Made by a program: the position numbers and the translations under genes. Below are positions 1 through 43,601 of a DNA stretch of 43,601 bases, piece after piece. Source of the stretch: Gammaproteobacteria bacterium (lineage in GTDB: Bacteria; Pseudomonadota; Gammaproteobacteria; Steroidobacterales; GCA-2729495); NCBI GenBank assembly GCA_013001905.1, contig JABDLC010000024.1:1-43601 (forward strand). The letters run 5' to 3'. Under the pieces are notes generated by a model that made no database searches, had not been told where the DNA came from, and worked only from the letters and a program-made list of their open reading frames with translations. Within the stretch, counting starts at the first letter, position 1. Each line of letters opens with the position of its first letter.

Positions 1-434
1 GCAATTACGGCATCCTTATCGGCGAAGCAACGGCCGAACGCATCAAGCACGAGATCGGTTCAGCCTACCCGGGCGATGAAGTGAAAGAAATCTCGGTGCG
101 TGGCCGCAACCTTTCCGAAGGCGTGCCGCGCCAGTTCAGCCTCAACAGCAACGAAATTCTCGAAGCGCTACAAGAACCGCTGCAGGGGATAGTCGGTGCG
201 GTTAAGGGCGCCCTTGAGCAGACTCCGCCGGAACTCGGTGCGGACGTGGCCGACCGCGGCATCGTGCTGACGGGCGGCGGTGCTTTGCTCCGTGACCTCG
301 ATAAGCTGCTCATGGAAGAAACCGGCCTGCCGGTGGTGGTCGCCGACGAACCGCTGACCTGCGTGGCCCGCGGTGGTGGTCGCATCATCGAACTGATCGA
401 TGAGCAGGGCCCGGGCGCGTTTGCCCAGGAATAG
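1..434 (+). CDS. mreB: Rod shape-determining protein MreB, C-terminal part (5' end outside window)
   Basis: The frame is open from the window edge (first full codon at base 3) to TAG at 432-434, giving about 143 C-terminal residues of the bacterial actin MreB. The visible part starts in the [15 protein letters not shown] region and includes the nucleotide-site loop [15 protein letters not shown] and the late VARGGG segment, all typical of MreB subdomains IIA/IB. MreB polymerises under the inner membrane and directs the elongasome. mreC follows after 99 bases, and the whole cell-wall block is co-directional. Only the truncation by the window is unusual. Confidence 0.97.
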
Positions 435-533
435 ATCCGCACCCGCGCCCGCCGCTGCGGGGCAATATCCGTTGCCAACGCTCTGCCCGTAGCCCATCAT
501 TGCCGGGTTGTTGTTGGTGAATGCGGTCAGCAC

Positions 534-1442
534 ATGGCTCTGAACACCGTGGACCGTGAGCCGGGGTATTTTCGTGATGCGAGCCCCGGTCTGCAGGTCC
601 TGTTGCTTTGCATAGTTGCGATCATTCTCATGGTGCTCGATCACCGGAACGAGTACCTCTCCGGCGTGCGCAAAAGCCTCTCCGTGCTGCTTTACCCCGT
701 CGAGCTCATGGTGAGCGCGCCCTTTGACCTCAGCCGGGCGGTGGCAGACAGCGTCGCTACCCGCGGTGAGCTTCAGGCGCAAAACACCCGTCTTCGCGAA
801 CAGGCGCTGGTGCGTGACGCCCGACTGCAGCGCATGGCCGCACTTGAGGGCGAAAACGCGCGCTTGCGCGCGTTGCTCGACTCAACCGCCAAGGTCGGTG
901 AAGACATGCTCATCGCCGAGATTGTGTCCGTCGACATGAACCCGTTCCGCAATTTAATTGTCGTCAATCGAGGCGGTCAGGACGGCGTCTTTGTCGGCCA
1001 GCCGGTCATCGATGCCGACGGCGTCGTCGGCCAAATCACCCGCGATCGTCATTACACCGCGGAGGCGATGTTGATTACCGATGTCGATCACGCCATTCCC
1101 GTTGAAATCGCACGCAATCGTCTGCGCACAATTGCGGTGGGCAGCGGTGAACTTGATCGGCTGAACCTGCCCTTCCTGCCCGGCAACGCCGACGTCGAGG
1201 AAGGTGACTTGCTGATTACCTCGGGCCTCGGCGGCAAATTTCCGCCCGGCTATCCGGTCGCCACGGTGCGCGAGATCCGCAGCGTGACCGGCCAGCCGTT
1301 TCTCGATATCGACGCCACGCCGGTCGCCGCGCTGAACCGGATGCGTGAAGTGCTGCTGATCAAACCGCAGGATGACCCGGCGCCGGCGGAACCCGCGACG
1401 AATGATGCCAGTGACAGCGAGCCGGCAGAGGAAGCTGCCTGA
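534..1442 (+). CDS. mreC: Rod shape-determining protein MreC
   Basis: This 302-residue protein has one membrane segment near residues 20-40 (LQVLLLCIVAIILMVL), then a coiled coil (about 75-115, rich in L, R, E and A), then the MreC beta-barrel domain. That domain is recognisable from IVNRGGQDGVFVGQPVIDADGVVG-type sequence and the ITSGLGGKFPPGYPVA stretch. The C-terminal 30 residues are a Pro/Ala/Glu-rich tail. MreC is the periplasmic scaffold that links MreB to PBP2 and RodA. Its TGA overlaps the mreD ATG by one base (TGATG), indicating translational coupling. Confidence 0.97.
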   Translation: MALNTVDREPGYFRDASPGLQVLLLCIVAIILMVLDHRNEYLSGVRKSLSVLLYPVELMVSAPFDLSRAVADSVATRGELQAQNTRLREQALVRDARLQRMAALEGENARLRALLDSTAKVGEDMLIAEIVSVDMNPFRNLIVVNRGGQDGVFVGQPVIDADGVVGQITRDRHYTAEAMLITDVDHAIPVEIARNRLRTIAVGSGELDRLNLPFLPGNADVEEGDLLITSGLGGKFPPGYPVATVREIRSVTGQPFLDIDATPVAALNRMREVLLIKPQDDPAPAEPATNDASDSEPAEEAA

Positions 1443-1936
1443 TGGCGCGGCCGCTGCGCATCTGGCCCGTTCTGGTCACCTTTGTCGCCGCGATTGCGAT
1501 CGGTATCACGCCGCTGCCGGAGTCCGTCCAGCTGTTGCGCCCGCCGCTGGCGGCCATGGTGCTGATTTACTGGGTGCTGATGTGGCCGGAACGGATTGGC
1601 CTGCTGACAGCCTTCGCGCTGGGCATCGTGATCGACATTCTGCACGGGCAGCTCCTCGGACAGAACGCACTGGCCCTTTCTGTTGTCACTTATATAACCC
1701 TGCGTTTTCACCTGCAGATACGCATTTTTCCGCTGTGGCAGATGACCATGACCGTACTGGCTCTGCTCACAATGATCGCATCGCTGCAGTTTGTGGTGGA
1801 AGGCATTGGGGGGTTCGGCACGATGGGCCTGGGGCGCTGGCCGCAGGTCATCGTGGGCACGGTGCTGTGGCCGCCGGTGATGGCGCTGCTGGACCGGGTC
1901 CGGCAACAAAGTGAAACACCGTCGAGCACTTTCTGA
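1442..1936 (+). CDS. mreD: Rod shape-determining membrane protein MreD
   Basis: This 164-residue, very hydrophobic protein has about five predicted membrane helices and a conserved central region (ALGIVIDILHGQLLGQNAL). That region corresponds to the family G-x-x-x-D-x-L-x-G-x-x-L-G pattern. MreD is the polytopic inner-membrane member of the MreBCD complex. It starts on the last base of mreC and is followed after 22 bases by the PBP2 gene, so it is read as part of one elongasome transcript. Length is normal for the family. Confidence 0.95.
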   Translation: MARPLRIWPVLVTFVAAIAIGITPLPESVQLLRPPLAAMVLIYWVLMWPERIGLLTAFALGIVIDILHGQLLGQNALALSVVTYITLRFHLQIRIFPLWQMTMTVLALLTMIASLQFVVEGIGGFGTMGLGRWPQVIVGTVLWPPVMALLDRVRQQSETPSSTF

Positions 1937-1958
1937 CCGTTTAACTGACTGACAAGTA

Positions 1959-3863
1959 ATGAGAAACGCTGCAAATCAGATTAAGGACCACTGGCGCGAA
2001 AAACGGATTTTTACCGCGCGCATTGTGGCCTGTGGCGTGATTGCGGTGGCCCTGACGGGCGTCGTCACCGCGCGGCTCATCAATCTGCAACTTATCAATG
2101 CTGACTACTATGCCGCGCAGTCACAGGGCAACCACATCCGCGTACAGCCGCTGCCGCCCACGCGCGGCCTTATCTATGACCGGCATGGCCGTGTGCTGGC
2201 GGAAAACACACCGAGCTATCAACTGGAACTAACGCCCGAACAGGTTCCGGACCTGGCAGACACGCTGGAGCGCCTCACCGCACAGGGCCTGCTGAACCCG
2301 GAAAATCGCGCGCGCGTGCAGGAACTGATCAGCAGCCGACGCCGGTTCGACAGCATACCGATACGACAGAAAATGACCGACGAGGAAGTGGCGCGCTTTG
2401 CGGTGCTGCGCCCTGCATTTCCCGGCGTCGAAATCCGGGCGCGCCTTGCGCGCACGTATCCGTTCGGCAGTGTCGCTGCGCATGCACTCGGCTACATGGG
2501 CGGGATCAGTGCCGGTGAACAGCAGTCGCTCGACCCCGCGGCCTACGCCGGTACGTCCTATATCGGCAAAGTAGCCACGGAAAAATCCTACGAGGGCGAA
2601 CTGCACGGCACCGTGGGTCATCAGGACGTGTTGGTGAATGTACACGGGCGCGTTATGCAGGTGCTGGACACTGAATTGAGCCGGCCGGGCCGTGATCTGA
2701 TCCTGAGCCTCGACATCGACACCCAGATCGCCGCCGAGGAAGCGCTCGGCGACCGTCGCGGCGCTGTGGTCGCCATAGACCCGCGCAACGGCGAATTACT
2801 GGCGCTGGCGAGCACGCCAAGCTTCGACCCGAACGCCTTTATCGACGGCATGAGCCGGGATGAATTCCGTGACCTGCAAAATGATCGCGATCAGCCGCTG
2901 TTCAACCGCGCTCTGCGCGGCAAATACCCGCCGGGCTCGACTATTAAGCCCATCATTGCCCTCGCCGGTCTGGAGCAAAATGCTATTGATGCGCGGCGCA
3001 AATGGTTCTGCAAAGGTCATTTTAGTTTGCCGGGCAGTACGCATCGCTACCGTGACTGGAAACCCGCCGGGCATGGCATGGTTGATCTCAACGATGCGAT
3101 CGCGCAGTCATGCGATACCTATTTTTACGATTTGGCGAACAACATCGGTATCGACATCATGGCGGCCACGCTGAGTCAGTTCGGCCTCGGCGACCGCACC
3201 GGTCTCGATGTCGGCCCGGAAAGCTCGGGCCTGGTGCCGAATCGGTCCTGGAAGCGCCGCAACTTCGCAGATGCCGAAGATCAGATCTGGTACCCCGGTG
3301 AAACCGTCATCGCGGGAATCGGTCAGGGCTTCTTGCTCACTACGCCGCTGCAGCTCGCGCATGCAACCGCAGCGATCGCGATGCGCGGCACCCGCTACCG
3401 GCCCGCGCTGGTGCGCGGATTGCGGGACCCGGCCAGCGGCGACATCGCAGTGCGGCAGCCGCGCAAACTGCAGCCGGTAACCGTGTCTGCAGCGGACCGT
3501 TGGGACGAAATCATCAAGGCAATGGAAGCCGTCATGTATGACCCCAAGGGCACCGGCATCGCACTCGGTTTGCAATCACCGTATCGACTCGCGGGCAAGA
3601 GCGGTACCGCGCAGGTTATTTCGATCGCGCAGAATGAGGAGTACAACGAAGAAGAAATCGCTGAGCGGCGCCGCGATCACGCTTTGTTTGTTGCGTTTGC
3701 GCCGACTGATGATCCCCGCATTGCGGTTGCAGTCATTGTCGAGAACGGTGGCAGCGGCAGCGGTGTGGCCGGACCGGTTGCCAGCCAGGTGATTACGACA
3801 CACCTGAGTAATGAAGCGCAGCGACTGACAGTCGTCGCCGGCGCCGCCGGTAATGCTTTCTGA
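1959..3863 (+). CDS. mrdA: Penicillin-binding protein 2 (elongasome transpeptidase)
   Basis: This 634-residue class B PBP has an N-terminal membrane anchor (about 20-45), a PBP dimerisation domain (about 65-235) and a transpeptidase domain (about 265-620). The catalytic motifs are intact: STIK with nucleophile Ser327, SCD at 384-386 and KSGT at 547-550. PBP2 cross-links lateral-wall peptidoglycan together with RodA, whose gene follows with a TGATG overlap. Length matches the MrdA family. The start ATG lies 22 bases after mreD. Confidence 0.97.
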   Translation: MRNAANQIKDHWREKRIFTARIVACGVIAVALTGVVTARLINLQLINADYYAAQSQGNHIRVQPLPPTRGLIYDRHGRVLAENTPSYQLELTPEQVPDLADTLERLTAQGLLNPENRARVQELISSRRRFDSIPIRQKMTDEEVARFAVLRPAFPGVEIRARLARTYPFGSVAAHALGYMGGISAGEQQSLDPAAYAGTSYIGKVATEKSYEGELHGTVGHQDVLVNVHGRVMQVLDTELSRPGRDLILSLDIDTQIAAEEALGDRRGAVVAIDPRNGELLALASTPSFDPNAFIDGMSRDEFRDLQNDRDQPLFNRALRGKYPPGSTIKPIIALAGLEQNAIDARRKWFCKGHFSLPGSTHRYRDWKPAGHGMVDLNDAIAQSCDTYFYDLANNIGIDIMAATLSQFGLGDRTGLDVGPESSGLVPNRSWKRRNFADAEDQIWYPGETVIAGIGQGFLLTTPLQLAHATAAIAMRGTRYRPALVRGLRDPASGDIAVRQPRKLQPVTVSAADRWDEIIKAMEAVMYDPKGTGIALGLQSPYRLAGKSGTAQVISIAQNEEYNEEEIAERRRDHALFVAFAPTDDPRIAVAVIVENGGSGSGVAGPVASQVITTHLSNEAQRLTVVAGAAGNAF

Positions 3864-4981
3864 TGGCGGGCAAAGCTGACACCGGCAATCGCGGCTTTTT
3901 CAGCCGGCTCTTGCAACGCGCACATCTGGACCCGCCGTTGCTGGCCGGCGTCGCTACGGTGCTGCTGGTCGGCGTGTTTGTGCTGTACAGCGCCTCCGGC
4001 AACAGCATGGACACTGTCTGGCGTCAGGGCGCACGCATCAGCGCGGCATGTCTCACTATGTTCGCGCTCGCGCAGGTGCAGCCCGGCTGGCTGCGGCGGG
4101 TATCGCCCTGGTTGTATTGTGCAGGCGTCATCATGCTCGTACTGGTGCTGGTGAGCGGTGAAACCGGCGGCGGCGCGCAGCGCTGGCTGGATATCGGCGT
4201 GCGCTTTCAACCGTCCGAACTGATGAAGCTCGCCGTGCCGGCAATGCTGGCCTGGGTACTGCACGACCGACCCCTGCCGCCGTCGCTGCTGATGGTCGGC
4301 GGACTGCTGCTGCTGGTTGCCGCGCCGGTGGCGATGATCGCGCTGCAGCCCGATCTCGGCACCTCAATCCTCATCGGCCTGACCGGGATCACCGTGGTGT
4401 TTCTGGCCGGCATCAGCCTGCGCTTCATTTTGGTCTCGGCAACCCTCACCATCGCCGCTTTGCCGCTGTTGTGGTACTCGATGCGGGACTACCAGAAACA
4501 GCGCGTGCTTACGCTGCTGGACCCGGAGCAGGATCCGCTCGGCGCCGGCTACCACATCATTCAGTCGAAAATCGCCATCGGCTCGGGCGGTACCTTCGGC
4601 AAGGGCTGGCTTAACGGCAGCCAGGGACAACTCGAGTTTTTGCCGGAACGCTCGACTGACTTCATCTTCGCGGTTATCGGCGAGGAATTCGGCTTCTTCG
4701 GGGTCTGCATGCTGCTCCTGCTGTACCTGTTAATCATTGCCCGCGGCTTTTATATAGCTGCTGCAGCGCAAGATACCTTCTCCCGGCTGCTGGCCGGAGC
4801 AATCAGTTTTACGTTTTTCTTTTATGTCTTTGTGAATACCGCGATGGTGACCGGGCTGATCCCCGTGGTCGGCGTGCCTCTGCCGCTGGTCAGTGCAGGC
4901 GGCACCTCAATGGTGACCCTGCTTGCCGGTTTCGGTATTCTGATGTCCATTCAGACGCACCGGAAGCTGCTGCCAAGATGA
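3863..4981 (+). CDS. mrdB: Peptidoglycan glycosyltransferase RodA (SEDS family)
   Basis: This 372-residue SEDS protein has roughly ten membrane helices. Diagnostic segments are QRWLDIGVRFQPSELMKLA (106-124), the DLGTS motif (164-168), the extracellular loop GWLNGSQGQLEFLPERSTDF with Asp266 at the catalytic position of the family, and VPLPLVSAGGTSM near the C-terminus. RodA polymerises lipid II into glycan strands and is activated by PBP2. The start overlaps the mrdA stop and the end overlaps mltB by four bases (ATGA). Confidence 0.97.
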   Translation: MAGKADTGNRGFFSRLLQRAHLDPPLLAGVATVLLVGVFVLYSASGNSMDTVWRQGARISAACLTMFALAQVQPGWLRRVSPWLYCAGVIMLVLVLVSGETGGGAQRWLDIGVRFQPSELMKLAVPAMLAWVLHDRPLPPSLLMVGGLLLLVAAPVAMIALQPDLGTSILIGLTGITVVFLAGISLRFILVSATLTIAALPLLWYSMRDYQKQRVLTLLDPEQDPLGAGYHIIQSKIAIGSGGTFGKGWLNGSQGQLEFLPERSTDFIFAVIGEEFGFFGVCMLLLLYLLIIARGFYIAAAAQDTFSRLLAGAISFTFFFYVFVNTAMVTGLIPVVGVPLPLVSAGGTSMVTLLAGFGILMSIQTHRKLLPR

Positions 4982-5991
4982 AACGGAATTCCCTATGCGC
5001 AAAGCCAATGCTGGCTTTGCTTCTCTGCCTTTCGCTCCAACCTGCCGTCGCACTCGACGTCACTCGTGATGACGTGAGCGCGTTTATTGACCGGATGGTG
5101 AGTGAACACCAGCTCGATCGTGACTATGTCACGGCAGTGCTCGCCCGTGCTGAAGTCCAGCAGAGCATACTGGATGCGATGAGCCGGCCCGCCGAGCGCG
5201 TCATGCCCTGGCACGAATACCGGCAGATTTTTATTACGCCGGAACGCATCAACGCCGGCGTTGCGTTTTACGCCGAGCATCGCGACAGGCTCGCACAACT
5301 GGAGCAGGACACCGGCGTTTCGCAGGCGATGATTCTCGGCATCATCGGCGTTGAAAGTTATTACGGCCGGATTACCGGTCGCAATAACGTGGTCGATGCG
5401 CTGGTTACGCTCGGGTTCGAATACCCCAAGCGAGCTAAGTTTTTCAGCTCGGAGCTGGAGAACGTATTTCTGCTCGCTGACGAGGAACAACTCGACATCG
5501 AAACCCTGCAGGGTTCGTATGCAGGCGCGATGGGCCCGCCACAGTTTATTCCGTCCAGCTACCGGGCCTATGCCGTGGACGGCGACGGTGACGGACAACG
5601 TGACCTGCTCAACAACTGGGATGACATTCTCGCCAGCGTTGCGAACTATTTCGCCGTGCACAAATGGCGCGCGGGGGAACCGGTGGCCGCCATGGCAACG
5701 CTGAGCGACAACCACCGCGTCAGGCCGCAGGACACACTGAAACTGCAGTCTACGGTCGGCCAACTCAGTAAAGCCGGCGCCCTGTTTGCAACCGAACTCG
5801 GCACTGACGCGAAAGCCGGGATCTGGCGGCTGGACGGAGTCGACGGTGATCAGCACTGGGTCGGGTTTCACAATCTGTACGTCATTACCCGTTACAACCG
5901 CAGTGTGATGTATGCGCTTGCCGCCTGGGAGCTGGGCAATTCAGTCGTGGCCGAAGCCGGCGCCGCAGCAAGCTCAGAGCCTGCCGGATGA
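4978..5991 (+). CDS. mltB: Membrane/periplasmic lytic transglycosylase B
   Basis: This 337-residue SLT_2-type lytic transglycosylase carries a signal peptide (about 1-25, ending AVA). The catalytic Glu126 lies in GVESYYG, followed by the family motifs YAGAMGPPQFIPSSY (181-195) and DGDGDGQRDLLNNWDDILASVANYF. It cleaves glycan strands to make room for new peptidoglycan. No lipobox is present, so here it is probably a soluble periplasmic protein rather than a lipoprotein as in E. coli. It overlaps rodA and rlpA by four bases at each end. Confidence 0.94.
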   Translation: MKRNSLCAKPMLALLLCLSLQPAVALDVTRDDVSAFIDRMVSEHQLDRDYVTAVLARAEVQQSILDAMSRPAERVMPWHEYRQIFITPERINAGVAFYAEHRDRLAQLEQDTGVSQAMILGIIGVESYYGRITGRNNVVDALVTLGFEYPKRAKFFSSELENVFLLADEEQLDIETLQGSYAGAMGPPQFIPSSYRAYAVDGDGDGQRDLLNNWDDILASVANYFAVHKWRAGEPVAAMATLSDNHRVRPQDTLKLQSTVGQLSKAGALFATELGTDAKAGIWRLDGVDGDQHWVGFHNLYVITRYNRSVMYALAAWELGNSVVAEAGAAASSEPAG

Positions 5992-6887
5992 AGACAGCAC
6001 GGCTTGCATGGGTGGCGCTGACTGCAGTGCTGCTTGGCGGCTGCAGTGCCTATCGCTGGGAGCAGCCTGCTCCGAACAGCGATCGCAGCGCCCCTGTGAA
6101 TCAGGACATGACCCGCACCAAGCGCGGCAACCCGCCCTTCTACGAAGTGTTCGGGGTGCGCTATCAGGTCATGAACAGCAGTGACGGTTATCAAGAACGC
6201 GGCGTTGCCTCCTGGTACGGTAAAAAATTCCATGGCCGCCTGACCTCGAACGGTGAGCGCTATGACATGTACCGCATGACGGCAGCACACAAGACGTTGC
6301 CCCTGCCGACCAACGTCAAAGTGACCAATCTCGACAACGGGCGCTCAGTGATCGTGCGGGTCAATGATCGGGGGCCCTTCGTCAAAGGCCGCATTATCGA
6401 CATGTCCTATGCCGCGGCGCAGGCGCTCAACATGACACAAGCGGGCACCGCCCGCGTGGAAGTCATCGCGCTGGATACCAGTTATACCGGCGCGATTGCG
6501 GCGGTCTCGGCCACACAACCGGCGGCAGGTAAGTCAGCCGAAACGGCAGCCCGGGCACCGGCCGACCCGGTGATGACAGACTTGCCCGCGCAACCTCGCA
6601 TGTACGTGCAGGTGGGTGCATTCGGTGAGGTCGCCAACGCGCGCAATCTGGCCGAGCAGCTGAGCGGCAGCGGCGTAAATCAGGTCAATGTGCTGCACCC
6701 GGCGAGCGGGCAACCATCGATATACCGCGTCCGCATCGGCCCGTTTACCGACATCACCGAGTACGATCGCATTGTTGCTCAGGTTGCAAAGTTGCAGATC
6801 AACACGGCCCGACTGGTAGTTGAAGATCAGTTCTCCGACGAAGCTGTCGTCGAGAACCATTCAGCTACTCCAATCAAAAACCTTTAA
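5988..6887 (+). CDS. rlpA: Septal ring lytic transglycosylase / lipoprotein RlpA
   Basis: This 299-residue outer-membrane lipoprotein has a lipobox (LLGGC, Cys19). A double-psi beta-barrel domain spans about 70-165 (GVASWYGKKFHGRLTSNGE, then VNDRGPFVKGRIIDMS with the catalytic-type Asp). An Ala/Pro linker leads to a C-terminal SPOR domain (about 200-285, MYVQVGAFGEVANARNLAEQL), which binds denuded glycan at the septum. Gene order rlpA-dacA is the usual one. A 24-base gap separates it from dacA. Confidence 0.95.
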   Translation: MKTARLAWVALTAVLLGGCSAYRWEQPAPNSDRSAPVNQDMTRTKRGNPPFYEVFGVRYQVMNSSDGYQERGVASWYGKKFHGRLTSNGERYDMYRMTAAHKTLPLPTNVKVTNLDNGRSVIVRVNDRGPFVKGRIIDMSYAAAQALNMTQAGTARVEVIALDTSYTGAIAAVSATQPAAGKSAETAARAPADPVMTDLPAQPRMYVQVGAFGEVANARNLAEQLSGSGVNQVNVLHPASGQPSIYRVRIGPFTDITEYDRIVAQVAKLQINTARLVVEDQFSDEAVVENHSATPIKNL

Positions 6888-6911
6888 TCGCTTTCTGGCA
6901 GACTCAGTTTC

Positions 6912-8060
6912 ATGACGTACTCAAAGCTCCGCACGACCTGTTTCGCTGTTGCACTCTCTATCCTCTGTTTACAACCGGCAACAGCGCAGATTTCTGCTCC
7001 CTCTGCCCCGCGACTTAATGCCGACGCCTACTTGCTGATCGACTTTGCCAGCGGGCAGGTACTGGCCAGCCAGAATCCGGACGAAATACTCGACCCCGCC
7101 AGCATTACCAAACTGATGACCGCGTATGCTGCATTCCGTGCCATACGCTCGGGCCAGATCAGTCTGGATGACCGGGTTCTGGTCAGCGAGAAAGCCTGGC
7201 GAACGCCCGGGTCACGCATGTTTATCGATGTCGGCAGCCGTGTGCCGGTGAAAGAGCTGTTGCCGGGCATGATTGTGCAGTCGGGCAATGATGCGAGCGT
7301 GGCGCTGGCGGAGCACATTGCCGGCACCGAAGAGAGTTTCGCGGAAATCATGAACCAGCTGGCCCGCGAACTCGGCATGACCAGCACGCGCTATTTCAAC
7401 AGCACCGGGTTGCCGGCGGACGGCCATGTCACCAGCGCGGCGGACATTGCCAAACTCGCGGCCGCTTTGATTCGCGAATTCCCTGACTACTACGAGTGGT
7501 ACTCGCAGAAAGAATACTCATACAACGGCATCACGCAGGCGAATCGCAACATCCTCTTGTCGCGTGACGAAAGTGTCGACGGCATGAAAACGGGCTATAC
7601 CGAATCGGCCGGCTATTGCCTGGTGTCATCGGCAGAGCGCAATGACATGCGGCTCATTTCGGTGGTGCTCGGCACCAAAAGTCCGGCGGCACGGGCAAAC
7701 GAATCGCAGGCGTTACTAAACTACGGCTTCCGTTTCTTCGAGAGCCATCAGCTTTGGGAAGCGGGCGAAATCATTCAGGACACGCGCGTCTGGAAAGGCG
7801 AGCAGGAAACCGCCAGCCTCGTGGTGCGCGAACCGGTTTTTATTACCGTGCCGCGCGGTCAGTTGGCAAATCTCGAAACCGCGGTGGATCTGCCCGGCAG
7901 ACTGGTTGCGCCGCTAAGCAGCAGCAAGGCCGTCGGTAAGGTGCATGCCAAACTGGGCATCGACACGGTCGCCTCAGTGCCTGTCTACAGCGCGACCGAT
8001 ATTCCGGCAGCCGGTTTTCTGGATGCGGCCTGGGACGAACTGCTGCTCTGGTTCGAGTAA
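6912..8060 (+). CDS. dacA: D-alanyl-D-alanine carboxypeptidase (PBP5/6 type)
   Basis: This 382-residue low-molecular-weight PBP has a signal peptide ending near ATAQ (residue 26). The active-site motifs are SITK at 64-67 (nucleophile Ser64), SGN at 124-126 and KTG at 226-228. A C-terminal PBP5-type beta domain and a terminal amphipathic helix (FLDAAWDELLLWFE) attach it to the periplasmic face of the inner membrane. It removes the terminal D-Ala from pentapeptides. It is followed by ybeD after 10 bases, as in many gammaproteobacteria. Confidence 0.96.
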   Translation: MTYSKLRTTCFAVALSILCLQPATAQISAPSAPRLNADAYLLIDFASGQVLASQNPDEILDPASITKLMTAYAAFRAIRSGQISLDDRVLVSEKAWRTPGSRMFIDVGSRVPVKELLPGMIVQSGNDASVALAEHIAGTEESFAEIMNQLARELGMTSTRYFNSTGLPADGHVTSAADIAKLAAALIREFPDYYEWYSQKEYSYNGITQANRNILLSRDESVDGMKTGYTESAGYCLVSSAERNDMRLISVVLGTKSPAARANESQALLNYGFRFFESHQLWEAGEIIQDTRVWKGEQETASLVVREPVFITVPRGQLANLETAVDLPGRLVAPLSSSKAVGKVHAKLGIDTVASVPVYSATDIPAAGFLDAAWDELLLWFE

Positions 8061-8070
8061 GCTGTAAGGC

Positions 8071-8343
8071 GTGAGCGAATCTGATCAGGACACCCTGCTG
8101 GAGTTTCCCACCAGCTTCCCGGTAAAAGTGATGGGCAGAAGCGACGCCACCTTCAGCGCAGCCATCAGCGACATCATTGCCGAACATGCGGAGTTTCATC
8201 CGCAAGATGATGTGCGCGAACAACTCAGCGCCAACGGCAATTTTGTATCCGTCACGGTGACCTTCACGGCGACGAGCAAACATCAGGTCGACACGATCTA
8301 TCAGGCACTCACCAGTCACGAACTGGTGCTCATGGTGTTCTGA
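8071..8343 (+). CDS. ybeD: YbeD family protein (DUF493)
   Basis: This 90-residue protein begins with GTG at 8071. It shows the DUF493 pattern EFPTSFPVKVMGR near the N-terminus and VSVTVTFTATSKHQVDTIYQALTSHELVLMVF at the C-terminus, consistent with a small ACT-like fold. It lies between dacA and lipB, its conserved position. Its stop overlaps the lipB ATG (TGATG). The molecular role of the family is poorly defined; a regulatory link to lipoate metabolism is only suggested by position. Confidence 0.92.
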   Translation: MSESDQDTLLEFPTSFPVKVMGRSDATFSAAISDIIAEHAEFHPQDDVREQLSANGNFVSVTVTFTATSKHQVDTIYQALTSHELVLMVF

Positions 8344-8975
8344 TGCCCGCGGCTCTCGTTCGCCATCTCGGCAGCGTCGCGTATGAACCCACGCTGGAAC
8401 GCATGCGCGCCTTTACCGAGCAACGTGAGGCGCACACCCCGGACGAGATCTGGCTGCTCGAGCATCCGCCCGTCTTCACGCTGGGCACGAATGCGGATGC
8501 GAGTCACGTGCTTGCGGCGGGTGACATTCCGGTTGTCCCGGTCGACCGCGGTGGGCAAGTGACCTACCACGGGCCCGGTCAGCTGGTTATTTATGTATTG
8601 CTGGATCTGCGGCGCCTGCGACTCGGGGTGCGCGACCTGGTCTGCCGCCTGGAACAGAGTGTGATCGGGTTGCTGGCCGGCTACGACATCAGTGCGAGTG
8701 GTCGCGAGGGCGCACCGGGCGTCTATGTCGGCGACGCGAAGGTCGCCAGCGTCGGCCTGCGCATTCGCCGCAACTGCAGCTATCACGGCCTGGCGCTCAA
8801 CGTTGATCCCGTACTCGAGCATTTCGCGCGCATCAATCCGTGCGGTTACCCCGGGCTGGACGTCACCAGCCTGAAACAGCTGGGCGTTGAAGACGCGCCG
8901 GCGGTCATCGCCGGCAAACTGCTGGCAGAGTTGTCAGGCAGGCTCGGCCTGCAGGTGCAGGATGCCGCAGCCTAG
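8343..8975 (+). CDS. lipB: Octanoyl-ACP:protein N-octanoyltransferase LipB
   Basis: This 210-residue enzyme moves the octanoyl group from acyl carrier protein to lipoyl domains, the first step of lipoate synthesis. Visible family motifs are DRGGQVTYHGPGQLVIY (68-84), GREGAPGVYVGDAKVASVGLRIRR with the conserved Lys133, and INPCGYPGLDVTSL with the thioester-forming Cys167. Start and stop match the usual length. It converges with the murU-like gene: both stop codons use the same CTAG at 8972-8975. lipA is not in the window. Confidence 0.96.
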   Translation: MPAALVRHLGSVAYEPTLERMRAFTEQREAHTPDEIWLLEHPPVFTLGTNADASHVLAAGDIPVVPVDRGGQVTYHGPGQLVIYVLLDLRRLRLGVRDLVCRLEQSVIGLLAGYDISASGREGAPGVYVGDAKVASVGLRIRRNCSYHGLALNVDPVLEHFARINPCGYPGLDVTSLKQLGVEDAPAVIAGKLLAELSGRLGLQVQDAAA

Positions 8976-9685
8976 CCGGGTGCGTCGCTCGACCCGGCGT
9001 CTGTCGCCGTAAGGCGGGGCGCGGCCCGCAACCGGTCATCGAGCGCGCGCAGCCGCTCAGGCGTGCCGACATCGCACCAGTAACCGCTGTGCAACTCACC
9101 ACTGAGCTGGCCGCGATCAGCTGCTTCGCGCAACAGTGGCACGAGAGAAAAGATGCCGTCTTCGCAACCGGTGAACAGTTCGGGACTCAAGACTGCAACG
9201 CCACTGTAAGTGAGCATAGCGGAGCCGGTATTGGCCACCTGCGCCCCGGACAACGCGAAATCACCCGCCGGGTTGTGTGTCGGATTTGGCACCAGCAGAA
9301 GATGAGCGTGCGTGCCTGCGGGTAGTGCCGGCTGACTGAACTCATAGTCGATATAGACATCACCGTTCACCAGCCAGAATGGCTCGCTACCGAGCAGCGG
9401 CAGGGCACGAAACACACCTCCGCCCGTGTCGAGCGCGGTATCGCCCTCGTCGCTGATGGTGATGCGCGCGCCGAAACGACTGCCGTCGCCCAGAAAGTCA
9501 CGCAGCATTGACCGCTGCCAGGCGACATTCACGACCAGATCAGTAATACCTGCGGCCACCAGCGCCCGTATGTGGTACTCGAGCAACGCGATACCACCCG
9601 CCCGCAACAACGGTTTCGGTTTCGTATCGGTCAGTGGTCGCATTCGCTCACCGCGACCGGCGGCAAGCAGCATGGCTCGGGCCAT
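8972..9685 (-). CDS. murU: MurU-like sugar-1-phosphate nucleotidyltransferase
   Basis: The protein has about 237 residues, starting at the ATG before ARAMLLAAG; an in-frame ATG at 9712 would add nine residues unlike the family N-terminus. It has the nucleotidyltransferase signature LLAAGRGERMRPLT, the TKPKPLL motif, a metal-binding NGDVYIDY and GYWCDVGTPERL near the C-terminus. Closest recognisable family is MurU, the N-acetylmuramate-1-phosphate uridylyltransferase of the peptidoglycan recycling bypass. Position next to lptD agrees with pseudomonads. The kinase partner AmgK, normally adjacent, is absent here, so substrate assignment is likely but not certain. Confidence 0.82.
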   Translation of the reverse strand: MARAMLLAAGRGERMRPLTDTKPKPLLRAGGIALLEYHIRALVAAGITDLVVNVAWQRSMLRDFLGDGSRFGARITISDEGDTALDTGGGVFRALPLLGSEPFWLVNGDVYIDYEFSQPALPAGTHAHLLLVPNPTHNPAGDFALSGAQVANTGSAMLTYSGVAVLSPELFTGCEDGIFSLVPLLREAADRGQLSGELHSGYWCDVGTPERLRALDDRLRAAPRLTATDAGSSDAPG

Positions 9686-9798
9686 CGGATTACTCGTTGC
9701 TGACGACTTCATCAAACATGTGCCGATACTAACCCGACATGCCCGCAGGAATACGTTTGTAATGGCGCATTTTTAGCCACGCTGGTGACGCTCTGCTC

Positions 9799-9804
9799 TA
9801 TAAT
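9799..9804 (+). promoter_or_regulatory. Candidate -10 element (TATAAT) of lptD
   Basis: A perfect TATAAT lies nine bases upstream of the lptD ATG at 9813. No good -35 hexamer is seen 16-18 bases upstream. If used, transcription would start near 9811 and the lptD mRNA would be essentially leaderless. No sigma-E style -35 (GGAACTT) was found in the 97-base intergenic region. Confidence 0.4.
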
Positions 9805-9812
9805 CGCCTGCG

Positions 9813-12017
9813 ATGCGCCACGCGATGATGACTCTGCTAATTTTGCTTCCGGTAATCACCGCTTACGCGGAGAATCCGGCCGCCATTCCTGTGGAAGATC
9901 GCAACGTCGCCTGCTGGGACGACAGTGCCATCTCCCCCGGCGCGCAGGCCAACGAACTGGCCGAAGACATCATCGAACTCACGACCGATAACGCTGATAT
10001 TCAATCCGGCGGCATAGCAGTGTTTGAGGGCCCTGTCGAAGTGCGCAGCCGCGGCCGCTTATTGCGCGCCGGCGAAGCAGACTACAACGGCGAAACCGGC
10101 ACTTTTGACACGCGTGGCGGGGTCGAATTCATTGAGAAAGACAGCCGCTTTGCAGGGGATGCGGCACGCTACAACACGCGCACCGGCCGGCTGGAAATTG
10201 ATGGCGCCGAGTTTCAGGTCAATCAGACGCCTGCGCGCGGCGCTGCCGAAAATATCAGCGTCGAGCGCGAAGGCCGAATCCGCTTCTACAAAGTCAGTTA
10301 TACCTCGTGCCCGCCCGGTAACAGCGACTGGGAGCTGACCGCGCGGTCGATCAAGCTGGATCAGGAAAGCGGCATGGGCACGGCGCGCAAAGCAACGCTG
10401 CGTTTCAAAGGCATCCCGTTTTTATACGTGCCGCGTTTCACGTATCCGATTAACGATGAGCGCAAAACCGGCCTGTTGTTTCCGACACTGGGCACCAGTG
10501 ACAGCAGAGGCTTTGAGTACAATCAGCCTTACTACTGGAACATTGCCCCCAGTTACGACATGACGATTGCGCCGCGCTACATGTCGAAGCGCGGGTTGCA
10601 ACTGGGTACCGAGGGCCGGTTACTGACCGCGAGCAACGACGCCGTGCTCTGGCTCGACTTCCTGCCCAACGATGACCGCACCGATACCGACCGCTGGCAG
10701 TACGATCTCGACATCAGCACCACACTGCCGGCCGGATGGAGAGCCACCACGGAGGCCACGGGCATCTCAGATGATGACTATTACGAGGATCTGAGCGCGC
10801 GACAAAGCTGGACCAGCAAAACGCATCTGGCCCGGCAAATGACCTTTGAGCGCTACGATGACACGTGGGACATGCGCGCCCGTCTGCAGGGATATCAGAC
10901 GATCGACCCGCTGTTGCTGCAGCAGGACGAGCCGTATCTGCAGTTGCCGCAATTCACCGCGACCGGCATCTGGAGAGATTCGCTGTTCGGCATGGACTAT
11001 CGTCTCGACGCGGAAGCCAATTATTTTTATCGCAAAGACAGTGTGACCGGTGCGCGACTGCACATGAAACCCGGCGCCGAGCTGCCGATGCAGCGCGGTG
11101 GCCTGTACATACGCCCCGCCGTGTCGCTCGACATCACCGGCTACTCCCTGCAGGACACTGCAGCCGGCGCCGACGACTCACCGGGCCGCGTAGCCCCTAT
11201 CGCCAGCATTGACGCCGGCGCCATTTTCGAACGGAGCGTGGGCGACGACGATAACTACACCATGACACTGGAACCGCGCGCGCTCTACAGTTACGTGCCC
11301 TATCGCGGGCAGGACGATATTCCGGTGTTCGACACGATCCGCCCGGACCTGAACCTGATCCAGCTGTATCGCACCAACCAGTTCGTCGGCCTCGACCGCC
11401 TGAGTGATTCCAACCAGATCAGCGTCGGTGTAACGAGCCGCTTACTCGACTATGGGGACGGACGTGAGTTACTGACGGCAACAATCGGACAGACATTGTT
11501 CCTCGAAGGCAGCGATGTGACGCTGCCCGGCGAAACGCCCGTCGACGATAATTCATCGGACTACATTGCGGAACTCGGCGTCTCGATCTGGGAAAAATGG
11601 AGTTTCGACGCACGCTATCAGTACGACACCGATACCAATTCCTCAGCACGGACGTCGTTGCGGCTGCGCTACCGCCCGATGGACAATGCCAGCTTCAACG
11701 TGGCCTACCGCTATGCGCGGGACTCACTGGAACAGACAGATTTCAGTTTCAGCTACCCCTTCGGCACCGAGTGGAACGTCATCGGTCGCTATAACTGGTC
11801 AGTACCCGACAGCAAAGTGCTCGACCGTGTGCTGGGCGTGGAATACAGCGGCTGCTGCTGGGGCGTCAGCCTGCTGAGCCGGCGGACGATTGTCCGCAGT
11901 ACGGGCGAAGTCGACTCCTCTCTGGCGCTGCAGTTCTCGCTCAAGGGTTTCTCAAACTTCGGCAGCGGCACCGCACAGTATTTGCAGCGTGATATTCTTA
12001 GCGGCACGCGCTTCTGA
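9813..12017 (+). CDS. lptD: LPS-assembly protein LptD
   Basis: This 734-residue outer-membrane LPS translocon protein has a signal peptide of about 19 residues, a periplasmic OstA/LptA-like domain (about 50-160) and a C-terminal 26-strand barrel domain. Four cysteines match the arrangement of E. coli LptD: Cys34, Cys166 and the adjacent pair Cys681-Cys682, which form the inter-domain disulfides needed for function. It inserts lipopolysaccharide into the outer leaflet with LptE. surA follows, which encodes a chaperone for LptD itself. Alternative starts at 9825 and 9828 would remove the only positive charges of the signal peptide. Confidence 0.96.
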   Translation: MRHAMMTLLILLPVITAYAENPAAIPVEDRNVACWDDSAISPGAQANELAEDIIELTTDNADIQSGGIAVFEGPVEVRSRGRLLRAGEADYNGETGTFDTRGGVEFIEKDSRFAGDAARYNTRTGRLEIDGAEFQVNQTPARGAAENISVEREGRIRFYKVSYTSCPPGNSDWELTARSIKLDQESGMGTARKATLRFKGIPFLYVPRFTYPINDERKTGLLFPTLGTSDSRGFEYNQPYYWNIAPSYDMTIAPRYMSKRGLQLGTEGRLLTASNDAVLWLDFLPNDDRTDTDRWQYDLDISTTLPAGWRATTEATGISDDDYYEDLSARQSWTSKTHLARQMTFERYDDTWDMRARLQGYQTIDPLLLQQDEPYLQLPQFTATGIWRDSLFGMDYRLDAEANYFYRKDSVTGARLHMKPGAELPMQRGGLYIRPAVSLDITGYSLQDTAAGADDSPGRVAPIASIDAGAIFERSVGDDDNYTMTLEPRALYSYVPYRGQDDIPVFDTIRPDLNLIQLYRTNQFVGLDRLSDSNQISVGVTSRLLDYGDGRELLTATIGQTLFLEGSDVTLPGETPVDDNSSDYIAELGVSIWEKWSFDARYQYDTDTNSSARTSLRLRYRPMDNASFNVAYRYARDSLEQTDFSFSYPFGTEWNVIGRYNWSVPDSKVLDRVLGVEYSGCCWGVSLLSRRTIVRSTGEVDSSLALQFSLKGFSNFGSGTAQYLQRDILSGTRF

Positions 12018-12067
12018 GCGCGGAACACCGCGGCGTCGCCGCTGTCGTAACTGCTGTTGATCAGGCC

Positions 12068-13381
12068 ATGCTAACAATAATGAATAAAATCCGGGGCAGC
12101 GCTCTGGCGCTGTCGCTGCTGCTGCCATTGCAGCTGCACGCACAAAACCTCGATCTCAGCGACTCAGGTGTACTCGTTGACGGGATTGCCGCTGTCGTCA
12201 ATGACGGCGTGGTGCTGTTGAGTGAACTCGACGAGCAAACCATGCTGATCGTCCAGCGACTGCGTGCCGAAAACACGGAGCTGCCGCCGCAGGAGGTGCT
12301 GGTGCCGCAGGTGCTGGAACGCCTGATCATTACAGAACTGCAATTGCAGAACGCCAGACTCGCCGGTATCACCGTACCCGACAGCATGCTGAACCGGGCG
12401 CTGGCCGATGTGGCAAGACGCAATGGCACCACGCTCGGTGATCTGCCGGCCATGCTGGCGGCGGACGGCATCGACTACAACATGTACCGCAAAGAATTGC
12501 GGCAACAACTGACGATTGAGCAACTGCGTCAGCGCGAAGTTATTTCCCGCATTGGCGTATCTCCGCGTGAGCTGGACGAACACATCGAACGCGAACAGGG
12601 GTCCGCCTATCGCTTCAACCGTTACAAGATCTCGCACATACTTATTTCCGTGTCTGCAGCCGCAACACCGGATGAAATAGATTCAGCGCAGGCAAAGGCG
12701 CGGGATATTTATGACCAGCTGCAGGACGGTGCTGATTTTGCGCAACTCGCGATCGCCTATTCTGATGCACAGAACGCACTCGAAGGCGGCAGCATGGGCT
12801 GGCGCAACGGCGAGTCGCTGCCCACACTGTTCGCGGAAGTCGCGCCGCAACTTGCGGAGGGCGAAGTCTCGGCGCCGGTGCGCAGTCCCAGCGGCTTTCA
12901 CCTGATCCTTGTTGAAGATATCGAAGGCAACGAGCGGGTCATGGAAAATCAGGTCCGCGCGCGCCACATTCTGCTGCAGACGGATGAACTTATGGATGAC
13001 GCGGTCGTTCGACAGCGTCTCGAGGACATCCGGGAACAGTTGCTGGCGGGTGATGATTTCGCTGCCATCGCGACGGCGGTCTCCGAGGACCCGGGCTCTG
13101 CAGTAGACGGCGGAGACCTCGGCTGGGCCGGCCCGGGCACCTTCGTGCCTGAATTCGAAAGCACGCTGGCCGCACTCGAAATCAACGAGATCAGTGAACC
13201 CTTCAAAACGCCGTTTGGCTGGCACATCATCCAGTTGCTGGATCGCCGGGTCCACGACACGACCGAAGATGTGCAGCGTCGCAGGGCAATCATGGCGATA
13301 CGCGAGAGCAAACTCGAAGAAGAGACCGAGCTGTGGCTGCGTCAAATGCGTGATGAAGCCTTCGTCGAATACCGGCTCTGA
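12068..13381 (+). CDS. surA: Periplasmic chaperone / peptidyl-prolyl isomerase SurA
   Basis: This 437-residue protein has a signal peptide (cleavage near LHAQ), a SurA N-domain (about 30-175) and two parvulin PPIase domains. The parvulin domains are recognisable from YKISHILIS (about 186) and VRARHILLQ (about 295), each followed by a DFAQLA or DFAAIA helix and a GGSMGW or GGDLGW turn. It ends in a C-terminal helix. SurA escorts outer-membrane proteins, including LptD. An in-frame ATG at 12080 is an alternative start with a shorter signal peptide. Order lptD-surA-pdxA-rsmA is standard. Confidence 0.96.
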   Translation: MLTIMNKIRGSALALSLLLPLQLHAQNLDLSDSGVLVDGIAAVVNDGVVLLSELDEQTMLIVQRLRAENTELPPQEVLVPQVLERLIITELQLQNARLAGITVPDSMLNRALADVARRNGTTLGDLPAMLAADGIDYNMYRKELRQQLTIEQLRQREVISRIGVSPRELDEHIEREQGSAYRFNRYKISHILISVSAAATPDEIDSAQAKARDIYDQLQDGADFAQLAIAYSDAQNALEGGSMGWRNGESLPTLFAEVAPQLAEGEVSAPVRSPSGFHLILVEDIEGNERVMENQVRARHILLQTDELMDDAVVRQRLEDIREQLLAGDDFAAIATAVSEDPGSAVDGGDLGWAGPGTFVPEFESTLAALEINEISEPFKTPFGWHIIQLLDRRVHDTTEDVQRRRAIMAIRESKLEEETELWLRQMRDEAFVEYRL

Positions 13382-13394
13382 TCGCATTCCAACC

Positions 13395-14390
13395 GTGACA
13401 CAACAGGTACAGCGTGTCGCTATCACTGCCGGCGAACCTGCAGGCATCGGCCCCGATCTGCTCGCGGCACTGGCTACAACCGATCATCCGGCAGAACTGG
13501 TCGTCATTGCAGACCCCGGTCTGCTGTCCGCGCGGGCCGAGCAACTGGGGCAGCCCGTCTCGATCCGGCCATATGATGCGGCAACGGCACCCGCGCCGGC
13601 GCGCGCCGGCGAGTTGCTGGTAGACGCCATACCGTTAGCAGCGCCCAGCACACCCGGCAAACTGGATGTCAGGAACAGCGCCTACGTGCTGCAAACACTT
13701 ACACGCGCTGCCGAAGGGTGTCGCAGCGGAGAATTTGCGGCGGTAGTGACTGCACCGGTGCACAAAAGCATCATCAACCAATCCGGGACGCCCTTTTCCG
13801 GCCACACCGAGTTTTTCGCCGAACTGTGTCATGTCGACATGCCGGTGATGCTGCTGTGTGCAGACAACCTGCGGGTTGCGCTGGTCACGACACATCTTGC
13901 GCTGGCGGAGATACCCGCCGCGATCACTGCCGAACGCGTGCGGACCATCACCCGAACCCTGCATAACGACCTGCAACGGTTGTTCGGCATCGCGACACCG
14001 CGTATCGCGGTGCTGGGCCTCAACCCGCATGCCGGCGAAGACGGCCAGCTGGGACGTGAGGAGATCGAAATCATCACACCCGAGCTTGATGCATTGCGCG
14101 CTGAAGGCCTGCAAATCATCGGCCCGTTGCCCGCTGACACCGCGTTCAATCAGGACCGGCTGAACGATTACGATGCCGTGCTTGCGATGTATCACGATCA
14201 GGGGCTGCCTGTGCTTAAACATGCCGGCTTCGGCAAGGCGGTCAATGTCACACTGGGCCTGCCTATCGTGCGCACCTCCGTCGATCACGGTACCGCGCTG
14301 GATCTCGCCGGGAGCGGCCGGGCCGATGCCGGCAGTCTGCGCGAAGCACTGCGGATGGCGATCGACATCGCCAGCCGGCAGCACGGCTGA
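13395..14390 (+). CDS. pdxA: 4-hydroxythreonine-4-phosphate dehydrogenase PdxA
   Basis: I place the start at GTG 13395, 13 bases after surA. That gives 331 residues, and the N-terminus VTQQVQRVAITAGEPAGIGPD aligns with the family; upstream in-frame codons lie inside surA. Diagnostic segments are ITAGEPAGIGPD, VTAPVHKSIIN, SGHTEFFAELC (metal-ligand His137), GLNPHAGEDGQLG and a late MYHDQGLPVLK. The enzyme oxidises 4-phosphohydroxy-L-threonine in pyridoxal-5'-phosphate synthesis. rsmA starts eight bases after the stop. Confidence 0.95.
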   Translation: MTQQVQRVAITAGEPAGIGPDLLAALATTDHPAELVVIADPGLLSARAEQLGQPVSIRPYDAATAPAPARAGELLVDAIPLAAPSTPGKLDVRNSAYVLQTLTRAAEGCRSGEFAAVVTAPVHKSIINQSGTPFSGHTEFFAELCHVDMPVMLLCADNLRVALVTTHLALAEIPAAITAERVRTITRTLHNDLQRLFGIATPRIAVLGLNPHAGEDGQLGREEIEIITPELDALRAEGLQIIGPLPADTAFNQDRLNDYDAVLAMYHDQGLPVLKHAGFGKAVNVTLGLPIVRTSVDHGTALDLAGSGRADAGSLREALRMAIDIASRQHG

Positions 14391-14398
14391 ATGCCGAC

Positions 14399-15187
14399 AT
14401 GACTGAACACCAGGCGCGTAAACGCTTCGGTCAGAATTTTCTGCATGACCCGGCCATCATTGCCCGGCTCGTCGACGCCATCGCACCAGCAGACACCGAC
14501 CACATCATTGAGATCGGCCCCGGTCAGGGCGCGATGACGCAGCCTCTGAGCCAGCGTTGCGGCCGGCTTGAGGTGATTGAGCTGGACCGCGATCTCGCTG
14601 ACCGCCTCGAACAGGAAGCCTGGATGACGAACGTCGCACTGCACCGGGGCGATGCCCTGCACTTCGATTTCAGCGGCCTGAGTACGGCACCGCGCTCATT
14701 GAGGTTGGCGGGCAATCTGCCGTACAACATCTCCACACCGCTGTTATTTCATATCCTGACCTACCAGCACCTGTTTCGTGATGTGCACGTCATGCTGCAG
14801 CGGGAGGTGGTCGACCGGATGACTGCTGCGCCCGGCAGTCGCACCTATGGCCGGCTCAGTGTCGCGCTCGCTGCACGCTGCGAGGTTGAGTCGCTGTTCG
14901 TGATAAAGCCGGGCGCGTTTCGCCCGGCGCCGAAAGTTCAGTCGGCATTTGCGCGACTGATTCCGCATGACAAAGCCCTGATCGCACCGGCCGAGGCCGC
15001 AGTATTCGACGAGGTCCTGCGCTGTGCATTCAGTCAGCGACGCAAACAACTCGGCAACGCGCTGCGCCCGGTCCTCGACAGCGATGCAATTCGCGCCGCC
15101 GGCATCGATCCGCAACAACGCGCCGAGCAGCTGCACGTTGAGCAATTTGTCGCCCTGACCCGGGAAGCCATCGCTCGCTCAGGCTAG
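14399..15187 (+). CDS. rsmA: 16S rRNA dimethyladenosine transferase RsmA (KsgA)
   Basis: This 262-residue SAM-dependent methyltransferase shows the N-terminal QARKRFGQNFLHD signature, the SAM-binding loop IEIGPGQGAMT (37-47), the acidic loop ELDRDLADRL and the catalytic NLPY motif at 106-109. A C-terminal helical domain contains SQRRKQLGNALRP. It dimethylates two adjacent adenosines near the 3' end of 16S rRNA during 30S maturation. It is co-directional with pdxA and apaG. Confidence 0.97.
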   Translation: MTEHQARKRFGQNFLHDPAIIARLVDAIAPADTDHIIEIGPGQGAMTQPLSQRCGRLEVIELDRDLADRLEQEAWMTNVALHRGDALHFDFSGLSTAPRSLRLAGNLPYNISTPLLFHILTYQHLFRDVHVMLQREVVDRMTAAPGSRTYGRLSVALAARCEVESLFVIKPGAFRPAPKVQSAFARLIPHDKALIAPAEAAVFDEVLRCAFSQRRKQLGNALRPVLDSDAIRAAGIDPQQRAEQLHVEQFVALTREAIARSG

Positions 15188-15195
15188 AATGAGGT

Positions 15196-15588
15196 ATGAG
15201 CGAAGCAAGCGACCATCTGGCCGACAACATCAATGTGACAGCCGCCGTGCAGTTCATCGAAGGTCAATCAGACCCGAACGAACGGCGGTATGTATTTGCC
15301 TACACGATTGCTATCCACAATGCCGGCAGCGCGCCGGCGCAGCTACTGACCCGGCACTGGCTGATTACCGATGCCGACGGCCGTATTGAGGAAGTGCACG
15401 GCGACGGCGTGGTCGGCGAGCAGCCGAACATCGCACCCGGCGACACACACACCTATTCAAGCGGCGCTATTCTCGAAACGCCGGTCGGCACGATGGAGGG
15501 TCGTTATGGCATGGTCAGCGCAGACGGCATTCAGTTCGATGCGGCTATCCCTGTCTTCCGTCTGGCCGTGCCGGGAGTGCTCAACTAG
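15196..15588 (+). CDS. apaG: ApaG (Co2+/Mg2+ efflux-associated protein)
   Basis: This 130-residue DUF525 protein has the family pattern ERRYVFAYTIAIHNAGSAPAQLLTRHW, the glycine-rich GDGVVGEQPNIAPGDTHTYSSG and a late MEGRYGMV. It folds as a fibronectin-III-like sandwich. ApaG is linked genetically to Co2+/Mg2+ resistance in enterobacteria, but its biochemical role is unsettled. The ATG follows a GAGGT ribosome-binding site and apaH begins two bases after its stop. Confidence 0.95.
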   Translation: MSEASDHLADNINVTAAVQFIEGQSDPNERRYVFAYTIAIHNAGSAPAQLLTRHWLITDADGRIEEVHGDGVVGEQPNIAPGDTHTYSSGAILETPVGTMEGRYGMVSADGIQFDAAIPVFRLAVPGVLN

Positions 15589-15590
15589 CG

Positions 15591-16415
15591 ATGGCCGTCT
15601 ACGCGGTCGGTGACATTCAGGGCTGCCTCGATGAGCTTCGTGACCTGCTGGATGCACTCACGTTCGACGCCGACAAGGACAGGTTGTGGCTGGTCGGCGA
15701 TCTGGTCAATCGCGGCCCCAAAAGCCTGGAAACGCTGCGCTTCGTGCGCTCACTGGGTGATGCGGCGATCACCGTGCTCGGCAATCATGATCTGCATTTG
15801 CTGGCGCTGGCCATCGCCCCGGGTGCGCGGTCGCCCGAAAAGGACCTGCGACGCATTCTAAAAGCAAAAGATGGCGATGAGTTGATCGAATGGCTGCTTC
15901 ACCGGCCGCTTTTGCACTACGACAAGAAGCTGGAATCAGTGCTTGTGCATGCCGGCATCTATCCGGGCTGGACGTTAAAAAAAGCGCGCGCGCTCGCCAA
16001 AGAAGTCGAAGCGGTATTGCAGGGGCCGCAACCGGAAAAGTTTTTACAAAAAATGTACGGTGGCGAGCCTGCTCTGTGGTCTGATGACCTCACGGGCACC
16101 AAACGGCTCCGTTTTATCGTCAACAGCTTCACCCGCATGCGCTTCTGCCGCCCGGATGGCAGTCTCGACTTCTCCGCCAAACTGGGCCCGGAAGATTACG
16201 ACGGCGACATAGTGCCGTGGTACCAGATGCCTAAACGCAAAGCGACTGACGTCCGAATCGTCTTCGGCCACTGGTCGACACTCGGTTACCACGAAGACGG
16301 CTACGTGCTGTCGCTGGATACCGGCTGTGTCTGGGGCGGGCTGCTGACAGCTGCCCAGCTCGACGAGCATTCACCGCTCGTGCAGGTGCGCAGCCGGCAA
16401 CCCCGGCGCTATTAG
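15591..16415 (+). CDS. apaH: Symmetrical bis(5'-nucleosyl)-tetraphosphatase ApaH
   Basis: This 274-residue metallophosphoesterase has the conserved metal-site motifs in order: VGDIQGC near the N-terminus, GDLVNRGPKS, LGNHDLHLL, VHAGIYPGW and a late FGHWSTLGY. It hydrolyses Ap4A to two ADP and thereby limits alarmone build-up and Ap4A capping of RNA. Length and position after apaG are standard. The 21-base gap to convergent thyA contains no obvious terminator hairpin with a U-tract. Confidence 0.96.
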   Translation: MAVYAVGDIQGCLDELRDLLDALTFDADKDRLWLVGDLVNRGPKSLETLRFVRSLGDAAITVLGNHDLHLLALAIAPGARSPEKDLRRILKAKDGDELIEWLLHRPLLHYDKKLESVLVHAGIYPGWTLKKARALAKEVEAVLQGPQPEKFLQKMYGGEPALWSDDLTGTKRLRFIVNSFTRMRFCRPDGSLDFSAKLGPEDYDGDIVPWYQMPKRKATDVRIVFGHWSTLGYHEDGYVLSLDTGCVWGGLLTAAQLDEHSPLVQVRSRQPRRY

Positions 16416-16436
16416 CAAGACCGCCCGCGCGCCGTA

Positions 16437-17231
16437 TCAGACCGCGACGGGCGCGGCGATATGCGGATGGTACTCGTAGCCGACGATTTCGAAATCTTCG
16501 AAACGATAGTCAGTAATGGAATCAGGATGGCGCTGAATGGCTAACCGCGGCAGCGGCAGCGGTTCGCGGGCCAGTTGCTCCTCCACCTGCTCAAGATGAT
16601 TGAGGTACAGGTGGCAATCGCCGCCGGTCCAGATGAACTCACCCACGGCGAGACCGGTCTGCTGCGCCACCATGTGCGTCAGCAACGCATACGACGCGAT
16701 GTTGAACGGCACGCCGAGAAAAATATCGGCGCTGCGCTGGTAGAGCTGACAGGACAACTTGCCGTCCGCGACGTAAAACTGGAACAAGGCGTGGCACGGC
16801 ATCAACGCCATCTTGTCGAGCTCGGCGACATTCCACGCACTGACAATGATGCGGCGTGAATCCGGGTTATTGCGCAGTGTATCCAGCACCTGCGACAACT
16901 GATCCACCGTGCCGCCATCCGGCGTCGGCCAGGAACGCCACTGCGCGCCATACACGGGGCCGAGATCGCCGTTCTCATCGGCCCACTCGTCCCAGATGCT
17001 GACTTTGTTGTCTTTGAGGTAACCGATGTTGGTGTCGCCGTTCAGAAACCACAGCAACTCGTGAATGATTGAGCGGGTGTGCAACTTTTTGGTGGTCACC
17101 ATCGGAAAGCCGCGTGCCAGGTCAAAGCGCATCTGATGACCGAAAACGCTGAGGGTGCCGGTGCCGGTGCGGTCGTCCTTGCGCGCGCCGTTGTCGCGCA
17201 CATGGCGCATGAGGTCGAGGTACTGCTGCAA
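16437..17231 (-). CDS. thyA: Thymidylate synthase
   Basis: At 264 residues this has the same length as E. coli ThyA. It contains the nucleophile Cys146 in [14 protein letters not shown], the phosphate-binding RRIIVSAWN, the [17 protein letters not shown] block and the folate-binding C-terminus. It makes dTMP from dUMP using methylenetetrahydrofolate. It lies 30 bases downstream of lgt on the minus strand, the common lgt-thyA pair. folA is not adjacent. Confidence 0.97.
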
Positions 17232-17261
17232 GATCAGATCTCCGCGGTCGAATCTTCAGAA

Positions 17262-18059
17262 TTATGCTTGCTGTCCGGCCGGCTGCGACGCCTGTCGCTT
17301 CCACGCCAGCCACAGCAGGCAGATGCCCCATAATATCATCGGCGCGGTCAGGAGCTGCCCCCGCGTCAGCCAGCCCCAGGCCATGTAACCGATATGGGCG
17401 TCCGGCAAGCGGTAAAACTCAACGAAAAAACGCGACAGACCGTAGCCGACCAGAAACATGCCGGACACCGCAAGACGCGGCCGGGGTTTCGACGCAAACC
17501 ACCACAGCAATATCAGCAGCACGAAGCCCTCGAGAAAAGCCTCGTAGAGCTGTGACGCATGCCGGGGTATCCCGTTAACGATGAAGGCCCAGGGAACATC
17601 GGTCATTTTTCCCCACAGTTCGCCGTTAATGAAATTGCCGACCCGTCCCGCACCGAGACCCAGAGGGATCAGCGGCGCGATAAAGTCAGTCAGCGTCCAG
17701 AACCCGACGCCGATTTTGCGGCCGTACAACACCATCGCCAGCAGCACGCCGAGGAAACCGCCATGGAACGACATGCCGCCCTCCCACAGTCGCAGCAACA
17801 TGAGCGGGTCGCTAAGAAAATCGCTGAAGTTATAAAACAACACAGAACCCATGCGGCCGCCGAGGATCACGCCCAGCGCAATCCAGGTCACCATATCGTC
17901 GACCTGCTCTTCGGTCAGCGGCGACCACGGCCTGCGGGCCTGAACACGGCCCAGCCACCAGCCGCCGAGTATGCCGATGACGTACATGAGGCCGTACCAG
18001 CGCACGGCCAGCGGGCCGATTTCCAGAGCAATGGGATCTATTTCAGGGTATATAAGCAC
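17262..18059 (-). CDS. lgt: Prolipoprotein diacylglyceryl transferase
   Basis: This 265-residue polytopic membrane protein has the Lgt signature [15 protein letters not shown] (137-150, including essential-type Arg139), the early [11 protein letters not shown] segment and MSFHGGFLG (about 96-104). It transfers diacylglyceryl from phosphatidylglycerol to the lipobox Cys of prelipoproteins. In this window that applies to RlpA, the CbiX-like lipoprotein and the TRAP-type binding lipoprotein. It is divergent from the yyaL-like gene by 25 bases, so the two promoters must overlap coding sequence or be very compact. Confidence 0.96.
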
Positions 18060-18084
18060 GGCGCAAGTCTAGCATTTCAGCGAC

Positions 18085-20148
<2,064 letters not shown>

Positions 20149-20177
20149 CGGCCCCCAATAGCAAAGGTCGCAAAGGT

Positions 20178-22385
20178 CTAGATTGTTAGCGGCAGCGTAC
20201 GAATCCGTTTGCCGGTGAGCGCAAACAGCGCGTTCGCGACAGCAGGCGCAACCGGCGGCACACCCGGCTCACCGACGCCGGTGGGCTCCAGCTCACTCGG
20301 CATGACATGCACGTCAATCGCGGGCGCATCCGCCATGCGCAGCATGCGGTAATCGTGAAAATTGCTCTGCTGAATGCGGCCGTCCGCGATCGTGAGCTCG
20401 CCGTACAAAGCCGCCGTCAGGCCGAAGATAATGCCGCTCTCCATTTGCTGTCGCACGATATCGGGTGTGATCGCACGACCACAATCAATCACGCAGCTAA
20501 AGCGATGCACCTGGACCGGTGTATCACTGCGGCCGGTAACTGACACCTCAGCTACCTGCGCAACAATTGATTCAAAGGACTTAAAAAAAGCGACGCCCTG
20601 AGCGCGGCCTTCCGGTGCGTCACCCCAGCCGGCCAGTTCGAGCACCTTGTCCAACACGGCAATGTGCCGGGGGTCAGTCAACAGGTTGCGCCGATAGGCC
20701 GCCGGATCTGTGCCCGCTGCCGCGGCCAGTTCATCAATAAAGCTCTCCACCACAAATGCGTTGTAGCTGCTGCCGACAGACCGCCAGATCGACACCGGCA
20801 CACCGGGGTCATGGGAATACTGCAAAAACGACATGTCCGGAATGGCGTAATCCAGATGATGCGCGCCTTCGCGCGCCTGAAACGCAGCGACCAGCTTTAC
20901 GGAGGCCTCACTCAACCACTCGCCGATCCGCTGCCGTGTCGGCACCTCGAGAGACTCGGGCAGCAGCGTCCGCATGGTCGGGCCCATCAGCGCCCTCGCA
21001 GTGGGCGTCGCCACCTGCGCATGTTCCCATCCTTGCACTGCGCCACTGTCGTTCAGCCCGGCGCGAAGCCGGTGTACTGTTTGCTGTCGGGAGTAGCCGT
21101 GGCGAATGTCGTCTTCGCGGGTCCACATCGTTTTCACCGGCACGCTGAACTCGCGCGCTACGAGTACGGCCTCCATCACGTAGTCCCACAGCACGCGGCG
21201 GCCAAATCCGCCGCCGATGTAGGTGGTGTGCACGGCAACCTGATCACGTGGCAGACCGGCTATTTCAGCGACGATATTTTGTGCCATGTCCGGCGTTTGT
21301 GAGGCGACCCAGACGTCGGCACTGTCGTCACGCACATGGACGGTCGCACTGAGCGGCTCCATCGTTGCGTGCGCCAGATAGGGCACCACGTACTCCGCTT
21401 CGACAACCTGTGCAGCGCCGGAAACAGCCGCGGCCGGATCACCGTCGGAACGCACATAGTCAGGTTCGCTGCGATCAAACTGCTGCTTGTGCCGTTCCAG
21501 CAACACAGCACTGTCGGCGTCCGCGAGCGGACCGGGCTCCCAGTCGAGCTCAATGAGTTTGGCGGCACGGCTGGCGGCCCAGAAATGATCAGCAACGACT
21601 GCCACGCCGTAAGGCAATTCGACGAAGCCTCGCACACCGGGTACCGTCTGCGCCGCCGCGGTGCTGAAGCCCGACAGCGTCGCCGCCATTTCCGGGATAC
21701 GCGCCACGAGGGCGGTCAATACACCCTCCGGGCGGGCATCGAGGCCGTAGACGGCACTGCCGGTGACCTTGTCGTGCAGATCAACCCGCGGGACGGCAGT
21801 GCCGATCCACCGGTAGTCAGCGGGCACTTTGAGCGGCACATTCCAGGGCGGCGATAACGCAGCAGCGGCTGCCGCAAACTCGGTGTAGGCGCCCTGTCGT
21901 GACGACGGCAGGTGCCGGATCACGCCATCCTCCGTGCGCAACTCGTCGACCGGAACACTCCAGGCGCTCGCTGCGGCTTTCAACAGCATGGCGCGCGCTG
22001 TGGCACCGGTCTCACGTAATACATCCCAACTGTCGACCATGCTGCGGCTCTGGCCCGTCATCTGCATCGGCCGCTGGAAGATGCTCCGGACCGGCGCAAA
22101 CTGCACGTCAAAACGTGCGGGATCAACATCGAGCTCTTCCGCCACCAGCGTCAGCAGGCCCGTCATCGTGCCCTGACCCATTTCGACCTTATCGAGCTGA
22201 AAGATGTAACGACCGTCAGGCGTTATCTGCAGGAATGCGTTCGGCTCAAGCACATCGGCTGATTCCGCCAGACTGTCACGCTCGCGGGTTGCCCACGTCA
22301 GCGCGAGGCCGCCGCCGGCAACCGCGACCACACCCAATAAAAAACCGCGCCGCGTTACGCCGGCCTGGCGGGCCGGTCGTGTCAT
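20178..22385 (-). CDS. Tat-exported molybdopterin-binding subunit of an IorB-like molybdenum hydroxylase
   Basis: This 735-residue xanthine-oxidase-family large subunit has an N-terminal twin-arginine signal (TRRGFLLG, Arg12-Arg13). Cofactor motifs include the GQGTMTG segment (70-76), IGGGFGRR (390-397), SIWRSVGSSYNAFVVESFIDELA and catalytic-type Glu706 in GVGEPG. The layout resembles the beta subunit of isoquinoline 1-oxidoreductase and related aldehyde dehydrogenases. The small 2Fe-2S subunit (IorA type) that normally lies next to it is absent from the window. Its ATG overlaps the stop of the DUF1838 gene by four bases, so the two are translationally coupled. The substrate is unknown. Confidence 0.88.
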   Translation of the reverse strand: MTRPARQAGVTRRGFLLGVVAVAGGGLALTWATRERDSLAESADVLEPNAFLQITPDGRYIFQLDKVEMGQGTMTGLLTLVAEELDVDPARFDVQFAPVRSIFQRPMQMTGQSRSMVDSWDVLRETGATARAMLLKAAASAWSVPVDELRTEDGVIRHLPSSRQGAYTEFAAAAAALSPPWNVPLKVPADYRWIGTAVPRVDLHDKVTGSAVYGLDARPEGVLTALVARIPEMAATLSGFSTAAAQTVPGVRGFVELPYGVAVVADHFWAASRAAKLIELDWEPGPLADADSAVLLERHKQQFDRSEPDYVRSDGDPAAAVSGAAQVVEAEYVVPYLAHATMEPLSATVHVRDDSADVWVASQTPDMAQNIVAEIAGLPRDQVAVHTTYIGGGFGRRVLWDYVMEAVLVAREFSVPVKTMWTREDDIRHGYSRQQTVHRLRAGLNDSGAVQGWEHAQVATPTARALMGPTMRTLLPESLEVPTRQRIGEWLSEASVKLVAAFQAREGAHHLDYAIPDMSFLQYSHDPGVPVSIWRSVGSSYNAFVVESFIDELAAAAGTDPAAYRRNLLTDPRHIAVLDKVLELAGWGDAPEGRAQGVAFFKSFESIVAQVAEVSVTGRSDTPVQVHRFSCVIDCGRAITPDIVRQQMESGIIFGLTAALYGELTIADGRIQQSNFHDYRMLRMADAPAIDVHVMPSELEPTGVGEPGVPPVAPAVANALFALTGKRIRTLPLTI

Positions 22386-23269
22386 GCGTCCTCTGGCAAC
22401 TGCAGTGGTGGCGCCGCCTCGAGTACAGCCTCCGGATCCGCGAGTATTTCACCGTGACGCTCTCGCGCAGCGGTCAGGTACTCAGCCGGAAAGTCATCGA
22501 TACTGTTGATCTTGCTGCCGTTGGCGCGTGCCGTCGTGTGTCCGCCGACACCTTCTGCCTGAAACCACTCCCGCCAGCTGGTCACGGACGTGAAGCTGAT
22601 TTCTGCTGCGGCAGAGGTAACCTTCGGATCGTTTAACTCGCGCAGGCTGCCACGATATGTGACGAGCTCATTGTAGATATGTTTGCCCATCATCGGATGA
22701 TCAGAGTCCACCTTGGCGCTCGAGTCATCGCGGATCCAGACGTTATCGCCGTTAACAAATGCCGGCCCGACTTTGGTTTTCAGTTCGACATCACCGAACA
22801 GCGGTATATCCGGCAGGATCACACCGGTGGGACGCATCAGCACGGGAAACGGACCAAACTTTTGCTCGGGCACTTCGCAGGTTTTGCCGTTGTACGGATT
22901 CACCCAGGTGTCCAGAACCTCGCCTGTTTCAAGATCAGTGAGGTACGACATCTCCAGCATGTTCACTTCGAAGCCTTTACCCGGCACCGGCCGCATGCGC
23001 TGGAAACTGCCGATCAGCATGTTGAAGAGCGGAGTTATCTCGTTGTCGACAACGCCGTAACGGACCCCCTTCATCCACCACATCACGGTCTTGCCACTGG
23101 TGTCGCCGCGCAGTTTCGCGAGCGCCGTCAGACGATCCCAGGGATCATCAAGATCAAGCTCGCCAGCAGCGTGCGCATAACCGCCGAGCGCAAGCCCGGC
23201 CAGACTAAGGCTGCCGGTACGCAGCAGATCACGGCGACTGAGTGCTCGTTTAGTTGTTGGTATTTTCAA
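22382..23269 (-). CDS. Tat-exported DUF1838 family protein (paralog 1)
   Basis: I place the start at TTG 23269, which is preceded at about seven bases by AGGGAGA and puts the twin-arginine motif SRRDLLRTG near residue 12. An ATG at 23341 would add 24 residues ahead of the Tat signal. The mature part of the 295-residue protein begins LDLDDPWDRLTALAKLRGDTSG. It has the central TGEVLDTWVNPYNGKTCEVPE, the pattern I associate with DUF1838. Function is unknown. It is coupled by an ATGA overlap to the molybdopterin subunit, so a shared periplasmic oxidation or ligand-handling role is plausible. A second homolog lies at 36626-37588. Confidence 0.8.
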   Translation of the reverse strand: MKIPTTKRALSRRDLLRTGSLSLAGLALGGYAHAAGELDLDDPWDRLTALAKLRGDTSGKTVMWWMKGVRYGVVDNEITPLFNMLIGSFQRMRPVPGKGFEVNMLEMSYLTDLETGEVLDTWVNPYNGKTCEVPEQKFGPFPVLMRPTGVILPDIPLFGDVELKTKVGPAFVNGDNVWIRDDSSAKVDSDHPMMGKHIYNELVTYRGSLRELNDPKVTSAAAEISFTSVTSWREWFQAEGVGGHTTARANGSKINSIDDFPAEYLTAARERHGEILADPEAVLEAAPPLQLPEDA

Positions 23270-23367
23270 TCCTGCGTCTCCCTTCAGGCTGTGGCGAGCG
23301 ATTAGTTTATGCTGTGCCCGCGGCCCAAGAAAGCCGCCCATTCAATGACCGCTGCGAGAACAGAGCA

Positions 23368-23571
23368 ATGACTGACGAGCGCCTGACCGAGATCGAGATA
23401 AAGCTGGCTCACACCGAGCAGGCCATCAACGAAATGAGCGACGTGCTTTACGCTCAGCAGGCCCTGCTGGACAAGCTGGGGGCCGGTCTGGCCGGGCTGC
23501 GGCAGCGCGTCAGCGGCATGGAAAGCGGATCAGAGGGAACTTCTGACGATGAAAAGCCTCCACACTACTGA
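23368..23571 (+). CDS. slyX: SlyX family protein
   Basis: This 67-residue protein is almost entirely coiled coil (ERLTEIEIKLAHTEQAINEM, then VLYAQQALLDKLGAGLAGLRQRV). It ends in the diagnostic SlyX C-terminal motif PPHY. ATG at 23368 aligns with the family N-terminus (MTDERLTEIE); codons upstream in this frame would not. SlyX is a small conserved proteobacterial protein of unclear function, originally tied to the slyD region. It is divergent from the DUF1838 gene with 98 bases between starts. Confidence 0.9.
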   Translation: MTDERLTEIEIKLAHTEQAINEMSDVLYAQQALLDKLGAGLAGLRQRVSGMESGSEGTSDDEKPPHY

Positions 23572-23636
23572 GTGGCGATCCGCTATGTCGGGTCAATACA
23601 TAGAAAACGACAGTCACCGCCTTAGTTAGTGGCTTT

Positions 23637-23645
23637 TGCTATTAT
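23637..23645 (+). promoter_or_regulatory. Extended -10 promoter for the six-cysteine secreted protein
   Basis: TGC followed by TATTAT matches the extended -10 form TGn-TATnAT. It would start transcription near 23652 and leave a leader of about 38 bases. No convincing -35 hexamer is present, which is usual for extended -10 promoters. Confidence 0.5.
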
Positions 23646-23672
23646 CCGACCGAGTTCAGATAACATCTCTTT

Positions 23673-23679
23673 GGAGGAG
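23673..23679 (+). promoter_or_regulatory. Strong ribosome-binding site GGAGGAG
   Basis: A seven-base near-perfect Shine-Dalgarno sequence lies ten bases before ATG 23690. It decides this start over an in-frame ATG 54 bases upstream, which has no such site and would bury the signal peptide. It is one of the strongest ribosome-binding sites in the window. Confidence 0.7.
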
Positions 23680-23689
23680 ATCAGACACA

Positions 23690-24079
23690 ATGAAAATGAA
23701 CCAAATTCTTAAAGCAGCTGCAGCTGTGCTCATTCTTGGCAGTTCTTCAGCTGTGATAGCTGGTGGTCACGGCAGCGATGCTCCGGCGGTCGCTGGTGAA
23801 GGCGCATGCACCTACACGCTCGAAAACGCGTTTGGCGTGTTTGCAATGTGCGAAGAGCCCAACGGCGCAGAATCCTGTAATGCGAAAGCAGGTGCGGAAG
23901 GCCCGATGGGTGCTGAGTACTCTGAAGTGTCTCACGCAGACGGCGCCTGCCCGACTGAAGGCCGCATCGGTACTTGCACGGTCGAAGGTCTGGCCCAGCA
24001 TTATTATGATTCGGGCGACAGCGACGGTCTGGAAACCGGCTGCATGTTCTCGAGCGGTGACTGGACTGACGCTGAGTAA
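23690..24079 (+). CDS. Small secreted six-cysteine acidic protein, unknown function
   Basis: The 129-residue product has a clear signal peptide (about 1-24, ending AVIA) and a mature acidic domain with six cysteines at 40, 54, 63, 87, 96 and 118, enough for three disulfides. I do not recognise the family. Repeating sub-patterns such as GACTYTLENAFGVFAMC and GTCTVEGLAQHYYDSG suggest a two-half, disulfide-braced fold. The gene has its own extended -10 promoter, a very strong ribosome-binding site and a perfect terminator, so it looks like a well-expressed monocistronic secreted protein. Confidence 0.85.
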   Translation: MKMNQILKAAAAVLILGSSSAVIAGGHGSDAPAVAGEGACTYTLENAFGVFAMCEEPNGAESCNAKAGAEGPMGAEYSEVSHADGACPTEGRIGTCTVEGLAQHYYDSGDSDGLETGCMFSSGDWTDAE

Positions 24080-24100
24080 CAAGCGTTAAATTGCTTCGGC

Positions 24101-24134
24101 AATAAAAAACCCGCCGACAGGCGGGTTTTTTATT
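24101..24134. terminator. Perfect bidirectional rho-independent terminator
   Basis: A 15-bp perfect inverted repeat (arms 24101-24115 and 24120-24134, loop GACA) has a GC-rich core (CCCGCC/GGCGGG) and flanking A6 and T6 tracts. The symmetry gives a U-tract on either strand. It can therefore end transcription both of the six-cysteine gene (+) and of the PiT transporter operon (-), which converge here. Confidence 0.93.
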
Positions 24135-24149
24135 GCCTGCGATTAAGGC

Positions 24150-25406
24150 TCAGAGCGGCGGCATGACCTGCCTGAGCAACAAAAAGTAAACAATCGACAG
24201 CAGCGCTCCCGCCGGCACTGTCACTAGCCACGATGCAAAAATACCTTTGACCACGACCAAATCGATCGCACTGGTGCCTTTCACCAGCCCCACACCGAGG
24301 ACAGCACCGATCAGCGTATGCGTTGTGGACACCGGCATCCCGGTACCCGAGGCCACAACAATAGTGAACGCCGCCGCGATTTCGGCAGAAAAGCCACGCA
24401 CGGGCGTGAGATTCGTAATTTGCGACCCGACGGTTTTGATCACGCGGCGCCCGTACGTACCCAGCCCGATCACGATGCCAAAACCACCCACAACAAGAAT
24501 CCAGATGGGTAAACCGGCCTGCTGTGCAACCGATCCCTGAGTGGCGATAGATACGACCGCGGCAACCGGTCCGATTGCATTGGCCACATCATTTGAACCG
24601 TGTGCGAAGGCCATCGCGCAGGCGGTAAAAATCATCAAGATGGCGAATACCGTTTCAACTCGCTTGTGCTGAAATTGCCGTCGGGCATTGTCATCAATTC
24701 TGATGCGACTGATCGCGATCCGGCTGAGCCAGGCAACAAAGGCGCCCAATAGCAGCGCCAGCGAGTATGCCTCCAGCGTCGTGAACGTCAGACCGATATG
24801 CTTCAGGCCTTTAAACATGGTGACTAGAACAATCAGCGTTACCGCAACAAAGACATAAAACGGTGCATAACGCTTGGCTCGTTTGAACGGGTTTTTCCGC
24901 ACCAGTATCAGTCGCTTGATCGACAGAAAAATACCATAGGCAATAACGCCCGAGGTCAGAGGCGAAATCACCCAGCTGAGTACAATGGTGCCAATCTTGC
25001 CCCACTCGACGGCTGCAAACCCCACCGCTACGACAGCGAAACCAACGATGGCGCCCACAATGGAATGAGTCGTGGACACCGGCCAGCCGCGGATAGACGC
25101 AATTAACAGCCAGGTGCCGGCAGCCAGCAGGGCCGAGAGCATACCGATAGCCAGAATTCCGGGCGTATCCGCAAACAGCGTAGCGTCAACCATGCCTTTG
25201 CGAATAGTCGATGTAACTTCACCGCCGGCAAGCACGGCCCCTGCAAACTCGAACACACCGGCAACGATCAATGCCTTCTTAAGTGTGAGCGCGCCTGAAC
25301 CGATGGACGTCGCCATTGCATTGGCGACATCGTTCGCACCAATACCCCAGGCCATAAACAGGCCGAATGCCAGCGCCAGGCCGACATAAATATAGTAGGC
25401 GTCCAA
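24150..25406 (-). CDS. pit: PiT family inorganic phosphate transporter
   Basis: This 418-residue membrane protein has about ten to twelve helices and the duplicated PiT signatures GANDVANAMATSIGSGALT (N-half) and GSNDVANAIGPVAAV (C-half), plus two PVSTTHS/T motifs. The start is TTG at 25406, preceded by a GGGGGG tract. PiT proteins import phosphate, usually as metal-phosphate complexes, driven by protons or sodium. It lies 25 bases downstream of a CbiX-like lipoprotein gene on the same strand, an unusual partner. No pitA-type regulator (DUF47) is adjacent. Confidence 0.93.
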   Translation of the reverse strand: MDAYYIYVGLALAFGLFMAWGIGANDVANAMATSIGSGALTLKKALIVAGVFEFAGAVLAGGEVTSTIRKGMVDATLFADTPGILAIGMLSALLAAGTWLLIASIRGWPVSTTHSIVGAIVGFAVVAVGFAAVEWGKIGTIVLSWVISPLTSGVIAYGIFLSIKRLILVRKNPFKRAKRYAPFYVFVAVTLIVLVTMFKGLKHIGLTFTTLEAYSLALLLGAFVAWLSRIAISRIRIDDNARRQFQHKRVETVFAILMIFTACAMAFAHGSNDVANAIGPVAAVVSIATQGSVAQQAGLPIWILVVGGFGIVIGLGTYGRRVIKTVGSQITNLTPVRGFSAEIAAAFTIVVASGTGMPVSTTHTLIGAVLGVGLVKGTSAIDLVVVKGIFASWLVTVPAGALLSIVYFLLLRQVMPPL

Positions 25407-25431
25407 TAATCCCCCCGGTTTGTGAGCGGGT

Positions 25432-26523
25432 TTAGTTCAGGTTTGCCGCAACGCCGGCAACCGATTGTTCAATCCAGCTGATAAAGTTGTCGTGCTCTAT
25501 CAGGCCTTTGGCATTGAAGCGGTAATCGAGCCCCTTCAGATCGCGGCGCAGGCTGGACTGCACCATTCGCGTGCCCAGCAGGTTGGTGATGACGAGCACA
25601 TCGCGCCCTTCGGCCATGGATTGGCTGACGCGTGCGCGCAGCCTTTCTACGTTGGCGGCACGCACTTCTTCGACCGCATCATCCTGCAGCGTCGCGACAC
25701 TGATGCTGTTGTAATCGCTGCGCGCCTCAATGTAGTCACCGATTCTGCGCAGCATTGCGAGCTGCAACACATTGTCGTCTTCAAACACGGGGCCATGCGC
25801 GACGATAATCACATCTTCGTTCGCCGGGTTTTCACTGATCTCCGCCACGTAATCCAGCAGTGCATCGCCTACCAGCGGGTGATCTTCGATAGGTCTAACG
25901 ACATGCAAGCGAACAGGCGGTGTAACACGCTTGACGGTGGCGTACTCGGCGCTGTCCTGCAGGCCCAGGATGTAATCCCACTGCCGCAGCATGGTGTTGT
26001 ACCGGGTGCTGACCACGGGGACCACGATGACATCTTCAACGCCGGTGGCTGCCAGTTTATTCAGCGCCAACTGGATATGGTCCGAGCCCATCATGCTCAT
26101 ACCGAGACTCATGGCGGTGGGCGTATCCGCTGCGACGGTTTGGATGCGGTTGGCCAGTACCGTGTCGCCGTGCTGACCGAAGCCGTGTGCGAGCAGGAGT
26201 ACACCATAGTTGGCCTGGGCATCATCGGGACTGACGTACCAGGCATAGTTCGGCCCCATTGCCCGCATCATGCCCATAATTGCCCGATGCGACATATCAG
26301 ACATCTTCGGAACATTGTCGCGAAGTTCCTGCATCATGCCTTCGTCCATCGAATGCGGCGCATCACGCAACTCCCGACCATATTCGTCAGGCCCTGTTGA
26401 AGTCACTGCCCGAACTTCAGTCGCCGCCACCGGCTCAATCACTCGAACATCAGGACCCGTTGTCGCGCAACCGGACAGCAAAGCGGTTCCGATAAAGATC
26501 AGGACAAAGAAGTTAAATTTCAT
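25432..26523 (-). CDS. CbiX-like (sirohydrochlorin chelatase fold) lipoprotein, paralog 1
   Basis: This 363-residue lipoprotein has a lipobox LSGC (Cys19) followed by Ala, which predicts outer-membrane sorting. Two tandem chelatase-like halves each start with a beta-strand plus His-Gly: VLLLAHGFGQHGD (His113) and VIIVAHGPVFEDD (His243). This matches the class II chelatase (CbiX/SirB) strand-1 motif. The second family histidine is replaced by Tyr175 in half 1 and is missing in half 2, so catalysis is doubtful. It is homologous along its length to the protein at 29048-30151. An AGGAG site precedes the ATG. It appears co-transcribed with pit. Confidence 0.75.
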   Translation of the reverse strand: MKFNFFVLIFIGTALLSGCATTGPDVRVIEPVAATEVRAVTSTGPDEYGRELRDAPHSMDEGMMQELRDNVPKMSDMSHRAIMGMMRAMGPNYAWYVSPDDAQANYGVLLLAHGFGQHGDTVLANRIQTVAADTPTAMSLGMSMMGSDHIQLALNKLAATGVEDVIVVPVVSTRYNTMLRQWDYILGLQDSAEYATVKRVTPPVRLHVVRPIEDHPLVGDALLDYVAEISENPANEDVIIVAHGPVFEDDNVLQLAMLRRIGDYIEARSDYNSISVATLQDDAVEEVRAANVERLRARVSQSMAEGRDVLVITNLLGTRMVQSSLRRDLKGLDYRFNAKGLIEHDNFISWIEQSVAGVAANLN

Positions 26524-26580
26524 GCGCTGGCTCCTGGCGGCTATTGAGCGGACAAACCATTGTAGTCGCCCTGACTGTGG

Positions 26581-26586
26581 TTGACA
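26581..26586 (+). promoter_or_regulatory. Candidate -35 element (TTGACA)
   Basis: A perfect TTGACA lies 47 bases before the alpha/beta hydrolase start at 26633. The -10 at 17 bases (GAAACT, 26604-26609) is poor, so this is a weak or activator-dependent promoter at best. Confidence 0.25.
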
Positions 26587-26632
26587 CCCTCCGCATCGGG
26601 CACGAAACTCGGCGCTTTACGGGAGTCTGACC

Positions 26633-27583
26633 ATGGTTTGGATACGGCGAATAATCACCGGTTTCGCGGCCCTGATACTGCTGCTGTGGGTCGGCATGGC
26701 CATCTACGCCTACTGGCCGCAGGAACCCGGAGTGCCGGCCGCCGAGCTGGCCGGCCCGGAAGACCGCTTCATCGAAGCCGACGGCATGCAGCTGCGTTAC
26801 CGCACCTGGGGGAAGCCCGTCCCGGGCCAGTCACCAATCGTGCTCATTCACGGCTTCGCCAACAGCGTGCAAACCTGGCGTGATCTCGGGCCGGCGCTGG
26901 CGGATGACTATTACGTCATTGCACTCGACATGCCCGGTTTCGGGCTGTCCGACAAACCCGATGATCGCGACTACAGCAACGCCAGTCAGGGCGCTGCCGT
27001 CGTCGCGTTTATCGAAGCCCTGAATCTGGACAGCGCGATTGTGGGCGGGCACTCCATGGGAGGTGCGCTGGCGCTGCACGTAGCCGAACAGTCCGACAAA
27101 GTGACGGGCATGATCATGTTCAATCCCGGCATCATTACGACGGGCGTTCCGGCCATTACCGAGTATCAGACATTTCCGATGCACCGGTTGTCGGCACGCA
27201 CGTTTGCCGACCGGAATTTTCGCGCCAATTTCCTGCGGGCTTCGTATCTGCGTCCTGAAATCATTACCGAAGACGTCATTGACGACGTCATGCTCGGCAC
27301 GAAAACTGACGACTACTGGACCGGCACGACACGCATGATGCAGTTTTATGAGGCGGGCAACGAAGTTGAGATGCTGGCAGACCTGCGCATACCGACACTG
27401 ATCGTGTGGGGCACGGAAGACAAGAATAAACCCGACGGTGAAGCTGAAAAACTGAACGAGTTGTTTCCGGTCAGTCGCCTGGCGCTAATTCCGGACGCAG
27501 CACACTACGTGCAGGAAGAAAAACCACTGGAATCAGCCGCCGCGATTATCGATGCCAAAGATTTCTGGGCGGCCGCCCGCTAG
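26633..27583 (+). CDS. Membrane-anchored alpha/beta hydrolase
   Basis: This 316-residue protein has an N-terminal signal-anchor (about 6-27). The alpha/beta-hydrolase domain shows the oxyanion segment IVLIHGFANS, the nucleophile elbow GGHSMGG (Ser141), Asp263 in WGTED and His291 in AAHYVQEEKP, so the full triad is present. The substrate cannot be told from sequence; esters or small lipids are typical. It would face the periplasm. It stands alone, divergent from the CbiX-like lipoprotein and convergent with ppk2. It is related in layout to the second hydrolase at 32244. Confidence 0.88.
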   Translation: MVWIRRIITGFAALILLLWVGMAIYAYWPQEPGVPAAELAGPEDRFIEADGMQLRYRTWGKPVPGQSPIVLIHGFANSVQTWRDLGPALADDYYVIALDMPGFGLSDKPDDRDYSNASQGAAVVAFIEALNLDSAIVGGHSMGGALALHVAEQSDKVTGMIMFNPGIITTGVPAITEYQTFPMHRLSARTFADRNFRANFLRASYLRPEIITEDVIDDVMLGTKTDDYWTGTTRMMQFYEAGNEVEMLADLRIPTLIVWGTEDKNKPDGEAEKLNELFPVSRLALIPDAAHYVQEEKPLESAAAIIDAKDFWAAAR

Positions 27584-27610
27584 GCAGAGCGTCAACCCTC
27601 GTGACCGGAT

Positions 27611-28384
27611 TCAGTAAGTCTGCGGAATAACCCGCCGGTCACTGATGGCGGCCGCATCATCATACTGATCCGTGAGATCGCGATCCGGCAGTGTTATCGC
27701 CGGGTGCTCTATGGTCGCGTAGGGAATCTGCTGCAACAGGTGCTGAATGCAGTTCAACCGGGCCACACGCTGATCATCGGACGGCACAATGTGCCACGGC
27801 GATTCATCGATATCGGTTGCCTCAAGCATGCGATCGCGGGCCCGGGAGTACGCGTACCAGCGGCGACGTGATTCAATATCCATGTCACTGAACTTCCAGC
27901 GCTTGACCGGATCTTCAAGGCGCTCCTGCAAACGGTTCTTTTGCTCTTCCTCGCCGACCTCCAGCCAGTATTTCAGCAGGATGATGCCGTCATCAATCAA
28001 CCAGCGCTCAAAGGTGGGGGCGTTATCAAGAAACTGCCGGGTCTGCTCTTCGGTGCAAAAGCCCATCACGGGCTCTACGCCCGCCCGGTTGTACCAGCTG
28101 CGATCAAACAGAACGACTTCGCCCGCCGCCGGCATCACTTCGATGTAGCGCTGCAGATACAGCTGCGTAAGCTGCCGGTCACTCGGCGCGGGTAACGCGA
28201 CAACCTTGAATACCCGGGCACTCGCCCGTGCGGTCAGCGCACGGATCATGCTGCCCTTGCCCGCCGTATCACGCCCCTCAAAAACGATCACGACACGTTT
28301 GCCGGTTTGTTTGACCCAGCGCTGCATACGCACAACTTCCACCTGCAATTCGCGCAGCTGCCTGTTGTATTCCTTCTTTTTCAT
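27611..28384 (-). CDS. ppk2: Polyphosphate kinase 2 (PPK2 family)
   Basis: This 257-residue single-domain PPK2 has Walker A EGRDTAGKGS (36-45), the lid-loop DRSWYNRAGVEPVMGFC (about 94-110) and the downstream KYWLEVGEEEQKNRL and SDMDIESRRRWYAYSRARD segments typical of class I PPK2. It transfers phosphate between polyphosphate and nucleoside diphosphates. The protein is cytoplasmic. It lies within 2.3 kb of the PiT phosphate transporter but on its own transcript, divergent from a four-TM membrane protein gene. Confidence 0.93.
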   Translation of the reverse strand: MKKKEYNRQLRELQVEVVRMQRWVKQTGKRVVIVFEGRDTAGKGSMIRALTARASARVFKVVALPAPSDRQLTQLYLQRYIEVMPAAGEVVLFDRSWYNRAGVEPVMGFCTEEQTRQFLDNAPTFERWLIDDGIILLKYWLEVGEEEQKNRLQERLEDPVKRWKFSDMDIESRRRWYAYSRARDRMLEATDIDESPWHIVPSDDQRVARLNCIQHLLQQIPYATIEHPAITLPDRDLTDQYDDAAAISDRRVIPQTY

Positions 28385-28453
28385 CGAGCGGTCTCCGGAG
28401 ATTTCCCGGCCGATGTTACCATCGACACCCGCACGCCTTCAGGAGTTGGCACT

Positions 28454-29047
28454 ATGCTCAAAGCCGCTGTAGCCGGCACCAACCGATTCATTGTCAGGTG
28501 TTCTGAATCGTGGTGGAAGGTGCTGCTGCTGTTTGTCGGCTTCGGCGGAAGCATGGCGGGTCTGCAAATGATTACCGCGAACTTTCCCGACCTGAGCGGC
28601 GGCTACCCGCCGTTCGACATGCAAAACGACCTGACACCGGCCGGGATCTACACGCAGCTGCCGACATACAGTGAACAGGCCTTCAGCAGCTACTACATCT
28701 TTCAGGCCATTGACTTCGCGTTTCCGCTGTTTGCCGGGCTGTTTCTCGCCGCCGTGTTCGCGTTCGGCCTGCGTCACGCCGCGCCGCACTGGTACAGCGT
28801 TGCAGTCGCACGCAACCTGCTGGTGCTGATCCTGCTGGCAACACTGTTCGACTATCTTGAAAACCTGAACCTGCTCGCCGTTGTCAGCGCCTGGCCCGAT
28901 CAGGCCGGCACCGCGGCTCAGCTGGGAGTGCTGGCCAAGCAGGCGAAACTCGCCTGCATGTACACGGCAAACGGCCTGACGGCACTGGTGCTGCTGGCGG
29001 CTGCGGCGCGCTGGCTGGGCCGCAAAGCCGGCCTGCTTGAGCGCTGA
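28454..29047 (+). CDS. Four-TM inner-membrane protein, unknown function
   Basis: The start is ATG 28454, preceded at a good distance by AGGAG; the frame is open further upstream but without such a site. The 197-residue product has about four hydrophobic helices (roughly 22-40, 84-106, 119-145, 170-186) and a 40-residue polar loop between helices 1 and 2 containing GGYPPFDMQNDLTPAGIY. I do not recognise the family. The stop abuts the end of the convergent His-rich CbiX-like gene directly, with no space between the two coding regions. Confidence 0.8.
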   Translation: MLKAAVAGTNRFIVRCSESWWKVLLLFVGFGGSMAGLQMITANFPDLSGGYPPFDMQNDLTPAGIYTQLPTYSEQAFSSYYIFQAIDFAFPLFAGLFLAAVFAFGLRHAAPHWYSVAVARNLLVLILLATLFDYLENLNLLAVVSAWPDQAGTAAQLGVLAKQAKLACMYTANGLTALVLLAAAARWLGRKAGLLER

Positions 29048-30151
29048 TCAGCCGGCGTCGGCCAGCGACAGACGCTCCTCAACCGCAGCCTCTACCCAGC
29101 GAAGATACTTCGGGTGTTCGTTCAGCCCCTTGTCGACGAACACGTAATCGTAGCCACGCAGGTCTTCGCGTACATGCTCCTGAAAACCGAAACTGGCGGT
29201 TGCGGTGACCGTCACAATGACGGTCTGCCCCCGTCGTTTCGCCGCCGTTACCCAACGCTGCAGTTTTTTGACATTGGACTTGCGAATGGGCGGAAAGGCA
29301 TCGTCCTGCAGATTAATAGCCTTGACGTCGGCAAAGTCAGTCTGCGCCTTTATGCGATCAGCATGTGTCTGCATGACCACCATGTCCGGAACATTGTCTT
29401 CGATCTCTTCCGGCCCGTGCCCGACAAGAATAACCACCTCGTTTTGCGGGTTTTTGCTTTTCTCAAGCGTGTGGTCCAGCAGAATTTCGGTCACCAGCGG
29501 ATGGTCTTCCAGATGGTTTGCCATCATGAACGTGGCGTCTGATTCGACCCGCGGAACTTCCAGATAGGAGGCTTCGTCATGCATTGAGAAAATATACTTC
29601 CACTGCCGCGTCAGCGAATTGTGTTCCGACATTGACGTTGGCACCAGCACGATGCGCTCGGCGCCCCGCTCAGTCAGGTCGTCGACGGCAGACTGCAGTT
29701 GCGACGACATCATCATCGCCATACCAAAGGAAACTGCGGTCGGGCGCTGCTCCGCGAGCGGCTTGAGCTTCTCTACAAACAGACGATCACTGTTCTCGCC
29801 AACACCGTGCGACAGAATAAGCACGCCCGTATCGCTCTGCAGTGCGGGGTCGCTGACATACCACTCATAGTTGGGGCCCATCAGCGCCATGTTCAGGCGC
29901 GCCTCGGTATCAGTCAGCGCACGGTAGAGCGCGATTTTCTCGCGCAATGCTGCCAGCTGTTCATCGCTCATCTCGTGTCTGGGCGCTTCGGGGTCGAGAC
30001 GGCGGCCGTCCGCGTCCATCGGCGGCACCGCGCCATGGCCCTGATGACCATGATGCTCGTGACCGTCCTGCGCCATGCCAGTGCCGTTCGCGATAACCAG
30101 CAGCGCGGTCAGCAGAACTTTCAACATCGTATTAGGTGTCACCGTGTGCAT
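29048..30151 (-). CDS. Exported His-rich CbiX-like protein, paralog 2
   Basis: This 367-residue protein has a signal peptide (about 1-28) and, right after it, a His-rich stretch (HEHHGHQGHG, 31-40) likely to bind metal. Two chelatase-like halves follow: VLILSHGVGEN (His115) with a second histidine in SMSEHNS (His177), and VVILVGHGPEE (His245) with a second histidine in GFQEHV (His326). The two-histidine pattern is that of CbiX/SirB active sites and is kept in both halves, unlike in paralog 1. AGGAG precedes the ATG. It is the last gene of an operon with an ABC transporter (21-base gap), so a metal or tetrapyrrole substrate for that system is a reasonable guess. Confidence 0.77.
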   Translation of the reverse strand: MHTVTPNTMLKVLLTALLVIANGTGMAQDGHEHHGHQGHGAVPPMDADGRRLDPEAPRHEMSDEQLAALREKIALYRALTDTEARLNMALMGPNYEWYVSDPALQSDTGVLILSHGVGENSDRLFVEKLKPLAEQRPTAVSFGMAMMMSSQLQSAVDDLTERGAERIVLVPTSMSEHNSLTRQWKYIFSMHDEASYLEVPRVESDATFMMANHLEDHPLVTEILLDHTLEKSKNPQNEVVILVGHGPEEIEDNVPDMVVMQTHADRIKAQTDFADVKAINLQDDAFPPIRKSNVKKLQRWVTAAKRRGQTVIVTVTATASFGFQEHVREDLRGYDYVFVDKGLNEHPKYLRWVEAAVEERLSLADAG

Positions 30152-30172
30152 GCCTGTCTTCTCCTGTTGCCA

Positions 30173-30856
30173 TTACCCTGCACTGCTTTCAGACAACTTT
30201 CCGTCACTAATATTCAATACCCGGGACGCCGCGGCCAGCATACCGTGGTCATGGGTGACCATCAGCGTCGCAACCAAGTGCTCGCGACAGCGCGCAGCGA
30301 GTAACTCAACGATGGCCTGACCGCGGTTGTGATCAAGCATGGAGGTCGGCTCATCGACCAGCATCAGCCGCGGCTCTGTCATCAGCGCCCGCGCAATGCC
30401 TACCCGCTGCCGTTCACCACCCGACATCTGATCCGGGCGGCGATCAGCACGGTGAGACATATCGACCTCATCCAGCAGCGCGAGTGCGCGTTCACGATCC
30501 GCGCTGCCAGGGCGACGGCCCTGCATGTGCACCAGCAACAACAGCTGATCAACGGCAGTCAGCGCCGGAACCAGGTTCGACTGCTGAAAAACAAAACCAA
30601 TCCGGTCACGACGGATTCGGGTTAACTGTGCAGCAGGCAGCGTCGAAATCTGTTCGCCATCAATGCTGATGCTGCCCGACGTCGGCTTACGCAGCCCGCC
30701 GCAAACCGCGAGCAAACTTGATTTACCGGCACCGGAGGGCCCGACGATGGCAACGAGCTCTCCCTGATTGACGGTAGTTGACACCTCATCAAGCGCGGTA
30801 ATTTGCTGATCACCATCACCGAGCACCAGCGATACATTGTCAACGATGAGGCTCAT
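30173..30856 (-). CDS. ABC transporter ATP-binding protein (LolD/MacB type)
   Basis: This 227-residue ATPase has Walker A GPSGAGKSS, the Q-loop in FVFQQSNLVPALTA, signature [15 protein letters not shown], Walker B LMLVDEPTSMLD and the H-loop THDHG. The sequence type is that of ATPases paired with FtsX-like permeases (type VII ABC systems). Its ATG overlaps the permease stop by four bases. The downstream gene encodes the His-rich CbiX-like protein. No MacA-like adaptor or TolC is nearby. Confidence 0.92.
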   Translation of the reverse strand: MSLIVDNVSLVLGDGDQQITALDEVSTTVNQGELVAIVGPSGAGKSSLLAVCGGLRKPTSGSISIDGEQISTLPAAQLTRIRRDRIGFVFQQSNLVPALTAVDQLLLLVHMQGRRPGSADRERALALLDEVDMSHRADRRPDQMSGGERQRVGIARALMTEPRLMLVDEPTSMLDHNRGQAIVELLAARCREHLVATLMVTHDHGMLAAASRVLNISDGKLSESSAG

Positions 30857-31995
30857 TTCTGTCGGCCCAATGCGATCATCGGGTCGACGCGTGTGATGAG
30901 GCGCACCGACAATGCACTGCCAATCAGACCGGCCACGATCAGTAAGAGCGTGGTGCTGATAACGGTGCCTGTGCGCAGTTCAAACGGGTTGCCCGACTCC
31001 ATGAAGGATTGGCCGAGCCACAGAGACAGCACGACGCCGACGAGCGCACCGGACACCATCAGAATAACCACCTGCCCGAGCGCATCGCGCATCAGATACC
31101 AGCTGGAAGCACCGAGCGCTTTGACGAGCCCGATCTCCTGAGTCCGCTGAATCGTCCAGACGGTAAAAAAGGCCCCGATGACTACCGCCGAAATCACAAT
31201 CAGAAAGATCTGGATCATCTGGACAGTCATCACTTCTTCTTTGTAGCCGGTCGATGCTTCATACGCTGCCTGCTTATCGACCGTGAGTGTGCCCATGTCG
31301 ATATCAGTGTCGGACAAAAGCTCGGGGTCGAAGTCAGGCGCCAGCTGCAACGCGATCAGCGTGGCGTAATCAAACAGGATGTCGGGCAGCTTCTCACCGG
31401 GTGGCGGCCCCCCGGGCGGGCCGTAGGTGGCCTCCTGCCATTTGCGCATCGGCGTATAGATGATCGGCACATGCCCGATATTGAATTCATCAACCACGCC
31501 GACCACTTCCAGTTCGGTCAGTACGCGGTCGAGCACGAAGGTGTCACCGATTTCCAGCCCGCGGTCGACCAGTAGCTTCGAAATAATGACGCCGTTGTCT
31601 TTGATGCCGAGACCGGAGCCGGATTTGACCCGCGGCTCGAGAAAGCTGCCGGGCTCAATGCCCCACAGCACGACATCATCCAGCGACGTGTTATCGGTTT
31701 CACGCGCATTGAACATGGTGTGGCCGAGCGGCTCGGCCGCGAGCACGCCGTCAACCTCGCGCCAACCCTCCCACATGTCGCGCGAAATCATGCTGTTGCG
31801 GTAGCTGGGCCGGTTGTTGTACTCAAATGCCAGATGCGTGACATCAAGCTGAATGATGCCGGAGATGTTGTTCTTAATCAGGCCGGCGGCCAGCCCGCTC
31901 AGCATCGTCGTCAGAAAAGCCACGAGCGCGACCACAACAGCCATGAGCAGAAAACGTCCCCACGCAAAACGCAGATCTCGCAAAGCTATAAACAT
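30853..31995 (-). CDS. ABC transporter permease, FtsX/MacB type
   Basis: The start is ATG 31995 (MFIALRDLRFAWGRFLL), with GGAGAC upstream; earlier in-frame codons lack a ribosome-binding site. The 380-residue product has one N-terminal helix (about 13-36), a large periplasmic domain (about 37-255) containing a proline-rich insert (YGPPGGPPPGEK), and three C-terminal helices (about 262-284, 311-331, 347-367). A GLVKALGASSWYLMRDALGQ coupling segment precedes the third helix. This is a four-TM FtsX-family permease of the mechanotransmission or export class rather than an importer. Confidence 0.9.
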   Translation of the reverse strand: MFIALRDLRFAWGRFLLMAVVVALVAFLTTMLSGLAAGLIKNNISGIIQLDVTHLAFEYNNRPSYRNSMISRDMWEGWREVDGVLAAEPLGHTMFNARETDNTSLDDVVLWGIEPGSFLEPRVKSGSGLGIKDNGVIISKLLVDRGLEIGDTFVLDRVLTELEVVGVVDEFNIGHVPIIYTPMRKWQEATYGPPGGPPPGEKLPDILFDYATLIALQLAPDFDPELLSDTDIDMGTLTVDKQAAYEASTGYKEEVMTVQMIQIFLIVISAVVIGAFFTVWTIQRTQEIGLVKALGASSWYLMRDALGQVVILMVSGALVGVVLSLWLGQSFMESGNPFELRTGTVISTTLLLIVAGLIGSALSVRLITRVDPMIALGRQK

Positions 31996-32035
31996 GCGGC
32001 TGGTCTCCGGTGCCTGGTGTATTAACAGGCTATCG

Positions 32036-32066
32036 AGTGTAGCGGGAGGAGTTACCCCAGAGTCAA
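32036..32066 (-). promoter_or_regulatory. Possible promoter of the ABC/CbiX-like operon
   Basis: On the minus strand, TTGACT (32066-32061) is followed after 19 bases by TACACT (32041-32036), about 40 bases before the permease ATG. The spacing is longer than ideal, so the call is weak. The rest of 31996-32243 shows no other clear element apart from a ten-base palindrome near 32224. Confidence 0.25.
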
Positions 32067-32243
32067 TAAGGGTAAGCCGCGCAGCCACGCTGGCCGGCAT
32101 GTATCGGGGCAATACACAGGCGCCGGCGTCGTTTCCAATGCCCGCCGCGAATACCCAGTGTCAAAGCCCAATGCGTCTGCCCTTTGCATCGACACGCAGT
32201 CAGGGTAATTTGACCCGGCTGATTTATCGATAAGGCGCAGCGG

Positions 32244-33263
32244 ATGAAATTTCTGAAAATTCTGGGTGCAGTGGCGGGAATCGTCGGCGGCCTCGCCGTC
32301 ATCGGGCTGCTGATTGGTCTGTGGATGTATCGCGACATTCCGCGCGATGAGCTTGAGGCGCGCTATGCAAACGATGCGTCGCGGTTCATGAATGTCGCCG
32401 GCGCGCGGCTGCACTACCGTGATGAGGGCCCGCGCGACGGCCCGGCTGTGCTGCTGATTCACGCCAACTTTGCGAGCCTGCTGGGGTGGGAGCCCTGGGT
32501 TGATGCACTCAAGGACAAGTACCGTGTAGTGCGCTTCGATATGACGAGTCACGGGCTTACGGGGCCGGACCCCACCGGCGATTACACGCTTGAACGAACG
32601 CTGGAGCTTACCGAGAAGTTCATCGACGCGGTCGGTCTGGAAAAATTCTCGATCGGCGGTACATCGCTCGGCGGCACGATGGCAGTGCTGTACACGGCGA
32701 AGTATCCGGAACGGATCGACAACCTGATTTTGCTGAGCCCGGGCAGCCTCGAAGGTAAAGAACGTAAAGACAGTGACCGCGGCGAAATACCGGATGCCGC
32801 CTATGCACTTAAGTACATCATGCCGCGTGCTCTGCCGGAGTTTATGCTGACCAGTGGGTTCAGCGACGACAGTAAACTCTCGACTGAGCTGGTCGACCAG
32901 TGGTTCGAGCTCTGGCGCCTTGAAGGCCAGCGCGAAGCCCAGCTCGATCGCCTGAAGTATTACGACTCCGGCGATATTGAGTCGGTATTCAGATCGGTCT
33001 CAAGGCCGGTACTGCTGTTATGGGGCGAAGACAACCAGACGGCGGTCTTCGAGCAGCACGAAGAGGTGATTGAACTCCTCTCCGGCGCGCCGAGCATAAA
33101 CTTTTTCAGCTACCCGGGTGTCGGACATATGGCCGTGCAGGAAGCCGGCGATCGGATCGCAATCGACGTGCGACGGTTTCTGGACGGCGACCGCGAGACC
33201 GGGCTGATCGATCATGATTCACATAGCGCAGAAGAACATTCAGACGAGGAACACACATCGTGA
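32244..33263 (+). CDS. Membrane-anchored alpha/beta hydrolase with acidic/His tail
   Basis: This 339-residue protein has an N-terminal anchor (about 5-29). The hydrolase domain has LLIHANFAS at the oxyanion site, a GGTSLGG elbow (Ser141), Asp263 in WGEDN and His295 in GVGHMAVQE, so the triad is complete. The last 17 residues (DHDSHSAEEHSDEEHTS) are almost all Asp, Glu, His and Ser, an unusual tail that could bind cations. The stop overlaps the GTG start of a cytochrome c' gene, and a di-heme cytochrome gene follows, so the three form an operon in a periplasmic setting. The substrate is unknown. Confidence 0.87.
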   Translation: MKFLKILGAVAGIVGGLAVIGLLIGLWMYRDIPRDELEARYANDASRFMNVAGARLHYRDEGPRDGPAVLLIHANFASLLGWEPWVDALKDKYRVVRFDMTSHGLTGPDPTGDYTLERTLELTEKFIDAVGLEKFSIGGTSLGGTMAVLYTAKYPERIDNLILLSPGSLEGKERKDSDRGEIPDAAYALKYIMPRALPEFMLTSGFSDDSKLSTELVDQWFELWRLEGQREAQLDRLKYYDSGDIESVFRSVSRPVLLLWGEDNQTAVFEQHEEVIELLSGAPSINFFSYPGVGHMAVQEAGDRIAIDVRRFLDGDRETGLIDHDSHSAEEHSDEEHTS

Positions 33264-33721
33264 GAAAAATAGTTGTACTTATCGCAGCGTCAGGATTGCT
33301 CACTGTAAGCGGACTACTGCCGGTCAGTGCCGGCGCTCATGAGGGGCAAAAAAACCCCGAGGTGCGTTACCGCCATTTCGTTATGGAGTCGATGTCCAAC
33401 GATTTCGCCGCGATGGCGATGATCTTCAAAAACGAAGTGGATCGGCCCGACGAGATGCAGGTGCTGGCACGATCGCTGGCCGAATCCGCATCATTGATCG
33501 CCGGGCTGTTCCCGGCAGGTTCCGAGGGCGCATCGGCGTTGCCGCTGATCTGGGAAGAACCCGAGCGCGTGCAGGAAGCCAGTCGTGAATCGGCAGCAAC
33601 AGCCGCTGCGCTGGCCGAAGCGGCCGCGGGTGATGACCGCGCTGCGCTGGGTAAGGCCTTTGCTGCAGCCGGAGCGGCGTGCAAAGGCTGTCACGAACGC
33701 TACAAAGCCGAAGACGAATAG
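33260..33721 (+). CDS. Cytochrome c' / c-556 family protein
   Basis: This 153-residue protein starts at GTG 33260, overlapping the hydrolase stop. It has a signal peptide (about 1-25, ending SAGA), a four-helix bundle region rich in Ala, and the heme-binding motif C141-K-G-C144-H145 at the extreme C-terminus, the hallmark of cytochrome c'. A Met in the first helix (Met43, in RHFVMESM) could be the distal ligand, as in cytochrome c-556. It probably carries electrons or binds small gases in the periplasm. Confidence 0.9.
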   Translation: MRKIVVLIAASGLLTVSGLLPVSAGAHEGQKNPEVRYRHFVMESMSNDFAAMAMIFKNEVDRPDEMQVLARSLAESASLIAGLFPAGSEGASALPLIWEEPERVQEASRESAATAAALAEAAAGDDRAALGKAFAAAGAACKGCHERYKAEDE

Positions 33722-33727
33722 CGCTCC

Positions 33728-34579
33728 GTGAAGCAGCAGCGCGCGCCAGTCACCGTGTCGCTGGTGGCTCTCATGCTGCTGGTGCAAGCGTACGCAGCAG
33801 AGCGCGACGATGCGGACGACGAACTGCTTGCCCGGGGCGAATACCTGACCGCCGCGGCCGGCTGTGTCAGTTGTCACACGGATACCGAAAATGACGGCGC
33901 GCCGTTCGCCGGCAGTTACCCGCTCGAAACACCGTTCGGCACGTTCTACACGCCCAACATCACCCCCGATATAGAGACCGGCATCGGCGGCTGGAGCGAT
34001 GACGAGTTTCTTGCCGCGATCAAACACGGCATTGCGCCGGACGGCTCGCGCTACTACCCGGCCTTCCCTTATCCGAGTTACGCGGGCATGAGCGACGCTG
34101 ATGTTCTGCTCATCAAAACGTATCTCGAGAGTCTGGCGCCGGTTGCCACGTCGGTGCCGGCCGACGAGTTGCGCTGGTTCGTGCCGGGCGGATGGTCGCT
34201 CGGTATTTGGCAGCAACTCTTCGCCCCGTGGGAATACCCCGAGGCACCGGAGGAACACGCGCGCGGCGCTTACCTGGTGCGTCACCTGGGCCACTGCGGC
34301 GAATGCCACACCCCGCGCAACCTGGCCGGTCAGCTGCAGCTGTCGCGAGACCTCCGCGGCAGCCCGAAAGACAGCGCGGGCAGCAGCGCACCACCGATTG
34401 ATGCCGCGAGCCTGCGCGAGGGCGGCTGGTCGGCGGGCGATCTCGAGTTTTTTCTGGAAATTGGCATGCTGCCCGACGGCGATTTCGCCGGAGGCAGCAT
34501 GACCGCTGTGATTGACGACAACACCGGCAAGCTCACCGCCGCCGACCGGGCCGCCATCGCACGCTACCTGTTGCGATAG
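33728..34579 (+). CDS. Di-heme c-type cytochrome (dehydrogenase cytochrome-subunit type)
   Basis: This 283-residue protein starts at GTG 33728 and has a signal peptide (about 1-24). It has two heme motifs, C46-V-S-C-H50 and C190-G-E-C-H194. After the first heme it reads NITPDIETGIGGWSDDEF and YPAFPYPSYAGM, as in the cytochrome subunits of membrane alcohol/gluconate dehydrogenases and of some IorAB-type hydroxylases. Those usually have three hemes; this has two and no C-terminal anchor. It could serve the orphan molybdenum hydroxylase at 20178, but they are 11 kb apart and on opposite strands. Confidence 0.9.
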   Translation: MKQQRAPVTVSLVALMLLVQAYAAERDDADDELLARGEYLTAAAGCVSCHTDTENDGAPFAGSYPLETPFGTFYTPNITPDIETGIGGWSDDEFLAAIKHGIAPDGSRYYPAFPYPSYAGMSDADVLLIKTYLESLAPVATSVPADELRWFVPGGWSLGIWQQLFAPWEYPEAPEEHARGAYLVRHLGHCGECHTPRNLAGQLQLSRDLRGSPKDSAGSSAPPIDAASLREGGWSAGDLEFFLEIGMLPDGDFAGGSMTAVIDDNTGKLTAADRAAIARYLLR

Positions 34580-34633
34580 CTAAACCGCATTAATTCACGC
34601 CACTTTACGTAACGTCGCCGCGCGGCAGACACG

Positions 34634-34649
34634 TGTGATGGACGTCACA
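34634..34649 (+). promoter_or_regulatory. CRP/Clp/Vfr-type operator upstream of HD-GYP paralog 1
   Basis: TGTGA-N6-TCACA is a perfect match to the CRP-family palindrome core. Its centre (34641.5) is 41.5 bases before the start point predicted from the TAAAGT hexamer at 34671-34676. That is the classic spacing of a class II CRP-activated promoter. Confidence 0.65.
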
Positions 34650-34655
34650 GTTAGC

Positions 34656-34682
34656 ACCCCTCACCGTTGTTAAAGTCAGACT
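34656..34682 (+). promoter_or_regulatory. Promoter-proximal element shared by both HD-GYP genes (copy 1)
   Basis: ACCCC, nine bases, TTAAAGT, two bases, GACT: 19 of 27 positions are identical, without gaps, to the element upstream of the other HD-GYP gene. TAAAGT can serve as the -10 hexamer. About 66 bases separate the element from the HD-GYP ATG. Confidence 0.5.
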
Positions 34683-34748
34683 TCGTAAACGCTTGAGAAC
34701 ATCAGTACGACAGCGTTCCACACGAAGCTCTACAAAAAGAACAACAAT

Positions 34749-35942
34749 ATGAGCAATACCCTCGACGACCATCTGGTTGCGCTAAAAGCGGACCGTCTGC
34801 GCCCCGGCATGTACGTGGCCGCACTTGACCGGCTCTGGCTGCACACACCGTTCCCGCCGGGCGGCTTTTTCGTGCGTGATGAAAGCCAGATAGAGCGCAT
34901 CGGCCGCTACTGCTCGTATGTCTACGTGGACCCGCACCGCAGCGAGGAAACGCTTGATGCCGTGATCCCGTTTGAACCCCTGCCGGCGACACTGCTTGCA
35001 CCGCGGGTCAGTTCATTGTCGATCGAGGAAGAACTGCCGTGGGCCAAACAGGCGCTGATCGCATTCCGCGCGACTGTGAAAACCATGATTCGCGATGTCC
35101 GCAATGGCAAGCTGCCGGAGATGGTAGCGCTCAACACGAGCCTCATACCGATCGTTGAAAGTGTCAAGCGCTGCCCTGACGCACTGGTCTGGTTGTTGCG
35201 CACCGAAGCCAGTGACGGCTATCTGTATCGCCGCTCGATCGGGACCGCGATCATTGCAACGGTTTACGGTGACAAACTCGGCCTGGATCGCAACGCTTTG
35301 ATCGAACTGTCACTGGGCGCCCTGCTGATGGATATCGGCAAAATCGAAGTGCCCGTGCCCATACTCGCCAAGTCAGAAAATCTTTCGCCGGAAGAAACCG
35401 GCCTGGTGCGTAAGCATGTCGGGCACGCCGTTGAGCTGATCCGCATCATCGATAACGTTCCGGCCCGCGTGATCGGCATGGTAAGCAATCATCACGAGCG
35501 CTTTGACGGCAGCGGCTACCCGCACAAACGCCGCGGCACAGAAATTCCGCTCTTCGCACGCATGGCCGGCATTGTCGATACCTTCGACGCGATAACGCAG
35601 GATCGCCGCTATGCGCCTGCTATTTCTGCACATACGGCACTCCGCTACCTGAACGGCCAGCGCCGTACCAAGTTCGATGATGCCCTGCTGCAGGAATTTA
35701 TTCGCGCGATGGGTATTTATCCGACCGGTACCTGGGTTGAGTTGCTGGACGGCTCAATCGGCGTCGTCTGCGCTCAGGATAGTCAGTGGCCGCTGGCACC
35801 GCGCATTGCCATCGTCAGCAAAGCGAACGGCATGCCGATGGACGCACACACTGTGCATGCGTCGCGTCTGAATCCGATCATCCGTGCACGACACCGGGCC
35901 AATCCCGGATTTTCCGCGCCCAACCTCGAAGCGATAGTCTGA
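34749..35942 (+). CDS. HD-GYP domain protein, paralog 1 (DUF3391 + HD-GYP, altered metal site)
   Basis: This 397-residue protein has an N-terminal DUF3391 domain (about 10-75, LRPGMYVAALDRLWLHTPF) and an HD-GYP domain (about 155-330). The GYP block HHERFDGSGYP (248-258) and the late Asp277 in GIVDTFDA are intact. The usual His of the HD pair is Met194 (LLMDIGK), and the upstream helix has Arg161-Arg162 where the family usually has His. HD-GYP domains hydrolyse cyclic di-GMP; with these changes this copy may be a c-di-GMP sensor or use a different metal arrangement. The leader is A-rich and lacks a clear Shine-Dalgarno site. It has a CRP-like site upstream. Confidence 0.9.
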   Translation: MSNTLDDHLVALKADRLRPGMYVAALDRLWLHTPFPPGGFFVRDESQIERIGRYCSYVYVDPHRSEETLDAVIPFEPLPATLLAPRVSSLSIEEELPWAKQALIAFRATVKTMIRDVRNGKLPEMVALNTSLIPIVESVKRCPDALVWLLRTEASDGYLYRRSIGTAIIATVYGDKLGLDRNALIELSLGALLMDIGKIEVPVPILAKSENLSPEETGLVRKHVGHAVELIRIIDNVPARVIGMVSNHHERFDGSGYPHKRRGTEIPLFARMAGIVDTFDAITQDRRYAPAISAHTALRYLNGQRRTKFDDALLQEFIRAMGIYPTGTWVELLDGSIGVVCAQDSQWPLAPRIAIVSKANGMPMDAHTVHASRLNPIIRARHRANPGFSAPNLEAIV

Positions 35943-35995
35943 CCCCAATCGCCTGACGGTCATCGGCGCCGGCATTTCTCATGCATAATCGGGCG

Positions 35996-36601
35996 ATGCC
36001 CGATATCAAACTTTACAGCTATGGCGGGTGTCCCTTCGCCCGCCGCACGCGGATGACGCTGGCCGAAAAAGACATCGACTACGAACTCATCGAAATCGAC
36101 CTGCGCAACAGGCCGGCAAATTTCAAAGAGATTTCACCCTACGGCAAAGTGCCGGTGTTATTTCACAACGGCAACCGCCTGTACGAGTCCGCGATCATCA
36201 ATGAGTATCTCGACGAGGTGTACCCTGAACCCCCGCTGATGCCGGACGATCCGTTGCAGAAGGCGCAGACGCGCATCTGGATGAATTACTGTGACACCCA
36301 GTTCAGTAACGCCAGCTGGCAATTCATGCAGGCAGGTGACAATGAAGAAAAGCTTGCCGCAGCGCGCGCCACCCTGCGCGAATGCTTCCTGTTTATCGAA
36401 CATGAAGGCATGCGTCAGCTGAGTGACGGCCCGTACTGGCTCGGCGACACGTTCTCCATGCTCGATATTCAGTTCGCCACGTTCTTCAGCCGCTACATGA
36501 GCGAACCGGGCGCAAGCGAGATCCCGACGGAATGCACCCGCCTCAAGACCTGGCTGAACCTGATGGCCGGGCACGACAGTTTCCTGAAATCAGCGGCATA
36601 A
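35996..36601 (+). CDS. Glutathione S-transferase family protein (SspA-like)
   Basis: This 201-residue protein starts at ATG 35996, just before PDIKLYSYGGCPFARR; an upstream in-frame ATG at 35981 would add five residues. It has an N-terminal thioredoxin-like GST domain with Cys12-Pro-Phe-Ala and the cis-proline segment GKVPVLF, then YESAIINEYLDE. The helical C-domain has LGDTFSMLDIQFATFFSR. It resembles omega-class GSTs and SspA. The Cys12 suggests thiol-transferase chemistry. It lies 53 bases after the HD-GYP gene and 24 bases before DUF1838 paralog 2. Confidence 0.85.
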   Translation: MPDIKLYSYGGCPFARRTRMTLAEKDIDYELIEIDLRNRPANFKEISPYGKVPVLFHNGNRLYESAIINEYLDEVYPEPPLMPDDPLQKAQTRIWMNYCDTQFSNASWQFMQAGDNEEKLAAARATLRECFLFIEHEGMRQLSDGPYWLGDTFSMLDIQFATFFSRYMSEPGASEIPTECTRLKTWLNLMAGHDSFLKSAA

Positions 36602-36625
36602 ACCGCGCAGACAAGACGAATCACT

Positions 36626-37588
36626 ATGGATAAGAAGCAGCAGACTCCCCCGGCCCACCCGCACCGCGTAACACGACGCGACGCACTGACCGGCGCTGCC
36701 GGTCTGGCAGGGCTTGCGCTCGGCGGCAGCGTGCAGGCCGGCGGACACGCCAGTCTTGACCTTGATGACCCGCGTGACAACCTGACCGCGTTGATCAAAT
36801 TGCAGGCAGACACCAGTGGCGCCGATGTGATCAGCGGCTTTCCCGGGGAGGTCTGGGGATGGGTGCCGGGCGAGGGCAACAAACTATTGTTCCGCAGCTA
36901 CGGCATCGGCGCCAGTCATGTCGAAGAGACCGATGAAGGCTGGCGTTTTTACCATCGCGAGCTTATGTACTACCTCGATCCGGAGACGGGCGAGATCCTG
37001 AACACATGGACCAACCCCTACACTGGCAGAACGGTTGAAGTGCTGCATATCCTGAACGATCCGGTGCATCGCTTTTACGCGTTTGACGGGGGTCGGTTCG
37101 CGTTTCCCTGGCCCTACACCGTCATGGGCGACGATCTCGTTTTCCGCATCAGCGTATTCAGCTTTCGGGACTCGGTCATGCCACGGCTGGAATACCCCGT
37201 GCACTCCGCTGACAACAAGTATCAGGCAGCGGAACTGTGGATGATGAATGGCCGGGTTGGTGAAGTGATGAACCCCGACATCACTTCAGCCAGTTGTGTC
37301 ACGTCATGGGCGCGTGTCGGGCAGTGGCTGCCGTTCATGGAAATGGGCAACCGGCCCGGCGTGATGGTCTATCACTGCGACTCATACAAGCTGCTCGAAG
37401 GCGTGCAGCAAATCCCTGCGGATATTCTGGCGTACACGGAGAAGCATCACGCCAAATATCTGCAGTCACCGAGCGAATGGCAGTCGCTGCGTCTGAATGA
37501 AAGTCAGCTGACCGTATCCAAGCGCGAGGTCGATGAGCGCTGGGATTCGGAAGTGCGGCCGGTCGGCTCGGTTTTCGAAGTCGACTGA
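36626..37588 (+). CDS. Tat-exported DUF1838 family protein (paralog 2)
   Basis: This 320-residue protein has a Tat signal (VTRRDALTGAAGLAGLALGG). The mature region opens LDLDDPRDNLTALIKLQADTSG, nearly the same as paralog 1 (22382-23269). It shares YYLDPETGEILNTWTNPYTGRTVEV in the centre. The remainder is more diverged. Function is unknown. It follows the GST-like gene with a short gap. Its last 85 bases overlap, tail to tail, the coiled-coil membrane protein gene on the other strand. Confidence 0.82.
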   Translation: MDKKQQTPPAHPHRVTRRDALTGAAGLAGLALGGSVQAGGHASLDLDDPRDNLTALIKLQADTSGADVISGFPGEVWGWVPGEGNKLLFRSYGIGASHVEETDEGWRFYHRELMYYLDPETGEILNTWTNPYTGRTVEVLHILNDPVHRFYAFDGGRFAFPWPYTVMGDDLVFRISVFSFRDSVMPRLEYPVHSADNKYQAAELWMMNGRVGEVMNPDITSASCVTSWARVGQWLPFMEMGNRPGVMVYHCDSYKLLEGVQQIPADILAYTEKHHAKYLQSPSEWQSLRLNESQLTVSKREVDERWDSEVRPVGSVFEVD

Positions 37589-37866
37589 GTTTGCTTCGGC
37601 TTTGTAACCGTTTGCTTCTGAAGATCGCGACGACGCAGTTCGTCACGCAATTCCGTGATGATCTTGCGCTGCTGTCGAAACTGCACGGCCACAGGACGAA
37701 TGCGTTCGCGCCAGGCCCGATATTTTGAGCGCGTGCGCTTCAGTCGCTCATCGGCCGACGCCTGTTGTTTACCCAGCTCCAGACGAAATACGGTTTTCGC
37801 CAGAATCCAGCCCGCCATGAAGCCTATTGGCAGTGACATCAGCACGGCAGCAACGACGTTATCCAT
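37504..37866 (-). CDS. Small membrane-anchored coiled-coil protein, unknown
   Basis: The 120-residue product starts at ATG 37866, eight bases inside the end of the GGDEF/EAL gene. It has one N-terminal membrane helix (about 4-24), then a basic coiled coil (about 35-85, KYRAWRERIRPVAVQFRQQRKIITELRD-like) and a low-complexity Thr/Ser/Lys/Gln tail. I do not recognise a family. Position as third gene of the HD-GYP2-EAL operon suggests a partner or localisation factor for the cyclic-di-GMP protein. The 3' 85 bases are antisense to the DUF1838 gene, so the tail sequence is constrained by both. Confidence 0.65.
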   Translation of the reverse strand: MDNVVAAVLMSLPIGFMAGWILAKTVFRLELGKQQASADERLKRTRSKYRAWRERIRPVAVQFRQQRKIITELRDELRRRDLQKQTVTKPKQTQSTSKTEPTGRTSESQRSSTSRLDTVS

Positions 37867-39169
37867 GTGACGCATCCGCGGTTCGCTTTGCCGAGCTCTC
37901 GAGCAGCCAGTTCCGCTCAAATTCAGCACTGGCGCATGGTTTACCGAAGTAATAACCCTGCCCGATATCGCAGCCTATGTCGCGGACGACTTCCATGATG
38001 CCTTCTGACTCGATGCCTTCGGCAACAACTTTGAGGCCCATGGCATGGGACAGATCAACAACGGACTTAACGATTTCACGGTCTCTCGGGTCTTCGAGCA
38101 CCGTCTGCACAAACGACCGGTCAATTTTCAACTCGTCGACCGGCAGGGTTTTCAGCCAGCTCAAGCTGCTATAGCCGGTACCGAAATCATCAATCGATGT
38201 GCGGATGCCTAATTGCCGCAGCCGTGAGAGCGTTGCAACGCTCTGGTCCGGGTTTCGCATGAGGCTCGTTTCGGTAACCTCGAGCGTCAACCGTGCCGGG
38301 TCAAGGCTCCACATGCGCAGCACATCGGCCAGCACGTCGACCAGATCCGTATCTTCCAGATCCGTCGCACTTGAATTGATCGCCATATGAAAATTGGGCG
38401 AACGGCGCACCCAACGCGCAACCTCGCGAGACGTGTTGTTCATCACAAACTGCAGCAACGGAATCATCGACCGCGCGCGCTCCAGCTCATTCATGAAGCT
38501 GCCCGGCGCCATCAATCCGTCAGGGCCGCTCCACCGCACCAGTGCTTCAGCCCCTGACAATTGCCCCGTGCGCAGATCAAACTGCGGCTGAAAATGCACC
38601 CGAAACTCACCATTCTCAATGGCCTTGTGCGCATCGAACAGCGGATGCGAAGACGGCCCGGGCGTATCGCCGGCCTTTGAATCAAATATCATCACAGACT
38701 TGTCGCTGGACCTGCAGTCCTGCAACGCCTGCTCTGCTTGCCTGAGCAAGTCGTCAGAACGCTCTTCCTCCGACCCGGCCAGCGCACACCCCATGCAGAT
38801 ATCGAGGCGCACCCGGGTTTCATCGATCTGCACCCATTCCGCCGCAAGCCGGCCAATCTTGTCGGCCGCGAGCATGACGTGACTCTCATGTCTGGGCGCG
38901 TGCAGCACAAAGGCGAATGAATTGCTGCTCAACTCGAGTGCAAGATCATTCTCGCGGGCGATAGCGGCGAATTTCTTATAGAAGGTTTCCAGCACCCGAT
39001 CACCGATTGAGTACCCAAAACGCTCATTCAGTGTGTTGACGCCGTCGATCCTGCCCATGATCAGGGCAACCGAAGCGGTATCGGTGTCTTGTCGCAACCG
39101 GTCAATTCTGCGAATGAGATCGCTGTAGCGGATGCCGGCCCTGTTGATTGAAGACATCGATCCGCTCAC
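37859..39169 (-). CDS. GGDEF(degenerate)-EAL protein, probable cyclic-di-GMP phosphodiesterase
   Basis: This 436-residue protein starts at GTG 39169 (overlapping the HD-GYP2 stop; ATG 39157 is an alternative). The N-terminal GGDEF-like domain (about 30-165) has SSNSF at 81-85 instead of GGDEF, so it cannot be a cyclase. The EAL domain (about 180-425) keeps E208-A-L, LEVTET, DDFGTGYSS, KIDRSFV, AEGIE and GYYFGKP, the full set of catalytic-type motifs. Expected activity is c-di-GMP to pGpG hydrolysis in the cytoplasm. There is no membrane segment or sensor domain; a membrane partner may be the coiled-coil protein encoded next. Confidence 0.92.
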   Translation of the reverse strand: MSGSMSSINRAGIRYSDLIRRIDRLRQDTDTASVALIMGRIDGVNTLNERFGYSIGDRVLETFYKKFAAIARENDLALELSSNSFAFVLHAPRHESHVMLAADKIGRLAAEWVQIDETRVRLDICMGCALAGSEEERSDDLLRQAEQALQDCRSSDKSVMIFDSKAGDTPGPSSHPLFDAHKAIENGEFRVHFQPQFDLRTGQLSGAEALVRWSGPDGLMAPGSFMNELERARSMIPLLQFVMNNTSREVARWVRRSPNFHMAINSSATDLEDTDLVDVLADVLRMWSLDPARLTLEVTETSLMRNPDQSVATLSRLRQLGIRTSIDDFGTGYSSLSWLKTLPVDELKIDRSFVQTVLEDPRDREIVKSVVDLSHAMGLKVVAEGIESEGIMEVVRDIGCDIGQGYYFGKPCASAEFERNWLLESSAKRTADASHG

Positions 39170-40449
39170 ATAAAGTAGTCGCGCGGGTCAATATCAAACG
39201 CGCCCGCTTCGTGACCGTGAGAGATCCACACCGCATCGGGTTCGCTCGTCTTGCTTGGGTATTTGCGGAGATCGATCGTTTCGTAGCTCGTTACCGGCTG
39301 CTTGTCACGGTCGAGACAAATAAGCACGGTCGGTCGCAGGCGGCGGACCCTGTTCTGCTCTACAACAATCCCAACCTCACCGGTATTCAGCTCGACGAGA
39401 CTGCCGGTAGGAAACATGCCCAGCGCCTGCACAAACTGTTCGACCAGTTCTTTCTGAAAGTCTTTCCCTGCCAGCCTGTTCAGCTCCCTGATCGCGTCGT
39501 AAGTGGAGCGCGCGGGTGCGTGAGGCCGTTCAGTCACCATGGCGTCATAGCAATCCACAATGCCGGCGATGCGACCGCAGATCGGGATGTCATCATCCTC
39601 CAGGCCACGCGGGTAACCCGAGCCGTCGAAGCGCTCGTGATGACTCTCAATCATGTCGAGAATTTCACGACAGAGTGCGTCCGATGTCAGTGCCAGCTCC
39701 ATGCTGAAGTCGACGTGCTTACGCATCGCTTCCGTTTCAGGATCGGACAGTGATTCAGGTTTGGCCAGCAGTTCCTGTGGCACACGAGTCTTACCGATAT
39801 CCAGCAACATGCCGCCGACCGCCAGTTTGTCGAGGTCCTCGCGGGTGAAGCCGAGATGGCGGCCGAGCACCACAGCCCAAACCGAACAGGCGATGGAATG
39901 ATGGTAGGTGTAGTCATCCTGCTTCTGCAGAGTCATCAGCCATGACATGGCGTCGGGATTCCGCAGCACGCTGTCGACCATCGGCGTTACCGCCGCGCTG
40001 ATCGTCTCTGCATCAATGTCGCGTCCTGCGCGCACGCGAGCCAACACCTTTTCCATGATCTGCACGGCGTTGGAGTACGCGGCGGCCGCTTTCGGCGCCT
40101 CGTCACGGGTGCTGACTTTGTTGGTGTAGTTGATCTCGCCTTTGAGATCGGTAATCGTCGCTTCCGCGAGATCAGGCAGGTTTGGCTTTGTTACGAAGAT
40201 TTTCGCCGCCGGCTCGGGCGCGTTGTCGCCGGCGGAACGGCTGAGAATCTCGGCTTCAGACAATGCACTCCGTGCGGCGTCGACGAAAACATGCTTGCAG
40301 AGCTCTTGCAGCTGCTCTAGCTCCGACTCGTCCCGCACCTCGAAACCCTGAAATAGAAATGGTGTTTCCAGCCATGGTCGGTCGAGTTTTGCCACAAACA
40401 TGCCGGGCAAGAGATCACCGACATCAATCTTGATACGTTTTTCCGCCAC
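39166..40449 (-). CDS. HD-GYP domain protein, paralog 2 (DUF3391 + HD-GYP)
   Basis: I use GTG 40449, preceded by GAGGCGGG; a TTG at 40467 would lengthen it by six residues. The 427-residue protein has a DUF3391 domain (LLPGMFVAKLDRPWLETPF) and an HD-GYP domain with His183-His184, GGMLLDIGK (Leu216-Asp217 in place of the HD pair), His245, HHERFDGSGYP (270-280) and GIVDCYDAM. Only the HD histidine is changed, so activity is possible. It is homologous to the protein at 34749. It heads the operon with the EAL protein and the coiled-coil protein. Confidence 0.92.
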   Translation of the reverse strand: MAEKRIKIDVGDLLPGMFVAKLDRPWLETPFLFQGFEVRDESELEQLQELCKHVFVDAARSALSEAEILSRSAGDNAPEPAAKIFVTKPNLPDLAEATITDLKGEINYTNKVSTRDEAPKAAAAYSNAVQIMEKVLARVRAGRDIDAETISAAVTPMVDSVLRNPDAMSWLMTLQKQDDYTYHHSIACSVWAVVLGRHLGFTREDLDKLAVGGMLLDIGKTRVPQELLAKPESLSDPETEAMRKHVDFSMELALTSDALCREILDMIESHHERFDGSGYPRGLEDDDIPICGRIAGIVDCYDAMVTERPHAPARSTYDAIRELNRLAGKDFQKELVEQFVQALGMFPTGSLVELNTGEVGIVVEQNRVRRLRPTVLICLDRDKQPVTSYETIDLRKYPSKTSEPDAVWISHGHEAGAFDIDPRDYFM

Positions 40450-40522
40450 GAACCCGCCTCTGATCAAATAGGAACTGAGGCTTAATATGTTAGATAGCAG
40501 CCACGGCGATTAGCGGTGCACG

Positions 40523-40549
40523 AGTCACACTTTAATAGATGAGTGGGGT
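40523..40549 (-). promoter_or_regulatory. Promoter-proximal element shared by both HD-GYP genes (copy 2)
   Basis: On the minus strand: ACCCC (40549-40545), nine bases, TTAAAGT (40535-40529), two bases, GACT (40526-40523). Sequence and spacing match copy 1 at 34656-34682 in 19 of 27 positions. It lies 73 bases before GTG 40449. Confidence 0.5.
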
Positions 40550-40569
40550 CAGAAGCGCCAAACGACGAC

Positions 40570-40585
40570 TGTGACGCAGTTCACG
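40570..40585 (-). promoter_or_regulatory. CRP/Clp/Vfr-type operator upstream of HD-GYP paralog 2
   Basis: TGTGA-N6-TCACG matches the CRP-family core in nine of ten positions. It overlaps the msrA stop codon (40581-40583), so it is embedded in the end of the upstream gene. Its centre is about 55 bases before the start point predicted from the TAAAGT hexamer, a less standard position than at paralog 1. Confidence 0.5.
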
Positions 40586-41153
40586 CCGGGGCCGGCATGC
40601 AGACCCCCGTACCGCCGAGCCCGCAATAGCCATTGGGATTCTTGGCCAGATACTGCTGATGATAGTCCTCAGCATAGTAGAACGGCCCGGCCGGCTTTAT
40701 CTCGGTCGTGATCGTGCCGAAGCCCTTTTTATTCAGTGCTGCCTGAAAATGCTCACGCGACTGCTCTGCAGCCTCAAGCTGCGCGTCACTGTGGGTATAA
40801 ATGCCCGATCGGTACTGCGTGCCGACATCATTGCCTTGTCGCATACCCTGCGTTGGGTCATGTGATTCCCAGAACTCCTGCAGGAGTCGCTTGTAAGTGA
40901 TCACGGCCGGGTCATACACCACGAGGACGACTTCGTTATGCCCCGTGTTGCCGGCACAAACCTGCTGGTAGGTCGGGTTGACGGTATCCCCGGCCGCGTA
41001 GCCTGCCGCGGTCGACCACACACCCGGTAAGGTCCAGAAACGCCGCTCGGCACCCCAGAAACAGCCCATGCCAAAGACCGCCTGCTCGAGGCCGTCCGGG
41101 AACGGCGGCTTAAAGCGGTTGCCGTTTACGAAATGTGTTGCCGTGTCACTCAT
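40581..41153 (-). CDS. msrA: Peptide-methionine (S)-S-oxide reductase MsrA
   Basis: This 190-residue enzyme has the active-site motif [13 protein letters not shown] (nucleophile Cys31), then [54 protein letters not shown] and [22 protein letters not shown] at the C-terminus with the recycling cysteines. It reduces methionine-S-sulfoxide in proteins using thioredoxin. There is no signal peptide, so it is cytoplasmic. The start lies four bases after the stop of the TRAP-type binding lipoprotein gene. Confidence 0.96.
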
Positions 41154-41157
41154 GTGC

Positions 41158-42174
41158 CTAGTTTAACTCCGCGAACGCCTCGCGACCGCGCTGAATGACC
41201 TCATGTATCTCTGCCGACCGCCCTCCGATCGTGGCGATCAGCTGCTGCGTGACCGGTGCCGTGATCTCCCGCCAGCGGGCGCGCTCTGCGGGCGTGAGCG
41301 GATGCACCGTGATGCCCAGCTCCGATCCTGCAGCGAGGTCTGCTGCCGACTCGGCACGAACTTCAGCGCGCACCGCCTGCGCTGACGGCCAAGCCGCAGT
41401 CACAGCCGCCTGTTCCGCAGCGGATAAGCCGTCCCACCACGCTTTGCTCGCAACAATTACTGACACGCCGAAGGAGTGAGCGGTGAGTGTCAAATGCGGC
41501 GCCTCGCCGGCGATGCCCGTGCGTGCATACAGACTCACCGAATTTTCGCCGGATTCGATCAACCCGGTTTGCAACGACGCGACCACATCGGCAAAACCCA
41601 GCGGGATTACATCAGCGCCGATCGCTTTACCGAACAACCGTGCTGCCGGACCCGCGCCCACGCGAAATCGCCGACCGGGCATATCATCCGGTGACAACAA
41701 GGGTTGTTTGCCGTACACGTGAATAAAACCGATCTCGTACCAGCTCACCAGATGCAGGCCCTTCTCAGCAAGCAACTCCCGATACAGCGGCGTCAGGTAT
41801 TCATCGTAAACGAAGTCCGATTCTGCTTCGTTGTCGAACAGGAACGGCGCGTACAGCAGTGCAGTTTCCGGCACCACCGTGCTGGCAGCCATCGCCGACA
41901 GATTAGCGAACTGCACGCGGCCGCGGCGTAAACCCGATACCAGTTGGTCTTCCGACCCGAGTTGCCCGTAGATCAGCAAGCGCAACGGCAAGCCTGTGTT
42001 TGCTTCAACCTGTTCCGCAAAACCAAGCCAGTGTCGCTCACCCATCGTATTGGGGAAGGTCGTGCCGGCAATGGTCACAGGGCGTGCGCCCGGCTGCGGC
42101 GGCTCGCATGCGGTCACCGCCATGCAGACCAGCAATGGCAGTAAACGGCATAGGTAGCGGGCAGAAGTATGCAT
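41158..42174 (-). CDS. TRAP-type (DctP family) solute-binding lipoprotein, orphan
   Basis: This 338-residue lipoprotein has a lipobox-like VTAC (Cys23). The DctP-type fold shows from [48 protein letters not shown], which contains the family's conserved Arg and the ALQTG-type segment. TRAP systems import carboxylates and similar solutes, but no DctQ or DctM membrane subunit is in the window. It is co-transcribed with msrA and divergent from msrPQ. It may act with a distant transporter or as a sensor or binding protein. Confidence 0.85.
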
Positions 42175-42321
42175 CTGGGCAGGCTGGCTGGACGAAGACT
42201 ACGTAGAATCACACGCTGGCACGACCGCCGCAACTGACGGTGAAGCAACTTTCAGCGCGGTGTATTGTCCCAATGAAAAGCACCCCGCGCCCACGCCCCG
42301 GCATTGCCACAGGAGAACGCA

Positions 42322-43269
42322 GTGCGTAAGCAACCGATCAAAAGCTCTGAGATCACGCCCGAATCGGTGTACCTCAATCGCCGCAAACTGCTGCAGGCTG
42401 CGGGCATCAGCACCGCCGCGTTGTCCGCACCCGCGTGGGGTCAAACGACGATCGCGGGAGACTACGCTTCGCTGGGCGAACTTAAGAAAAGCCCGTTGAG
42501 CACGGACGCAGAACCGAATTCCTTTGAAGACATCGCCAGCTACAACAACTTTTATGAGTTCGGGCTTGGCAAGAGCGATCCGCTGCAAAACTCTGAGAAG
42601 TTCAAACCCAAACCCTGGTCTGTCACCATCGACGGCGAAGCGGAGGTAACGGGAACATTTGCGCTCGAAGACATCCTCAAACCGCACCCGGTTGAAGAGC
42701 GCATTTACCGGCTTCGGTGCGTTGAGGCGTGGTCGATGGTCGTGCCGTGGGCAGGTATACCTTTGGGTGATCTGCTCAAACGCTTTAAGCCCACGTCAAA
42801 AGCGAAATACGTGACCTTCGAAACGATTGTCCGCCCGAGCGAAATGCCGGGGCAACGGCGCGCCACGCTCGACTGGCCCTACCGCGAAGGCCTGCGCATG
42901 GACGAAGCCATGCACCCGCTGGCCATACTGGCAACCGGCATTTACGGCCGTGAACTGCCCAATCAGAACGGCGCACCCTTGCGCCTGGTCGTGCCGTGGA
43001 AATACGGCTTTAAGAGCATTAAGTCGATCGAGCGCATCAGCTTCACCGAGACCGAGCCGTACACCACCTGGAATGCTTCCGCCCCGCAGGAGTATGGCTT
43101 TTACGCGAACGTCAACCCCGAGGTCGATCATCCGCGCTGGAGTCAGGCTCGGGAACGGCCAATTGGTGCAGGCTTTTTTGCCAGCAAAATCCCGACCCTG
43201 ATGTTTAACGGTTATGCGGATGAAGTCGCGGGCCTGTACACGGGTATGGACCTGAGTCGCTATTACTGA
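42322..43269 (+). CDS. msrP: Protein-methionine-sulfoxide reductase catalytic subunit MsrP
   Basis: I start at GTG 42322, preceded by AGGAG at six bases; a TTG at 42304 is less likely. The 315-residue protein has a Tat signal ([10 protein letters not shown], Arg20-Arg21) and the sulfite-oxidase-type molybdopterin domain. The Mo-ligand Cys133 is in [17 protein letters not shown], followed by [41 protein letters not shown] and the C-terminal [21 protein letters not shown]. It repairs oxidised Met of periplasmic proteins with electrons from MsrQ, whose gene follows after 12 bases. Confidence 0.96.
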
Positions 43270-43281
43270 CCATACTCAGGT

Positions 43282-43601
43282 ATGAGTTTCCCGAGTACCG
43301 GACAAGTTAGGTGGCTGATCAAGCCGCTCTGGTTCACCGCATGCCTCGCGCCGTTCATCTGGATGAACCTGCTGGCCTTTGACATTGCCGGCGGCGGGCT
43401 GGGCCCCGACCCGATTGAAGAGACGCAGGATTTTATGGGTCAGTGGGGTTTGCGAATGTTGCTCCTCACGCTGGCGTTGACGCCGCTGCGCAAGCTGACC
43501 GGCTGGCTGTGGGTGATCCGTTTGCGGCGCATGACCGGGCTGTTCGCGCTGTTTTACGCCAGCATGCACCTGCTCAACTACCTGGGCCCCGATCAGGGCT
43601 T
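43282..43601 (+). CDS. msrQ: Heme-binding membrane subunit MsrQ, N-terminal part (cut by window end)
   Basis: From ATG 43282 the frame stays open to the window end, giving 106 residues. The sequence has a first membrane helix (KPLWFTACLAPFIWMNLLAF), then GQWGLRMLLLTLALTPLRKLTG and LRRMTGLFALFYASMHLLNYL, with a His in the last helix at a heme-ligand position. This is the ferric-reductase-like MsrQ (YedZ), which passes electrons from quinols or flavins to MsrP. Position directly after msrP confirms the assignment. Confidence 0.93.
   Translation, partial: MSFPSTGQVRWLIKPLWFTACLAPFIWMNLLAFDIAGGGLGPDPIEETQDFMGQWGLRMLLLTLALTPLRKLTGWLWVIRLRRMTGLFALFYASMHLLNYLGPDQG

Follow-up and report, generated by a model that had tools for sequence, protein, structure and literature searches.

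A conserved CRP-type promoter arrangement predicted at two degenerate HD-GYP genes in a gammaproteobacterial family

The stretch of DNA analysed here (the window, 43,601 nucleotides) carries a convergent pair of genes for HD-GYP proteins, paralogs 1 and 2 (Table 1), and the question it raises is whether both answer to a CRP-type regulator and, if so, what such control would do to c-di-GMP. An initial annotation had placed a CRP-type palindrome and a common 27-bp promoter element before each gene and proposed that a Clp-like regulator inhibited by c-di-GMP could close a feedback loop on its turnover. CRP-type control was upheld strongly at paralog 1 and more weakly at paralog 2, where a site other than the proposed palindrome would mediate it; the feedback loop found no support.

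Table 1. Features of the two HD-GYP loci, with positions in the window.
Feature	Position	Strand	Remarks
CRP-type site of paralog 1, TGTGATGGACGTCACA	34634..34649	+	centre at -41.5 from predicted start
27-mer at paralog 1	34656..34682	+	conserved in its -10 part only
Extended -10 of paralog 1, TG-T-TAAAGT	34668..34676 (hexamer 34671-34676)	+	conservation in genus, trained consensus
Paralog 1, DUF3391 and degenerate HD-GYP protein	34749..35942	+	397 aa; MD for HD, R for first metal His
GGDEF-EAL protein	37859..39169	-	overlaps end of paralog 2; EALVRW and DDFGTGYSS intact, GGDEF motif lost (by eye)
Paralog 2, DUF3391 and degenerate HD-GYP protein	39166..40449	-	LD for HD
-10 of paralog 2, TAACAT	40487..40492	-	21 bases after the conserved site
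Conserved CRP-type site of paralog 2, TGTGACTCGTGCACCG	40529-40514 (5' end 40529)	-	at the relatives' spacing
27-mer at paralog 2	40523..40549	-	its TTAAAGTGTGACT enters the conserved site's left arm
Palindrome 2 of the initial annotation, CGTGAACTGCGTCACA	40570..40585	-	includes the msrA stop codon
msrA	40581..41153	-	upstream neighbour of paralog 2

The letters of the perfect TGTGA-N6-TCACA read upstream of paralog 1 were confirmed, and it is the sole perfect palindrome of this type in the window. Its distance of 41.5 bases from the transcription start that we infer near 34683 had been correctly described as class II-like. When a model trained on 18 family relatives, all from outside the genus, was run over the window, this site ranked first among 87,094 positions, with a score of 25.9 against 12.0 for the runner-up; the -10 consensus of the trained model was TGcTA.AgT. 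Alignment of three genus members found CGTGTGA and GTCACAGTT unvarying at the site and TG-N-TA-N-AGT unchanged at the -10, both standing out as islands of identity amid diverged DNA. Loss of the site in close relatives had been named as evidence against the proposal, and here the site is kept. Judged by comparison of sequences, the palindrome and TAAAGT together form a class II promoter of CRP type that relatives have kept.

At paralog 2, whose GTG start at 40449 was picked by comparison with relatives, the arrangement is different. The one-mismatch counterpart TGTGA-N6-TCACG is present in the letters, and ranked 2 with the paralog-1 model but 4101 with the paralog-2 model; from the TAAAGT proposed as its partner it would be centred at about -55.5 (hand count) and not at -41.5. 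It was ruled out as the main activator site by this rank and spacing. At best palindrome 2 is an extra upstream site at about -97.5 that may bind CRP. In one relative, G004, the interval from msrA to paralog 2 contains a perfect palindrome, at a different location. The relatives carry a class II site upstream of paralog 2 at the same spacing as the window's 40529-40514 site, which the initial annotation overlooked and from which a transcription start is predicted at about 40480. A model held out in the same way (24 training rows, family members outside the genus) ranked this site 6 of 87,094, five other positions scoring higher, and taken alone it is weak (6/10 consensus letters, p=0.113 against shuffles). 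G004 keeps TGTGAC...TGCACCGC and TAACAT at the same 21-base spacing, counted by hand on the alignment, between diverged flanks; in another relative, G001, the site lies at the usual spacing in the scan but out of register in the paralog-2 alignment.

The 27-mer, ACCCC-N9-TTAAAGT-N2-GACT, does occur at both genes, with 19/27 identity by hand count, and these are its only exact matches in the 2.42-Mb assembly. As a shared promoter element it did not survive comparison: at paralog 1 only TG-N-TA-N-AGT is kept among the three genus members, while at paralog 2 the alignment sets the second half of the 27-mer against the conserved CRP site, where it covers the flank and left arm, AAA(G/C)TGTGAC. TTAAAGT-N2-GACT, which overlaps that arm, was ruled out as the -10 of paralog 2. 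The genome-wide scan that had been suggested gave, beyond the two exact copies, two matches with 3 mismatches as against 17 for the reversed control, and on these counts a genome-wide regulon element was rejected. The similarity between the paralogs looks like chance. A reading of the raw sequence had thus picked out the correct regulator for one of the genes, and for its partner had taken half a binding site for a -10.

The statistics of the motif depend on scale. With up to two mismatches the CRP palindrome is at chance level in the window (16 found, 16.0 expected); with at most one it is enriched in the whole assembly (57 places against 22 for the reversed pattern), as is the class II arrangement (42 against 11). 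Best-palindrome counts that ignore the -10 were weak (means of 7.9 and 8.1 of 10 against 6.5 in shuffles), and a combined score of site and -10 was used instead. Fixed consensus letters (CRP half-sites and TATAAT) at an offset of 36-38 were scored against dinucleotide shuffles, the rows being related genomes and hence not independent. Of paralog-1 upstream regions, 22/25 distinct rows beat the shuffles at p<=0.05, or 21/24 family rows; the 25 came from 30 loci after exclusion of four partial matches (L014, L035, L037, L039) and of L026, a duplicate of L024. A significant paralog-1 site was missing from three family members, L013 (same genus), L018 and L022. Among paralog-2-type regions the figure was 33/38, the rows above p=0.05 being the window, L042, L046, L069 and L073; here 40 regions lost L078 and L079 (fragments from G002) and L070 (a duplicate of L051) and gained the window, and third-type, further and out-of-family rows are included (L042, L053, L058, L062, L063, L069, L071, L073, L074, L076, L077). 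Two third-type HD-GYP homologues of the genus, L042 and L069, had been scored on a stretch within the gene, so they were retested from the start of the open frame, and no site was found (p 0.79 to 0.99). In some rows the top score falls outside the orthologous place, on the upstream palindrome in L040 (G004) and elsewhere in L020.

Outside the family, the control consisted of the 29 best-scoring homologous loci, all belonging to other families within the class, and the class II arrangement was found at 1/29 (L204). Two of these loci serve poorly as controls: the match in L200 starts at residue 98, which puts most of its tested stretch in coding sequence, and L211 is a truncated locus with an assumed match position. 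The window and its genus were kept out of all training; the training rows were hand-picked, and omission of rows without a site or of another paralog (L018 and L022 included) makes the consensus favourable to the model. From start of site to start of -10 the offset is 37 at both window paralogs; in scans that imposed 36-38 the commonest offset was 37 at paralog 1 (12/18) and 36 at paralog 2 (21/24). Three sequence marks of class II control, a palindrome near -41.5, conservation beyond chance (weaker for the window's paralog 2) and a CRP ortholog, were found; comparison establishes the conserved sites and their spacing, and the link between CRP and HD-GYP genes appears to be retained in most family relatives examined.

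The regulator is the next question. The search for a CRP-family protein that had been proposed found one in the genome, matching the NCBIfam CRP equivalog NF008732 with 312.6 bits (cut-off 266), and comparison establishes it as a CRP ortholog; Vfr and CRP match it with E about 1e-77 to 1e-75, better than Clp does at 9.6e-58. Of the 36 relatives searched in the same family, 35, all but G035, gave CRP matches of at least 83% identity, and CRP is also present in genomes that lack these HD-GYP genes or the arrangement, so that co-occurrence is no proof of a link. Asn131 stands where Vfr has Thr and E. coli CRP has Ser128, and the nucleotide preference of this CRP is uncertain on that account. In place of the Clp-type c-di-GMP residues that had been looked for there is R85-T86 in the window genome and in G004, and R-S in four other aligned family members: by published numbering, in the portions of the papers available, the Clp signature Glu99 (PMC10333796), adjacent to the phosphate-binding Arg98 (PMC12937710), is absent and Thr86 occupies its place. 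The statement rests on that numbering because L128, a CRP paralog of another family considered as a stand-in for Clp, proved nearer to CRP. A class III cyclase-domain match was present in 52/60 genomes, counting that of the window, where it is a domain match far under every NCBIfam cut-off; four same-family drafts (G002, G015, G023, G027), all less than 90% complete, gave no such match. The genome also holds an equivalog of the cAMP phosphodiesterase CpdA (235.9 bits, cut-off 225), preceded by a one-mismatch class II CRP-like site. The CRP equivalog without Clp signature, the cyclase domain and cpdA behind its CRP-like site together make cAMP the likelier signal.

The proteins themselves bear on what the control would achieve. 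The HD histidine is replaced by M or L in 20/20 paralog-1 and 22/22 paralog-2 proteins, a degeneration established by comparison; the HHE..DGSGYP part is retained in both window proteins, but the intact HD dyad and metal ligands of a catalytic HD-GYP phosphodiesterase are not. Feedback through HD-GYP hydrolysis is for this reason doubtful. The protein overlapping paralog 2 has both the EAL signature and the DDFG motif of an EAL phosphodiesterase and is likely the active enzyme; an EAL homologue lies downstream of paralog 2 in 11/21 relatives. According to the available text of PMC4212101, Vibrio cholerae VC1087 and VCA0895 similarly lack the HD dyad and did not hydrolyse c-di-GMP in assays, and VC2497, a DUF3391 carrier, was inactive in every assay used, although it is one residue off the active pattern and that residue is not stated there to be the HD histidine; those proteins were assayed, whereas the window proteins are known from sequence.

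Probably, then, both HD-GYP genes are on their own class II CRP promoters served by the CRP ortholog with cAMP. A CRP dimer at about -41.5 would occupy the -35 place and bring RNA polymerase to a weak -10 at each paralog. With the genome's cAMP-activated CRP ortholog as the most likely regulator, a rise in cAMP would turn on paralog 1 and the paralog 2/EAL unit together, the EAL protein would lower c-di-GMP and the two HD-GYP proteins, lacking the catalytic histidine, would serve as binding or adaptor proteins. From the comparison we infer that CRP binds and activates, which ligand it uses, that the EAL gene is co-transcribed, and which way the effect runs.

That the palindromes and the 27-mer are coincidental and CRP control absent would agree with the chance-level count in the window and with the chance-like 27-mer, but the held-out ranks, the shuffle test and the out-of-family control make this scarcely credible, and for paralog 1 the held-out test has largely refuted it. 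The paralog-2 promoter may instead have decayed in this species, leaving a relic site there and CRP control at paralog 1 alone. The weak -10 and the low letter count, p=0.113 and sixth rank of the window site are consistent with decay, but G004 retains both site and TAACAT at equal spacing despite diverged flanks, and we think decay unlikely.

In the remaining alternative both genes are driven by a Clp-like regulator that is active when free of ligand and that c-di-GMP inhibits, so that less c-di-GMP gives more HD-GYP protein and hence still less c-di-GMP, a positive loop. Clp and CRP recognise the same type of site, TGTGA-N6-TCACA, and the palindrome of Xanthomonas Clp, itself of the CRP family, is of the same kind as the sites here. 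The far better E-values for Vfr and CRP, the equivalog match, Thr86, the cyclase domain with the cAMP phosphodiesterase, and the loss of the HD histidine from both proteins all argue against it, and L004, the genome's other regulator of CRP/FNR type, resembles FixK/FnrL, with scores under the cut-offs of those models. Xanthomonas Clp, as the available portions of PMC3749722, PMC10333796, PMC12937710 and PMC6637768 describe it, needs no ligand for DNA binding, and c-di-GMP causes its release; these portions differ on the placement of its ligand site or call it unresolved, which leaves the alternative some room, but Glu99 is missing here and we hold a Clp-like regulator to be quite improbable.

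The individual parts of the preferred arrangement, cAMP-CRP acting at both promoters, are of already known kinds. Class II promoters of E. coli CRP and Pseudomonas Vfr have the same layout, a site centred at about -41.5 that covers the -35 position, with a weak -10 and a CRP ortholog, but the targets here are DUF3391-HD-GYP genes and the sites are predicted. In Myxococcus xanthus the CRP-like MrpC controls pmxA and dmxB and, by directly activating an HD-GYP gene, curbs cyclic dinucleotides (PMC8844925, in the text available); there, in contrast, the regulator is developmental, its pmxA sites have their centres 191 and 232 bases before the start codon, and PmxA is active, chiefly on cGAMP. Transcription of a c-di-GMP phosphodiesterase gene is likewise increased by cAMP-CRP at lrbR, an EAL gene of Shewanella putrefaciens (PMC12415220), but CRP there aids LrbA binding and, in the part of that paper available, its authors found no CRP site, whereas the present family keeps a class II site.

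In this family the convergent HD-GYP pair, brought to class II CRP control by two distinct sites, could, tentatively and with the odds somewhat against it, be a lineage-specific junction of cAMP and c-di-GMP signalling, at which cAMP would set the amounts of two non-catalytic adaptors of c-di-GMP type and one EAL enzyme, the HD-GYP proteins sensing or tethering and not cutting. The conserved promoter anatomy predicts, in testable form, a link between cAMP-CRP and c-di-GMP across a family of genomes.

The DUF3391-HD-GYP gene paralog 1 (34749..35942, plus strand) is preceded by a CRP-type palindrome that the initial annotation had read as part of a class II promoter, i.e. a site centred ~-41.5 from the predicted start and followed by a -10. 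This reading is well supported by a shuffle test, by a held-out model and by the letters invariant within the genus. Site and -10 were retained at identical spacing upstream of same-family homologues. With consensus letters fixed beforehand, not fitted to these data, and each row compared with its own dinucleotide shuffles, p<=0.05 was obtained for 22/25 distinct rows (21/24 inside the family); the upstream regions L013 (same genus), L018 and L022 failed, and for L020 the top-scoring place differed from that predicted by its neighbours. A model trained on 18 relatives, all outside the genus, ranked the site first of 87,094 positions with a score of 25.9, against 12.0 for the runner-up. CGTGTGA, GTCACAGTT and TG-N-TA-N-AGT were invariant across three genus members.

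The window is contig C53 of a 2.42-Mb assembly (158 contigs, 92% complete, 5.2% contamination). Within the window alone the palindrome with <=2 mismatches showed no excess (16 found, 16.0 in shuffles). Across the whole assembly it occurred with <=1 mismatch at 57 places compared with 22 for the reversed pattern, and a class II pattern of two half-sites, fixed spacing and TA-N3-T gave 42 matches at <=1 mismatch compared with 11 in the control, so a CRP-type regulon is predicted in this genome. Seven class II matches were exact, that of paralog 1 among them. The gene behind L158 encodes a seemingly degenerate GGDEF motif (YSEDRF), and the GTCACAGTTA of its site is similar to the paralog-1 site.

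Putative CRP-type sites in the window and elsewhere in the assembly (G000)
Site	Location	Strand	Context
Paralog 1, class II	34634-34649	+	before paralog 1
Paralog 2, TGTGACTCGTGCACCG	40529-40514	-	place matching relatives' pattern; TAACAT 21 bases on
L175, class II, one mismatch	G000:C77:11875-11916	+	directly before cpdA equivalog
L158, exact class II match	G000:C116:25841-25882	-	precedes PAS-GGDEF gene
L160, class II-like	G000:C15:1743-1784	-	before HDOD gene
L156, class II-like	G000:C89:9440-9481	-	before gene whose protein has sub-threshold CHASE4 match

A search of G000 for the CRP-family regulator picked out four proteins, with five matches to cNMP domains between them. Of these, L001 is a CRP equivalog, matched at >=83% identity in 35/36 same-family relatives (G035 had a weak match only); L004 is a FixK/FnrL-like regulator under the cut-offs of those models; and neither L002, which carries cNMP domains in tandem, nor L003, a cNMP-domain kinase, resembles a transcription factor. 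The c-di-GMP feedback through a Clp-like protein that had been proposed is unlikely, L001 resembling Clp clearly less than it does Vfr and E. coli CRP, its closest counterparts. The position of the Clp signature Glu99, which adjoins Arg98 in excerpts of two papers (PMC10333796, PMC12937710), is Thr86 in G000 and G004 and Ser in four other aligned family members (published numbering). Its absence may speak against Clp-type c-di-GMP binding as an indication, not proof, since papers differ on the residues: excerpts of one assign binding to others and place Glu99 with promoter binding (PMC6637768), and the site is called unresolved in the literature. Two observations point to cAMP: a class III cyclase domain is present, and the one-mismatch site L175 stands before a gene for a cAMP phosphodiesterase, suggesting feedback on cAMP. 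Residues 130-131 of L001, adjoining the cAMP pocket, are Thr-Asn, where Vfr has Thr-Thr and E. coli CRP Thr127-Ser128.

Both palindromes and both 27-letter strings (ACCCC-N9-TTAAAGT-N2-GACT, 34656-34682 plus and 40549-40523 minus) were located in the window where they had been annotated. The strings do not hold as a promoter element common to both genes: ACCCC and GACT vary among the three genus members at paralog 1, and the second half at paralog 2 (39166..40449, minus strand) runs into a putative CRP-type site. TTAAAGT-N2-GACT was rejected as the paralog-2 -10 because it coincides with the A-rich stretch beside that site and with the site's left arm. Upstream of paralog 2, relatives carry TGTGA-N6-CCAC(A/G), ~20 bases and TATTAT, as does the trained consensus, with p<=0.05 in 33/38 rows (23/24 training rows, L046 excepted). 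The counterpart in G004 is TGTGACATCTGCACCG with TAACAT at the spacing of the window (counted by hand), and that in G001 is TGTGACATCGGCCAGC with TAGAAT. The putative CRP-type site at paralog 2 lies elsewhere than annotated: a held-out model ranked the relatives' place 6 of 87,094 and the annotated palindrome (40570-40585) 4101. The window's site is weak on its own (p=0.113 against shuffles). The annotated palindrome includes the msrA stop codon and, lying near -97.5, may serve as an extra site further upstream. In G004 a perfect palindrome occurs at ~-82.5, not aligned with it (distances by hand), and the paralog-2 shuffle-test score of G004 came from that palindrome. A perfect TGTGACGCAGTTCACA also lies upstream of the HD-GYP homologue L204 of another family (G103); its letters are those of the G004 palindrome between msrA and paralog 2, probably by coincidence.

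The promoter arrangement appears lineage-specific, because p<=0.05 was reached in only 1/29 paralog-2 homologues belonging to other families within the class, the chance rate (two of these controls being poor: the L200 match starts at residue 98 and its stretch is largely coding, and L211 is truncated with an assumed match position), and no class II site was detected upstream of third-type HD-GYP genes in G000 and G003. The G000 gene, L069 (G000:C55:4900-7000), is a third, more distant homologue, with p 0.79 and 0.87 before its open frame. The test therefore gives no signal by itself. In the genus member of L013 (G003:C165), which has no significant paralog-1 site, the only other homologue found was of the third type, with no clear paralog 2. 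The paralogs were convergent in 17/17 family genomes where both could be assigned to one contig (G000, G001, G004, G007, G009, G010, G012, G014, G016, G019, G025, G026, G029, G031, G032, G033 and G036; table read by hand); G006 was left out, its paralog-1 match being partial.

Both proteins combine DUF3391 with HD-GYP. The HD-dyad histidine is M or L in all those examined (20/20 paralog-1, 22/22 paralog-2), and paralog 1 has Arg in place of the first metal histidine. Loss of the HD histidine is common in the wider group, since H is kept in only 5/25 readable other-family homologues (of 29). Excerpts report that Vibrio HD-GYP proteins without the dyad are inactive, as is the DUF3391 protein VC2497 (PMC4212101), and that PA4108, with metal ligands present, is active (PMC3774798). 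The GGDEF-EAL gene overlapping paralog 2 (37859..39169, minus strand) has an intact EAL signature, and a homologue follows paralog 2 in 11/21 relatives (~4 kb fetched; one of the 21 from L130). Because the HD-GYP dyads are degenerate and this signature is intact, we infer that the EAL enzyme would most likely mediate any effect of the promoter on c-di-GMP, and that the HD-GYP proteins may be its partners.

CRP-type control of c-di-GMP genes is known in several bacteria, examples in the excerpts available being MrpC on pmxA (PMC8844925), cAMP-CRP on lrbR (PMC12415220), gcsA and cdgA; the open-licence papers searched yielded none that describes DUF3391-HD-GYP genes preceded by a class II CRP promoter. 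Overall, the initial annotation was right on the regulator and the paralog-1 promoter and wrong on the shared 27-bp element, the paralog-2 site lies elsewhere and Clp feedback is unlikely. The finding is solid and of an ordinary kind, and its value lies in the conservation within the family and in the degenerate targets.
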